From Aliicoccus persicus (lineage in GTDB: Bacteria; Bacillota; Bacilli; Staphylococcales; Salinicoccaceae), in assembly GCF_900110815.1 (NCBI RefSeq), contig NZ_FOIT01000003.1, forward strand, positions 177,213 to 234,243: a stretch of 57,031 bases of DNA, in the 5' to 3' direction. Below, one piece after another: positions 1 through 57,031 of the stretch. The notes below the pieces were generated by a model. It had not been told where the DNA came from, made no database searches, and worked only from the letters and a program-made list of their open reading frames with translations. Both the position numbers and the translations under genes were made by a program. How positions within the stretch are numbered: the first letter of the stretch is position 1; the number at the start of each line of letters is the position of its first letter.

Positions 1-110
1 GGAGTTGCCGCACACTTGGGTCTTTGAACTGTGCGTCAGCTCGGATTTTTCAGAGTTGCCGCACACTTTGGACTTCGAACTGTGCGTCAGTCCGGGAAAA
101 TATGAGCTGA
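1..110. repeat. Two hairpin repeats, 51-bp period
   Basis: Two copies of a unit beginning GAGTTGCCGCACAC (positions 2 and 53) lie exactly 51 bp apart. Each has inverted arms (GCACA/TGTGC core, extended by near-complementary flanks ending TGTGCGTCAG) around a loop of about 15 nt. The period and geometry match the larger arrays near 22.0-22.7 kb and 43.2-43.6 kb, but the stem sequence differs. The array continues beyond the left edge or begins there; this cannot be judged from the window. Confidence 0.7.
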
Positions 111-118
111 ATACACTT

Positions 119-157
119 TACGTTCCAATGAGAGTCGCTCACTGACACGCAGATGGA
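119..157 (+). repeat. Solitary copy of the dispersed 41-bp hairpin repeat
   Basis: The segment shares CGTTCCAATGAG, then GCTCAC, then GACACGCA with the 41-bp units at 45204-45244, in the same orientation. It is the reverse complement of the units at 14708-14789 and 56961-57031. TGAG and CTCA arms form the inner stem. Confidence 0.7.
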
Positions 158-164
158 AAAAATA

Positions 165-300
165 ATCCTGTGTTACTGATCTTTATCTCGTGAGGAACAG
201 TAACCGACAAAAGTGTTCCACAACCCTTGATTTTTTCCTATGAGGAACACTTCACAACTAAAATTGTTCCACAGCTACCGATTTCAGCTACCCGTGGAAC
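165..300. repeat. Cluster of hairpins with TGAGGAACA/TGTTCCACA stems
   Basis: Two successive hairpins have arms TGAGGAACA (191 and 241) and TGTTCCACA (214 and 265), about 50 bp apart, with A-rich loops of about 15 nt. A third pairing joins TTCCAC (267) to GTGGAA (294), and GTTACTG (172) can pair with CAGTAAC (198). Geometry again matches the ~51-bp hairpin family, with a different stem sequence. Confidence 0.6.
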
Positions 301-341
301 CCCAACCACCTCAACCCCAAGCACTTATCACAATATATCCA

Positions 342-370
342 TTGATTAAACGACAAAACATTCTTAAAAT
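342..370 (+). promoter_or_regulatory. Probable sigma-A promoter of pgi
   Basis: TTGATT (342-347) and TAAAAT (365-370) are separated by 17 nt, about 30 nt upstream of the pgi start codon and its GGAGG ribosome binding site. Confidence 0.5.
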
Positions 371-398
371 AGAATATAGATAGTAGTGGAGGGATTTT

Positions 399-1721
399 AT
401 GAGTCATATTAGATTGGATATTACAAATGTACGTGATTACTTAAATATTGAAGAAATTGAAAATCTTGAGCCATTCGTGCGCACGACTGAAACGATGATT
501 CAAGATAAGTCGGGTCCTGGCCATGAATTTTTAGGATGGGTAGATCAACCTTCTAATCATGACAAAGATGAGCTCAACAGAATTAAAAATGCAGTCGATA
601 AAATTCACAGTGATTCTGAAGTTCTAGTCGTCATCGGTATCGGCGGTTCTTACCTCGGTGCAAAATCAGCAATAGAAATGCTGTCACCAACGTTTAAAAA
701 GCAAAATACCGAAGTGATATTTGCCGGTCACCAACTATCAAGTCATTATTTAAATGAACTGATGGAATACGTAAAGGACAAGAAGTTCTCAATCAACGTC
801 ATTTCGAAATCTGGAACGACGACTGAGCCTGCGATTGCGTTCCGTCTCTTCAAAAAGCTATTAGAGGAAACGCATGATGATGCAGACTCACGTATCTATG
901 TAACAACCGATAAAGAAAAAGGTGCCTTAAATGAGCTCGCATCAAAGAAAGGGTACGAGATGTTTGTTGTGCCGGATGACATCGGCGGACGCTATTCTGT
1001 ACTAACTGCCGTCGGTCTCTTACCGATTTTAGCGGCGGGCATCGACATTGATGAGATGCTAGATGGCGCCGCGGCAGCAGCAATAGATACACAAGAAACA
1101 ACATTAAAAGATAACCATGCGTATGTGTACGCGATTATTCGTAATATTTTATACAACAAGGGCTATCAGACTGAAATGCTTGTCAACTATGAGCCGCGCT
1201 TACAGTATTTAAGCGAATGGTGGAAACAACTCTTCGGTGAAAGTGAAGGTAAAGATTATAAAGGCATTATGCCGCACAGTGCCAACTTCACAACTGACTT
1301 GCACTCTCTCGGTCAGTATATTCAAGAAGGTAGACGCTCGCTATTTGAAACAGTTATTCAAGTAGACGAACCGCTCAGTGACATCACGATCGAAGCGGAT
1401 GAAGATAATTTGGATAAACTGAATTACCTCACAGGCATGACTATTTCCGAAGTTAATCAACGTGCTTTGGAAGGCACGGTGCTCGCGCATGTCGATGGTG
1501 GTGTACCAAACCTTATTATTAAAATACCAAAACTGGATGCATACACGTATGGATATCTCACGTACTTCTTCATGAAAGCTTGTGCAATCAGCGGATACTT
1601 ACTCGGTGTAAATCCATTTGACCAGCCTGGTGTTGAGGCATACAAAACGAACATGTTTGCACTTTTAAACAAGCCTGGATTTGAAGCGCTTCATGATGAA
1701 TTAAATGACAGACTCTCTTAA
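399..1721 (+). CDS. pgi: Glucose-6-phosphate isomerase
   Basis: Cytosolic glycolytic enzyme interconverting glucose-6-phosphate and fructose-6-phosphate. The 440-residue length is normal for the short Firmicute form. Visible family motifs are the sugar-phosphate-binding loop [12 protein letters not shown] (residues 80-91), [13 protein letters not shown] (about 136-148), GGRYS (about 196-200), and the region around [10 protein letters not shown] (about 280-289) that carries the catalytic glutamate, followed by [11 protein letters not shown]. The ATG has GGAGG 8 nt upstream. It opens a forward run leading into the VTT gene and the signal peptidases, the same neighbourhood as in S. aureus. No terminator is visible behind it, so some read-through into the next gene is likely. 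Confidence 0.97.
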
Positions 1722-1780
1722 AGTGTTATATAATCGTAATGCATTGTTTTTTAGTTTAATGGGAAAAAAAGGTGAATGAG

Positions 1781-2380
1781 ATGCTTGATTATTTACGACA
1801 TTTGATGACAGAAGAAGGAATGACTGAATTGTTTCAAACATTTGAAGCATTTGGTGTATTTTCAGGATTCTTTTTAGTTTTATTGGAATCATTTATTCCG
1901 ATCCTACCTCTTTTTGTTATTGTCGTATTGAATATCAACTCATTCGGTTTTATCCTCGGATTTTTAATCAGTTACTCAGCGACAGTTACCGGAAGTTATT
2001 TGCTTTTCACGGTTATACGAAAGCTATTCAGACGTCGTGCGCAACAATACATTAGAAAACGTCGTCAACTGCGCAAGTGGTTGGATTTCTTAAACAGAAA
2101 TAGTTTTGTTTTCTTGTTTATAATGTTGGCATTGCCATTTACACCGACGTCGCTGATGAACGTGCTCGCTGCCATTGCGGATATAAAGCGCGTGGCTTAT
2201 TTATATATCTTGCTCGGTGCTAAGTTATTTATGATATTATCCATGGCAGCTGTCGGCTATGATGTTGCTGGATTTTTCAGTTCACCATCGCGATTGATAT
2301 TATCAGCATTATTGCTTGTAGCGCTGTACTTTATCTCGAAGTGGTATCAGCAATATGTAAGAAAAAAGATACAAGGATAG
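1781..2380 (+). CDS. VTT-domain (TVP38/TMEM64, DedA-like) membrane protein
   Basis: Small polytopic membrane protein of about 199 residues. Hydrophobic segments alternate with a very basic cytoplasmic loop (KLFRRRAQQYIRKRRQLRKW, about residues 78-97). The segment that follows, with FVFLFIMLALPFTPTSLMN, matches the conserved F/P-rich helix of VTT proteins, which are implicated in lipid or membrane homeostasis; the substrate here is unknown. An upstream in-frame GTG (1772) is possible, but AAAGGTGA at 1768-1775 is well placed for the ATG at 1781. It ends 7 nt before spsA, so the genes are likely co-transcribed. S. aureus has a homologue at the same place between pgi and spsA. Confidence 0.85.
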   Translation: MLDYLRHLMTEEGMTELFQTFEAFGVFSGFFLVLLESFIPILPLFVIVVLNINSFGFILGFLISYSATVTGSYLLFTVIRKLFRRRAQQYIRKRRQLRKWLDFLNRNSFVFLFIMLALPFTPTSLMNVLAAIADIKRVAYLYILLGAKLFMILSMAAVGYDVAGFFSSPSRLILSALLLVALYFISKWYQQYVRKKIQG

Positions 2381-2387
2381 GAACAGT

Positions 2388-2918
2388 ATGAAAAAGACAA
2401 TCATAGAATGGACAATTTCAATAGGACTCGCGGTTGTGCTTGTTTTTGTTATCAAAACTTTTGTTTTTGATACGTTTAGAGTGGACGGCTCGAGTATGAA
2501 TGAGACGTTTCAAGATGGTGACCGCGTCATTGTGAATAAGTTTATGAACTTTTTTAAAGATGAATATGACACAGGTGATGTCGTCGTATTTCATGCAAAC
2601 AGCGAAGATCTACATATCAAGCGTGTGATCGGTACGCCTGGAGATACGGTACGTGTTGAAGATAATGAACTCATCATAAATGACGAAGTGTACGTTGAAC
2701 CATATATTGATCATCCATTTGGTTTGCGGACCCATGAATACTTAGTGTCTGATCTTAATGGTGAAGAAATTCCGGAAGATAAGTATATTATGATCGGTGA
2801 TAATCGTACGAATAGTCGTGATAGTAGACATTATGGTTTGGTAGATAGAGAAGCAATTATCGGTGAAGTCGTGCTCAGAATTTGGCCGCTTAGTACATTT
2901 ACATACAATTTTAAATAA
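2388..2918 (+). CDS. spsA: Type I signal peptidase, first copy (SpsA position, dyad intact)
   Basis: Membrane-anchored protease that removes signal peptides from secreted proteins. One N-terminal transmembrane helix (about residues 8-26) is followed by the S26 domain. The catalytic serine box GSSMNETF places Ser at residue 36, and HIKRVIG places the general-base Lys at 78. GDNRTNSRDSRHYG is the conserved box E. In S. aureus the first of the two tandem genes (SpsA) is considered catalytically inactive, because it lacks these residues; this copy keeps both. It sits 12-21 nt before the second signal peptidase gene, so they form an operon. Assigned to spsA by position. Confidence 0.93.
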   Translation: MKKTIIEWTISIGLAVVLVFVIKTFVFDTFRVDGSSMNETFQDGDRVIVNKFMNFFKDEYDTGDVVVFHANSEDLHIKRVIGTPGDTVRVEDNELIINDEVYVEPYIDHPFGLRTHEYLVSDLNGEEIPEDKYIMIGDNRTNSRDSRHYGLVDREAIIGEVVLRIWPLSTFTYNFK

Positions 2919-2939
2919 AGAAATTTTGAGGTGTCTCGT

Positions 2940-3473
2940 GTGAAGAAAGAGTTAATCGAATGGGGGATTACAATACTCATTGCAGCAGTAATCGTGATTG
3001 TAGTCAGAACATTTTTATTTGATTCATTTAAAGTCGATGGTCATAGCATGGATCCAACATTTAAAGATGGTGATCGTGTGATCGTCAATAAAATACAAGA
3101 TCGATTTACCGACTATGAAAATGGCGATTTAATCGTCTTCCGTTCAGAAGAGGGGCCACCTTATGTAAAACGAATTATTGGAATTCCTGGAGATACTGTC
3201 ATGATGGAAGATAAGCTCGTCTATGTGAATGGCGAGCCAATTAATGAAACATACGTTTACTATACAAATGACTCATATATGGATGATTTCACGCTTGAAG
3301 ATTTAGGTGTAGATGGTGAAGAAATCCCAGAAGATGAGTATTTAGTACTGGGCGATAACCGACCGCTCAGCCGAGACAGTCGTGATTTCGGTTTAATTGA
3401 AAGAGAAAGTATTATCGGTGAAGTTCAACTTAGATTTTGGCCATTGAATCAAATGACAGTCAATTTTAACTAA
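2940..3473 (+). CDS. spsB: Type I signal peptidase, second copy
   Basis: Type I signal peptidase with an N-terminal membrane helix and an extracellular S26 domain. From the GTG at 2940 the catalytic Ser is residue 36 (GHSMDPTF) and the Lys is residue 77 (YVKRIIG), exactly the S. aureus SpsB numbering. That, plus GAGGTG at 2928-2933, supports this start over the GTG at 2931. GDNRPLSRDSRDFG is the C-terminal box. It is a clear paralogue of the preceding gene (same EW-x-I start and DxxRVDG/DSFKVDG region). It is followed by a strong terminator, so the signal-peptidase unit ends here. Confidence 0.95.
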   Translation: MKKELIEWGITILIAAVIVIVVRTFLFDSFKVDGHSMDPTFKDGDRVIVNKIQDRFTDYENGDLIVFRSEEGPPYVKRIIGIPGDTVMMEDKLVYVNGEPINETYVYYTNDSYMDDFTLEDLGVDGEEIPEDEYLVLGDNRPLSRDSRDFGLIERESIIGEVQLRFWPLNQMTVNFN

Positions 3474-3477
3474 ACAT

Positions 3478-3514
3478 AAGCATTCCACGCATATTATCTG
3501 TGGAATGCTTTTTT
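3478..3514 (+). terminator. Rho-independent terminator after spsB
   Basis: Perfect 11-bp stem AAGCATTCCAC (3478-3488) / GTGGAATGCTT (3500-3510) followed by a T-run. Confidence 0.9.
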
Positions 3515-3533
3515 ACAATATTGAGGTGACATG

Positions 3534-6500
3534 ATGGGAACAATTGAATTTTGGACAGGTCGTAGTGGTGTCGGTAAATCACAGCGAATGTTTAATGAAA
3601 TTTTTGAAGAGAATAAAGAGTCACCACTCGGTCCATACATATATATCATTACGCCAACACAAAACACTTTGCGATATGAAACGGAACTGACACAACATGA
3701 ACTAGGCGGTAGTATGCGGACTGGCGTGTTTAGTTTCAACCGTTTTATTTGGCATGTGATGAACGAAATGGTTTTTGAGAGAAAAGACAGTGTTTCTGAT
3801 CATTCGCAAATATTATTACTGTTCCAAATTATGAATGAGCTGAATGAGGCGGGACGTCTACAATACTTTAAAGATACGGCAAATGAACTAGATTTTAGTT
3901 CGAAGGTGCTCGACATGATTAAAGAGCTAATCCGGTATAACGTAAGTGCGGACATGCTTAAAGAAGTAGATTATTCACATCAATCCACACAAGATAAAAT
4001 GCACGACGTCATCTTGATTTATGAAGCATTTCAAAAAAGAACAGAAGCGCTGAATATTGAAAACTTTAATATGAATCAGCAGTTGATCGAAATATTACAG
4101 AGCGGACAAGTATTGAACACAATTCAAGATGCGACAATTTACATCGACGGTTTCCACAACTTTACGGAAAGTGAAATCCAGTTGATTGTTGAGCTGTCGA
4201 AACATGTAAAGAAAGTGACGATTTTGCTTTTACATCTAGACGTGTCACAACAACCTGAGCTATTTAGAAAAACTAACTTCGTCATCGAACGCATTCGTGA
4301 ATTAACCGGAAACATAAAAGTAACCGTCATTGCAGAAGAGACGCACCGTGCAAAGACTGCAGGGTTAGTTCAGCTTGAAGCACGCTTGCTCGAAGATAAA
4401 CCGCTCACAAATTACGAAGGTTTATCGTTTATTCACGCACAAAATGTGAATCAAGAGATGACTGAAGTTGCGAGACAAATTGAGCATTTAACATATACAC
4501 ATGATGCCAATTACTCAGAGATTGCCGTACTTTATCGGGATGCTGAAATGTTACCCGCGTTACGTGCAAGTTTTGAACGCTTTAACATTAACTATCAGTT
4601 CGATGTGAAAGTTCCGATGTATCGCCATCCATTTATAAAGTTCATTTTGGCATTGCTTGATTGTTACCAAAATGAATTCAATCAAAAGTCATTTATTAAT
4701 CTGTTAAAGCTCGGGTTTTTAACCGATAAAAAAGACCTACCACTCATCTACACGTTGGAAAATTTAATCTTAGAGCGTGGCTTAACAGGGCAAGCGTTGC
4801 GTGATGATCGATACTTCGGTGGTACGCGAACGATAAATGAAGATGGGGATGAAATATATTCATTTGAAGATGCAGAGATGGCTGCATGCATTGAGTTAAA
4901 AAATAATGTCATTGAACTATTGGACAACCTGTACGAGTTGTTTGATGACGAGATGAATGCTGTTGATTTTGCAGAGGCTATTTATAACTTTTTAGAAACA
5001 GAAGGCATCCATGAGCAGTTAAATGAAACGCTGGATGACTTGGTTGAAGAAGACCCACTGCGTCACAGTGAGACAGTTCAAGCATATCGTTTATTGGTAA
5101 AATTGCTTGATGATTTCGTGCGTTTATTTAAAGATGAAGTGCTCGATGTAGACGTATTGATTGAGGCATTCACCGAAGCGATAATAAATTCACAGTTTAA
5201 CTTGTTGCCTGCAACAATTGACCAAGTGACAGTCGGTAACATGGATCTAGCAAAAGTTGAAAATAAGAAGTATGTCTTTCTCGTCGGGATGACACAAGAA
5301 AATATACCGACGGATTCACGAGACACAAATGTTTTATCCGATAGAGAGAAAGAAGATTTTAGAGCACATAATATACAGTTTTCGCCAACATCGACGGAGC
5401 TATCGAATGATGAACGATTCGTATTCTACCATGCAGTAACAAGAGCGACTCACGGATTATTCATCAGCTGGTCGGATTATAACAGCAATGGTGAGTTGAC
5501 GAAAGTCAGCCCATTCGTCTCACAGTTAATGCCAAATAAAAACACAAATGTATTGAATTATAATTTCCACCGCGTCTCTGAATACAATTTACAACCGAGT
5601 CGCTTACTATCATCGATTGAGACTGTGATACCAGAAGTGTACGGAAAGCTTGAGCGATTAGTGGGAGAATTAAAAACAATAAATAAGAAATTTTCAGAGC
5701 TCCAAGCAGATACAGGCATTGTCCAAATTAACTCGCAGTGGCTAAGAATTTTAAGATTGCTGCAAGACGATGACATACAAATTGCAGGATCTCATACATT
5801 CAATGAAATCATGAGTTATTTAACATACAAAAATATCTCACAGCAATTGGATATAGATGTGGCTGAAGCACTCTATAAAAAACCGATGCATGCAAGTGTG
5901 TCCCGGTTTGAATCGTTTAATCGCTGCCAGTTCCAACACTTTTCCAACTACGGATTAAAGCTTAAAGTGAGACAACCCTATGCGATTGAATCACTCGATA
6001 CCGGCGTGCTCATTCATGATTCACTCGAGATGTTATATGAAGAACATGACCGCATGTTATCAAACATAGAAGATGAACATCTCGAAGGTGTGATTACAGA
6101 CATCGTTGACCGTGCCGCAAAGCGTATCTCTTTCGATATTTTTGATCGCAGCGTCATCAATCAAATGATAAAAAAGCATACATCAGAGCGCATTTTCAAT
6201 GTCGCACGATTTTTAAAAGCGATGGAACCGCTCAGTGGTTATGAAACGGCAGAGGTCGAGCTCTCATTTGGTATGGGTGATACAAGATTTCCTGCCTTAA
6301 AGCTCACGTCTAAAGATGATCATGAAATTAACTTGCGCGGTAAAATTGACCGTGTTGAAATGTTTACGGACGATACGCTCGCATATGTCAACATCATTGA
6401 CTATAAATCGAGTGGACGTGGTGTAAATAAACAAGACGTACTCATCGGTGTCGAGATGCAGCTCCTCACGTATATGTACTATGTATTGAATCACTATAAG

Positions 6501-7037
6501 GCAGATGCAACATTGATACCAAATAGTCTCTTGTATTATCCGGTGAAAAAACCGCGTCTCAGCGATAGTTTCAATCTGATGGATGAAGGGGCAGAGCAAC
6601 TTGTATTTAAAGAGTTAAGACCGGATGGGATGTTCGTCGCGAACTCACAATTGCTTGAAGACAACGATAGTCTTGCTAACATGGTGAAACCAAATGCCCG
6701 ACTGCCTGAGTTTATGCCATTTCGTTTAACGAAAGATGACTCGACGATTCACGGAAGTGAATTCAAATCTAAATTCGTTTCTACCGATGTGCTGAAGCGG
6801 TATATGGATGAAGTCATAAATAATTACAAAAATGTTACGGATAATATTTATAAAGGGCACACAAAGATCAATCCGCTTGAACCAAGAACAACGAGTGGTC
6901 AGTTACCGTGTTCAATGTGTGATTTCCAAAACGCATGTCGCATAGATCCTGTAATGGATCAGCATTTAAGACGTCCTTACGATGTGGACAAACATACGGT
7001 GGCTCAGTTTGAAGAGGATATGAAAGGAGATGCATGA
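3534..7037 (+). CDS. addB: AddB/RexB subunit of the ATP-dependent helicase-nuclease
   Basis: Large subunit of the AddAB (RexAB) recombination complex, which resects double-strand breaks for RecA loading and homologous repair. Length (1167 residues) is typical. The N-terminus has the degenerate Walker A GRSGVGKS. The C-terminal RecB-type nuclease includes GKIDRVE and IIDYKSSGRG. The four cysteines of the iron-sulfur staple are visible: one near residue 798 (SFNRCQFQ) and three near 1126-1136 (PCSMCDFQNAC). Start: GAGGTG at 3523-3528 fits the ATG at 3534 better than the one at 3531. The gene overlaps addA by 4 nt (ATGA), indicating translational coupling. Confidence 0.96.
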   Translation: MGTIEFWTGRSGVGKSQRMFNEIFEENKESPLGPYIYIITPTQNTLRYETELTQHELGGSMRTGVFSFNRFIWHVMNEMVFERKDSVSDHSQILLLFQIMNELNEAGRLQYFKDTANELDFSSKVLDMIKELIRYNVSADMLKEVDYSHQSTQDKMHDVILIYEAFQKRTEALNIENFNMNQQLIEILQSGQVLNTIQDATIYIDGFHNFTESEIQLIVELSKHVKKVTILLLHLDVSQQPELFRKTNFVIERIRELTGNIKVTVIAEETHRAKTAGLVQLEARLLEDKPLTNYEGLSFIHAQNVNQEMTEVARQIEHLTYTHDANYSEIAVLYRDAEMLPALRASFERFNINYQFDVKVPMYRHPFIKFILALLDCYQNEFNQKSFINLLKLGFLTDKKDLPLIYTLENLILERGLTGQALRDDRYFGGTRTINEDGDEIYSFEDAEMAACIELKNNVIELLDNLYELFDDEMNAVDFAEAIYNFLETEGIHEQLNETLDDLVEEDPLRHSETVQAYRLLVKLLDDFVRLFKDEVLDVDVLIEAFTEAIINSQFNLLPATIDQVTVGNMDLAKVENKKYVFLVGMTQENIPTDSRDTNVLSDREKEDFRAHNIQFSPTSTELSNDERFVFYHAVTRATHGLFISWSDYNSNGELTKVSPFVSQLMPNKNTNVLNYNFHRVSEYNLQPSRLLSSIETVIPEVYGKLERLVGELKTINKKFSELQADTGIVQINSQWLRILRLLQDDDIQIAGSHTFNEIMSYLTYKNISQQLDIDVAEALYKKPMHASVSRFESFNRCQFQHFSNYGLKLKVRQPYAIESLDTGVLIHDSLEMLYEEHDRMLSNIEDEHLEGVITDIVDRAAKRISFDIFDRSVINQMIKKHTSERIFNVARFLKAMEPLSGYETAEVELSFGMGDTRFPALKLTSKDDHEINLRGKIDRVEMFTDDTLAYVNIIDYKSSGRGVNKQDVLIGVEMQLLTYMYYVLNHYKADATLIPNSLLYYPVKKPRLSDSFNLMDEGAEQLVFKELRPDGMFVANSQLLEDNDSLANMVKPNARLPEFMPFRLTKDDSTIHGSEFKSKFVSTDVLKRYMDEVINNYKNVTDNIYKGHTKINPLEPRTTSGQLPCSMCDFQNACRIDPVMDQHLRRPYDVDKHTVAQFEEDMKGDA

Positions 7038-10000
7038 TGAGTATTAAGTTTACTGAAAATCAACAATCTGCAATATATACAAAAAATACAGATATACTCG
7101 TTGCAGCTGCAGCAGGATCCGGTAAAACAGCTGTACTCGTCGAGCGCATCATCCAAAATATTCTTGCAAAAATGAACGGTGATGATGGAATCGAAATTGA
7201 TGAGCTGCTCGTTGCGACATTTACGAATGCGAGCGCACGTGACATGAAGGATAAAATCGAACGTGCCTTGCGCGAGCGTCTCGCAAGCAGTGAAGATGTG
7301 GTGACTCTTAATTATTTAAATGAACAGTTGCTGAAGATGAACAAAGCACATATCTCAACATTGCACAGTTTCTGTTTGTATTTAATTCAAAATCATTATC
7401 AACTGATCGGATTGACACCAAATGTTCGCACCGTCGATACGATAGAAGGCGAATTACTGCTCGAACAAGTGATAAAAACAACGATTGAACGTAAATTGAA
7501 GTCTGATGACGCAGCATTTACGTCACTCACACGTGTCTTCTTGGGCAATAATGATATCAATTCATTGATGGAAATTGTCAAATCGGCATACCGCAATGCA
7601 ATTGCAAACTCGGATGTCGATGCATTTTTAAACAACATGAAAGATGAATACATCGATGATACTTTTTTAGATGATTTAAACACACGCTATTACAAACATC
7701 TTGACGATATCGTCAGTGCAATGGCATCAAGCTTACAACGTATAAATGAACATTTTGACCATCCGTCGGTTGCTGAAGATTACGAACAACATGAAAAACA
7801 TCGGATATTCAATAATGTAAAGAAAAAAATCGGTAAGATGAATGATGAACTCACCTTAATAAAAGCAGAACTTCAAGATGAAAATTTAAAGACGAAAAGA
7901 CTTACAGAGTTTAGCGCGGCAGACCTAAGTAATTTTGAAAACTATATCGACATGATGAATCCTTCAAAATCGATCATTATCAGTACTGCGAATTTATATA
8001 CTAAGCTTCTCAGTACATTCACATCATCATTCATTCAATCGAGAAATGATTATCGTGATGACCTAAGACACATGAATCCGATGCGCAATGCATTCATTGA
8101 TCTTGTGATTACAGTTAAAGATGAATTCATTAAACAAAAGCGTCGCATGGGTGTCATAGATTTCAATGATTACGAGCATCTTGCTTTAGAGATACTTACT
8201 CACAATGACGTGAGAGAAATGTATCAGAATAAATTCAAAGAAATCATGATCGATGAGTATCAGGATACGAACCCAGCACAAGAAGCGATTATTGCACGCA
8301 TGAAGTCACCGTCTAATAATAACTACCTGTTTATGGTCGGTGATGTAAAGCAATCCATCTATAAATTTAGACAGGCAGACCCAACGATTTTTATCGATAA
8401 ATTTAAACGCTATCAATCGACAGATGACGGCACATTGATTACTTTGAATAACAATTTCCGATCATCATACGGCGTCATTAACTTAACGAATCGTGTGTTT
8501 GAACGCATTATGGATGAGTCGGTTGGGGATGTAACATATGACGAGACGCAAGCGCTTATTTACAGTAAAAATAGCGACAGTAACTCTGAGGATCATGCGT
8601 TTATAGAAAACTATACGCAAACAGATGAAATTCCGAATTTTAAAGAACATTACGTCGTCGAGCGTATTAAAATGCTGAAAGAAAGTGGCGAAAAATATAA
8701 AGATATCGTCTTGTTAACCCGAGCAAAAACACATCATATAGAACTTCAACAGCTCTTGAGAAAGTACGACATACCGTCGCATATTGAATCAGATAAAGGC
8801 TATTTTGAAAGCACTGAAATTCGTACGATAAAAAGCATACTGCACGTCATTGATAACCCGTTGCAGGATGATCATCTTGTCGGTGTAATGCGCTTGCCGT
8901 ACTTTGATTTTGATGTAAATGAAATTTCAAAGATCAGAGCTAGTAGCGAGCATATGTATTTGTATGAAGCACTATCCGAATATAAAAATAATTTCGATGA
9001 TGCACTTGCGAATCGAATTGAGCAGTTTATTTCACGTGTTGAATATTTCCGTACAGAATCACAATATTTAAGTGTGCATGAATTAATTGAGTTAGTCTAT
9101 CGTGAAATCCGACTCACTGAGTTTTTCAGTGCGATGTACAATGGAGAAGTAAGAAAAGCGAACTTGCATCAATTCCAGCATCAGGCACGACTGTTTGAAG
9201 CGAGACGTCACATCACATTATTTGAGTTTTTAAGTTATATCAATGAGCTGCTAGACGAAGATAAAGACATGGGTGAGACGTCAATACTCACCGAATCTGA
9301 TGATGTTGTCCGCATCATGACGATCCACAAGTCAAAAGGGCTCGAGTTTAAAAATGTCATTTACTATCACATAGAAAAAGATATCGTCAATCCGCAGCGC
9401 AGTGAGCCGAGTATACACTTGCACAACACATATGGACTTGCGGTGAAAACATTTGATGCAGAAGATAACACGATGCTCCGCAATATGCACTCAGTGTTGC
9501 TAGCAGATACGATGAAAGAAGAGTTATACAGCGAAGAAATCAGACTGATGTATGTGGCGTTTACACGTGCAGAAGAGCGTTTAATTCTACCGCTCAACCA
9601 TAAAAAAGATCATTCGCTTAAATACAGTGTCGATCCTAATCAATTGGTTATTGAGAGAAACATTCGTTTGAACTTACAGAGTTTCAAAGATTATTTAACA
9701 CCAATAGGGAAATATTTAAGAAGTAAAGATGGACGCAATGAAGTGCGAGATGGCATCGTAATAGAACCTCAAATTGATATAGAGAATCTTAAAAACGATG
9801 ATGAAGAGGAAGTGCGTTTATCGTCGAAAGAAATTTTAGATGACATTGTTGATACATTGCCACATATTTCGCAAGATGATGCACTTAAAGACCGTATAAT
9901 GTATGAGTATGTGAGTCCGGATGGATTAGATAAGAAAGTCTTTAAAGAATCAGTCACTGAGATTAAAAGACGTCATGAAGTCCTACCAGATGAAGCGGCA

Positions 10001-10591
10001 CCACGTCAGTTCAATCGCACATCACAACTGCCAACACCTGTATTTGTTGAAGAGAAAGCACAGGCAACAACGCTTGGTACGTGGATGCATGAATGGATGA
10101 TGCTCGTTATCAAATATGCGGATGATATATCAAGTTCAGACGATAAAAAGTCAACATTATCAAAGCTGTTCGATGATCATGGATTATCAGAACGCATTAA
10201 TTCATCTCAAAAATTTCAGTTTATCAATAATGCACTGAAATTTATGACGGATGCATCGATTCTCTCACTGCTAGATCATCGACTGGCGATATATACAGAA
10301 CGCCCGTTCATCATGAATCAGCGTGCAATCGGTGAGGAAGTAGTGCCCGAACAGATGGTACAGGGAATCATTGATTTAATTATTGAAACAGATGACGCAT
10401 GTACAATCATTGATTACAAGACAGACTATATTGATGATAAAATAAATGAGGACATGCTGATATTACGTTATTACAAACAAATTCAGCTCTATAAGCGGTC
10501 TTTGGAAAAATTAGTCGGCGATAAAAAGCCGATTCACGCATACTTATATTACTTTAATTGGAAAGGTGGCGCGATAAAAGTCGATGTTTAA
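7034..10591 (+). CDS. addA: AddA/RexA helicase-nuclease subunit
   Basis: UvrD-like superfamily 1 helicase fused to a RecB-family nuclease; partner of AddB. Motifs in order: AAAGSGKTAVL (Walker A, about residue 25), TFTNASARDMK, DEYQDTNPAQ (motif II, about 405), VGDVKQSIYKFRQADP (motif III), MTIHKSKGLEF (motif V, about 762), LMYVAFTRAEERL (motif VI). The C-terminal nuclease has QGIIDLI and IIDYKTD (about 1110-1130). AAAGGAGA (7024-7029) precedes ATG 7034, with a second ATG at 7037. It overlaps both neighbours by a few bases, so addB, addA and the following membrane gene form a tightly packed unit. Confidence 0.96.
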   Translation: MMSIKFTENQQSAIYTKNTDILVAAAAGSGKTAVLVERIIQNILAKMNGDDGIEIDELLVATFTNASARDMKDKIERALRERLASSEDVVTLNYLNEQLLKMNKAHISTLHSFCLYLIQNHYQLIGLTPNVRTVDTIEGELLLEQVIKTTIERKLKSDDAAFTSLTRVFLGNNDINSLMEIVKSAYRNAIANSDVDAFLNNMKDEYIDDTFLDDLNTRYYKHLDDIVSAMASSLQRINEHFDHPSVAEDYEQHEKHRIFNNVKKKIGKMNDELTLIKAELQDENLKTKRLTEFSAADLSNFENYIDMMNPSKSIIISTANLYTKLLSTFTSSFIQSRNDYRDDLRHMNPMRNAFIDLVITVKDEFIKQKRRMGVIDFNDYEHLALEILTHNDVREMYQNKFKEIMIDEYQDTNPAQEAIIARMKSPSNNNYLFMVGDVKQSIYKFRQADPTIFIDKFKRYQSTDDGTLITLNNNFRSSYGVINLTNRVFERIMDESVGDVTYDETQALIYSKNSDSNSEDHAFIENYTQTDEIPNFKEHYVVERIKMLKESGEKYKDIVLLTRAKTHHIELQQLLRKYDIPSHIESDKGYFESTEIRTIKSILHVIDNPLQDDHLVGVMRLPYFDFDVNEISKIRASSEHMYLYEALSEYKNNFDDALANRIEQFISRVEYFRTESQYLSVHELIELVYREIRLTEFFSAMYNGEVRKANLHQFQHQARLFEARRHITLFEFLSYINELLDEDKDMGETSILTESDDVVRIMTIHKSKGLEFKNVIYYHIEKDIVNPQRSEPSIHLHNTYGLAVKTFDAEDNTMLRNMHSVLLADTMKEELYSEEIRLMYVAFTRAEERLILPLNHKKDHSLKYSVDPNQLVIERNIRLNLQSFKDYLTPIGKYLRSKDGRNEVRDGIVIEPQIDIENLKNDDEEEVRLSSKEILDDIVDTLPHISQDDALKDRIMYEYVSPDGLDKKVFKESVTEIKRRHEVLPDEAAPRQFNRTSQLPTPVFVEEKAQATTLGTWMHEWMMLVIKYADDISSSDDKKSTLSKLFDDHGLSERINSSQKFQFINNALKFMTDASILSLLDHRLAIYTERPFIMNQRAIGEEVVPEQMVQGIIDLIIETDDACTIIDYKTDYIDDKINEDMLILRYYKQIQLYKRSLEKLVGDKKPIHAYLYYFNWKGGAIKVDV

Positions 10592-11672
10592 CAAACGATT
10601 TATAAAACTGTCACTTGCCTTCGCGCTTTTATTGTTACTTTTATTAAATGGTTTACATTATATGATGCCTTACAGTGTCATCAACCCATATGAATACTTT
10701 CAATCGAGCGAGCGCTCATTATACCAAGTGTTAAGTATATTTATTGGGGGAACGACTGTTACACTTGTTGCGATCATTATTGGCTACGCAATGAGTTATG
10801 TCGGTGGATCAAAACCATTTCGACTGTTCAAGACGGGCGGAGTACTCTTGATCGGTTCAATGTTAATTGCGATTTTCATATTCGGATTTGAACAGTTTCC
10901 ATATATTTTATTTGCTGCACTTATCGCCGTGTTTTTCATACGGAGTCATTGGATGCTACTGCTCGTATCGAGTACGATCATTTATATTTTGTATATCATG
11001 TCGAGCATTTTGCCAAGCTATTTATCGACAGTCGTTTCAAACTACGATGTGATCTACTCAGCGATACAAGAAATCACTGAATACACACGTGTTTTTTCAT
11101 CCACAGACTATTTCGCGATTCTAGCATTGAATACATCACTACTCACAGACAATTTCTTCTCGGCAATGTATGCGTCATTGTTCACAGTGTTGCCGTGGAT
11201 ACTCGTGGGTATGTTTGCACATAAATTGAGAATTGATGAGGTCATTGAAGAACATACAATGATGTCTTTCATATTGTTTGCAACATTGGTTAGCTCCAGC
11301 ATTGCACTCAAGTTGATTCAAATGTTTGCACTTGGTTCTTATAGTGGAAATCTTATTTCTGATAATATTGCCGGACCATTGCTTGCCATCAGTTATTTTC
11401 TGTTAATCGCGTTTATCGTTAAAGTGTTGCCGGAGCGAATGACTTATCCGTTTGAAACACTCGGAAAATATGTTTTATCTGCGTACTTGCTGTCACATAT
11501 TGCAAACTTCTTTATTTACTATGGCGTAGGTTTTTCTATGTATGGTGAAGTGTCGCTCTTACAATCAATCATAACGACGTTGATCATTTTTGTTGTATTG
11601 CTTGTTCTTGCGAATATCGCAGAGCGATATAAAATCACAATGTTAGAAAAATATATTTTTAAAGATTATTAA
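10584..11672 (+). CDS. Polytopic membrane protein, possibly DUF418-like
   Basis: About ten hydrophobic segments in 362 residues, with the pattern of a multi-pass inner-membrane protein and no soluble domain. The C-terminal stretch (PFETLGKYVLSAYLLSHIANFF, shown in part: LGKYVLSAYLLSH) resembles the last helices of DUF418/acyltransferase-like proteins, but I cannot confirm a family. The start overlaps the addA end by 8 nt, so it is in the addBA unit. That placement does not show a role in DNA repair. Function unknown. Confidence 0.7.
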   Translation: MFNKRFIKLSLAFALLLLLLLNGLHYMMPYSVINPYEYFQSSERSLYQVLSIFIGGTTVTLVAIIIGYAMSYVGGSKPFRLFKTGGVLLIGSMLIAIFIFGFEQFPYILFAALIAVFFIRSHWMLLLVSSTIIYILYIMSSILPSYLSTVVSNYDVIYSAIQEITEYTRVFSSTDYFAILALNTSLLTDNFFSAMYASLFTVLPWILVGMFAHKLRIDEVIEEHTMMSFILFATLVSSSIALKLIQMFALGSYSGNLISDNIAGPLLAISYFLLIAFIVKVLPERMTYPFETLGKYVLSAYLLSHIANFFIYYGVGFSMYGEVSLLQSIITTLIIFVVLLVLANIAERYKITMLEKYIFKDY

Positions 11673-11693
11673 AGGTCAATTGTATGATGTTTT

Positions 11694-11702
11694 TGTTATA
11701 AT
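11694..11702 (+). promoter_or_regulatory. Extended -10 promoter element before the FAH gene
   Basis: TG-T-TATAAT (TATAAT at 11697-11702) lies about 25 nt upstream of the start codon. No good -35 is visible, which is common with an extended -10. Confidence 0.45.
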
Positions 11703-11727
11703 GTATTAAAGCGAAAAGAGGGATGAT

Positions 11728-12630
11728 ATGAAATTTTTAACATTCATGCACGATGAAAAGACATATTATGGTGTTAAAGTAAAACGTGAAGATAAGGCTT
11801 GGGTATTGCCTAAGTTATTTGAATCATTTAGTGATGATCCAGACTATCCAAAATCATTAATCGAAGGTATCTCTAAGTATAATACGTTAGATTTTCAAGA
11901 GATTGTACGCAAGCTTGTAGATGAGGCAGAGCGCAGTGAAAATGCTGAAGAATTTAAAGTGAATTTCAATGATATTACATTTTTAGCACCTGTTTCACCG
12001 CCGAATAATGTCATCGCCTTCGGTCGTAATTATAAATCACATGCTGAAGAGTTATCGAATAATGTTGATGAATTATATGTATTTACGAAAGCAGCGACGA
12101 GTTTAGTCGGTGATAATGCAACGATTCCGAATCACCAAGATATTACGAATAGCTTGGACTATGAAGGAGAACTCGGCGTTGTCATCGGTAAGCGTGGTAA
12201 GAAAATTCATGAATCGATGGCACTTGATTATATTTATGGGTACACAATCATCAATGATATTACTGCGCGCGATTTACAAAAAGAGCATGTCGACGCATTT
12301 TTATCGAAATCACTTGAAGGTGGTTGCCCGATGGGACCATATATCGTAACAAAAGATGAATTGCCACAGCCAGAAAATACGACGATTGTTACGAAAGTGA
12401 ACAATGATATCAGACAGGACGGTTCAACGAGTGAAATGGTCCTTAAAATCGATAAAATGATTGCTGAAATTTCAAAATACATCACCCTTGAACCTGGCGA
12501 TGTCATTGCAACAGGAACGCCAGGTGGTGTCGGTGCGGGCATGAACCCACCACAATTTTTACAACCAGGAGATACCGTTAGAATTTCAATCAATGGCATT
12601 GGAACGCTAACGACTCATATAAGTAAGTAA
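11728..12630 (+). CDS. Fumarylacetoacetate hydrolase (FAH) family protein
   Basis: Cytosolic metal-dependent hydrolase/decarboxylase fold. The 300-residue protein carries [14 protein letters not shown] (about residues 95-108), [12 protein letters not shown] with the metal-binding acidic residues (about 145-156), [10 protein letters not shown] (about 177-186) and TGTPGGVG (about 271-278), all typical of FAH/YisK-type enzymes. Exact substrate is unknown; relatives include oxaloacetate decarboxylases, acylpyruvases and 2-hydroxyhepta-2,4-diene-1,7-dioate isomerases. GAGGG ribosome binding site. The next gene, yisL, starts 24 nt downstream. The same pair follows rexA in S. aureus. Confidence 0.92.
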
Positions 12631-12654
12631 ATTAAATAGGAGAGGATTTTTAAA

Positions 12655-13056
12655 GTGACGACAGGTTTACTGCATACACATTTAGCTTCTACAGCAATCG
12701 TTATCATTCTTTACGCAATTGTTATGTATTTATATCGCAGTCAAAAAGGTGCGAACAAAACATCAACGACGATCCATATGATATTGCGAGTATTTTTAGT
12801 AATCATGTTATTCTCAGGTATTGGTATATATGTGTCTGCGATGGATTACATTTCTTCATTAGACAATGGCCATATGGAATACGGTATAAAAGCATTGCTC
12901 GGTATACTGACAATTGGATTTGTTGAGATGAGCTTAGTCAGTGCGAAAAAACAACGCAAAATTGTTAATATTATGATGATTATTTTTATCGTCATACTCC
13001 TAGCAACAATCGTACTCGGTAGTTATTTAGACATGGGTACGCTGAACTTCTTTTAA
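12655..13056 (+). CDS. yisL: YisL family (DUF1516) membrane protein
   Basis: 133 residues with four hydrophobic helices and the HTHLASTAIVIIL start typical of DUF1516/YisL proteins of Bacillus and Staphylococcus. Integral membrane protein of unknown function. GTG start with AGGAGAGG about 10 nt upstream. It is co-oriented with the FAH gene and followed by a terminator. Confidence 0.85.
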   Translation: MTTGLLHTHLASTAIVIILYAIVMYLYRSQKGANKTSTTIHMILRVFLVIMLFSGIGIYVSAMDYISSLDNGHMEYGIKALLGILTIGFVEMSLVSAKKQRKIVNIMMIIFIVILLATIVLGSYLDMGTLNFF

Positions 13057-13066
13057 TAACCTTTGA

Positions 13067-13097
13067 AAGGCGAGCGATCAGCTCGTCTTTTTTTATG
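13067..13097 (+). terminator. Rho-independent terminator after yisL
   Basis: GGCGAGC/GCTCGTC stem around GATCA, followed by a run of seven or more T. Confidence 0.8.
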
Positions 13098-13173
13098 AAC
13101 ATTTAATGAACTCCCGTGTTTTAATGAGAATTTATTGTATAATTATCTGTAACAAGATGAAGAGGTAATGATA

Positions 13174-14622
13174 ATGAAAAAGTTTAGCATTGCGTTGTTA
13201 ATGGCAATTCTTACAATTACGTCTATAAATGTGACGACGTTTGCAGAAACAGAAGAGGAAATGCCAGATCGAATGTATTCAATGGTCATTGACCGTTATT
13301 ATAGTTTTTCAGATTCAAATAATGAAGGTGTCCAAGCTGGAGATCCAGCATATCCATTTGGTGGTGACTTTCTCGGCATTGTGAATTTTCTTGATAATAT
13401 CGAAGAAATGGGTATGAATACGATACATATTTCGCCTGTGTTTAGTCATCATACCGATGACTATCTTGGCTATGCTGTCACAGACTTTTCAGTCGCCGAT
13501 GCATTCGGTGGTAGTGAAGATTTAGACACACTGATAGAAGAAGCACATGATCGTGACATGAAAGTTGTCGTTGATTTTCCACTGACGATCAGTGAAACGT
13601 ATGATGGTGATACTGATTTCGCTGTGGTCGATGCGCCAGAACTCAGTGAGTTACAAGCAGAATATTTCGACACATATGGCGTGGAAGCACTGGATATGAC
13701 AGACGAAGCAACAGTTGCAGCAATTAGTGAAATCGTGGAAGATTTTGTCAATACGCATGACGTAGATGGTTTGAGCTTCTTCTTGACACAAGACGGTGTG
13801 GATGGCAGTGAATTTTTATCTGGATTAGAAGAAGTCGATACGTATGGTATTACGACTGTAGAAGAACTAGAGATCAGTGGATTTGACCATATAATGTTAG
13901 AAGAAACAAGAGCAGCAGTTGCACACTCATTCGCATACTTTGATCATGAAGTGATGGAATATCCAAGTGATCATTCACCACTCTTAATGGCGGACCATTG
14001 GTTTAGCAATCGATTTACATATGAGCCGGTCGAATTACGTGCATTTCCAGGCACACGTGTCATGCAGCTGTCGACATACTTGCTCGGTTATCCGGGACCA
14101 ATTGGTTATTATTATGGAACAGAAGTTGCTTACAACGGGAATACGTTAGAAACGATACACCCACAGATGACATTTTGGTCAGACCAAGAAGTTTATGATT
14201 ATGTGAGTGAACGTGCTGAAGTGTTCGAACGCTTCCCTAAGATGTTTAAAGGTGAGACTGAAACACTGCTAAATGAAGCAGGACACTATGTGGTCAAATA
14301 TAATACGCCATCAGACGAAGCGGACTTTATCTATAGAATTAATGATACAAGCGAGACACGCGGGTTCAGCATGAACGAAGAAGAAATTGGCGAAGATATG
14401 ATGTTGAGCGGCGTTCTCACTGGAGAAATTGCTAGAAGTAATAACGATGGAGAATACATTACTGTGTTGGACAGAGAGACGAGCGAGCTGTTTGCCATCA
14501 TTGATAATGTCGGACTGAATAACTGGTATTTACTGGCGTCAGTATTAATCTTCGGTGGATTTGTCGTATTCTTATATATCGTTGCAAAGCGCGGCAAGTC
14601 TAATGAGAAAAAAGTTAAATAA
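13174..14622 (+). CDS. Membrane-anchored GH13 alpha-amylase-like protein, probably non-catalytic
   Basis: Exported protein: a signal peptide (MKKFSIALLMAILTITS, cleavage near TTFA-E), a GH13 (alpha-amylase) barrel, then a C-terminal membrane helix (about residues 452-470) and a lysine-rich tail. Barrel landmarks are clear: FGGDFLGIVNFLDNIEEMG, ISPVF, AFGGSEDLDTLIEEAHDRDM, YLLGYPGPIGYYYGTE. The catalytic regions are degenerate. Region I ends DFPLTI instead of D-x-x-x-N-H; region II reads VDGLSFF where VDGFRLD is expected, losing the nucleophile Asp; region IV reads ADHWFSNR, lacking the HD pair. It may bind glycans without cleaving them. ATG 13174 is chosen over 13168 because AGAGG (13161-13165) is better spaced. 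Own promoter likely (TATAAT at 13138-13143). Confidence 0.85.
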   Translation: MKKFSIALLMAILTITSINVTTFAETEEEMPDRMYSMVIDRYYSFSDSNNEGVQAGDPAYPFGGDFLGIVNFLDNIEEMGMNTIHISPVFSHHTDDYLGYAVTDFSVADAFGGSEDLDTLIEEAHDRDMKVVVDFPLTISETYDGDTDFAVVDAPELSELQAEYFDTYGVEALDMTDEATVAAISEIVEDFVNTHDVDGLSFFLTQDGVDGSEFLSGLEEVDTYGITTVEELEISGFDHIMLEETRAAVAHSFAYFDHEVMEYPSDHSPLLMADHWFSNRFTYEPVELRAFPGTRVMQLSTYLLGYPGPIGYYYGTEVAYNGNTLETIHPQMTFWSDQEVYDYVSERAEVFERFPKMFKGETETLLNEAGHYVVKYNTPSDEADFIYRINDTSETRGFSMNEEEIGEDMMLSGVLTGEIARSNNDGEYITVLDRETSELFAIIDNVGLNNWYLLASVLIFGGFVVFLYIVAKRGKSNEKKVK

Positions 14623-14707
14623 TAGAGCGTTTGGATTCCGGTGTGTCCGCTTTTTTGGAGGGTGTGCCGGAATTTTTTGTTGGGGTTTTGTCGGTGAGCA
14701 CACTTGA

Positions 14708-14789
14708 GCTTATGAGCAATAAAGTTTCATTGGAACGAAAATCAATCTGCGTGTCAGTGAGCAACGCTCATAGGAACGCAAATCAATCT
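14708..14789 (-). repeat. Two reverse-oriented units of the 41-bp hairpin repeat
   Basis: Two consecutive 41-bp units (14708-14748, 14749-14789), each ending ATCAATCT. The second begins GCGTGTCAGTGAGC and contains CTCATAGGAACGC. They are the reverse complement of the units at 119-157 and 45204-45244, and match those at 56961-57031. They lie between convergent genes. Nothing else is seen in 14623-14820. Confidence 0.8.
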
Positions 14790-14826
14790 AAAGTCAGCAT
14801 GAGATCAGCATGAGACAATATGAATC

Positions 14827-14855
14827 ACAAAAAAAAGACACCCATCAGGGTGTCC
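14827..14855 (-). terminator. Rho-independent terminator of the cdr unit
   Basis: Read on the minus strand: GGACACCC-tgat-GGGTGTC followed by a run of T. Confidence 0.9.
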
Positions 14856-14872
14856 ATTGCTCAAAATATTAT

Positions 14873-16261
14873 TCATCGCTTACCAAGTGCTTTGTACCCA
14901 ATCATATTTACAACACTTTTCGGGCTAGAGAATGATGGGGCATATGCGGGTTCTAAGTCGTTCAGATCATATACTGTGCCACCAAACTTCATCACTGCGG
15001 CCAATGTATCAATCAGCTTGTCGACTTTGTCCTCGCCCATCGATACGGCGCGCAAGATTTTCCCAGTCGATTTCTCATAATACACTTTCACATGAATTTT
15101 CCGACTCTCCGGCATATATCCGGCCATATTGCGCTGGCTATGTTCAATGACTTCGACATCCATATCCAAATTATTAATCAATTTATGGCTCACACCAACA
15201 CTGCCGATATGGAAATCAAACATGCGAATGATCTGTGCACCGAGTAATCCTTTAACAGGTGTTGCATCTCGACCATCTGCAATCGCTAGCCGCCCATCAC
15301 CACTCTTCACCATTCCGCCACCATCGATGATTTGTGCGATCAAGTATGCCATGCGGTGTGCCGGCCAAGCGAGGGCGACGTTTACACGTTCATCAACATG
15401 CAGGTAGCGTGATTCCACCGCATCGCCGAGTGCAAAGACATTTTGAACATTTGTCTGGCACCATTCATTTATTGGAATGTGTCCACGCTCCGACAATTCA
15501 ATATTTGTATCAGATAAAAATCCAGTAGATGGCGATATACCAACACCTGTAAATATCATGTCGACATTTAGTGTATTCCCATTCGATAAAGTGACGACAT
15601 CTCCATCAGCTTTTTCTACTTCTGCATCAAGATAAACATCTACACCGCGTTCCTTTAAATGAATGAGTAATTCGTCTGCATAATCTTTTTCAATGACTGA
15701 ATATATATGGGTACTCCTGTGAACGAGCGAAACTTTTAATCCACGTAAAACTAATGATTCTAGTACTTCTAAACTGACAAACCCGGTACCGACCACGAGC
15801 ACATGAACGACTTCGTCAAGTATCAAGTTGTGCATGATGTCATCTAAGTCTTCAAGTTTATGAAGGCTGTGAACATTTTTGGCACCTTCAAATACCGCCA
15901 ATTGATTCGGGTGGGCACCTGGTGATACGACAAGATAGTCATACACGTCTTCCATCACAGTATTCGTCGTTAAGTTTTTAACGACCACTTTGTTATTTGT
16001 CGTGTCCACATCAATAACCTCATGATATGTCCGAACATCAATATGTTTCTGTACAAACTTTTCTTTCGTATACGCAATCAAGTGATCGCGAGACTTCACT
16101 TCACCACTGATCAAATACGGCAATCCACAGTTTGCAAAACTGACGTCGCGATGTTTATCGTATATTGTAATCTCGATATCAGGATTAATGCGTCTGAGTT
16201 GTGCTGCAGTTGTTGCGCCACCTGCGACACCACCTATAATTACTACCTTTTGCAATTTCAT
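14873..16261 (-). CDS. cdr: Coenzyme A disulfide reductase
   Basis: FAD/NAD(P)H-dependent reductase that keeps CoA, a main low-molecular-weight thiol in staphylococci, reduced. N-terminal FAD-binding VVIIGGVAGGATTA, then the single active-site cysteine in SFANCGLPY (about residue 45), a second dinucleotide fold (VLVVGTGFVSLEVLE), NVFALGDAVE for FAD, and the C-terminal dimerisation domain with the conserved tyrosine region EPAYAPSFSSPK. Compared with the remembered S. aureus enzyme, about 15-20 extra residues (DGGGMVKSGDGRLAIADGRD region) sit before the dimerisation domain. ATG 16261 is preferred to GTG 16264, since AGGA lies closer to proper spacing. Likely transcribed with degV and the Cof gene. 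Confidence 0.94.
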   Translation of the reverse strand: MKLQKVVIIGGVAGGATTAAQLRRINPDIEITIYDKHRDVSFANCGLPYLISGEVKSRDHLIAYTKEKFVQKHIDVRTYHEVIDVDTTNNKVVVKNLTTNTVMEDVYDYLVVSPGAHPNQLAVFEGAKNVHSLHKLEDLDDIMHNLILDEVVHVLVVGTGFVSLEVLESLVLRGLKVSLVHRSTHIYSVIEKDYADELLIHLKERGVDVYLDAEVEKADGDVVTLSNGNTLNVDMIFTGVGISPSTGFLSDTNIELSERGHIPINEWCQTNVQNVFALGDAVESRYLHVDERVNVALAWPAHRMAYLIAQIIDGGGMVKSGDGRLAIADGRDATPVKGLLGAQIIRMFDFHIGSVGVSHKLINNLDMDVEVIEHSQRNMAGYMPESRKIHVKVYYEKSTGKILRAVSMGEDKVDKLIDTLAAVMKFGGTVYDLNDLEPAYAPSFSSPKSVVNMIGYKALGKR

Positions 16262-16274
16262 CACATCCTAACGA

Positions 16275-17111
16275 TTATTGCTTATAGTAAAATAATGCGA
16301 CTGTTCCGTTACCTGTATGACTTGCAATCGTTGGTCCGATAAGTTTGATTTTAACTTCATCAATTTTCGTTTCCGCGAGCAACAATTCTTTTAATTTTTC
16401 AGCAGTGTCTAATGCATTTGCATGCGCAATATATGCCTTTCCACTCGCGCCTTCATCTTTTACCTTATTGATCATACTTTTAAGTACTTTTTTCTCACCA
16501 CGATGTTTTTCAATTGGTACGAGTTTACCTTCTTCCACATGGAGAAGTGGGCGAATGTTTAGAAGTCCGCCTAAAAATGCAGATCCTTTCGATAAACGAC
16601 CACCTTTTGCCAAGTAGTCAAGATCAGAAACTGTGAACAAATGTCTGATTGTTGTGAGCATTTCTTTCGTTTCAGTTACAACGTTATCAAACGATTCACC
16701 TGCGTTTACGAGATCACTTGCGCGTTCAACAGTATAACCGAGCCCGTAACTTGCACTCAACGAATCAAGGATTTCGATTTTTGCATCTGGAAAGTCTTCA
16801 AGCACAACGTCGCGAGCGATAACAGAGCTTTGGTACGTACCAGATAAACCACTCGAGAACGCAATGTATAAAATTTCGTTATCTCGTTCTAACAGTTCAC
16901 GGAACAAGCTTTCAAATTCATCTGGATTGACTTGAGATGTTAGCGGACGATGACCCTCAGTAATTTTCTGTAACACTTCTTCACTCGTAATATCGATTTG
17001 ATCCGTGTACTCGACATCATCAATTGTGATCGATAACCTTACTACTTCAATATTGCGCTTCTTCAAATCTTCACTTTTTATATCTGAACAACTATCTGCT
17101 ACTAAAATCAT
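16275..17111 (-). CDS. DegV family fatty-acid-binding protein (FakB-like)
   Basis: 278-residue DegV fold. DegV/FakB proteins bind a fatty acid and present it to the kinase FakA for incorporation into phospholipid. Visible motifs: LVADSCSDI at the start, the fatty-acid head-group loop RPLTSQVNP (about 57-65), FSSGLSGTYQS (about 85-95), and LAKGGRLSKG with NIRPLL (about 165-190). Ends with SHTGNGTVALFY. The gene lies 12 nt from the Cof gene upstream and 13 nt from cdr downstream, so it sits mid-operon. Which FakB specificity (saturated or unsaturated) cannot be told. Confidence 0.9.
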   Translation of the reverse strand: MILVADSCSDIKSEDLKKRNIEVVRLSITIDDVEYTDQIDITSEEVLQKITEGHRPLTSQVNPDEFESLFRELLERDNEILYIAFSSGLSGTYQSSVIARDVVLEDFPDAKIEILDSLSASYGLGYTVERASDLVNAGESFDNVVTETKEMLTTIRHLFTVSDLDYLAKGGRLSKGSAFLGGLLNIRPLLHVEEGKLVPIEKHRGEKKVLKSMINKVKDEGASGKAYIAHANALDTAEKLKELLLAETKIDEVKIKLIGPTIASHTGNGTVALFYYKQ

Positions 17112-17123
17112 TGTATTGCCTCC

Positions 17124-17936
17124 TTAAATATTTAAATTAAAGAAATCGATAAGAAAATGTGCAATACCATCTTCGTTATTCGATTTAGTTACATGATTCG
17201 CGATACTTTTTAAATCGTCGATTGCATTGTCCATCGCAACGCCGTGTGCAACATATTCAATCATTTCATTATCATTGTCCTCATCACCAAAGGCGATTGT
17301 ATTCTCTTGTTTAATTCCCAGATATCCGCGTACGTAATCAACACCGACAGCTTTATTGATACCTTTCTTAACAATCTCTATGACAGGGTATGGTGCACCC
17401 CAGCGACGGTGTTCGATTAAATCGGCAAATAAATCATCCAAGTTTTGTCGAATGGAAGGTATATGTTCATCCTTTGCTTGAATTAATATACTTGTCGGAC
17501 CTTCTGCTAACGTCTCGTTCAACTCACCAACACGTATTTCTGGCCGACCGGTTTTAAACATATCAAGGATGACTTCATCGTGATAATGCACATAAACTCT
17601 ATCTTTGATTTCAGCAAGTATATTTTGGATCTTTAAATCGGGCACACGTTCAGATATTTTATGGACGACGTCTAAATCGAGTGTTTCGTGTACGACATCA
17701 AATGATCGATCTGAAGGGTGGTGTACAAATGCACCGTTAAAATTAACAATTGGTGTATCCATACTTAATTCTCTATAATAATCTTCACTCGCACGATATG
17801 GACGACCAGTGGAAATGATTAATTTGTGTCCTTGTGCTTTTAATTGAAGTAACACCTGTTTAGTGAGTGGTGTAATTTCTTTATCATCATTGAGTAAAGT
17901 GCCATCTAAATCTAGGCAAATTAAATGTGGCTCCAT
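17124..17936 (-). CDS. Cof-type HAD-IIB family phosphatase
   Basis: Cytosolic haloacid-dehalogenase-like phosphatase, 270 residues. Motif I is LDLDGTLLNDD (residues 7-17), motif II is IISTGRP (about 39-45), motif III Lys is in the KGINKAVG segment, and motif IV is AFGDEDNDNEMI (about 215-226). The C2-type cap lies between motifs II and III. Such enzymes dephosphorylate small metabolites; the substrate is not predictable. AGGAGT ribosome binding site. First gene of the Cof-degV-cdr group. Confidence 0.92.
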   Translation of the reverse strand: MEPHLICLDLDGTLLNDDKEITPLTKQVLLQLKAQGHKLIISTGRPYRASEDYYRELSMDTPIVNFNGAFVHHPSDRSFDVVHETLDLDVVHKISERVPDLKIQNILAEIKDRVYVHYHDEVILDMFKTGRPEIRVGELNETLAEGPTSILIQAKDEHIPSIRQNLDDLFADLIEHRRWGAPYPVIEIVKKGINKAVGVDYVRGYLGIKQENTIAFGDEDNDNEMIEYVAHGVAMDNAIDDLKSIANHVTKSNNEDGIAHFLIDFFNLNI

Positions 17937-17985
17937 CTACGTACTCCTTTAAAAACATGTTTGTTTTATCATATCATTAAATTTT

Positions 17986-17994
17986 GTTATACTA
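17986..17994 (+). promoter_or_regulatory. Extended -10 promoter of sufT
   Basis: TG-T-TATACT lies in the divergent region between the Cof gene and sufT, about 35 nt before the sufT start. Confidence 0.4.
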
Positions 17995-18029
17995 AATATC
18001 AAATACATGAATTGTAAGGAGATGTTACG

Positions 18030-18338
18030 ATGGATAAGGCTATGGAAGAGAGCATGATGGGTGCACTTGAGAACGTTATTGACCCTGAATTAGGTATAGA
18101 TATCGTCAATCTTGGATTGGTTTATGGCGTACATTTAGATGACGAAGGACGCGCGGGTGTCGAAATGACTTTAACTTCTATGGGTTGCCCGATGGGACCT
18201 CAAATCGTTTCAGGCGTAGAGCAAGCACTTGCTGAGTTGCCAGAAGTAAAAGATACGACAGTAAATATCGTTTGGAACCCACCTTGGGACAAAGATAAGA
18301 TGAGTCGTTACGCTAAAATTGCATTGGGTGTCAGCTAA
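18030..18338 (+). CDS. sufT: MIP18/DUF59 family Fe-S assembly factor SufT
   Basis: 102 residues. The family signature NVIDPELGIDIVNLGLVYGV (in part: DPELGIDIVNLGLVY, residues 17-31) and TLTSMGCPMGPQI with the conserved cysteine are plain. In S. aureus the homologue SufT contributes to iron-sulfur cluster maturation when demand is high. Cytosolic. AAGGAGA ribosome binding site; monocistronic, with its own promoter and a terminator just downstream. Confidence 0.93.
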   Translation: MDKAMEESMMGALENVIDPELGIDIVNLGLVYGVHLDDEGRAGVEMTLTSMGCPMGPQIVSGVEQALAELPEVKDTTVNIVWNPPWDKDKMSRYAKIALGVS

Positions 18339-18347
18339 ATATACAGA

Positions 18348-18392
18348 TAAAGGCCAGCAGGAATTAATTTTCCTGTTGGCCTTTTGTTTTAA
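18348..18392. terminator. Bidirectional terminator between sufT and uppP
   Basis: AAAGGCCAGCAGGAA / TTCCTGTTGGCCTTTT stem with an A-run on one side and a T-run on the other, between convergent genes. It overlaps the last codons of uppP. Confidence 0.88.
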
Positions 18393-19210
18393 GCAAATAC
18401 ACCATATAAAATTGAGAACGTTCCGAGTGCGAAACAGTAGTAACTAAAGATTACTAAGTTTCCACTTTGCATTATACCTTGCAATAACTTCACACCGAAG
18501 TATGTCGCAAATATACATACGATGAAGCTTGCTAAATACCCGAGGCCATACGTCGACATGTTCGGATCTGAAAAAATATCCCCAATTGAAATAAGTGCAG
18601 TACCGAGTGATACAGGGATATAGAGTAAGAATACGAATCTCAGTGCGTCTTTTTGATTTAATCCGACACCAATCGCACCGACTAACGTTGCACCACTGCG
18701 TGAGATTCCGGGCACAAGTGCAATACATTGTGCAAGACCGACAATGATTGCATCTTTTAACTTCAGCTGACCATCGCGTTTTTTTCCACGCTGATTTTTG
18801 ATGATCCATAATGCAACACCTGTAAGTAATAACATTAGCCCGACGAATAATACTGAGACATGATCCCCGATATCATCTTTTAATAACAAGCCGAGTACGC
18901 CAACAGGTATTGTTGCGATGATGAGTAGAATCGTATATCTCATGTCTGTTGTCGCTTTATCGTCTCGTGCGCCTTTAAATATGTAACGCATCACGTTCAT
19001 GAATATATCGATGATGTCCTTGCGGTACACGAAGATGATCGCGATGAGTGAAGCGGTATTTAAAAATATTTCAAACGATAAACCACTCGCCTCAATGCCG
19101 AAAAGTTCTCGTGCGATAACGAGGTGTCCACTCGAAGAAACGGGTATAGGTTCAGTGACCCCTTGTAAGATGCCTAAAAATATATAAGTAATAAATTCTG
19201 TTGTCGTCAT
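18389..19210 (-). CDS. uppP: Undecaprenyl-diphosphatase (UppP/BacA)
   Basis: Integral membrane phosphatase that recycles undecaprenyl pyrophosphate for peptidoglycan and teichoic acid synthesis; overexpression gives bacitracin resistance. About 273 residues with several membrane helices. Catalytic segments: ILQGVTEPIPVSSSGHLV near the N-terminus (the usual form is EG-x-TEF-x-PVSS-x-GH, here with Val replacing Glu at the first acidic position and Pro-Ile after TE) and VPGISRSGATL (about residue 170). The ATG at 19210 is preceded by GGAGG 6 nt upstream, so a longer in-frame TTG start is rejected. It is read divergently from clpB. Confidence 0.93.
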   Translation of the reverse strand: MTTTEFITYIFLGILQGVTEPIPVSSSGHLVIARELFGIEASGLSFEIFLNTASLIAIIFVYRKDIIDIFMNVMRYIFKGARDDKATTDMRYTILLIIATIPVGVLGLLLKDDIGDHVSVLFVGLMLLLTGVALWIIKNQRGKKRDGQLKLKDAIIVGLAQCIALVPGISRSGATLVGAIGVGLNQKDALRFVFLLYIPVSLGTALISIGDIFSDPNMSTYGLGYLASFIVCIFATYFGVKLLQGIMQSGNLVIFSYYCFALGTFSILYGVFA

Positions 19211-19284
19211 AATTGCCTCCAAAAATAGTCTAACTAACTATAGAATATTTGATTTGAAATTGCGAATAATAATATGTAAATCTC

Positions 19285-19312
19285 TTGTAAAAATATGAAA
19301 AAAGCGTATAAT
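19285..19312 (+). promoter_or_regulatory. Sigma-A promoter of clpB
   Basis: TTGTAA (19285-19290) and TATAAT (19307-19312), 16-nt spacer. The CtsR operator begins 9 nt downstream of the -10, so it would cover the transcription start. Confidence 0.7.
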
Positions 19313-19320
19313 TAAGTTAT

Positions 19321-19337
19321 GGTCAAAAAAGGTCAAA
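19321..19337 (+). promoter_or_regulatory. CtsR operator
   Basis: GGTCAAAAAAGGTCAAA, a direct heptad repeat with a 3-nt spacer, is a full match to the CtsR consensus RGTCAAANANRGTCAAA. It lies between the -10 and the clpB start, implying heat-shock derepression by CtsR. Confidence 0.92.
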
Positions 19338-19368
19338 CTCTACAAACTCAAAAGAATGAGGTGTACGT

Positions 19369-21960
19369 ATGGATATTAACAAAATGACCTACACGATGCA
19401 ATCCGTCATAGAACAGGCACAGCAAATTTCAGTAGACCGGCAATTACAATCCATTGAAGGTGAAGCACTAGTATCCGCATTACTCAATGTGAGTGATAGT
19501 ATGTCTAGAGATATTTTAGAACGTGCCAATATCGATGTAAACAAAATGAATGAAGAACTGGATGAAAAACTGAGTAAGTACAACGTCGTAAAAGGTGACA
19601 ACGTACAGTACGGTCAGTATATGTCATCGAATTTTTCTAAAATTTATGACCGTGCCTTAAAGATCATGGATGAGATGGGTGATGATTATATCTCCCAAGA
19701 GCATGCATTGCTCGCTGCCATTGAAATCGATTCGACACTAAAGGAATTTACAGAAGGAAAAGTACATGTCATAGAAGCTATTATTAAAAAAATAAGAGGG
19801 GGTAATCATGTGACGACACAAAATCCAGAAGTTCAATATGAGGTATTGGAAAAGTATGGTCGTGACCTCGTTCAAGAAGTGCGCCAAGGTAATTTGGACC
19901 CGGTCATCGGTCGAGATGAAGAAGTACGCAACACGATTCGCATACTGAGCCGTAAGCGAAAAAACAACCCGGTATTGATCGGTGAACCCGGTGTGGGTAA
20001 AACTGCAATCGTTGAAGGATTAGCACAGCGCATCGTACGTAAAGATGTACCAGATTCGCTGCTCGATAAGACAATCTTTGAACTCGATTTATCCGCACTT
20101 GTTGCTGGTGCAAAATACCGTGGTGAATTTGAAGAACGATTGAAAGCCGTATTAAAAGAAATTAAAGATTCCGATGGTCGAATTATTCTTTTTATCGATG
20201 AAATTCACATGCTCGTCGGTGCTGGGAAAACAGAAGGTGCGATGGACGCAGGGAATATGTTAAAACCGATGCTTGCTCGTGGTGAGCTTCATTGTATCGG
20301 TGCGACGACATTAAATGAGTACCGTGAATATATCGAGAAGGATTCAGCTTTGGAGCGACGTTTCCAAAAAGTTGTTGTTCCTGAGCCGAATATTGAAGAT
20401 ACGATTTCGATTTTACGCGGATTGAAAGAGCGCTACGAAGTGCACCACGGTGTGCGGATTACAGACCGTGCCCTCGTGGCAGCAGCAGAACTTTCAGACC
20501 GCTACATTACTGATCGATTTTTACCAGACAAAGCGATTGATTTAATGGACCAAGCGAGTGCGACGATCCGTACGGAGATGGGTTCGAATCCGACACAGCT
20601 CGACCAGTTGAATCGCCGAGTCATGCAATTGGAAATTGAAGAAGCTGCGTTAAAAGGGGAGTCCGATTCCGTTTCGCGCATGCGACTCGAAGAATTACAA
20701 AAAGAACTTGCGGATGTCAAAGAAGAGCAAGCGACGATTCAACAAAAATTTGATCATGAGAGAGAACAGATACAACTGATCAATGAAAAGCGTGAATCAC
20801 TCGATAAAGCCCGTCAAGAACTTGAAGATGCTGAAAACAATTATGAACTTGAACGTGCAGCAGAGTTGCGACACGGAAAAATTCCTGCGATGGAGAAAGA
20901 ACTCGAGGATGCGATGTCTGAAATTCAAGATGCTGACGGCAACGAATCGCGTTTAATTCGTGAAGTCTTAACCGAAGATGAAATCGGCTATATCGTGTCG
21001 CAATGGACAGGTATTCCTGTTTCTAAGCTGATTGAGACAGAAAAAGACAAGTTGTTGAAGCTCGATGAAATATTGCATGAGCGTGTTGTCGGTCAAGATG
21101 AGCCTGTCGATTTAGTCGCGAATGCAATTATTAGAGCACGTGCAGGAATTAAAGATCCAGAGCGACCAATCGGTAGCTTCCTATTCTTAGGTCCGACAGG
21201 TGTCGGTAAAACAGAGCTTGCGAAAGCACTCGCTTCAACGATGTTTGATAGTGAAAAGCACATGATCCGAATCGACATGAGTGAATACATGGAAAAACAT
21301 GCCGTATCTCGATTGATCGGAGCGCCACCAGGATACGTCGGTCACGAAGAGGGCGGTCAGCTTACAGAAGCGGTACGTCGCCAACCATACTCAGTCATCT
21401 TGATGGATGAGGTGGAGAAAGCACATGGCGATGTATTTAATATACTATTGCAAATGCTAGACGAAGGGCGATTGACAGATTCAAAAGGTCGCACGGTCGA
21501 CTTTAGAAATACGATTATCATCATGACATCCAACATCGGTTCACCAATATTACTCGATAACGTATCAGAAGAGGGTACGATTGATGAAGAAACAAAAGAG
21601 ATGGTCATGAACGAAGTGCATCGATACTTCAAGCCAGAGATTATCAACCGAATCGATGACATCGTTATGTTCAGTCCTTTATCTCAAGAACATATGACAA
21701 TGATCGTCGATAAAATAATCGAAGAACTCAATGCGAGACTCGTCGCGCAGCATATGGATGTGACGATTAGCGATGCGGTGAAAGCGTGGATCGCAGAAGA
21801 AGCATATGAACCACAGTTCGGTGCCCGACCGTTGAAACGCTTTGTGCAGCGCTATATCGAAACACCACTGGCGAAGAAACTGATTGAAAAAGACATGGCC
21901 GAAGGATTACATGTCGACGTCGATTATGTCGATGGCGAGTTGAAGTTTGAGTTTGTTTAG
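19369..21960 (+). CDS. clpB: ClpB disaggregase (Hsp100)
   Basis: Hexameric AAA+ chaperone that works with DnaK to rescue aggregated proteins. 863 residues: N-domain (1 to about 145), NBD1 with Walker [14 protein letters not shown] (about 202-214) and Walker [15 protein letters not shown] (about 271-284), coiled-coil M-domain (about 400-530), NBD2 with [13 protein letters not shown] (about 606-618) and [11 protein letters not shown] (about 675-685). No ClpP-binding IGF loop is seen, consistent with a disaggregase. CtsR operator and promoter lie directly upstream, and a strong terminator follows. An in-frame GTG at codon 148 has its own excellent ribosome binding site (separate entry). Confidence 0.97.
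19794..19812 (+). promoter_or_regulatory. Putative internal translation start within clpB
   Basis: AGAGGGGG (19794-19802 region) is followed 7 nt later by an in-frame GTG (19810-19812), codon 148. E. coli makes a short ClpB lacking the N-domain from an internal start at about codon 149, so this site is positioned to do the same. Whether it is used cannot be read from sequence. Confidence 0.6.
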
Positions 21961-21988
21961 ATTGATGTGAATTGAATAGAATATAGAG

Positions 21989-22036
21989 AGGCCCCTATAA
22001 TTGAACGTTTGACGTTCTATTATAGGGGTGTTTTTG
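21989..22036 (+). terminator. Terminator after clpB
   Basis: CCCCTATAAT ... ATTATAGGGG, with an inner GAACGT/ACGTTC pairing, then TGTTTTT. Confidence 0.9.
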
Positions 22037-22039
22037 TAG

Positions 22040-22737
22040 CCTGCTACTTCAGGCATGAAAAAAGGGTGAAGTAGCGGCTTTTTGTTTTTACTGCTACTTC
22101 AGACTGAAAAATGGTGGTGAAGTAGCAGCTTGTTGTTCCCCGCCAATTCAAGCCGAAAAAGTGAGTTGAATTGGCAGCTTTTTGTATTTCCTGCCAATTC
22201 AGGGCTGAAAAGGACTTTGAATTGGCAGCTTTTGAAATTCTCTGCCAACTCAAGGGTGAAAAATACTTTGAATTGGCAGCTTACATATTCATCGCTACTT
22301 CAGATAAAAAATCAGGCTTGAAGTAGCGACTATTTGAACTTATCACTAACTCAGGCCAAGAATTAGCTTTGAAGTAGCGAGGTTGAGAGTCTCGTGCTTA
22401 CTCAGACAAAAAATATGAGGTGAGTAAGCACGGAATGTCGTCTCGTGCTCACTCAGATCAAAAAAGTGCGATGAGTAAGCACGGAATGTCGTCTCGTGCT
22501 CACTCAGATCAAAAAAGTGCGATGAGTAAGCATGGAATCTCGTCTTGTGCTCACTCAGATCAAAAAAACGCGGTGAGTAAGAACGGAATCTCGTCTCGTG
22601 CTCACTCAGACCAAAAAAGTGCGGTGAGTAAGCATGGAATGTCGTCTCGTGGTAACTCAGGTAGAAAAAGCGGCGTGAGTTACCACGATTTGGGATTTCA
22701 TGATAACTCAGATCAAAAAGCGGGGTGAGTAAGCACG
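22040..22737. repeat. 14-unit array of ~51-bp hairpins with changing stems
   Basis: Fourteen hairpins in tandem. Units 8-14 begin at exact 51-bp steps (22390, 22441, 22492, 22543, 22594, 22645, 22696); earlier units step by 49-51 bp. Each unit is a 9-12-bp inverted repeat ending TCA, a 15-16-nt loop containing an A-run then G-rich bases, and a complementary arm starting TGA. Stem sequence changes along the array with both arms changing together: GCTACTTCA/TGAAGTAGC (units 1, 2, 6), GCCAATTCA/TGAATTGGC (3-5), GTGCTTACTCA/TGAGTAAGCAC type (8-12), GGTAACTCA/TGAGTTACC (13). Units 7 and 14 are mismatched. Lies between convergent clpB and ehuA. Small open frames here only reflect the period being divisible by three. 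Confidence 0.9.
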
Positions 22738-22762
22738 GCCCCCAATCTCAATCAAAAACTAT

Positions 22763-22796
22763 ACAAAAATCCCCACACAAACGCGTTGTGTGGGGC
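22763..22796 (-). terminator. Terminator of the ehuBCDA operon
   Basis: Minus strand: CCCCACACAA-cgcg-TTTGTGTGGGG followed by ATTTTT. Confidence 0.85.
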
Positions 22797-22817
22797 AACC
22801 ATACAAAATCCAATTCC

Positions 22818-23669
22818 TTAATCCGCTCTGAATCGTTTCAAGAAGTCTTGTAATCTCGGGTTCTCTGAATGTTCAATGACTTCTGAGGCAGAACCGCTCT
22901 CGGCAATTTTACCGCCATCTAAAAATAGGACGCGGTCTGCAATTTCTAAGGCGAAGTCCATCTCATGTGTTACCATAACCATCGCCATTTCTTCTGTACG
23001 TGCTAAGTCACGGATAACCTCAAGTACTTCACCGACTAGTTCTGGGTCCAGTGCAGATGTTACCTCGTCAAATAGCATGATCTTCGGTTTCATCACAAGC
23101 GCGCGTGCCATTGCGACACGCTGCTTTTGCCCACCAGATAAACTAGACGGATACATATCAAGCTTGTCACCTAACCCGACGCGCGAGAGCATCTCTTTAG
23201 AGAGCTCGATCGCTTCATTTTTAGGCATCTTGCGCACGCTTGTCAATGGCATGACGCAGTTATTCAAAATCGTTTTATGTGGGAACAAGTTAAAGTGTTG
23301 GAACACCATGCCGATGTCATCACGAATGCCATGTAGGTGTTTATCGGAAGCGCGCACCATCTCACCATTTCCTTTTTCCATCTTCCACAAGTTCTCTCCA
23401 TCGACGATAATGTCACCCTCAGACGGTTCTTCAAGCGTCATCAACATGCGGATAATCGTCGTCTTACCAGACCCCGATGGTCCAATAATTGCAATTTTCT
23501 CTGACGGATAAATATCTAAATTGATCCCTTTTAACACATGCACATCACCAAAGGATTTGTGCACATCTTTGTAACTGACAATGGGATTAGCATTGTAGTC
23601 CACTTCTTGTTCTACAACTTCCTCGTCTGTTTGATCCTGTGTTGTCATTTCTTCTTCTCTAGTGGCCAT
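22818..23669 (-). CDS. ehuA: EhuA-type amino-acid/ectoine ABC transporter ATPase
   Basis: Cytosolic ATP-binding subunit of a polar-amino-acid-family importer. Walker A IIGPSGSGKTT (about residues 61-71), Q-loop VFQHFNLFPH, signature LSGGQKQRVAMARAL, Walker B IMLFDEVTSALDP and VTHEMDFAL are all intact. The first 25 residues form an unusual acidic extension (EEVVEQEVDYN region) not needed for the fold. The start codon overlaps the permease stop (TAATG, 1 nt shared). Last gene of the four-gene unit. The EhuA assignment rests mainly on the binding protein and operon order; a general glutamine-type transporter is the alternative. Confidence 0.85.
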   Translation of the reverse strand: MATREEEMTTQDQTDEEVVEQEVDYNANPIVSYKDVHKSFGDVHVLKGINLDIYPSEKIAIIGPSGSGKTTIIRMLMTLEEPSEGDIIVDGENLWKMEKGNGEMVRASDKHLHGIRDDIGMVFQHFNLFPHKTILNNCVMPLTSVRKMPKNEAIELSKEMLSRVGLGDKLDMYPSSLSGGQKQRVAMARALVMKPKIMLFDEVTSALDPELVGEVLEVIRDLARTEEMAMVMVTHEMDFALEIADRVLFLDGGKIAESGSASEVIEHSENPRLQDFLKRFRAD

Positions 23670-24448
23670 TATACTTCAACCCTTTCTCTAGCTTTTTTCA
23701 GTGACGGATTATTCCGTTTAATCTTGTCTTCCAACCAGCGGATAAGCAGTGCAGTTGGATAACTCATAACAAGGAATAAGAGCGCCGCAATAGTTAGTGG
23801 CTCTAAGTAAGACCAGTTTTGTGAACCGAAGTTTCTTGCAAGCTGTAAAATACCGAGTACACCGATAGTCGCTGCCAACGGTACTTCTTTAAATAAGATA
23901 ATCAAGTAGTTACCTAGCATTGGTATCGTTGGTGGTATGGCTTGTGGCAGGATAATTTTTGTCCACTTATCAAACTTAGTCATATTGAGTGCTATCGATG
24001 CTTCAGTCTGTCCTTTTGGCACACTTTCAATTCCCGAACGATAAACTTCGGCAATATATGTGGAGAAGTGTACGCCGAGTGCGATTAAACCTGCCATAAA
24101 TGGTGTGAAACTAATATCAACAAATTGCAACATCGGCAAGCCGTAATACACGAAAAAGATTTGAATTAACGGTGGTGTAGAACGGATAAATTCTCTAATC
24201 CAATAGAATATCAAGTTTACAAATCGAAATGGCGTGCTTTCAAGTAATAACCAAAAGAACCCTAAAACTAACGAGAGTGCGAAAGTGGTTACTGTAAGTA
24301 ACAAGGTAATTTGTATACCTTGTGCAACGATTGGCAATGCTTCCATAAATGTTTCATTCGACCAATATGTCAAATCTATCGGCGTGTATTCATTGATGAA
24401 ATTCTCTAACCAACCGACTTCACCCAATGTCAAAAAGTCTTTGCTCAT
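23669..24448 (-). CDS. ehuD: EhuD-type ABC transporter permease
   Basis: Inner-membrane permease of the HisM/GlnP class, 259 residues. The EAA loop that docks the ATPase is visible as GQTEASIALNMTKFDKWTKI. Several membrane helices, the first preceded by a soluble N-terminal stretch (EYTPIDLTYW). FIRSTPPLIQIFFVYYGLP is characteristic of amino-acid-family permeases. It overlaps both neighbours by 1 nt (TAATG), indicating translational coupling. Paralogue of the adjacent ehuC; the pair should form a heterodimeric channel. Confidence 0.85.
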   Translation of the reverse strand: MSKDFLTLGEVGWLENFINEYTPIDLTYWSNETFMEALPIVAQGIQITLLLTVTTFALSLVLGFFWLLLESTPFRFVNLIFYWIREFIRSTPPLIQIFFVYYGLPMLQFVDISFTPFMAGLIALGVHFSTYIAEVYRSGIESVPKGQTEASIALNMTKFDKWTKIILPQAIPPTIPMLGNYLIILFKEVPLAATIGVLGILQLARNFGSQNWSYLEPLTIAALLFLVMSYPTALLIRWLEDKIKRNNPSLKKARERVEV

Positions 24449-25110
24449 TAAGTTGCAGCTCCTTTCTTCGCAATCTTCTCACCTTTTTTAGAGAGATAGA
24501 TTAAAGGTAATGCAATGATGAAGTAAATAATTAACAAGATAAAGTAAACCATTGCACCTTCTGACAGATTCGATGATCGGTATACGTCACCAAAGTATAA
24601 AATATCTGTGACACCGATGAGTGAAACGAGAGAAGTACCTTTTAGTATTTGTATAGAATAGTTACCAAACTCAGGTAACATGAGTCGGAGTGCTTGGGGT
24701 AATATAACGAGTCTCATGCGCTGGAATCGCGTCATGTTTAAAGCTATACTCGCTTCAGTTTGACCTTTATCTACTGAGATGACTGAAGTTCTTACAACTT
24801 CAGAAAGGTACGCACCGTAGTTTAATCCGATGGCAATGACACCGATCCACCAGGCAGATGCAATATTTATGCCGAGCAACATCGGAATTGCGTATTGGAG
24901 CCAGAACAATTGAACGATAAGTGATGTACCTCTAAAGAATTCAACATAAACGGCCGTGATACCACGGATAATAGTAATATTAGACAAACGACATAGCCCT
25001 GCAACAAATGCCATCACATAAGAAAAGGCTGCCGCTGCTAAAAAGATCGAAGTCGTTACGCCAAAACCTTGAATGACGTACCGAATGATATCTGGTACAG
25101 ACTCAAACAT
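24448..25110 (-). CDS. ehuC: EhuC-type ABC transporter permease
   Basis: 220-residue permease of the amino-acid family. The motifs EFFRGTSLIVQLFWLQYAIP and EAA loop GQTEASIALNMTRFQRMRL closely parallel those of ehuD. Predicted five membrane segments. It follows the binding-protein gene after about 107 nt and overlaps ehuD by 1 nt. The gap before it carries no obvious promoter, so it is presumably in the same transcript. Confidence 0.85.
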   Translation of the reverse strand: MFESVPDIIRYVIQGFGVTTSIFLAAAAFSYVMAFVAGLCRLSNITIIRGITAVYVEFFRGTSLIVQLFWLQYAIPMLLGINIASAWWIGVIAIGLNYGAYLSEVVRTSVISVDKGQTEASIALNMTRFQRMRLVILPQALRLMLPEFGNYSIQILKGTSLVSLIGVTDILYFGDVYRSSNLSEGAMVYFILLIIYFIIALPLIYLSKKGEKIAKKGAAT

Positions 25111-25217
25111 AAATTCTCTCCTTTCAAAAAATGAATAGCCCAGTATATCCTAAAGGAAGTGACTGGGCTATAGTATAAAACATAGAAGTATATTTCAATT
25201 TAAGCGCTTATAGGAAT

Positions 25218-26474
25218 TTATGCTGCGTCTTCCTCATCTGCTTCTTCTTCATCTACTTCTTCTTCTTCAACTGCCTCTTCTTCATCTGTGTCTACATCTT
25301 CAGCATCATCTTCTGTATCTTCTTCAGAATCAGCTTCTTCTTCAGCTGGAGCACACAGTTCATCTACAGAAACTTCACCAACTTCAACTCTGTTTGCTTC
25401 AGCTGTGAAACCTTCAGCATTATCAAGTATTTCATCGATTGTACCATCTTCGATTAATACCTCAAGTGCTTCATTATATGCATCTCTTAATTCCTCATCA
25501 TCAAGTGCGAATGCAACAGCACCATAACTTGGAATACCATTGATGTCTGGTTGTTCGAAATCTTCAACGATTTCTACTTCGTCGCTACCTAATGATTCGT
25601 AAGCCGCTCTTAATGTATTCTCTGTTGCAGCAGTAACGTCAGCATTACCTGATTGAACTGCAGCAAGCTGCCCTGGAATATCAGCAACTGATAATACTTG
25701 GTTGTCAATGTCCACGCCTTCTTGTTCTAAGAAGTCAAACTGCGTTGTACCTGACATCAGTGCAACAGTGATATCTGGATTATCTGCGATATCAGCATAG
25801 CTGTAAATTTCTTCAGGGTTACCTTCAGCAACAACTAAACCTTCACCGTATTGCATCTCTGGATTTGCAAACAATGCTGTTTCACAACGATCAGGTAAGA
25901 TAGCCATACCTGCTGTAATCGCATCATATTGACCTGCTTGTACACCTGGGATAAGTTCTGCCCAGTCTGTTAAGCGCCCTTCCATTTCAGTGACACCCAT
26001 CTCTTCAAATACAGCAGTAGCAATATCTATTGCTGCACCTTGTAACTCACCAGAATCAGTATCCATGTATGCATATGGTGGTTCATTAGAGAAACCAACG
26101 GATACACCGTTTTCTTGTAACTCTTGAACACGTTCACTTACTTCACCATCATCGCCATTTTCGGCTGTATCAGCGTCTTCATCTTCTTCAGTTGATTCTT
26201 CGTCAGAATCTTCCGCATCTGTATCTTCTTCAGACTCTTCGTCATCAGTTGATTCCTCATCCTCAGCAGATTCTTCGTCCTCGGTCGACTCTTCATCGTC
26301 AGTTGATTCTTCTGAATCTTCTTCTTCTGCTGTTTCTTCCTCATCTACGACCTCTTCTGTTTCAACATCCTCTTCATTATCTCCATTTTCAGCGTCGTCT
26401 CCCTCATCGGCACAAGCACCGAGTAGTAAAACTGCTGATAATGAACTTAACGAAAGTATCTTATATAAAGACAC
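25218..26474 (-). CDS. ehuB: EhuB-like substrate-binding lipoprotein with long acidic linker and tail
   Basis: Lipoprotein: signal peptide with lipobox LLGAC (Cys 21). A stretch of about 95 residues almost entirely Glu, Asp, Ser and Thr follows, then a periplasmic-binding-protein fold of the amino-acid/ectoine class: VGFSNEPPYAYMD, LIPGVQAGQYDAITAGMAILPDRCETALFANP, ALMSGTTQFDFLEQ. A second acidic stretch of about 40 residues forms the C-terminus. The PDRCE-F and C-terminal LCA features resemble EhuB of ectoine/hydroxyectoine transporters, so compatible-solute uptake is the best guess; substrate not proven. The linker codons form a short degenerate tandem repeat. GTG start with AGGAGG about 10 nt upstream. 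Confidence 0.82.
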   Translation of the reverse strand: MSLYKILSLSSLSAVLLLGACADEGDDAENGDNEEDVETEEVVDEEETAEEEDSEESTDDEESTEDEESAEDEESTDDEESEEDTDAEDSDEESTEEDEDADTAENGDDGEVSERVQELQENGVSVGFSNEPPYAYMDTDSGELQGAAIDIATAVFEEMGVTEMEGRLTDWAELIPGVQAGQYDAITAGMAILPDRCETALFANPEMQYGEGLVVAEGNPEEIYSYADIADNPDITVALMSGTTQFDFLEQEGVDIDNQVLSVADIPGQLAAVQSGNADVTAATENTLRAAYESLGSDEVEIVEDFEQPDINGIPSYGAVAFALDDEELRDAYNEALEVLIEDGTIDEILDNAEGFTAEANRVEVGEVSVDELCAPAEEEADSEEDTEDDAEDVDTDEEEAVEEEEVDEEEADEEDAA

Positions 26475-26517
26475 TTTACCAACCTCCTATAAAATAGTTA
26501 TATATAATGCGTACCCT

Positions 26518-26547
26518 ATGATACATGAGATAATCATAAAATGGCAA
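26518..26547 (-). promoter_or_regulatory. Possible promoter of ehuBCDA
   Basis: Minus strand TTGCCA (26547-26542) and TATCAT (26523-26518), 18-nt spacer, about 45 nt upstream of the ehuB start. Confidence 0.4.
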
Positions 26548-26604
26548 ATTAATTAAAAATTCATGAAAAATGTATATTTAAAGATGTGATTGAAAGTTGC
26601 TCTA

Positions 26605-28363
<1,759 letters not shown>

Positions 28364-28463
28364 GTGACAATTGCCTCCACTCAGTAATTTCTATTACAAC
28401 TATTTTAACACAAATAGCAACATTAAATATATTAATAATCTAAAAAAATTAATGGAAATTATA

Positions 28464-28492
28464 TTGTAATCGCTTACAGATTCATTTATAGT
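28464..28492 (+). promoter_or_regulatory. Promoter of oppDFBC with overlapping cre (CcpA) site
   Basis: TTGTAA (28464-28469) and TATAGT (28487-28492), exactly 17 nt apart. TGTAATCGCTTACA (28465-28478) is a perfect match to the cre consensus TGWAANCGNTNWCA and overlaps the -35, a position expected to give CcpA repression. The leader to the oppD start would be about 215 nt. No riboswitch was recognised in it. A weak CodY-like motif (10 of 15) lies at 28552-28566. Confidence 0.7.
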
Positions 28493-28712
28493 AGTTTAGT
28501 GATGATTATTGGATGAAATCATCGTTTTCCAAACATTGTAAATTTGTTCCGCCGAATTCTGACAATTATAAAATATAGTTTGCATTTGAAATATCTAAGC
28601 ATTAAAATAGTTCTATGCTATAGAATACGTTTGCAATCATGATGTTGAAATATTGTCAATATATATTCGCGAAGTTTGCATTGTATAGTATTAGAAAGAA
28701 TAGGTGATGGGA

Positions 28713-29771
28713 ATGGCTGAAAATTTATTAGAGGTTAACAATCTGACGACATCATTTAAAATTGGCGGCACTTATTTTGCAGCTGTTGATGATGTGTCTT
28801 TAACGATTAAACCGAATGAAGTGCTCGCGCTTGTAGGAGAGTCTGGTTCAGGTAAAAGTGCGACTGCTTTTAGCATCATGGGACTACATACGAAAGCAAG
28901 AATTGAGGGTGAAGTTAATTTCTTAGGTAAAGACTTAACGAAATTTGGCCCAAATCAGTTTAATAAGATTCGTGGTGGAGAAATCGCAATGATTTTCCAG
29001 GACCCGATGACAGCATTAAACCCACTGATGCGCATTAAAGCACAAATTGTAGAAACGTTGACAATTCACGGAAAAAAATCCAAGAATGAAAACGAAAAAT
29101 ATGCAGTGGAATTATTAGAGCGCGTTGGTATCGCTCGTGCAGAACAAGTGGCAGAAGCATATCCACATGAATTATCAGGTGGTATGAGACAGCGTGTGGT
29201 TATTGCAATAGCGATTGCAAACAGACCAAAATTATTAATTGCCGATGAGCCAACAACAGCACTTGACGTGACGATCCAAGCACAAATTTTAGATTTAATT
29301 CGCGAATTACAAGAAGACTTAGGGTCAGGTGTATTGCTGATTACACACGACTTAGGTGTTGTCGCAGAGATGGCAGACAGAGTAGCTGTTATGTATGCAG
29401 GAGAGATTGTTGAACTTGCGCCAGTTAGAGAAATCTTCAAAAATCCGAAGCATCCATATACACGTTCATTGTTGACATCAATTCCATCAGAAGAACAAAT
29501 GGGTGGAAAACTACACGTGATTCAAGGCGTCGTACCGGCATTGCATAAACTTGATCGGACAATATGCCGTTTTTCTCCGCGTATTCCATGGATTGATGCA
29601 TCGGAACATGAAGAGAATCCTGAGTTAAGAGAGGTAGAAGAAGGGCACTGGGTAAGATGTACGTGCTACAAAAACTTCTATCTTAAAGAAACAAATGCAG
29701 AAGATCTTGCAGAATTAGAGAATCAGGAACTAGAAAGAGACGCAGTTGGAGGTAATGAAGATGAGCAATAA
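28713..29771 (+). CDS. oppD: Oligopeptide ABC transporter ATPase OppD
   Basis: Cytosolic ATPase of the oligopeptide importer, about 352 residues. Walker A LVGESGSGKSATA (about residues 38-50), signature LSGGMRQRVVIAIAIA, Walker B KLLIADEPTTALDVT, switch LITHDLGVVAEMADRV, and the oligo_HPY C-terminal extension with cysteines (CRFSPRIPW ... RCTCYKNF). ATG 28713 is favoured because AGGTGA (28702-28707) sits 5 nt upstream; ATG 28707 and GTG 28704 are alternatives. First gene of oppDFBC, overlapping oppF by 11 nt. Confidence 0.94.
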   Translation: MAENLLEVNNLTTSFKIGGTYFAAVDDVSLTIKPNEVLALVGESGSGKSATAFSIMGLHTKARIEGEVNFLGKDLTKFGPNQFNKIRGGEIAMIFQDPMTALNPLMRIKAQIVETLTIHGKKSKNENEKYAVELLERVGIARAEQVAEAYPHELSGGMRQRVVIAIAIANRPKLLIADEPTTALDVTIQAQILDLIRELQEDLGSGVLLITHDLGVVAEMADRVAVMYAGEIVELAPVREIFKNPKHPYTRSLLTSIPSEEQMGGKLHVIQGVVPALHKLDRTICRFSPRIPWIDASEHEENPELREVEEGHWVRCTCYKNFYLKETNAEDLAELENQELERDAVGGNEDEQ

Positions 29772-30696
29772 TATTTTAGAAATAAAAGATTTAAAAGTTC
29801 ATTACCCAGTAAGAGGTGGATTTTTCAACACAATTAAAGACTACGTAAAAGCAGTTGATGGTGTTTCTATTAATGTTCCTGTCGGAACAACTTACGGCCT
29901 AGTCGGTGAATCTGGTTCTGGTAAAACAACAACTGGTAAAGCAGTCATGGGGCTAAACCACGTGACAGAAGGAACGATTATGTTCAATGGACATGAATTG
30001 ACTGGTAAAGGTAAGAAAGTAGATAACCATAAAGATATTCAAATGATTTTCCAGGATCCCTATTCATCTTTAAACGTGCGTAAGCGTGTATTTGATATCA
30101 TTACAGAACCGCTTAACAACTATGAGTCTTTAACGAAAGCTGAACGTGTAAATCGTGTACTTGAATTACTTAAAATCGTTGGTTTACCACCGAGTGCGAT
30201 TTACAAATATCCACACGAATTCAGTGGTGGTCAACGTCAAAGAATCGGTGTTGCGCGTGCAATCGCACTGAGACCGAAATTAATTATCGCTGACGAACCG
30301 GTGTCTGCTTTGGATGTATCCGTTCAGGCGCAGGTACTTAACTTTATGCAGGAAATTCAAAAAGAGATGGATCTGACGATGTTATTCATCGCACACGACT
30401 TAGGTGTCGTGCGTCACATGTGTTCATATTTAGGTATTATGTATCGTGGACGCTTAGTTGAAGAAGGAACGGTGGATGATATTTTCAATAATCCTCAACA
30501 CCTTTATACGAAGCGGTTAGTTGCAGCGATTCCAGATATAGATGTGGATCATGTCGAGAAGAATTTAGTTCTTAGAAATCAGTTAAAAGAAGAGTATGAA
30601 CAGAACTTCGCGGATTACCTAGATGAAGAAGGACGCGCGTTCCCTCTACAGCAAATCTCAGATACGCATAGAGTTGCGTTACCGGTTAGGAGTTGA
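29761..30696 (+). CDS. oppF: Oligopeptide ABC transporter ATPase OppF
   Basis: Second ATPase, about 311 residues. HYPVRGGFF near the start is characteristic of OppF/DppF. Walker A LVGESGSGKTTTGKA, Q-loop IFQDPYSSLN, signature FSGGQRQRIGVARAI, Walker B LIIADEPVSALDVS, and LFIAHDLGVVRHM are present. GGAGG (29748-29752) places the start at ATG 29761, within the end of oppD. Forms the heterodimeric motor with OppD. Confidence 0.94.
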   Translation: MSNNILEIKDLKVHYPVRGGFFNTIKDYVKAVDGVSINVPVGTTYGLVGESGSGKTTTGKAVMGLNHVTEGTIMFNGHELTGKGKKVDNHKDIQMIFQDPYSSLNVRKRVFDIITEPLNNYESLTKAERVNRVLELLKIVGLPPSAIYKYPHEFSGGQRQRIGVARAIALRPKLIIADEPVSALDVSVQAQVLNFMQEIQKEMDLTMLFIAHDLGVVRHMCSYLGIMYRGRLVEEGTVDDIFNNPQHLYTKRLVAAIPDIDVDHVEKNLVLRNQLKEEYEQNFADYLDEEGRAFPLQQISDTHRVALPVRS

Positions 30697-30702
30697 TTAT
30701 AG

Positions 30703-31668
30703 ATGATAAAATTTACTATTAGACGTTTACTTATCACATTTCCACAACTCATCTTGCTCAGTGTTCTCGTATTTATACTGGCGTCGCTCATGCCAGGGGA
30801 TGCACTAAGTGGTTTAATCGACCCAGATATTCCACGTGAACAAGTCGAGCTTATGAGAGAGAGACTTGGTTTAAATAATCCATGGTATATCCAGTACAGA
30901 GACTGGGTATGGGCAATGGTTTCAGAAGGTGATTTCGGTCGTTCGATTTTCCACCAGAGACCTGTTATGGATTTAATTGGCGATAGAATTTGGAATACGG
31001 TTTGGTTATCACTGATGACAGTGTTCTTTATCTATGCGATCGGTTTACCTTTAGGTTTAATCTCAGGTCGTTACAATGACACAATCACAGATAGCATCAT
31101 CACAGGTTACACTTACCTTGGATTTGCTACACCAACATTCGTATTCGCATTAGTTTTACTTTACTTATTTGGATTCGTTTGGCCAGTTTTCCCAACGAGT
31201 GGTTCGGTACGTGCCGGCATACCTCCGGGATCATTAGACTATGTATTAAGTAAGATCAATCACCTCGTCTTACCGTCCTTATCCGTCGCGCTGATCGGGC
31301 TTGTCGGTACGGTACAGTACTTACGAAGTGGTGTAATTGAAACAAAACAAAAAGATTACGTTATTCTTGCACGTTCAAAAGGTGTTAAAGAAGGTAAAAT
31401 CTATAGTAGACACATTTTCAGAAACTCGATCATTCCAATTGCGGCATTCTTCGGTTATGAAATTACAGGTTTACTAGGTGGTTCAGTAATCATCGAGCAG
31501 ATCTTTGGTTACCCAGGGATGGGTCGTCTGTTCTTAGAATCAATCAGTACACGTGACTACAGTGTTGCGAATGTCTTAATCTTATTCTATGGATTCTTAG
31601 CAATCGTCGGGGCGCTTTTATCGGATATTATCCTGAGTATAATCGACCCGCGTATTCGCATTAAGTAA
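30703..31668 (+). CDS. oppB: Oligopeptide ABC transporter permease OppB
   Basis: 321-residue permease with six predicted membrane helices. The N-terminal helix LLITFPQLILLSVLVFILA, RERLGLNNPWYIQY, and the C-terminal docking region (HIFRNSIIPIAAFFGYEITGLLGGS area) followed by EQIFGYPGMGRLFLES are standard for OppB/DppB. Starts 6 nt after oppF. It pairs with OppC. Confidence 0.95.
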   Translation: MIKFTIRRLLITFPQLILLSVLVFILASLMPGDALSGLIDPDIPREQVELMRERLGLNNPWYIQYRDWVWAMVSEGDFGRSIFHQRPVMDLIGDRIWNTVWLSLMTVFFIYAIGLPLGLISGRYNDTITDSIITGYTYLGFATPTFVFALVLLYLFGFVWPVFPTSGSVRAGIPPGSLDYVLSKINHLVLPSLSVALIGLVGTVQYLRSGVIETKQKDYVILARSKGVKEGKIYSRHIFRNSIIPIAAFFGYEITGLLGGSVIIEQIFGYPGMGRLFLESISTRDYSVANVLILFYGFLAIVGALLSDIILSIIDPRIRIK

Positions 31669-31683
31669 AGGAGGGGCAATTTT

Positions 31684-32598
31684 ATGAGTACAGAAAATAA
31701 TAATCTTTACGATAACATTAACGTGGGAGATTTACCAAAAAGTACACCAGGTTGGAAAATAGTTGTCCAGGAAATCCTTGCGGATAAACTTGCACTGTTT
31801 TCATTAATTATCTTCACGTTGATTACATGTTATGTATTTGGATTAACGCTATTCTTAAGTTTAAGAGATATCGTTACAGTAGATTTATTTGCAATTAACG
31901 TTGCGCCGAATGACGAGTGGCGCTTAGGTACGGACTACGGTGGACGAGACATTTTCGGTCAGTTAATCATCGGAACACGTAACTCACTTGCAATCGGTAT
32001 TTTAGTTACATTACTATCAGTTGGTTTCGGTATTGTTTACGGGGTGATCTGTGGATACTTCGGTGGGCACATCGATAACGCGATGATGCGTTTCGTTGAC
32101 TTCATGATCATTCTTCCATTCTTAATGATCGTTGTAGTATTCGTAACAATCGTACCAAGCTATGATATATTCACTTTCTCACTCATGATGGCCGTCTTTT
32201 TATGGATGGGGACCGCACGTTTGATACGTTCCTTAGCCTTACAAGAGCGAGAACTGGACTACATCAATGCCTCGCGCACGATGGGTTCCAGCCACTTTAA
32301 AATTATCTTTACGCAGTTGTTACCAAACTTAGTTGGTATCATCATCGTAAACGGAACTTTAAGTTTAGCAGCAAACATCGGTATCGAGGCCGGACTATCC
32401 TTCATCGGATTCGGTTTCCCTGAAGATTACCCTTCACTCGGTACACTGATGGCATACGCGCAAAACACTCAGACACTCCAACACCGCCCATGGGTTTGGA
32501 TGCCTGCCGCAATCTTGATCCTAATCCTGATGTTATGTGTACGTAACGTCGGTGAAGCACTCCGCCGTGCAGGGGATGCGCGTCAGCGTCAAGGTTAA
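31684..32598 (+). CDS. oppC: Oligopeptide ABC transporter permease OppC
   Basis: 304-residue permease. LGTDYGGRDIFGQLIIGTRNSL is the conserved OppC/DppC signature (in part: GTDYGGRDIFGQLIIGTR). The C-terminal EAA-like region RTMGSSHFKIIFTQLLPNL and SFIGFGF are also typical. Preceded by AGGAGGGG. It ends the oppDFBC unit, and a strong terminator follows. No binding-protein gene is in this unit; three lie downstream beyond the repeat array and NERD gene. Confidence 0.95.
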   Translation: MSTENNNLYDNINVGDLPKSTPGWKIVVQEILADKLALFSLIIFTLITCYVFGLTLFLSLRDIVTVDLFAINVAPNDEWRLGTDYGGRDIFGQLIIGTRNSLAIGILVTLLSVGFGIVYGVICGYFGGHIDNAMMRFVDFMIILPFLMIVVVFVTIVPSYDIFTFSLMMAVFLWMGTARLIRSLALQERELDYINASRTMGSSHFKIIFTQLLPNLVGIIIVNGTLSLAANIGIEAGLSFIGFGFPEDYPSLGTLMAYAQNTQTLQHRPWVWMPAAILILILMLCVRNVGEALRRAGDARQRQG

Positions 32599-32635
32599 TT
32601 GTTGTTGTGTAGTTTTTAGTAAAGTTGATAAAGAG

Positions 32636-32672
32636 CACCAACCCACAAGTGATGTGGGTTGGTGTTTTTTTT
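32636..32672 (+). terminator. Terminator after oppC
   Basis: CACCAACCCAC / GTGGGTTGGTG stem around AAGTGAT, followed by TTTTTTTT. Confidence 0.92.
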
Positions 32673-32700
32673 GTTTGGTGTTTTTTTTTGATTGTTATCG

Positions 32701-33300
32701 TAAACTTGTGAGTCGACAAGTTTACAGTAGGCCCTCTCCCATAAAGTTATGAGTCGACAAGTTTACAGTAGCCCCTCTACCATAAATTTGTGAGAGGACA
32801 AGTTTACAGTGGACCCTGTACCATAAATTTGTGAGACGACAAGTTTACAGTGGACCCTGTACCATAAAGTTGTGAGACGACAAGTTTACAGTAAGCCCTC
32901 TACCATAAAGTTGTGAGACGACTAGTTTACAGTAAGCCCTCTACCACAAAGTTGTGAGACGACAAGTTTACAGTAGGCCCTCTCCCGTAAAGTTGTGAGA
33001 CGACAAGTTTACAGTAAGCCCTCTACCATAAAGTTGTGAGACGACAAGTTTACAGTAAGCCCTCTACCATAAAGTTGTGAGACGACTAGTTTACAGTAAG
33101 CCCTCTACCACAAAGTTGTGAGACGACAAGTTTACAGTAGGCCCTCTCCCGTAAAGTTGTGAGACGACAAGTTTATAGTGGATCCTCTATCATAAAGTTG
33201 TGAGACGACAAGTTTACATTGGACCCTCTACCACAAAGTTGTGTGACGACAAGTTTATATTGGACCGTCTGTCGTAAAGTTGTGACCCCTCAAGTTTATG
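32701..33300. repeat. 15-unit tandem array, exact 41-bp period
   Basis: The TGAG anchor recurs at 32708, 32749, 32790 and so on in exact 41-bp steps to 33282, giving fifteen units. Each unit carries a short inverted repeat (AAACTTGT/ACAAGTTT in the first; AAAGTTGT/ACAAGTTT with one mismatch in most) around a GAGACG-type loop, then CAGTAAGCCCTCTACC. Units starting at 32913 and 33077 are 164 bp apart and share variants (CTAGTTT, then CCACAAAG, then CTCCCGTAAAG), so a four-unit block was duplicated. The last three units are the most divergent. Sequence is unrelated to the other 41-bp family. Confidence 0.95.
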
Positions 33301-33310
33301 AAAGATAAAA

Positions 33311-33326
33311 GATTTTATATAAAATC
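33311..33326. promoter_or_regulatory. Perfect 16-bp palindrome upstream of the NERD gene
   Basis: GATTTTATATAAAATC lies about 95 nt before the NERD start in an AT-rich leader. It could be an operator or only an AT-rich hairpin. GTTA...TAAC (33342-33355 region) also pairs. Confidence 0.4.
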
Positions 33327-33418
33327 TACCGATTTTTATAAGTTAAAAAAATAACTCATCTTTTACAGGCATATATATAGTGAGGACCTTTTTAAATTTA
33401 TAAAAATAGGAGGAAAAT

Positions 33419-34396
33419 ATGATTTTAACAGAAAGAAAACCAAGTGAAGAATTACTGTACTACAGAGCGTTGAGTAAAAGGGTAGATTTGAGTAAAAACC
33501 AGCAACTAAAATTGAAAAGACTTGAAAGTGGCTATGAAGGTGAGTGCACTTACGATGAAGTTTACGAAAGTATAATCAGTCACTTACCTGTATTCCGCGA
33601 TGTTTACTTAGAAATTGAGGGGAGTCATGTACAATGTGACGCACTAATTGTACATGATAATGGATATTTGCTACACGAGATAAAAAACTATAATGGAGAA
33701 TTTCACTATAACGGAAATCAATGGTTATTAAGAGGTAATGAGGTAAGTGAAGACCCGATCATTCAACTTGAGCGAACAAGGAAAAAATTTATCAAATTAA
33801 AATATTCAAACAATGTTCAGTTTAATATAGATGGTAAAGTTGTTTTCACTCACATAGATTTTTCGCTAGAACTAATTGATACACCTTCGACTGACAAGAT
33901 CATTCTTAGAAACCAATTGAAACGTCATCTTTCAAGTTTAAAAGATTTGACCTACAATGATCAATCTCTTAATAGAGTTGAGCTAATTAAAAACAATATT
34001 GTTGCTAATCCATTTCATAATGAGAAAGCTAATTTCTCTGATTTAAAAAAAGGTGTTTACTGTCGTAATTGCTCTAGTTTTAATATACAAAAATCAAAAT
34101 TCCATTTTCAATGTAAGAATTGTCTATCAAAGTACACGATTCATACAATAGTATTACAAGCAATAAGTGACCATAAGTCTTTATTCAATAATAGAGAATT
34201 TATTAAAAAAGAGATTTACGATATATTGAACGGTTCAATCAGCATGCAAACAATCTACAATGTTCTAAAAATTTATTGTACAAAACAGGATAAAGGTCGT
34301 CATACAACTTATAGATTTAAGTACCATGACTTCGATGAAGCAGAAAAGTCAGTTCCAAAACAATTCAGATACAAAGATCACGTTAAACTAGTTTAA
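33419..34396 (+). CDS. NERD-domain (nuclease-related) protein with C-terminal zinc ribbon
   Basis: 325 residues. The N-terminal half is a NERD domain, the PD-(D/E)XK-like nuclease-related fold: GYEGECTYDE (about 38-47), VQCDALIVHDNGYLLHEIKNYNG (in part: CDALIVHDNGYLLHEIKN) with Asp 74 and Glu 87-x-Lys 89, and DPIIQLERTRKK. The second half has a CxxC-x(15-20)-CxxC zinc ribbon (YCRNC ... CKNC) and then a possible helix-turn-helix region. Role unknown; NERD proteins are often in mobile or defence settings. Base composition is visibly more AT-rich than the flanking opp genes, and the gene interrupts the opp locus, suggesting acquisition. AGGAGG ribosome binding site. Confidence 0.82.
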   Translation: MILTERKPSEELLYYRALSKRVDLSKNQQLKLKRLESGYEGECTYDEVYESIISHLPVFRDVYLEIEGSHVQCDALIVHDNGYLLHEIKNYNGEFHYNGNQWLLRGNEVSEDPIIQLERTRKKFIKLKYSNNVQFNIDGKVVFTHIDFSLELIDTPSTDKIILRNQLKRHLSSLKDLTYNDQSLNRVELIKNNIVANPFHNEKANFSDLKKGVYCRNCSSFNIQKSKFHFQCKNCLSKYTIHTIVLQAISDHKSLFNNREFIKKEIYDILNGSISMQTIYNVLKIYCTKQDKGRHTTYRFKYHDFDEAEKSVPKQFRYKDHVKLV

Positions 34397-34631
34397 ATGC
34401 TCAAAGGAAAAAGAAGTGACACCTAAGGGTAGAAATGCAACTCAGAATTAATCTAAGAATTATTAATTACTGTAATCATTTCTTCTCAAATGACTAAAAT
34501 TAATTTCTCCATCCTCACTAATAATCTGAAAATTCACACAATAAATCACGCATAAAAGAGTAAAACATTTCATTTTACACTACTCAAAAAAGAAATTTAC
34601 TTAATATTCCAATCGTTGCTTAAAGAATAAA

Positions 34632-34646
34632 ATTATTCTGAGAATT
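34632..34646 (+). promoter_or_regulatory. CodY-like box upstream of the first oppA
   Basis: ATTATTCTGAGAATT matches the CodY consensus AATTTTCWGAAAATT at 12 of 15 positions, about 115 nt before the start. The rest of the gap 34397-34755 is AT-rich with no gene seen. Confidence 0.55.
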
Positions 34647-34761
34647 CGAGTGTAATCACTTTAGAATTATGAGATTTATGTTAGAATTATATATGTAACT
34701 CAAATATATTGAACATTATGGATCATTACATAATTTCAAAAAATAAGGAGAGTTTTTGAAA

Positions 34762-36540
34762 ATGAAAATTTCTTTATCTAGCAAGAAATTAATGTCAACA
34801 GTTTTAGGGACAGGTGTTGCTTTAACTGTGCTTGGAATAGGAAATTCTGATGTAAATGCACAGGAAGATGCAGATGTTTATGATTATGCTGATTTTCCAC
34901 AAAGGGTAACTAACGATGCTGAACCAACAGGTGAAGGTGAGTTAAGAGTCGCGTATGTTTCTGATACACCGTTTGAAGGTACATTAAACTATAACTTCTA
35001 CCAAGGTGCACCGGATGCTGCGTTTATCGATTACTTTGATGAATCCGTATTAACGATCGACGAAAACCAAATATTTACTCAAGATGGTGCATTAACCTTT
35101 GAACTTAACCATGATGACAACACAGTTACGTTTACTTTAGAAGAAGGTATTCTGTGGCATGATGGCGTTGAAGCAACAATCAATGACTACGTTGCATCTT
35201 ACGAAGTAATCGGTCACCCTGACTACACAGGTGTACGTGGTTCAACACCAGGTTTCACATTAATAGAAGGTTACAATGATTACCGTGCAGGTGATGCAGA
35301 TTCAATCAGTGGTATCGAAGTGATCGATGATTACACAGCGACGTTCCAGTATGAAGAATTACCACCATCATTATTATCAGGTGGATTCTGGTCTTACTTA
35401 TTCCCATCTCACCACTATGAAGGTGTAGAAGTTGCGGATATGCCAGATGCACCACAAACACGTGAGAACCCAATCGGTATTGGACCTTACAAAGTAGATT
35501 CAATTACATCAGGTGAAGCAGTCGTTTATGAACGTTTCGATGACTACTGGAGAGGTACGCCTCAGTTAGATTCAGTCGTTGTTCAAACGGTATCACCTGC
35601 AGCAATTGCAAACTCAATGGCGAATGGTGATTACCATATTGCGAGCGGGTTCCCTACAGATCAGTTCCCGGATGTAGCAGATATGGAGGGTGTTGAGTGG
35701 TTGGCTCAGTTAGATCCAGCATACACTTACATCGGATTCAAACTTGGTCATTGGGATAACGAGGCGAATGAAGTAGTTTATGACCCAGAAAACGCTAAGA
35801 TGGGTGACGTAAATCTTCGTAAAGCAATGTGGCATGCAATTGACAACGATACAGTGGGTGAGCGTTTCTACAACGGTTTACGTTGGAAAGCAACTTCATT
35901 AACAACACCTTATCACGCGACATATCATAAAGATGATTTAGAAGTACCTGAGTTCGATGTAGACTTAGCAAATCAAATCCTTGATGAAGCTGGTTACGAG
36001 TACGATGGTGATTTCAGAACGACTCCAGAAGGTGAACCATTAACAATCAACTTTGCTTCAATGAGTGGTGGGGATACTGCTGAACCATTAGCAAACTACT
36101 ACATCCAATCATGGAGAAACATCGGCCTTGATGTTCAGTTAACAAACGGTCGTCTGATCGAATTCAACACATTCTACGATATGGTTGAGAACGATAATGA
36201 AAGTGTCGATATCTACCAAGGTGCTTGGGGTGTAGGTACGGATGCGGATCCTTCTGGTTTATACGGAAGAAATTCAGCGTTTAACTACACGCGTTATGCT
36301 TCTGAAGAAAATGATGAGTTAATGGCTAAAATCAACTCACAAGATTCTTTAGACATTGACTACCGTACTGAAGCGTTCCACGAGTGGCAAGAATTAATGG
36401 CTGAAGAGATTCCAGTAATCCCAACACTTTACCGTGCAATCGTAATGCCAGTTTCTGAAGACGTTGTCAACTACTCACTTGAATTCGGATTTAACGAAGA
36501 CACATTACTTTACAATGTCGGATTATCTGAATCAGAATAA
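34762..36540 (+). CDS. oppA: Oligopeptide-binding protein OppA, copy 1
   Basis: SBP family 5 extracellular solute-binding protein, 592 residues from ATG 34762 (AAGGAGAG upstream; TTG 34756 is too close). Signal peptide KKLMSTVLGTGVALTVLGI with likely cleavage after DVNA. It has no lipobox cysteine, and the whole protein has no cysteine. Family features: ALTFELNHDDNTVTFTLEEG (in part: DNTVTFTLEEG), WHDGVEATINDYVASYE, GTGPY-like IGIGPYKVDS, ANQILDEAGYEYD. First of three tandem oppA copies, near-identical to copy 2 over long stretches. Expected partner of OppDFBC. Followed by a terminator. Confidence 0.93.
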   Translation: MKISLSSKKLMSTVLGTGVALTVLGIGNSDVNAQEDADVYDYADFPQRVTNDAEPTGEGELRVAYVSDTPFEGTLNYNFYQGAPDAAFIDYFDESVLTIDENQIFTQDGALTFELNHDDNTVTFTLEEGILWHDGVEATINDYVASYEVIGHPDYTGVRGSTPGFTLIEGYNDYRAGDADSISGIEVIDDYTATFQYEELPPSLLSGGFWSYLFPSHHYEGVEVADMPDAPQTRENPIGIGPYKVDSITSGEAVVYERFDDYWRGTPQLDSVVVQTVSPAAIANSMANGDYHIASGFPTDQFPDVADMEGVEWLAQLDPAYTYIGFKLGHWDNEANEVVYDPENAKMGDVNLRKAMWHAIDNDTVGERFYNGLRWKATSLTTPYHATYHKDDLEVPEFDVDLANQILDEAGYEYDGDFRTTPEGEPLTINFASMSGGDTAEPLANYYIQSWRNIGLDVQLTNGRLIEFNTFYDMVENDNESVDIYQGAWGVGTDADPSGLYGRNSAFNYTRYASEENDELMAKINSQDSLDIDYRTEAFHEWQELMAEEIPVIPTLYRAIVMPVSEDVVNYSLEFGFNEDTLLYNVGLSESE

Positions 36541-36556
36541 GAAATAAATTTCAACT

Positions 36557-36585
36557 GCCCTGAGCATAATGCTCGGGGCTTTTTT
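36557..36585 (+). terminator. Terminator after oppA copy 1
   Basis: GCCCTGAGCA / TGCTCGGGGC stem (one G-U pair) and a T-run. Confidence 0.88.
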
Positions 36586-36621
36586 ATCGTCTGAACATAT
36601 ATGTACCAATGTATTCATATG

Positions 36622-36636
36622 TATTTTCTGACTATT
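36622..36636 (+). promoter_or_regulatory. CodY-like box upstream of the second oppA
   Basis: TATTTTCTGACTATT matches the CodY consensus at 12 of 15 positions, about 190 nt before the start. Confidence 0.5.
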
Positions 36637-36827
36637 TTGAATTAAGAGATATCGTGTAAAGATAAACAATAAATCGCTTTCAAATTAAAAAAAGATGAAA
36701 ATAATTCAAGATTTTGATTGCATCTGTAAAAAATTATGATAAACTACATGTATAAGTTCAGGTGGAGATACAATTTTATGCATCGAAACACTAACTTATC
36801 TTTTATAACAAGAGGAGGAGCTTTTTC

Positions 36828-38594
36828 ATGAGGTTTTCTAAGAAGAAGTTAATGTCAGCGGTACTTGGTACCGGAGTAGCACTTGCAGTATTAGGGGTAA
36901 ATGGTGCAGATGTTAGTGCACAGGATGAAGTTTTCAACTACGATGATTTCCCAAAAACAGTATCTAATGATGCTGAACCAACAGGTGAAGGTGAGTTAAG
37001 AGTTGCTTATGTTTCTGATACGCCATTTGAAGGTACTCTAAACTGGAACTTCTACCAAGGTGGACCAGATGCAACATTTATTGGTTATTTTGATGAGTCA
37101 GTATTAACGATTGATGACAACCAAATCTTTACTCAAGATGGCGCACTAAACTTTGAACTTGACTACGATAACAACTTAGTAACGTTCACGTTAAATGAAA
37201 ATGTCGTATGGCACGATGGTACGCCGGCAACGATCAATGACTATGTTGCTTCTTACGAAATTATCGGACACCCTGACTACACAGGTGTACGTGGTTCAAC
37301 ACCAGGTTTCACTTTAATTGAAGGTTATAACGAGTACCGTGCGGGTGAAGCAGATTCAATCAGTGGTATCGAAGTAATCGATGACTACACTGCGACATTC
37401 CAATATCAAGAATTACCACCATCATTATTATCAGGTGGATTCTGGTTCTACTTATTCCCATCTCACCACTATGAAGGTGTAGAAGTTGCGGAAATGGCTG
37501 ATGCACCACAAACGCGTGAGAACCCAATCGGTATTGGACCTTACAAAGTAGCGTCTATTACACCGGGTGAAGCGATTGTTTACGAACGTTTCGATGATTA
37601 CTGGAGAGGTACTCCACAATTAGATTCAATCGTAATGCAAGTTGTATCTCCAGCGGCAATTGCAAACGCAATGGCAAATGGTGACTACCATGTAGCGCCT
37701 GGATTCCCTACAGATCAGTTCCCTGATGTAGCAGATATGGAAGGCGTTGAGTGGTTAGGTCAGTTAGACGCTGCATACACGTACATTGGTTTCAAACTTG
37801 GTCATTGGGATGACGAGGCTAAAGAAGTAGTTTATGACCCAGAAAACGCTAAGATGGGTGACGTAAATCTTCGTAAAGCAATGTGGCATGCGATTGACAA
37901 CGATACAGTGGGTGAGCGTTTCTACAACGGTTTACGTTGGAAAGCAACTTCATTAACAACACCATTCCACGCAACATATCATAAAGATGATTTAGAAGTA
38001 CCTGAGTTCGATGTAGACTTAGCGAATCAAATCCTTGATGAAGCTGGTTACGAGTACGATGGTGACTTCAGAACGACGCCAGACGGAGAAGAGTTAGTGA
38101 TTAACTTCGCTTCGATGAGTGGTGGAGATACTGCTGAACCATTAGCGAACTACTACATCCAATCTTGGAGAAACATTGGACTTAACGTTCAGTTAACAAA
38201 TGGTCGTTTAATCGAATTCAACACATTCTACGATATGGTTGAAAATGATGACGAAAGTATCGACATCTACCAAGGTGCTTGGGGTGTAGGTACAGATGCG
38301 GATCCTTCTGGTTTATACGGAAGACAAGCAGCGTTTAACTACACGCGTTATGCAACTGAAGAAAATGATGAGTTATTGGCTAAAATCAATTCACAAGAAT
38401 CTTTAGACATCGATTACCGTACTGAAGCGTTCCACGAGTGGCAAGAATTAATGGTTGAAGAGATTCCAGTAATTCCTACACTTTACCGTTCATACGTAAC
38501 ACCAGTATCACTTGATGTTGTTAACTGGTCTGAAGAGTTCGGATTCAACGAAGAGTACTTACTATACAATATTGGTTTAGCGCCACAAGAATAA
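36828..38594 (+). CDS. oppA: Oligopeptide-binding protein OppA, copy 2
   Basis: 588-residue SBP family 5 protein with the same architecture as copy 1. Signal peptide KKKLMSAVLGTGVALAVLG with probable cleavage after DVSA; no lipobox and no cysteine seen. Much of the central and C-terminal coding sequence is nearly identical in DNA to copy 1 (for example 35797-35920 against 37849-37970), while the N-terminus and signal peptide match copy 3 better. This mosaic suggests gene conversion between copies. Own leader with AGAGGAGG ribosome binding site, a CodY-like box and a terminator, so it is an independent unit. Confidence 0.93.
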   Translation: MRFSKKKLMSAVLGTGVALAVLGVNGADVSAQDEVFNYDDFPKTVSNDAEPTGEGELRVAYVSDTPFEGTLNWNFYQGGPDATFIGYFDESVLTIDDNQIFTQDGALNFELDYDNNLVTFTLNENVVWHDGTPATINDYVASYEIIGHPDYTGVRGSTPGFTLIEGYNEYRAGEADSISGIEVIDDYTATFQYQELPPSLLSGGFWFYLFPSHHYEGVEVAEMADAPQTRENPIGIGPYKVASITPGEAIVYERFDDYWRGTPQLDSIVMQVVSPAAIANAMANGDYHVAPGFPTDQFPDVADMEGVEWLGQLDAAYTYIGFKLGHWDDEAKEVVYDPENAKMGDVNLRKAMWHAIDNDTVGERFYNGLRWKATSLTTPFHATYHKDDLEVPEFDVDLANQILDEAGYEYDGDFRTTPDGEELVINFASMSGGDTAEPLANYYIQSWRNIGLNVQLTNGRLIEFNTFYDMVENDDESIDIYQGAWGVGTDADPSGLYGRQAAFNYTRYATEENDELLAKINSQESLDIDYRTEAFHEWQELMVEEIPVIPTLYRSYVTPVSLDVVNWSEEFGFNEEYLLYNIGLAPQE

Positions 38595-38616
38595 TAAGTA
38601 CTTATAAAGATAAGTT

Positions 38617-38647
38617 AAACACCCAACATTTGTTGGGTGTTTTTTTG
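38617..38647 (+). terminator. Terminator after oppA copy 2
   Basis: AACACCCAAC-attt-GTTGGGTGTT followed by T-run. Confidence 0.92.
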
Positions 38648-38683
38648 TGCTTAGATCGAATATAAGTAATTATGTATTAAAAG

Positions 38684-38698
38684 AATAGTCTGAAAAAA
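38684..38698 (+). promoter_or_regulatory. CodY-like box upstream of the third oppA
   Basis: AATAGTCTGAAAAAA matches the CodY consensus at 11 of 15 positions, about 200 nt before the start. Confidence 0.4.
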
Positions 38699-38894
38699 AT
38701 ATAAATAGTTATTTTGAGTAAAATTTCTCTTTATCAATCTTTAATATGAGAATTAAATAAAAAAACATTTAAAATTAAGTTGCATCATTAAAATTTTATG
38801 ATAATATTGTTGTATAAGATAAACGGTATATACATATATATACATAGGACATCTTATGAACATAGAGTACCTGAATAAGGAAGGAATTTTTTTT

Positions 38895-40673
38895 ATGAGG
38901 TTTACGAAGAAAAAGTTGATGTCCGCAGTACTTGGTACTGGAGTCGCTCTTGCAGTTTTAGGAGTAAACGGTGCTGATGTGAGTGCACAAGATGATGAAC
39001 ATCCAATTTTTAACTATGAAGATTTTCCGAAGACAGTATCAAATGATGCTGAACCTTCAGGAGAAGGTGAGTTAAGAATTGCATATAGTTCAGATGCGCC
39101 TTTTGAGGGCACATTTAACTGGGCGTTCTATACGAATGTCGTCGACTCAAGAATTATGGGTTATTTTGATGAAAGTGTCTTCACAATCGATGAAAACCAA
39201 ATGTTCACTCAAGAAGGTGCCATGCAGTTTGATATCGATGAAGAGGAAAGAACAGTCACATTTACATTACAAGAAGGTGTCCTATGGCATGACGGCGTTG
39301 AAGCGACAATACATGACTATGTCGCATCGTATGAAGTGATCGGACACCCTGATTATGAAGGTGTGCGAGGTTCAACGTTAGGATTCTCATTACTAGAAGG
39401 ATTCAATGAATATCGTGATGGTGAAGCAGATGAGATTAGTGGCATCGAAGTCATCGATGACTACACAGCTGTATTCCATTATGAAGAAATTATTCCATCA
39501 TTATTATCCGGTGGATTCTGGGCCTACTTATTCCCAACGCATCATTATGAAGGTTTAGAAGTGGGTGAAATAGCAGAATCAGATCTCACAAGACAAACAC
39601 CTATTGGTATAGGACCATATCAAGTATCATCGATCAGTCCTGGTGAGTCTGTGACCTATGAGAGATTTGATGACTACTGGCGCGGTACACCATCCATGGA
39701 TGGTATCGTCTTAGAAATCGTGTCACCATCAACTGTAGCAACAGCAATGCAGAACAATGATTATCATTACACAATTGCGTTCCCTGTGAACCAATTTCCT
39801 GATGTTGCTGAAATTGAAGGGGTGGAATGGCTCGCGAATATGAGTTCAGTTTTATCTTATGTTGGATTTAAACTGGGTGAGTGGGACGATGAAGCAGGTG
39901 AAGTCGATTATAAGCCAGAAGAGATGAAGATGGGAGACATCGAGTTGCGTCGTGCAATGTGGCATGCGATTGATAACGAAACGGTTGCTGAGCGTTTCTA
40001 CAACGGTTTGCGTTGGGAAGGTACGACATTACTGCCACCTTACTATGCATCATACTTCGATGAAACAATTGAATCTCCAGAGTACAGCCCTGAAATTGCT
40101 GAAGAGATTTTAGATGAAGCAGGATATGAATATGATGGTGATTACCGACTGACACCAGAAGGTGAAGAATTAGAGATTAGCATGGCGTTTATTGGTGGCT
40201 CAGATGTTGCTGAAGCGTTGGCAAACTATTATATTCAATCGTGGAGAAATGTCGGATTAAATGTGAGTTTATACAATGACCGTATGTTAGAGTTCAATGC
40301 CTTCTATGACATGGTGGATGAGGATGCTGAAGGTATCGATATCTATCAAGGCTCATGGGCATATGGTTCGGATGCAGATCCTGCACACTTCTATGGACGT
40401 GGTGCACGCAACAACTATCCGAGATATGCGAGTGAGGCAAATGATGAGCTGTTAGAAAAGATCAACTCACCAGAAGCATTTGATAACGAGTATAGAACGG
40501 AGCTATTCTATGAATGGCAAGAATTGATGCGTGAAGAGATGCCGGTTATTCCGATTCTTTACGGATCAGGTGTCCACCCTGTATCGACTGATGTCGTGAA
40601 CTTCACAGTGGAGTACGGATTTAATGAAGAAACCGCATTATATAATATCGGCTTAGTTGAAGAAGAAGAATAA
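38895..40673 (+). CDS. oppA: Oligopeptide-binding protein OppA, copy 3
   Basis: 592 residues from ATG 38895, which has AAGGAAGGAA upstream and gives the signal peptide MRFTKKKLMSAVLGTG seen in copy 2; the in-frame ATG at 38856 would add an unlikely leader. No lipobox cysteine; cleavage expected after DVSA. The mature part is clearly more diverged than copies 1 and 2 (binding-cleft segments such as IASGFPTDQFPD become TIAFPVNQFPD), so its peptide preference may differ. Ends in a short acidic tail (EEEE). Own terminator. Confidence 0.92.
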   Translation: MRFTKKKLMSAVLGTGVALAVLGVNGADVSAQDDEHPIFNYEDFPKTVSNDAEPSGEGELRIAYSSDAPFEGTFNWAFYTNVVDSRIMGYFDESVFTIDENQMFTQEGAMQFDIDEEERTVTFTLQEGVLWHDGVEATIHDYVASYEVIGHPDYEGVRGSTLGFSLLEGFNEYRDGEADEISGIEVIDDYTAVFHYEEIIPSLLSGGFWAYLFPTHHYEGLEVGEIAESDLTRQTPIGIGPYQVSSISPGESVTYERFDDYWRGTPSMDGIVLEIVSPSTVATAMQNNDYHYTIAFPVNQFPDVAEIEGVEWLANMSSVLSYVGFKLGEWDDEAGEVDYKPEEMKMGDIELRRAMWHAIDNETVAERFYNGLRWEGTTLLPPYYASYFDETIESPEYSPEIAEEILDEAGYEYDGDYRLTPEGEELEISMAFIGGSDVAEALANYYIQSWRNVGLNVSLYNDRMLEFNAFYDMVDEDAEGIDIYQGSWAYGSDADPAHFYGRGARNNYPRYASEANDELLEKINSPEAFDNEYRTELFYEWQELMREEMPVIPILYGSGVHPVSTDVVNFTVEYGFNEETALYNIGLVEEEE

Positions 40674-40700
40674 GGCCGATAAAAAACGATATTATTTGTA

Positions 40701-40735
40701 ACTGCCTTCTGTCCATCGGATAGAGGGTAGTTTTT
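40701..40735 (+). terminator. Terminator after oppA copy 3
   Basis: ACTGCCTTCTGTCC-atc-GGATAGAGGGTAGT imperfect stem followed by TTTTT. Confidence 0.75.
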
Positions 40736-40826
40736 CATTTAAAGAGAAATATATTCTGTTGAAATTAGTTGCTTAAAGATGATTAAAAGTACGTTTATAT
40801 TTTATTTATGTTAATAATATGTTAAA

Positions 40827-40843
40827 TTAGTACCAAGTCATAA
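40827..40843 (+). promoter_or_regulatory. FapR-like operator upstream of fabHF
   Basis: TTAGTACCAAGTCATAA keeps the left half of the FapR consensus TTAGTACCTRNTACTAA and part of the right half, 25 nt before fabH. FapR represses fabHF and fabI in Bacillus and Staphylococcus. Confidence 0.65.
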
Positions 40844-40867
40844 GATTAGGTGTAAAAAGGTGAGAAT

Positions 40868-41833
40868 ATGAAAAATGTAGGTGTACTCGGCATCGGGTCA
40901 TATGTGCCCGAACGTGTGTTTACAAATTTTGATTTCGAAAAAATCATGGATACGAGCGATGAATGGATTACAGAAATGACAGGTATCCGTGAGAGACGTT
41001 ATGCTGATGATGATACAGATACGAGTGATTTAGCATTTTATGCAGCAGAAGAGGCAATGAGAAATGCAGGTGTCACACGTGATGAAATTGATCTTTTACT
41101 CGTTGCGACAAGTTCAGGAGACCATAGATTTCCGAGCGTTGCTGCGATGCTCCAAGAAAGACTTGAATTAAAGCATATTGCAGCGATGGATCAGCTTGCT
41201 GCATGCACGGGTTTTATCTATAGTATGGTAACGGCACAACAGTTTATACAGACAGGCGCTGCCAGTAAAGTGCTCGTTGTCGGTGCTGAAAAATTAACGA
41301 AGTTGACAGATTTTAGTGACCGTTCGAGTGCGATGCTATTTGGTGATGGTGCTGCGGCAGTTGTGATGGGTGAAGTTGCAGAAGGATATGGAATCAAATC
41401 ATTTGAACTCGGCAGTAATGGTTCAGGCGGACAACATTTGTATGAAGATAAAGAAAACGGGTATTTAAGAATGAATGGTCGTGAAGTATTTAAATTTGCA
41501 GTGCGACAAATGGGCGAATCGAGTGTGAATGTTGTTGAAAAGGCAGGACTTCAATCAGATGATGTTGATCGACTCATTCCACACCAGGCGAATATCCGTA
41601 TTATGGAAGCAGCGCGTAAGAGAATGAATCTGCCAGTCGAGAAGATGAGTCACACAATCGATAAATATGGAAATACGTCGGCGGCTTCAATCGGCTTGAG
41701 CATTCATCATGATATTAAGAATGGTTTAATTCACGACGGAGATAACCTCGTTTTAGTCGGCTTTGGGGGCGGCTTAACATGGGGTGCGATTTGTATGACA
41801 TGGGGTAACAATAAGGAGGAAAATAATGAGTAA
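40868..41833 (+). CDS. fabH: 3-oxoacyl-ACP synthase III (FabH)
   Basis: Initiates type II fatty-acid synthesis by condensing acyl-CoA with malonyl-ACP; in these bacteria it usually favours branched primers. 321 residues. The catalytic triad is visible: Cys 113 in LAACTGF, His 239 in IPHQANIRI and Asn 269 in [16 protein letters not shown] and GGGLTWGA are family signatures. AGGTGAG precedes the ATG. It overlaps fabF by 8 nt and is preceded by a FapR-like site. Confidence 0.96.
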
Positions 41834-43073
41834 GAAAAGAGTAGTAATCACTGGCGTTGGTGCTTTAACACCGATTGGAAATACAGCAAGAGATACATGG
41901 GAAAATGCATTAAAAGGGACAAACGGAATCGATAAAATTACCCGTATCGATACTGAAAAATATAATGTTTCACTTGCAGGTGAGTTAAAGAACTTTGACG
42001 TTGAGGATTACATTGAAAGAAAAGAAGCGCGTAAGATGGATAGATTCACTCAGTACGCAATCGTCGCTGCTGATGAAGCGATTAAAGACAGTGGCCTCGA
42101 GATTAATGAAAGTAATAACGAGCGTGTCGGTGTGTGGATTGGTTCAGGAATCGGTGGTATCCAGGCGCTTGAAGATGGATTTATAGTATTGGATCGTAAA
42201 GGGCCGCGTCGCGTAAGCCCGTTCTTCGTACCGATGATGATTCCAGATATGGCAAGTGGTCAAGTATCGATTCGACATGGTGCAAAAGGACCGAACGGTG
42301 CGACAGTAACTGCTTGTGCGACTGGTACAAACTCAATCGGTGATGCATTTAAAATTATCGAGCGTGGAGACGCAGACGTGATGATAACAGGTGGTACAGA
42401 GGCGCCGATCACTAACATGGGGATTGCCGGATTCCAAGCAAGTCGTGCGCTTAGTCTAGAGAGTGATCGTGACAAAGCATGCCGTCCATTCGATAAAAAC
42501 CGTGACGGATTCATCATGGGTGAAGGTGCGGGTGTCGTTATTATAGAAGAACTCGAGCATGCGAAGGCACGCGGTGCAAAAATCTATGCTGAGTTAGTTG
42601 GCTACGGTATGACAGGAGACGCATACCACATTACAGCGCCAGCTGAAAATGGTGAGGGCGGTCAGCGTGCAATGAAACTTGCGATGAAAGATGCTGGCAT
42701 TGAAAAAGAAGAGCTCGGTTACATTAATGCACACGGTACAAGCACGCCATATAATGATCTATATGAAGCGGTGGCGATTAGTCACGTGTTTGGTGAACAT
42801 ACTCAGAAATTACTCATTAACTCAACGAAATCGATGATGGGTCACTTGCTCGGTGGAACAGGAGCGGTTGAAGTAATTGTGACGGCATTCTCACTACAAG
42901 AAGGAAAAGTACATCCAACAATCAACGTGAGAGAGCAAGATGAAGAAATCAAACTGAACGTGTGTAAAGACGGCGTTGTCGAGGCACCAGATCTGAAGTA
43001 TGCCATGACAAACTCACTCGGATTCGGCGGACACAACGCGTCGCTCGTATTGAAGAAATGGGAAGATGAATAA
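41826..43073 (+). CDS. fabF: 3-oxoacyl-ACP synthase II (FabF)
   Basis: Elongating beta-ketoacyl-ACP synthase, 415 residues, cytosolic. Catalytic Cys-His-His residues lie in [11 protein letters not shown] (about 163), [11 protein letters not shown] (about 303) and [15 protein letters not shown] (about 340). C-terminal [13 protein letters not shown] is the usual end. AAGGAGG lies inside the fabH end, so the pair is translationally coupled. Strong terminator downstream. Confidence 0.97.
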
Positions 43074-43099
43074 TTATTTGATTATTGATGATTGATTGA

Positions 43100-43132
43100 G
43101 ACTGGAGGAGCTGATCCTCCAGTCTTTTTTTT
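43100..43132 (+). terminator. Terminator after fabF
   Basis: GACTGGAGGA-gctga-TCCTCCAGTC followed by eight or more T. Confidence 0.93.
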
Positions 43133-43200
43133 GTGGTTGTTGGTGGGGTTGCTGGTTTGAGAGGAGGCAGGTTGCGTGAGTGGGGACTATTTGGTATGAC

Positions 43201-43590
43201 CTGCCAATTCAAATGGAAAAACGACTGCGAATTGGCAGTATTTTGCTTTTCCTGCCAATTTAAAGCTAAAATCCACTGTGAATTGGCAGCAATTGATTAT
43301 AACTGCCGATTCAAGAGAGAAAAATGCTCTGAATTGGCAGGGTAAGATTTTACTAGATACTTCTCAGAGCAAGTGATGTCTTCTTTCTCTCTTATGCTCA
43401 CTCACACCAGAAAATCCCGGTGAATGAGCACGGATTCCGGTTTCATGGTAACTCGCGCCCAAAAATCTCGGTGAGTGAGCACGGATTCCGAATTCATGGT
43501 AACTCACGCCTAAAAATCTCTGTGAGTTACCACGATTTCCGGTTTCATGGTAACTCAAGCCCAAAAATCTCTGTGAGTTACCACGAGAAG
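43201..43590. repeat. Second ~51-bp hairpin array (8 units, stems shared with the 22-kb array)
   Basis: Units at 43201, 43252 and 43303 carry CTGCCAATTCA/TGAATTGGCAG-type stems. A degenerate unit near 43353 keeps the phase. Four more, with 5' arms ending at 43404, 43455, 43506 and 43557 (again 51-bp steps), carry GCTCACTCA/TGAATGAGC or GGTAACTCA/TGAGTTACC stems. Loops contain AAAA. The stem classes are the same as in the array 21 kb away. The unit at 43442 pairs a GGTAACTC arm with GAGTGAGC, a mismatched hybrid at the boundary between stem types. 43591-43680 shows nothing further that I can name. Confidence 0.88.
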
Positions 43591-43685
43591 ATCAATCCTC
43601 TATAATCACTCCGGATTTTTATCCCACTCACTCAGGAATTTTTTCCTTAAGAGCGTTTTAGATGTCTCCCAGAATTAATGATTAA

Positions 43686-43728
43686 CGTGATTGATGTCAC
43701 AATCCAAATCAACAAAAGAACTTATAAT
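43686..43728 (+). promoter_or_regulatory. Promoter with CRP/FNR-family operator before the DUF438 gene
   Basis: GTGATTGATGTCAC (43687-43700) is a perfect GTGA-N6-TCAC palindrome. TATAAT lies at 43723-43728 and no good -35 is present. Taking the start as about 43735, the palindrome centre is near -41.5, the classical class II activator position. Suggests activation by a CRP/FNR-family regulator such as ArcR, possibly under low oxygen. Confidence 0.65.
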
Positions 43729-43754
43729 GAATGTAGCAAAGGAGGCGTATACAC

Positions 43755-44858
43755 TTGTTAAAAGAACTAAAGCAGTCAATTTTGAACAATTCGACGATTG
43801 ATACTCGGAATATGTCTACAGAACAATTCCTGACTCATGTGATTTTGCTCATTCATACGCACCCAGATTTAGAGTTTGAAAAAGTAAAACCATACTTGAT
43901 TGAATTTTTTAATGGTTCACCTAAAGCACCAACTAATAAAGATCATCCTATAAATATTCTGGTAAAACACCAACAAAGATTTTCGAAACACATTAAAGTC
44001 ATAGAATCATTACTCGAAGACTATGCTAACAATCAACAGGACATATCTTTTTATCTGAATGCATTAAAAAATATAAATAATTATTTTAATGTGAAGGAGA
44101 AGTTGCTGTTTCCATTGCTCGAACGATATGGCCAATATCAGTTGCCGCGCAGGATATGGGAGATGGACGATTATTTGCGTGTGTCGTTGCAAGCGATGCA
44201 GAAACGTGTGGAAAAGCTCGAATCGGTTCATCCAAGACACATCCATTCGACATTTCGGGAGATTCAAACGACTTTTAATTATTTAAAAGATAGTGAGCAG
44301 TACATACTCTACCCGCTATGTGATGCGTTGTTTACAGAAGAAAATTGGCAGCAAGTGGCACGGGAGGCGACAGCTTTTCATTTTGATATGTTGGATTACG
44401 TGGAGAACGAAGAGGTTATTAATCCAAGTCAAAATCTAGATGATAAAATTCAACATCCCTTTGGAAATGGATTTTTAACAATGAAAGAAGTTAATTTGAT
44501 TTTGAACAGTTTGCCGCTAGAGTTGACTTTTATAGATGAACGTGGCATTTTTAAGTACTTTAATCATATTGTTGAAGCGCAAGATATGCTATTTATCCGA
44601 ACACCGCTATCGATCGGTCGACATGTTGCCAACTGCCATCCACCTAGAAGTCTTAAGAACATGATGAAAGTTATCCGACTTCTGAAGTCTAGGGAGGAAG
44701 AGCAAGTAGCAATGTGGTTTAAAAGGGGAGAAGTGTTTATCCATGTGACTTACGTTGCTGTTTTTGATGAAGATGATACATTCAAAGGCGTTTTAGAATA
44801 CGTACAGGATATAAATCCGTATGTGGAGCTACCTCGGGCGACGAAAAAGCATGTTTAG
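43755..44858 (+). CDS. DUF438, hemerythrin-like and PAS domain protein
   Basis: 367 residues. The N-terminal DUF438 segment (about 1-75) is followed by a hemerythrin-like four-helix region with HPINILVKHQQRFSKHIK, EKLLFPLLERYG and YILYPLCDALF (about 65-200), then a PAS_10 domain with LELTFIDERGIFKYFN, SIGRHVANCHPP and FKGVLEYVQDI (about 250-355). Hemerythrin and PAS parts suggest a sensor of oxygen, nitric oxide or redox state; no output domain is visible, so the signalling partner is unknown. TTG start with AAAGGAGG well placed. Own promoter with CRP/FNR-type site. Confidence 0.85.
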   Translation: MLKELKQSILNNSTIDTRNMSTEQFLTHVILLIHTHPDLEFEKVKPYLIEFFNGSPKAPTNKDHPINILVKHQQRFSKHIKVIESLLEDYANNQQDISFYLNALKNINNYFNVKEKLLFPLLERYGQYQLPRRIWEMDDYLRVSLQAMQKRVEKLESVHPRHIHSTFREIQTTFNYLKDSEQYILYPLCDALFTEENWQQVAREATAFHFDMLDYVENEEVINPSQNLDDKIQHPFGNGFLTMKEVNLILNSLPLELTFIDERGIFKYFNHIVEAQDMLFIRTPLSIGRHVANCHPPRSLKNMMKVIRLLKSREEEQVAMWFKRGEVFIHVTYVAVFDEDDTFKGVLEYVQDINPYVELPRATKKHV

Positions 44859-44875
44859 CGATTAGAAAATGATCT

Positions 44876-45285
44876 GCGTGTCAATGAGCGTTGCTCACAG
44901 ACACGCAGAAAGATTTGACGGACTATGAGATGCACTCACGGACGTGCAAATGGATTTGACGGACTATGAGATGCGCTCACGGTCTTGCAAACGGATTTGA
45001 CGGACTATGAGATGCGCTCACGGTCTTGCAAACGGATTTGACGGACTATGAGATGCGCTCACGGTCGTGCAAATGGATTTGACGGACTATGAGATGCGCT
45101 CACGGACGTGCAAATGGATTTGACGGACTATGAGATGCGCTCACGGTCTTGCAAATGAATTTGACGGACTATGAACTACTCTCACTGACGCGCAGATTGA
45201 TTTGCGTTCCAATGAGCGTTGCTCACAGACACGCAAACGGATTTGCATTCCAATGACCCTAGCTCATAGACACACAAACCCACAC
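44876..45285 (+). repeat. 10-unit array of the dispersed 41-bp hairpin repeat
   Basis: Ten units in exact 41-bp steps (44876, 44917, 44958, 44999, 45040, 45081, 45122, 45163, 45204, 45245), each ending near GGATTT. Unit 1 has long near-complementary arms: GCGTGTC-aa-TGAGC, GTT, GCTCA-ca-GACACGC. Units 2-8 are a derived form (GACGGACTATGAG ... CTCACGG). Units 9-10 return to GCGTTCCAATGAG, matching the copies at 119, 14708 and 56961. Lies between convergent genes and is the only hairpin-rich sequence available after trpS and the DUF438 gene. Confidence 0.92.
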
Positions 45286-45312
45286 ACAAACCAAGAGTCA
45301 AACAACAACAAT

Positions 45313-46404
<1,092 letters not shown>

Positions 46405-46560
46405 TTAAAATTCTTGAAATATTGAAAATTTATGCATAATATAACAACATTTTCATTTCTTTTTAATGTTAATAATCTATAATTGAATCACAGTAAGTAA
46501 TAAGTTGCAAAGAGACGGATTGTCTCTGGACAAAATTTTAGCATTGGAGTGTGAGATTAT

Positions 46561-46959
46561 ATGGTAACTTTATTTACTTCTCCAAGTTGCACATCTTGTC
46601 GTAAAGCGAAACAATGGTTGAAAGAACATGATATATCGTTTAAAGAAAGAAATATATTCTCAGATAAATTAACACTTGATGAAGTTAAAGAGATTTTGAG
46701 AATGACTGAAGACGGAACTGAAGAAATCATCTCAACACGTTCTAAAACATTCCAAAAATTAAATCTGGATATTGATAGTTTACCGATGAAAGAATTATAT
46801 CAAATTATTATGGATAACCCAGGCATTTTAAGACGTCCAATCATCATTGATGAGAAAAGACTTCAAGTGGGTTACAATGAAGATGAAATTCGTCGTTTCT
46901 TACCGAGACAAGTTAGAACATTTCACTTAGAAGAAGCAATGAAGCTTGCAGACCTATAA
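46561..46959 (+). CDS. spxA: Transcriptional regulator Spx
   Basis: ArsC-like regulator that binds the RNA polymerase alpha subunit and directs the thiol-stress response. 132 residues. The redox switch is Cys 10-T-S-Cys 13 in [13 protein letters not shown], and the RPI region ([18 protein letters not shown], about 89-106) holds the conserved arginine. Its proteolysis adaptor yjbH and the related mecA are in the same window. Own upstream region with TATAAT at 46478-46483 and a strong terminator. Confidence 0.97.
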
Positions 46960-46974
46960 TGAATTAAGTATAAA

Positions 46975-47008
46975 AGAACTCTGAATATATATTCAGAGTT
47001 CTTTTTTT
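46975..47008 (+). terminator. Terminator after spxA
   Basis: AGAACTCTGAAT-atat-ATTCAGAGTTCT followed by T-run. Confidence 0.93.
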
Positions 47009-47088
47009 AGTTTTAAGGGTCTCTTATTGGGAATATGATATGGAAGTATTGTATAATAAAAACTAACCATATCTAGGAGGTGTTTCTG

Positions 47089-47751
47089 ATGAGAATAGAA
47101 CGTGTGAATGATTCAACAATCAAACTCTTTATCACGTATCAAGATATCGAAAAAAGGGGATTTAACAAAGAAGACCTTTGGACGAATCGTAAAAAAGGTG
47201 AGGAATTTTTCTGGTCATTGATGGATGAAGTTGACCATGCAGAAAAGGAATCATTTAATTTTGAAGGCCCATTATGGATTCAAGTCCACGCCTTCGATAA
47301 AGGGGTTGAAGTCGTCGTAACGAAACGTGATGAACGTGACTTTAGTGTTGATATTTCAGAAGAAAACCCCGAGGAAAGTGAATTGATGGACTTGCTTGAA
47401 GAAGCAAATGCCGAAAATCAAAACGTCTCCCACAACACGGGATCATTATGGGAAGAGCCGCTCATGATTAAATTTGATGATTTTGATGATTTAATCAGAT
47501 ACAGTTATCAAGCGGATGTAGATGAGCTATTGTTTGAAGACTTACTCATCACTTTCAACAACAAATACTATTATCTAATGTATATAAATCGTGGCATGTC
47601 TTATCGTACAATTTCAGGATTAGAAGCAAAAGCTTTGGAATTCGGTAATGCGGCAGATGAAACATATGAAATGGTTTATGAATATGGAACTGCAATTATG
47701 AGTTACAACGTTCGACGACAAGTTAAAAAATATTTTGAACTTCACAAGTAA
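47089..47751 (+). CDS. mecA: Adaptor protein MecA
   Basis: ClpC adaptor that delivers substrates such as competence factors for degradation; unrelated to the methicillin-resistance gene of the same name. 220 residues from ATG 47089, placed 7 nt after AGGAGGTG. N-terminal MRIERVNDSTIKLFITYQDI (in part: RIERVNDSTIKLFITY) substrate-binding domain, an acidic linker (about 95-120), then the C-terminal ClpC-binding domain (FDDFDDLIRYS ... YYLMYI). Sits between spxA and coiA as in S. aureus. Confidence 0.95.
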   Translation: MRIERVNDSTIKLFITYQDIEKRGFNKEDLWTNRKKGEEFFWSLMDEVDHAEKESFNFEGPLWIQVHAFDKGVEVVVTKRDERDFSVDISEENPEESELMDLLEEANAENQNVSHNTGSLWEEPLMIKFDDFDDLIRYSYQADVDELLFEDLLITFNNKYYYLMYINRGMSYRTISGLEAKALEFGNAADETYEMVYEYGTAIMSYNVRRQVKKYFELHK

Positions 47752-47772
47752 AAAAAATAACTTATAAAAAAT

Positions 47773-47801
47773 CTCCTTATATTATATGAGGGGGTTTTTT
47801 T
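47773..47801 (+). promoter_or_regulatory. Hairpin that contains the coiA ribosome binding site
   Basis: CTCCTTA pairs with TGAGGGG (with G-U pairs) around TATTATA, followed by seven T and then the coiA ATG. The 3' arm includes GAGGGGG, the coiA ribosome binding site, and the T-run is its spacer. It looks like a terminator for mecA and also a sequestration hairpin for coiA. Confidence 0.6.
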
Positions 47802-48770
47802 ATGTTTATAGCACTTGATGAAAATAAGCAGCCAGTATCGGTTGACGAAGCAAAACGCGGTGGGGCATATTTTTGTCCTGTTTGTGATTCCAAAGTGACG
47901 TTTAAAGCAGGTACCGTACGTATTCCGCACTTTTCGCATTACCGTATTGAGCAATGTATCCGCTATTTATACAAAGCCGAATCTATTCAACACTTGCAAG
48001 CAAAACATGATTTGTACTTACACATTAAAGCATCACGAGACGTCGATATGGAAATCTATTTGAGTGAAATTGAGCAAATTCCAGATCTTTTAATGGATAA
48101 AACAGCAATCGAAATTCAGTTGTCGACAATTTCCATTGATTTGTTGCTAGCCCGCACGCGTGGGTATGGGACGTTAGGCATGAATGTCGTCTGGTTACTG
48201 GATGAACATGCGTTAAATCCGGAACAACCGACGCAGTTTCAACTGTCAACGATGAAGTCTCACCATTTATTTACGTATGATATAGACGCGCAAGCAGTGT
48301 ATCGGTACGAAATGATTTATTTTGATGGCTTCAAGTGGCATTACATGCGTGAGAAGATCGATGCAACATTGCTTGATCAACCACCCACATTACGCCCACA
48401 AAAATTCCATAAAGTATCTGAGACAGTGGCTAAAAAATTAATTAAAAGGGCGAAGCAAAAGGGCAGTGTACAAGACGTCACGCTTGGTGCGTTGTATCAG
48501 TTAGAATGGCAGTTAAAAGATATTCCTAAATGGATGATGACGGTAACGCCGAACGAGCGTTGGATTCTAAATTCTCCACTAGAATGGAAGCTTTTCGTAT
48601 ATCAATCTATAAAAAATCAGTCGTTTGACCTAGATAATTTTATGGGTTTTATCAGACTAAGGACGCTATATGACGTACCAAACAAACTAGAAATCGCGCA
48701 ATCACTGATGCAGGACTATTATTTGTTAAATATTTCACAAAATGTTACGGAACTTGAAATTTCTAGTTAA
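47802..48770 (+). CDS. coiA: Competence protein CoiA-like nuclease
   Basis: 322 residues. N-terminal zinc-finger-like cluster: Cys 25, Cys 28 (FCPVCDSK), His 43, His 46 (IPHFSH) and Cys 52. The nuclease core follows with Asp 95 (IPDLLMD) and Glu 104-x-Gln 106 (AIEIQLS), the PD-(D/E)XK-type arrangement of CoiA. In streptococci CoiA supports recombination of incoming DNA. The C-terminal half is less conserved. The GAGGGGG ribosome binding site lies in the 3' arm of a hairpin. Confidence 0.9.
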   Translation: MFIALDENKQPVSVDEAKRGGAYFCPVCDSKVTFKAGTVRIPHFSHYRIEQCIRYLYKAESIQHLQAKHDLYLHIKASRDVDMEIYLSEIEQIPDLLMDKTAIEIQLSTISIDLLLARTRGYGTLGMNVVWLLDEHALNPEQPTQFQLSTMKSHHLFTYDIDAQAVYRYEMIYFDGFKWHYMREKIDATLLDQPPTLRPQKFHKVSETVAKKLIKRAKQKGSVQDVTLGALYQLEWQLKDIPKWMMTVTPNERWILNSPLEWKLFVYQSIKNQSFDLDNFMGFIRLRTLYDVPNKLEIAQSLMQDYYLLNISQNVTELEISS

Positions 48771-48812
48771 AAATGTGAAAATGTAACTATCAACCTTTGG
48801 AGGGATTTAGAA

Positions 48813-50615
48813 ATGTCAAAAGTTATGAAACGTGAAGAACAACGTGTTGAAGACACGTGGAATTTAGCATCAATATTTGAATCAGATGATGCGTTCGAAA
48901 GAGAACTAAAAGATATTGAAAAATACTTAGATAAAGGCGAAAAATTTAAAGAAGGCATCGATTCAAAAGAGATGCTATTAGAAGCACTAGAAACAGAGCG
49001 TGAAATTTCTGAGAAAGCTTCAAAATTATATGTGTATGCACATTTAAAGCATGACCAAGATACGTCTAACGATACTTACACAGCAATGGAAGGTCGCGTG
49101 CGTAGCGTCTTGGTAAAAGTGAATACAGCGTGGAGTTTCTTAACACCGACGATCATGAACATTGATGAGGAAACGTTAAATGAGTGGGCACAAGATGACT
49201 CTTTAAAAGAGTTCAAATTTGATTTAGAAAAATTGAATGCGAAACGTGCACATGTGTTATCTGACAAAGAAGAGAATATTTTAGCACAATCAAGCGAAGT
49301 GACGGGCAGCCCGACACAGACGTATATGATGTTTAACAATGCAGATTTAGAATTTCCTGACGTTGTAGATGGAGAGGGGAACAAGCACCCATTATCACAA
49401 GGGACTTTTATTGATCATGTGAAGTCAGATGACCGTGTCCGTCGTCAAAGTGCATATGAAAATCTATATGCAACGTACAGAGGTTTCGAAAATACAATTT
49501 CATCAACGCTTCAAGGTGTCGTTTCAGCACATGCATTTGAGGCGAGTGTGCGTGGTTATAAGTCGAGTCGTCATCAAGCGTTATCGAAAAACTTTATCCC
49601 TGAGAGTGTCTATGACAACTTAGTTAAAACAGTAAATGACAACTTGCATTTACTTCACAAATATACTGAATTGCGCAAGCGTATTTTAGGTCTTGATGAG
49701 TTAAAGATGTACGATATGTACACACCGCTTGTCAGAGATGTTGAGTTTGATATGACATATGAGAATGCGAAAGAGTGGATGTTAAAATCTCTTGAACCGA
49801 TGGGTGAGGAATTTACAGACATCGTTAAAGAAGGTTTAGAAAACCGTTGGGTAGACGTTTATGAAAACAAAGGGAAGCGCTCAGGTGCATACTCTTCAGG
49901 TACGTACGGTACGAATCCATTCATCCTGATGAACTGGACAGACTCTGTAAACAACTTGTTCACATTGACACACGAGTTCGGCCACAGTGTACACAGCTAC
50001 TTATCACGCAAGTACCAAAACTCTAATCAAGCGGGCTATTCAATTTTCGTTGCAGAAGTTGCGAGTAACTTCAACGAAGCATTGCTTGCAGATTACATGA
50101 TGAAGAATTTAGAAGACGATAAAAAGAAAATGTACTTGTTAAATGAGCAATTGGATGGATTCCGCGGTTCAGTATTCCGTCAAACGATGTTTGCTGAATT
50201 CGAACACGAAATTCACACGATGAAAGAGTCGGGTACACCGTTAACAGCAGGTGCGCTGAACAAGTTATATGGAGATTTGAACAAGAAATACTTCGGTGAT
50301 TCAGTGAGTTATGACGATAATATCGCAACAGAATGGGCACGTATCCCACACTTCTACATGAACTACTACGTATATCAGTATTCAACTGGATATGCAGCAG
50401 CTCAAAGTTTAGCAGACCAAGTGTTGCGCGGAGGAAAAGATGTCGCTGAGCGATACATGAACGAGTTCTTGAAGAAAGGTTCATCAGACTATCCGATCAA
50501 CGTGCTTAAAAATGCGGGTGTTGACATGACGACGACAGAACCGATTGAGAACGCGATGAAAGTGTTTGAAAGACAGCTAAATGAATTAGAAGCTTTACTC
50601 GATAAAGCAGAATAA
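48813..50615 (+). CDS. pepF: Oligoendopeptidase F (M3 family)
   Basis: Cytosolic zinc metallopeptidase degrading oligopeptides, 600 residues. The zinc site is LTHEFGHSVHSYL (HExxH near residues 388-392), with the third ligand Glu in the downstream FVAEVASNFNEALL segment. HYNYY-like FYMNYYVYQYSTGYAAA near the C-terminus forms part of the active site. GGAGGG precedes the start. It probably processes peptides imported by the Opp system encoded upstream. Followed by a terminator and the RsaE locus. Confidence 0.96.
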   Translation: MSKVMKREEQRVEDTWNLASIFESDDAFERELKDIEKYLDKGEKFKEGIDSKEMLLEALETEREISEKASKLYVYAHLKHDQDTSNDTYTAMEGRVRSVLVKVNTAWSFLTPTIMNIDEETLNEWAQDDSLKEFKFDLEKLNAKRAHVLSDKEENILAQSSEVTGSPTQTYMMFNNADLEFPDVVDGEGNKHPLSQGTFIDHVKSDDRVRRQSAYENLYATYRGFENTISSTLQGVVSAHAFEASVRGYKSSRHQALSKNFIPESVYDNLVKTVNDNLHLLHKYTELRKRILGLDELKMYDMYTPLVRDVEFDMTYENAKEWMLKSLEPMGEEFTDIVKEGLENRWVDVYENKGKRSGAYSSGTYGTNPFILMNWTDSVNNLFTLTHEFGHSVHSYLSRKYQNSNQAGYSIFVAEVASNFNEALLADYMMKNLEDDKKKMYLLNEQLDGFRGSVFRQTMFAEFEHEIHTMKESGTPLTAGALNKLYGDLNKKYFGDSVSYDDNIATEWARIPHFYMNYYVYQYSTGYAAAQSLADQVLRGGKDVAERYMNEFLKKGSSDYPINVLKNAGVDMTTTEPIENAMKVFERQLNELEALLDKAE

Positions 50616-50624
50616 TAATATTGT

Positions 50625-50660
50625 GCGATCACCAACTGTTTGGTGGTCGCGTATTTTTCT
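50625..50660 (+). terminator. Terminator after pepF
   Basis: GCGATCACCA / TGGTGGTCGC stem followed by a T-rich tract. Confidence 0.85.
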
Positions 50661-50680
50661 TATTATGTATGGCCTATCAA

Positions 50681-50709
50681 TTGAAACCATTTGTGGACAG
50701 GCGTATATT
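50681..50709 (+). promoter_or_regulatory. Sigma-A promoter of the RsaE-like sRNA
   Basis: TTGAAA (50681-50686) and TATATT (50704-50709) with an exact 17-nt spacer, giving a predicted start at about 50716. Confidence 0.7.
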
Positions 50710-50715
50710 TGAATT

Positions 50716-50820
50716 AGAGAATTCTTCACACAGACTTACCCCTTTGTTTGTTAGAATTCAAGAAACAACCCCTTTATATGAATATGCTCACAGCATGTGC
50801 TGTGAGTATTTCTTTTTGTC
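50716..50820 (+). ncRNA. rsaE: RsaE/RoxS family small RNA
   Basis: RsaE of S. aureus and RoxS of B. subtilis are about 100-115 nt, carry C-rich anti-Shine-Dalgarno motifs of the CCCCUUUGUUU type, and lie just upstream of yjbH; in S. aureus RsaE lies between pepF and yjbH. This segment has ACCCCTTTGTTTG (50738-50750) and CCCCTTT (50770-50776), a 5' stem (GAATTC pairs around the first motif), and a 3' terminator hairpin CTCACAGCA-tg-TGCTGTGAG (50788-50807) with a T-rich tail. The promoter just upstream gives a transcript of about 105 nt. The family represses TCA-cycle and other mRNAs under NO or respiratory stress. Confidence 0.85.
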
Positions 50821-50846
50821 TAATTTCTATTCATCATTAATACAAA

Positions 50847-50932
50847 AATCATACAAGATTCCCTGTGGCGTCGCGTGAGCCTGTAGTCTCACTGCGGACG
50901 CTATTCCCCAAGGAGTCAAGTATGATTTTTTT
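50847..50932. other. 86-nt long imperfect hairpin of unknown nature
   Basis: Nested pairings: AATCATAC/GTATGATT (outermost), GATTCC/GGAGTC, GCGTC/GACGC, GTGAG/CTCAC. T-runs lie on the 3' side of both strands. It lies between the RsaE terminator and the yjbH terminator, so it is not needed to end either neighbour. It could be a bidirectional terminator, a small structured RNA or a dispersed element. Confidence 0.6.
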
Positions 50933-50966
50933 GTAAGTCATAGCGTATTTCTCTCATCTTTTTCCA

Positions 50967-51000
50967 CAAAAAATCCGGCCCCAGAAGAGGGACCGGACTT
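50967..51000 (-). terminator. Terminator after yjbH
   Basis: Minus strand TCCGGTCCC-tcttct-GGGGCCGGA followed by TTTTT. Confidence 0.88.
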
Positions 51001-51003
51001 CAC

Positions 51004-51783
51004 TCAATTCGAATGCACTTTATAATATTTTCCATAATCTGTTTCAAACGATGTAATCAATCGTTGCATCTGCATTTTGTTTAATTCTTTCAACAATAGA
51101 CCCGGTCGCCAACCGTAAACTTCTTGTAATTCAGCGAAGCTGACGATCTCAAATTTTTCAATGTATTCAAAAATTGTCGGCAGCTGCCTCTTGTTAATAT
51201 TAAAGTCGATGAGTCCATTGACGATATGTGTAAATATGTAGTACGGATGTGTACCTTCAATTTTAATGCCTGCTTCGTGGACATCACCACCAAAAAACAC
51301 AAATGAAGGGTTTTCTTCAATGTCCATCTCTCTATACACACTCAAGTCGCGCTTGAGCAGTGCGCGCACCGTATCGTTCTGCATATCTTCAATGAATACA
51401 TCTAAATCAAGCCCAGCGAGTCGTGCACTTGAGCGTATGATGTCTTCTGTGCAAATCGAGCGGTTTGGTGCCAATCGATTTAACAAGAAACGCAAGAAAT
51501 TTCTCGCTTTTAGTTGACCTTGCAATTCAGCGGCTTTATAAGCCAAAGCAATGTTATCCATGTCGCCTGATGATTGTGCTTGGCATTTCGTTAAAACTTT
51601 TAATGACGGCGATAAAATTTTGCGTAAAATAATATAGTCACGATATTCGATCATCAATTTGTTAATGATTGGTTCAACTCTTAAACAATCTTCACAAAAG
51701 GGATCGAAAAAGTAAAAAATCTCTACGGATTTATCGGTCGTTTCCACGAGTGGAAACAAGTCTTGTAGTTTTTCTGATTTCAT
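51004..51783 (-). CDS. yjbH: ClpXP adaptor SpxH (YjbH)
   Basis: DsbA/thioredoxin-like protein that delivers Spx to ClpXP, 259 residues. CxxC motif Cys 30-E-D-Cys 33 in FYFFDPFCEDCLRVEP; the cis-proline loop is ENPSFVFFGG (about 160-169). The helical insert between these is typical of FrnE/YjbH. Last of the yjbK-yjbI-yjbH reverse unit, 14 nt after the globin gene. Its substrate Spx is encoded 4 kb away. Confidence 0.93.
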   Translation of the reverse strand: MKSEKLQDLFPLVETTDKSVEIFYFFDPFCEDCLRVEPIINKLMIEYRDYIILRKILSPSLKVLTKCQAQSSGDMDNIALAYKAAELQGQLKARNFLRFLLNRLAPNRSICTEDIIRSSARLAGLDLDVFIEDMQNDTVRALLKRDLSVYREMDIEENPSFVFFGGDVHEAGIKIEGTHPYYIFTHIVNGLIDFNINKRQLPTIFEYIEKFEIVSFAELQEVYGWRPGLLLKELNKMQMQRLITSFETDYGKYYKVHSN

Positions 51784-51796
51784 CGAATATCACCTA

Positions 51797-52177
51797 TCAA
51801 TTATGTTCATCTACTGGCGTGTTCACCATAATTTGACCCACTTGCTCATAGCGGTCCATCAACGCCTTTTGTAGTTCCTCTTCTAAACCAACATCTTGCA
51901 TTGCACGGCGCATATTTTTAAGCCATGCTTCTTTTTCTATGTCAGTAATACGAAACGGCATGTGTCGTGCGCGCATCATCGGGTGGCCAAACTCTTGTAT
52001 ATATAAATTCGGGCCGCCAAGAAACTGTGTTTGAAATAATTTTTGTTTATATGCGATTTCATCCCAGTTTTGTGGGAATATTTTTAGTAAGATCTCATCT
52101 TGTGAAACATAGCCATAAAATGTGTCTATCATTCGGTGAAGGCGTTCTTCTCCAACTTTTTCAAATAATGTACTCAT
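51797..52177 (-). CDS. yjbI: Truncated globin (group II, YjbI/trHbO)
   Basis: 126-residue 2-on-2 haemoglobin. The proximal-histidine region is MRARHMPFRITD (about 72-83), preceded by FLGGPNLYIQEFGHPMM, and the group II tryptophan is in EAWLKNMRRAM. Binds haem and oxygen or NO. In these bacteria it is always beside yjbH, suggesting a redox link. It overlaps the upstream CYTH gene by 4 nt. Confidence 0.93.
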   Translation of the reverse strand: MSTLFEKVGEERLHRMIDTFYGYVSQDEILLKIFPQNWDEIAYKQKLFQTQFLGGPNLYIQEFGHPMMRARHMPFRITDIEKEAWLKNMRRAMQDVGLEEELQKALMDRYEQVGQIMVNTPVDEHN

Positions 52178-52746
52178 TCTACTTTCTCCTTATACAATGT
52201 ACGATAAAACCGCTCGCTCTTCGGTAAGTCTGAGCGTGCTTCAATTTGATTTCTCTCTAAAAATTGTTTGAAATAAATCTCTCCGCTATCATATGCGAGT
52301 GCTTCGAATTCTAGCTCATAGTCAACTGTGTTTAAGTATGTACTCTTATCAAGAACGAGTAATCCAGCATCTACCACAGTTTCAAGTCGTTCCGTATGTA
52401 AACGGCCTTGTACTTTCAGTGCAGATATATCAATATGATGCACGTTCAGTTCGTCGGCGATATTTTGTGGCATCTGTTTTAATAGATTGCTATTTATTGG
52501 TTCTTCTATTGTACCATCAAACTCTAAAATTCCGCCCGAAACAGGCTTCTTCAAAGTCATCATATGTGTTTTTCCAATGACACGAACGCGCAACATCATG
52601 CGATTTCGACGCAAGTCAAAGTCATCAGTATCGATGTATATGTTCTCTTGTGAAATTAAAGACGCGTTAACAAAGTAGGTGACTTTCAAACGGTCAAATG
52701 TTTTTTTATCGAGTAACGTCTTAAATTCAATTTCCAAATGTGCCAT
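52174..52746 (-). CDS. yjbK: CYTH domain protein (YjbK-like)
   Basis: 190 residues. The CYTH signature EIEFK (ExExK) is at residues 5-9. Alternating charged strands (RVRVIGKTHMMTLK, VVDAGLLVLDKSTYL, DYELEFEA) fit the triphosphate tunnel fold, which binds or hydrolyses triphosphorylated substrates. Conserved neighbour of RelQ in Firmicutes, though here read in the opposite direction from relQ. Reaction not known. Confidence 0.9.
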   Translation of the reverse strand: MAHLEIEFKTLLDKKTFDRLKVTYFVNASLISQENIYIDTDDFDLRRNRMMLRVRVIGKTHMMTLKKPVSGGILEFDGTIEEPINSNLLKQMPQNIADELNVHHIDISALKVQGRLHTERLETVVDAGLLVLDKSTYLNTVDYELEFEALAYDSGEIYFKQFLERNQIEARSDLPKSERFYRTLYKEKVE

Positions 52747-52802
52747 GTGGTCAACTCCTTAATAGATATTATGATTAATATTAAAACTCATGTAAAGCAA
52801 AC

Positions 52803-52831
52803 TGATTTTATGATGATTGCTATGTTAAAAT
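52803..52831 (+). promoter_or_regulatory. Weak promoter of the UPF0738-relQ-nadK-mgtE group
   Basis: TG-T-TAAAAT (-10 at 52826-52831) in the divergent gap; the -35 (TGATTT) is poor. Confidence 0.35.
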
Positions 52832-52852
52832 AATAGAGCGAGGTGAAGTAAA

Positions 52853-53197
52853 TTGGATATATATGTTACTGAAATTAAAATTGAAAACGATGAAATGAAA
52901 TTATTTACTGATAAAACAACAGCAGGCATGACATTAGCCAATCGAATGATTGTTGATTCTGACAATTTTTCTTTTATATATTTGCTAGATGATGGAGAAA
53001 TGTTTAAACGATTGCACTTCGTTCAAGAGACGTGGTCAATGCTCGAAGATCATAAAGGGAAGCAAATGATTGTGAACGATGATATCGTACTCACAGACTT
53101 CTGGGATGAGCTCAATGATTTACTTGAGAATATTGAAGGCAACAACAATTATGGGCAAGCATTTGAGGAAGCGGTAGTCAGTGTACTGAGACAATAA
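52853..53197 (+). CDS. UPF0738 (YjbL-like) protein
   Basis: 114 residues, acidic, soluble, no recognisable catalytic motif. Matches the small UPF0738 protein that precedes relQ in staphylococci by position and composition (TTG start, MDIYVTEIKI; FIYLLDDGE; WSMLEDHKGKQM). GAGGTGA ribosome binding site. Function unknown; likely co-transcribed with relQ. Confidence 0.75.
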   Translation: MDIYVTEIKIENDEMKLFTDKTTAGMTLANRMIVDSDNFSFIYLLDDGEMFKRLHFVQETWSMLEDHKGKQMIVNDDIVLTDFWDELNDLLENIEGNNNYGQAFEEAVVSVLRQ

Positions 53198-53216
53198 TGT
53201 TGAAGGATGATTGCAT

Positions 53217-53834
53217 ATGGATAAGTGGGATATTTTTTTATCGCCTTACGAACAGGCCATTCAAGAGTTAAAAATCAAGTTAAAAGGCATCCGTAAGGAC
53301 TATCAAGTGAATCAACAGACCTCACCGGTAGAATTTGTAACCGCACGCGTCAAACCGATAAAAAGCATCATTGAAAAAGCGAATGTGCGCAACATTCCAT
53401 ATGATCGCTTGCGTGAAGAAATGTACGATATCGCCGGTGTGCGCGTCATGTGTCAATTTGAAGATGATATCGAAGTGATTTGTGAGCAAATTAGAAATCG
53501 TACGGATATGATTGTCGTTGAAGAACGCGACTATGTAACTGAGATCAAATCAAGTGGGTATCGTTCTTACCATATGATTTTAAAATATCCGGTCGAGACA
53601 ATTGACGGTACGATCGTAATCTTAGCTGAGTTACAAATCCGTACGCTCGCCATGAATTTTTGGGCAACGATTGAGCACTCGCTCAACTATAAATATCAAG
53701 GTGAGTATCCACCAGAAATTCAACGTCGCCTACAAAATGCGGCACAAGCAGCACAACTGTTGGACCGAGAAATGTCAGAGATCCGTGAAGAGATTATGGA
53801 AGCACAGAAGTATTTTTCAAAGAAACGAAAATAA
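53217..53834 (+). CDS. relQ: Small alarmone synthetase RelQ (YjbM)
   Basis: GTP pyrophosphokinase making (p)ppGpp without a hydrolase domain; acts in the cytosol as a tetramer. About 205 residues from ATG 53217 (AAGGA 9 nt upstream). Motifs: VTARVKPIKSIIEKA (about 40-54), DIAGVRVMCQFEDDI, SSGYRSYHMIL and ELQIRTLAMNFWATIEHSLNYKY (in part: QIRTLAMNFWATIEH) with the catalytic Glu. Followed by nadK in the same operon, as in other Firmicutes. Confidence 0.94.
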   Translation: MDKWDIFLSPYEQAIQELKIKLKGIRKDYQVNQQTSPVEFVTARVKPIKSIIEKANVRNIPYDRLREEMYDIAGVRVMCQFEDDIEVICEQIRNRTDMIVVEERDYVTEIKSSGYRSYHMILKYPVETIDGTIVILAELQIRTLAMNFWATIEHSLNYKYQGEYPPEIQRRLQNAAQAAQLLDREMSEIREEIMEAQKYFSKKRK

Positions 53835-53854
53835 TGATGATGAGGTGTCGTTCT

Positions 53855-54655
53855 ATGCGTTATTCAGTCGTTGTGAAAACCGATTCAGAATCTGCAGCAA
53901 TTTCAGAATTGTTACACGAAAAATTAGAGAAGATTAATTTTAAAAGAGATGATGACGCACCAGAGATTGTGATTTCAATTGGAGGGGACGGCACGTTGCT
54001 TCATGCATTCTCTAAGTATAAATCCATGTTGGAAAAAGTGGCTTTTATCGGTGTGCATACCGGACACCTTGGCTTCTATGCAGATTTTAGGCCACATGAA
54101 CTGGATATATTAGTCGACCGACTCGCATCAAATCGTATTGATGTCATCGATTACCCATTGTTAGAAGTGGACTTGTTTTTCCATGACGGCTCAAAAGATT
54201 CTAAGCTCGCATTGAATGAAGCGACGTTAAGAACCCATGATGGGTCCACACTCGTTTCAGACGTCTCTATAAAAGAAAATCACTTTGAGAGATTTCGTGG
54301 CGATGGCTTATGTATTTCAACACCGAGTGGTTCTACTGCGTACAACAAATCACTCGGTGGGGCACTCGTCCACCCATCTTTCCGTGCGATGCAAATGACA
54401 GAGATTGCATCGATTAATAACAGGGTATTTAGAACTGTAGGGGCGCCACTCATTTTACCAGCGCATCATTACATTAAAATGTCACTCGTGAATGCTGGAC
54501 ATTATAAAGTGACTGTGGACACGAATCATTTTCTATATGACAGACTCGAACGCATTGAATGTCGTGTGGCAAAAGAATCTGTGCGCTTCGCACGCTTGCG
54601 CTCATTGCCATTTTGGCAACGTGTACACAACTCATTTATTGCCGATAAACTTTAG
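53855..54655 (+). CDS. nadK: NAD kinase
   Basis: Phosphorylates NAD to NADP in the cytosol. 267 residues from ATG 53855, which has GAGGTG upstream. Motifs: SIGGDGTLLHAF (about residues 41-52), the NE motif in ALNEATLR (about 116-123), and STPSGSTAYNKSLGGALVHP (about 150-169). It lies between relQ and mgtE, with 15 nt to mgtE. Confidence 0.95.
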   Translation: MRYSVVVKTDSESAAISELLHEKLEKINFKRDDDAPEIVISIGGDGTLLHAFSKYKSMLEKVAFIGVHTGHLGFYADFRPHELDILVDRLASNRIDVIDYPLLEVDLFFHDGSKDSKLALNEATLRTHDGSTLVSDVSIKENHFERFRGDGLCISTPSGSTAYNKSLGGALVHPSFRAMQMTEIASINNRVFRTVGAPLILPAHHYIKMSLVNAGHYKVTVDTNHFLYDRLERIECRVAKESVRFARLRSLPFWQRVHNSFIADKL

Positions 54656-54670
54656 TCGCAGGAGGTCGCT

Positions 54671-56038
54671 ATGACAGAACAAGAGAACACTGAACTAAAT
54701 GAAGAACAGCTACAATTAATTGAACAACTTCGTAGTGATGATCGTGCGACTTTTAAAGAAACATTTTTAGACTTGCACGAATATGAACAGAGTGAGCTTT
54801 ACATCGCGATGGACGACGAAGAAAAGGCACGTCTATACGCTGTGTTATCACCTGAAGAAGTCGCAGAGTTCTATGATTCTATCGATATCGATGACGTGGA
54901 TCACGACTATTTATTTGAAACGATGGACTCTCGCTATGCAGCAAAAATGTTGGAAAGCATGCAATTTGATAATGCCGTAGATATTTTAAATGAACTATCA
55001 AGAGAAAAGATGACTTCACTGCTCGCTTTAATGCAACCGGAGTCTCGTGCTGAAATCAGCAGTTTAATCAACTATGAAGCCGATACTGCCGGCGGTATTA
55101 TGACGACCGAGTACGTCAGCATCGAATCAACGATGACCGTCAGAGAAGCAATGCGTTACTTAAAAGAAGCTGCACCAGACTCTGAGACAATCTACTATGT
55201 GTTCGTCGTCGATCAAGAAAAACTCGTCGGAATTATCAGTTTAAGAGAGTTGATCATCTCTGATGACGATGAATATATCGGAGACGTCATGATTGAGCGT
55301 GTCGTCAGTGTCAACACAGGCGTCGACCAGGAAGAAGTTGCGCAATTAATGCGAGACTACGACTTCCTAGCCATTCCGGTAACCGATTATCAAGGGCACC
55401 TACTCGGTATCATCACGCACGATGACATCATCGACGTTATCGACGAAGAGGCGAGCGAAGACTATGCACGACTTGCCGGTTTAACAGACGATGAGAACAC
55501 AAATGAGAACGCGTTCTCTACAGCAAAGAAACGACTCCCATGGTTGGTCGGCTTAACGTTCATGGGAATGATTACTGCAACGATGTTGACGACGTTTGAA
55601 GATACGTTGCAACAAGTCGCGGTGCTCGGGGCCTTTATCCCCATTATTGGTGGTATGGCAGGTAATACAGGCACACAATCGCTCGCGGTCGCTGTACGTG
55701 GTATTTCGAGTGGTGAAATCAAGGATGCAAGTAAGACACGAATTGCGATGCGTGAGATGGGTTCAGGTTTTATTACAGGAATCGTTTGTGGGGCGATTCT
55801 ACTCGTTATCATTACGCTGATGTACCAAGAAGTGATGCTCGGCGTAATCGTGAGCGTCAGTTTAATTATTGCGATGACGTTTGCAACTTTGACAGGGACA
55901 CTCGTGCCGATGTTTATGAATAAGATCGGCATCGACCCAGCGATTGCCAGCGGTCCTTTTATAACAACGGGGAATGACATCATCAGCTTGCTCGTCTATT
56001 TCAGTTTGGCGAATATGTTTATCCATACGCTGCTTTAA
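54671..56038 (+). CDS. mgtE: Magnesium transporter MgtE
   Basis: Mg2+-gated channel of 455 residues. N-terminal superhelical MgtE_N domain (about 15-125), two CBS domains (about 135-255; TTEYVSIESTMTVREAM and VVDQEKLVGIISLREL), a plug helix, then five membrane helices with GNTGTQSLAVAVRG and the Asp-containing pore segment FITTGNDIISLLVYF near the C-terminus. AGGAGGT ribosome binding site. Last gene of the relQ-nadK-mgtE group; no terminator is seen before fabI. Confidence 0.95.
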   Translation: MTEQENTELNEEQLQLIEQLRSDDRATFKETFLDLHEYEQSELYIAMDDEEKARLYAVLSPEEVAEFYDSIDIDDVDHDYLFETMDSRYAAKMLESMQFDNAVDILNELSREKMTSLLALMQPESRAEISSLINYEADTAGGIMTTEYVSIESTMTVREAMRYLKEAAPDSETIYYVFVVDQEKLVGIISLRELIISDDDEYIGDVMIERVVSVNTGVDQEEVAQLMRDYDFLAIPVTDYQGHLLGIITHDDIIDVIDEEASEDYARLAGLTDDENTNENAFSTAKKRLPWLVGLTFMGMITATMLTTFEDTLQQVAVLGAFIPIIGGMAGNTGTQSLAVAVRGISSGEIKDASKTRIAMREMGSGFITGIVCGAILLVIITLMYQEVMLGVIVSVSLIIAMTFATLTGTLVPMFMNKIGIDPAIASGPFITTGNDIISLLVYFSLANMFIHTLL

Positions 56039-56070
56039 AATAGTTGATTTTTGTGTGATTTAATAGTAAA

Positions 56071-56087
56071 TTAGCACTAGGTACTAA
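56071..56087 (+). promoter_or_regulatory. FapR-like operator upstream of fabI
   Basis: TTAGCACTAGGTACTAA keeps both outer TTAG/CTAA arms of the FapR consensus and a perfect right half (TACTAA), about 33 nt before fabI. Confidence 0.65.
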
Positions 56088-56119
56088 ATACAAAATATGA
56101 ATTTAAAAGGAGCTCGACC

Positions 56120-56884
56120 ATGAATTTAGAAGGTAAAACGTATGTAATTATGGGTGTTGCCAACAAGCGAAGTATTGCATGGGGTGCTGCACAAGCATTA
56201 GATAAGATGGGTGCGAAACTCGTCTTCACAATTTTAAATGAACGCTTCCGTAAAGAACTCGATAAACTACTCGTAGAACTGGAAGGCGATCACGACGTTG
56301 TTGTTGAGTGTGACGTACAAGATGACGCAGCAATCGAGAGCGCGTTTAAAGAAATCGGAGAAAAAGTTGGGAAAATCGACGGCGTGATGCATGCCATTGC
56401 ATTCGCACCACGTGAAGATTTGATTGGCGAGTACGTAGAAACAAGCCGCCAAGGATTCCAAACAGCATTAGATATTTCAGCGTATTCATTAACAGCAATT
56501 GCGAACCAAGCGAAAGAAATTTTCAACGAAGGTGCATCAATCGTAACGATGACATATCTAGGTGGAGAGCGCGCAGTACCAAACTATAACGTGATGGGTG
56601 TAGCGAAAGCTGCACTAGACTCAAGTGTTCAATACTTAGCATCAGACCTCGGACCAAAAGGATTCCGTGTCAATGCAGTATCAGCAGGGCCAATCCGTAC
56701 GCTTTCTTCGTCAGCGGTTGGTGAGTTCAAATCAATCCTAAAAGTAATCGCAGAGCGCGCACCGTTACGCCGCAACGTCGATCAGCTAGAAGTCGGTAAT
56801 GCAGTTGCATTCCTACTGTCTGATTTAGCGAGCGGTATTACAGGTGAAGTATTGCATGTAGACTCAGGGTATCATATTTTATAA
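56120..56884 (+). CDS. fabI: Enoyl-ACP reductase FabI
   Basis: Last step of each fatty-acid elongation cycle, NAD(P)H-dependent, and the target of triclosan. 254 residues. Motifs: GVANKRSIAWGAAQAL (nucleotide site, about 13-28), TYLGGERAVPNYNVMGVAKAAL (in part: GGERAVPNYNVMGVAK) with the FabI-type Tyr-x6-Lys active site, and NAVSAGPIRTLSSSA. AAAGGAG ribosome binding site. FapR-like operator upstream links it to fabHF. Terminator downstream. Confidence 0.97.
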   Translation: MNLEGKTYVIMGVANKRSIAWGAAQALDKMGAKLVFTILNERFRKELDKLLVELEGDHDVVVECDVQDDAAIESAFKEIGEKVGKIDGVMHAIAFAPREDLIGEYVETSRQGFQTALDISAYSLTAIANQAKEIFNEGASIVTMTYLGGERAVPNYNVMGVAKAALDSSVQYLASDLGPKGFRVNAVSAGPIRTLSSSAVGEFKSILKVIAERAPLRRNVDQLEVGNAVAFLLSDLASGITGEVLHVDSGYHIL

Positions 56885-56903
56885 ATTAATTTTGGTTAGT
56901 GGG

Positions 56904-56935
56904 ACAGCGACCGCGGGGCGGTCGCTGTTTTTTGG
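56904..56935 (+). terminator. Terminator after fabI
   Basis: ACAGCGACCG-cgggg-CGGTCGCTGT followed by TTTTT. Confidence 0.93.
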
Positions 56936-56960
56936 TTGGTTTGTTGGGTTAAACCCATCT

Positions 56961-57031
56961 GGGTGTCAGTGAGCGAGTCTCATTGGAACGCAAATCAATC
57001 TGCGTGTCAGTGAGCAAGTTTCATTGGAACG
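56961..57031 (-). repeat. Two reverse units of the 41-bp hairpin repeat, cut by the window edge
   Basis: A full unit at 56961-57001 (GGTGTCAGTGAGCGAG ... ACGCAAATCAATCT) and the start of the next at 57002. Same orientation and sequence as the pair at 14708-14789. The array continues past the window end. Confidence 0.85.

Follow-up and report, generated by a model that had tools for sequence, protein, structure and literature searches.

Among the described repeats of bacteria, the tandem REP, or BIME-2, arrays of the enterobacteria come closest to the array considered here, and passages of PMC2817692 report that they bind both DNA gyrase and IHF. The GTAG- and CGTC-tagged REP superfamilies are described in passages of PMC3733652 as palindromic, of high copy number, and located mostly between convergent and codirectional genes, with loops of 2–5 nt in most families and longer, partly paired loops in some; that paper's main text contains neither the word Firmicutes nor staphylococc-. 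In Aliicoccus persicus (Staphylococcales, Salinicoccaceae), we describe arrays whose defined and rigid geometry is found again in several genera, belonging to two orders of Bacilli; in two genera, the arrays prefer the gaps between convergent genes. The chances seem about even that such an array is a DNA lattice at gene ends that is read by a putative architectural protein.

The window, that is, the whole 57,031-nucleotide stretch of A. persicus DNA that was analysed, contains 14 tandem inverted-repeat units at 22039–22738 (Table 1), and TRF reports the array as two blocks with a period of 51 (22040–22282 and 22389–22738), in agreement with the 14 tandem hairpin-like repeats claimed in an earlier note on this DNA. 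That note had placed seven of the hairpins in exact 51-bp steps; the series of steps is 50, 49, 51, 51, 50 and then eight times 51 (exactly 51 in 10 of 13). Its constant loop plan is also confirmed, as the loop is 16 nt in 12 of the 14 units and 15 nt in the other two. The statement that each unit still folds does not apply to all units to the same degree, since the two hybrid units at 22341–22382 and 22698–22738, whose arms come from different classes, are paired at 8 of 11 positions (counted on the unit rows), and units 9–12 have a C·A mismatch in common. A second array of seven units, absent from that note, lies at 43199–43586, and in both arrays the hybrid units are placed at class changes. 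An alignment of all 21 units spans 42 columns, two rows having a single gap each, and follows a plan of an 11-nt arm, a 16-nt loop with a central A-tract, and a second 11-nt arm. Within the genome as a whole, arm classes occur in blocks and comprise A (GCTNACTC and GGTAACTC), B (GCCAATTC), and C (GCTACTTC). The note's author knew of no named element with this plan, and none has come to light: Rfam gave no match at its gathering score in the window, and no description of such arrays appeared among the top results from the open-access literature. No tRNA or tmRNA was found in the window. The first array sits between separate terminator-like hairpins, one on each side; the clpB 3′ inverted repeat (21992–22036) is absent from the output of the terminator scan, and its T-run was read from the sequence.

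Table 1. Features of the two arrays in the window and of the first array's neighbours, with positions counted from the first letter of the window.
Feature	Position	Strand	Basis
clpB, upstream neighbour of the first array	19369..21960	+	ORF; AAA and ClpB_D2-small domains
Inverted repeat I2 with T-run before the array, probable intrinsic terminator of clpB	21992..22036 (repeat 21992–22028 plus tail)	+	17-nt arms, 94%
Units 1–5: GCTACTTCA, then GCCAATTCA / GCCAACTCA half-sites	22039..22281	+	
Unit 6 (GCTACTTCA class) and unit 7, hybrid (left arm ends TAACTCA, right arm TGAAGTAGC)	22290..22382	+	
Units 8–12, class A, GTGCTYACTCA-N16-TGAGTAAGCAC	22392..22637	+	
Unit 13, GTGGTAACTCA-N16-TGAGTTACCAC	22647..22688	+	
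Unit 14, hybrid: left arm ATGATAACTCA, right arm TGAGTAAGCAC	22698..22738	+	
Terminator-like hairpin beside the facing ABC-transporter gene	22771..22795	-	Terminator scan
ABC transporter ATP-binding protein gene, convergent neighbour	22818..23669	-	ORF; PF00005
First block of the second array, with three units of class B (CTGCCAATTCA and variants) at 51-bp steps	43199..43342	+	
Second block of the second array, with four units of class A, one of them a hybrid (43443–43484)	43392..43586	+	

Other repeats also occur in the window and in loci fetched for comparison. A 14-copy, 41-bp tandem array at 32701–33285 (TAAAGTTGTGAGACGACAAGTTTACAGTAGGCCCTCTACCA), each unit of which is an imperfect hairpin, lies directly upstream of a NERD-domain gene, and a unit resembling this repeat recurs in locus L076 (3850–4188). 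A further 41-bp array at 44912–45279 (GATTTGACGGACTATGAGATGCGCTCACGGACGTGCAAATG and relatives) has convergent genes on either side, and repeats seemingly of the same family are found near 51-bp arrays in L055, L057, L067, L070, L071, L077, and L080. Beside the usual units of L201 (2136–2278), and also in L121, there is a 51-bp repeat with another half-site (CGTTTAGAT...ATCTAAACG), which would therefore represent a further class with a common period. Finally, short tandem repeats at 25223–25337 and 26181–26312, with periods that are mostly multiples of three, lie near minus-strand ORFs (25218–26474) and are probably coding.

The earlier note had proposed a covariance search of related genomes, and this search yielded matches in all six genomes examined from a second genus of the family, in four further genomes of the order, and in G380, a genome from another order. 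In the A. persicus genome itself, a covariance model built from the window units gives at least 146 matches at E up to 0.01, and at least about 30 arrays of this kind are present; the 30 loci fetched from it contain 192 units kept for analysis, in 34 groups, while 38 loci fetched from the second genus contain 164; 19 units that had been picked up on both strands are left out of these numbers. At least 11 of 157 genomes of the order match a two-unit model (A. persicus, the six of the second genus, G025, G060, G062, and G079), as do at least 3 of 398 sampled genomes of the class, including G380 with 57 matches at E up to 0.01. The searches score limited candidates per genome (150 with the window model in A. 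persicus, 28 in the order, and 11 in the class), so these counts are lower bounds and absences are soft; similarly, the loci counted here (30 from A. persicus, 38 from the second genus, 8 from G025, G060, and G079, and 15 from G380) are fewer than the known arrays. Plain DNA similarity to the window array was found in 0 of 39 other genomes, and models were therefore needed to find relatives, whereas a scan by geometry only was too loose and was dropped. The element is patchy among Bacilli, and genomes with different outer arms may escape the models. When genome contigs were scanned by pattern, 29 of 35 matching stretches lay in Salinicoccus or Lacicoccus, and the six in unrelated organisms are taken as chance. 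A phage origin was rejected, in that no viral contig had a two-and-a-half-unit lattice pattern and only one had a single class A match, an exact match to the hairpin pattern (L188, 1485–1520) that is probably due to chance.

This dispersed and patchy distribution, together with the mosaic of class blocks, could be explained by selfish, BIME-like repeats, i.e., non-autonomous palindromes that are amplified by a putative enzyme, which would also set their geometry, and that are tolerated at gene ends. A. persicus L077 and second-genus L122 fit such an origin, as they have one gene block in like order with the array in different convergent gaps. We nevertheless consider it improbable. The Y1 transposase domain PF01797 was absent from 10 of the 11 array genomes of the order, A. 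persicus among them, and the sole match was a contig-end fragment (the same search found matches in 5 of 14 control genomes); mobilisation by a RAYT is unlikely because this transposase is wanting. Moreover, some array sites are common to lineages, including A. persicus L061 with L121 and L134 (one flank) and G025 L201 with L126 (both flanks), and the spacing is rigid across a large divergence.

It is this spacing that is conserved: 18 bp between half-site cores, and a step of 51 or 52. In A. persicus, 177 of 192 units have a loop of exactly 16 nt and 122 of 149 neighbour pairs have a step of exactly 51; in the second genus, the corresponding counts are 154 of 164 and 112 of 125. The unit finder accepted loops of 13–19 and extended arrays within 4 of 51, and the covariance-model seeds had no step limit. 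Neighbouring loops, however, differ at 5.8 (A. persicus) and 5.3 (second genus) of 16 positions, and rigid loop and step despite such divergent loop sequence count in favour of a protein-read lattice. So does the geometry of G380, where 91 of the 92 units kept have an ACTC–GAGT spacer of 18 (range searched, 14–33) and the step is 52 in 69 of 75; three chance pairs with spacers of 19, 22, and 29 were dropped, and one of the 15 fetched loci, L236, gave no unit. Exact GCTCACTC...GAGTGAGC pairs, for which spacers of 10–40 were allowed, tell a similar story, with a spacer of 18 in 12 of the 13 listed among 15 matches in A. persicus, and in 2 of 2, 4 of 4, and 1 of 1 in G011, G060, and G062, respectively. 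In G079, the spacer is instead 28 in eight of nine such pairs and 30 in one, while the other spacer stays at 17, and at least four of the nine have a second A-run 11 bp past the first. Spacers alternate 17/18 in G060 and 17/28 in G079, which gives two G079 arrays a period of 61 and a third array one of 63.

These few cases suggest that spacing changes tend toward about 10 bp, that is, whole helical turns. The irregular steps of A. persicus (70, 71, 71, 82, 82, 91, 91, and 92, plus 41.5 with a doubtful unit) give a resultant of 0.92 at a period of 10.2, although a period of 10.0 fits equally well and perhaps five of the nine are independent, because L067/L072 and L070/L076 are likely copies of one layout. 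Other tandem arrays in the fetched A. persicus loci have a period of 41, as do those of the window (32701–33285 and 44912–45245), and this fits a series of about 10.2 bp per turn. The spacer of 28 in place of 18, the irregular steps, and the periods of 41 and 61 all count for the lattice, and helical phasing of the arrays is likely. Against the lattice are the small number of whole-turn cases, an A-tract phasing inside the unit that is suggestive but falls short of significance (of 2000 rotations, 139 and 209 were equally strong), and exceptions to the period in fetched loci, namely 89-bp and 35-bp repeats and the 63-bp array of G079; periods of 30, 33, 36, and 42 were taken for coding repeats.

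Recently duplicated tandem arrays would keep their period without selection, which also counts against the lattice and leads to a further explanation, in which the arrays are neutral minisatellites formed by tandem duplication of an ancestral palindrome, with a period kept by inertia and a location set by the lack of constraint. Some arrays do have near-identical neighbours (L136 and L202), and orthologous arrays differ in copy number, with four units in L117, six in L125, and eight (one of them doubtful) in L135. This origin is very unlikely, however, given that neighbouring loops differ at about one-third of positions with almost no change in length, that the core and the 18-bp spacer are common to two orders, and that arrays in two genera are strongly enriched in convergent gaps.

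Location relative to genes was compared within the same loci, using simple ORFs of at least 100 aa; groups of one unit and gaps not bounded by genes on both sides were excluded, which kept 32 of 34 groups in A. persicus and 32 of 38 in the second genus. Arrays occupied convergent gaps in 18 of 32 cases in A. persicus, as opposed to 11 of 123 other gaps (Fisher, 3e-8), and in 19 of 32 cases in the second genus, as opposed to 8 of 106 (Fisher, 3e-9), while divergent gaps held 1 of 32 and 0 of 32 arrays, respectively. This excess in two genera counts for the lattice, whereas the weak preference seen elsewhere counts against it. In G380, 4 of 17 arrays were in convergent, 12 in codirectional, and 1 in divergent gaps, with 3 of 32 other gaps convergent; for the loci of G025, G060, and G079, the ORF list gave three convergent, four codirectional, and two divergent positions. 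A 112-aa ORF is the basis for one of the two divergent calls, and in G079 the arrays with divergent neighbours number one or two. Among the ORFs near arrays, grouped in clusters without annotation, no family stood out as a common DNA-binding protein, and ten proteins scanned against Pfam had ordinary domains.

A location at gene ends would also suit RNA hairpins, in which case the transcribed array would fold into tandem hairpins that act as multiple intrinsic terminators or as protectors of 3′ ends. Some arrays do start less than 30 nt from the end of an ORF, and in A. persicus a T-run (at least 5 T of 9) often follows units of class B (22 of 46) and class C (21 of 38) on the strand with the A-rich loop. 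However, class A units mostly lack such runs (13 of 108), the T-runs of the second genus are on the opposite strand (79 of 164, versus 6 of 163 on the A-rich-loop strand), and between the window array and the gene on either side stands a separate terminator-like hairpin. Loops of 16 nt are, moreover, unusual for terminators.

Covariation of the arms also counts for hairpins. As the earlier note had claimed, the stem changes class with both arms together: pair cells are standard in 90.9% over the 21 window units, and covariation is 0.385, where shuffling gives a mean of 0.161 and slid partners do not exceed 0.115. Covariation within classes likewise exceeds shuffles after removal of units more than 90% alike or with more than five mispaired positions. 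The note's argument against plain duplication of one stem is sustained. Among 52 pairs of differing neighbour units, the arms of one unit agree at 9.2–9.3 of 11 positions and those across the linker at 6.9, a comparison in which finding units partly by pairing favours agreement within the unit; the hairpin-shaped unit therefore travels together in this genome. These pairing data include chance hairpins that remain at array edges in the 192 and 164 units (at least the clpB terminator in L068 and others in L060, L069, L126, L127, L131, and L139), as well as three L141 units whose arms belong to another class.

A palindromic protein site likewise gives covarying arms, and the note's further claim that the fold, rather than the sequence, is preserved does not follow from covariation. 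It had named compensatory change as the check on its structure claim, and arms do covary above shuffles, but the two registers score nearly alike: the unit register is 91.3% paired with a score of 0.405, and the across-linker register is 89.7% paired with a score of 0.370, so near that the statistic mostly reports neighbouring half-sites of one class, although the unit register is favoured where neighbours differ. The innermost pair shows no covariation in class A, B, or C. In the second genus, arm position 5 is paired in 75 of 116 cases (67.7 expected) and position 10 in 52 of 116 (60.1 expected), while position 7 is C·A in 58 of 160 units, identical ones being counted once, yet partly covaries (68, with 45.2 expected). 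Mismatches also recur in G380, where the pair beside the core is Watson–Crick in 3 of 30 units of class alpha and 3 of 29 of class beta and is A·A in 8 of 11 of class gamma. G-U is commoner than A-C, at a ratio near 1.5 to 1, in A. persicus (102:69), the second genus (134:86), and G380 (49:31), which points modestly to RNA; much of the A. persicus excess is due to one position, the innermost, with G·T in 65 of 196 distinct units and A·C in 16, and other mismatches in G380 (121) outnumber G-U (49).

The predicted minimum-energy fold of the array RNA keeps only 5 of the 14 unit hairpins, in mixed registers, and although the 701-nt RNA folds well below shuffles (z of -13.3 from 20 shuffles), such a result is to be expected of any array of palindromes. 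Arrays of G060 and G079 (family f3) tend to start and finish in the other register, and the half-site lists of L203, L204, L206, L207, and L208 open and close with an R-17-F pair, i.e., in the other register relative to the window, with L202 and L205 being less clean. Together with the rigid spacing, these observations make RNA hairpins an unlikely explanation, and the array probably has no conserved RNA fold. Even so, covariation within classes, the G-U excess, and a palindromy kept through class change, as a hairpin requires, count against the lattice.

If the array is a lattice read by protein, it would consist of short, sequence-specific half-sites on double-stranded DNA in alternating orientation, each made up of an inner core and a class-specific outer arm; the core would be ACTC/GAGT in class A and in G380, and classes B and C would have ATTC or CTTC, each with its complement. 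Half-sites would follow one another about every 25–26 bp, or 2.5 helical turns, the 18-bp spacer would contain an A-tract, and equivalent half-sites would recur every five turns (51–52 bp). A dimeric or wrapping DNA-binding protein would occupy such a lattice in a manner dependent on the helical face and bend the DNA at the A-tracts. An array at a gene end may then have the role proposed for BIME-2 of E. coli, in which an architectural or insulating block keeps read-through and the spill of supercoils between facing genes in check. Unequal exchange within the A-rich loops would allow arrays to grow, change class, and leave hybrid units behind. A wider and more speculative possibility is that scattered lineages from at least two orders of Bacilli carry a chromatin-like lattice in helix register (41, 51/52, or 61 bp). 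A putative, as yet undescribed architectural protein would read it and so mark or insulate the ends of genes, and one genome would contain several half-site “dialects,” each perhaps with its own paralogue.

Were the arrays indeed bound by protein, they would constitute a large and undescribed class of chromosomal sites in Gram-positive bacteria, with tens of arrays in A. persicus, and would lend themselves naturally to studies of how facing transcription units are kept apart in bacteria. Spacings of 18 versus 28 bp and of 51 versus 61 bp offer, in addition, a ready-made helical-phase experiment.

Compared with known systems, the arrays have something in common with intrinsic terminators, in that about half of class B and C units likewise combine a stem with a T-run, but class A and second-genus units mostly lack a tail on that strand, and the window array is flanked by terminator-like hairpins of its own. 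The likeness to BIME-2 and tandem REP arrays is closer, as both are intergenic, tandem mosaics of regularly spaced inverted elements of several types, and, judged on simple ORF calls, the arrays described here are extragenic with regularly spaced, alternating elements as REP/BIME arrays are. With the tagged REP superfamilies they share palindromic form, high copy number, and a location chiefly in convergent and codirectional gaps. They differ from BIME-2 in the absence of a GTAG end tag, in a 16-nt loop, in belonging to another phylum, and in a spacing locked at 51, 52, or 61. Column frequencies show that units mostly start with CTGC or GTGC and finish with GCAG or GCAC, with GTAG found only inside the class C right arm, so that neither GTAG nor CGTC stands at the palindrome end; the short loop usual in the tagged REP superfamilies is absent as well, as is, in 10 of 11 array genomes, their association with a transposase. 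The arrays are thus BIME-like in role, yet stand apart from REP elements in tag, loop, and transposase.
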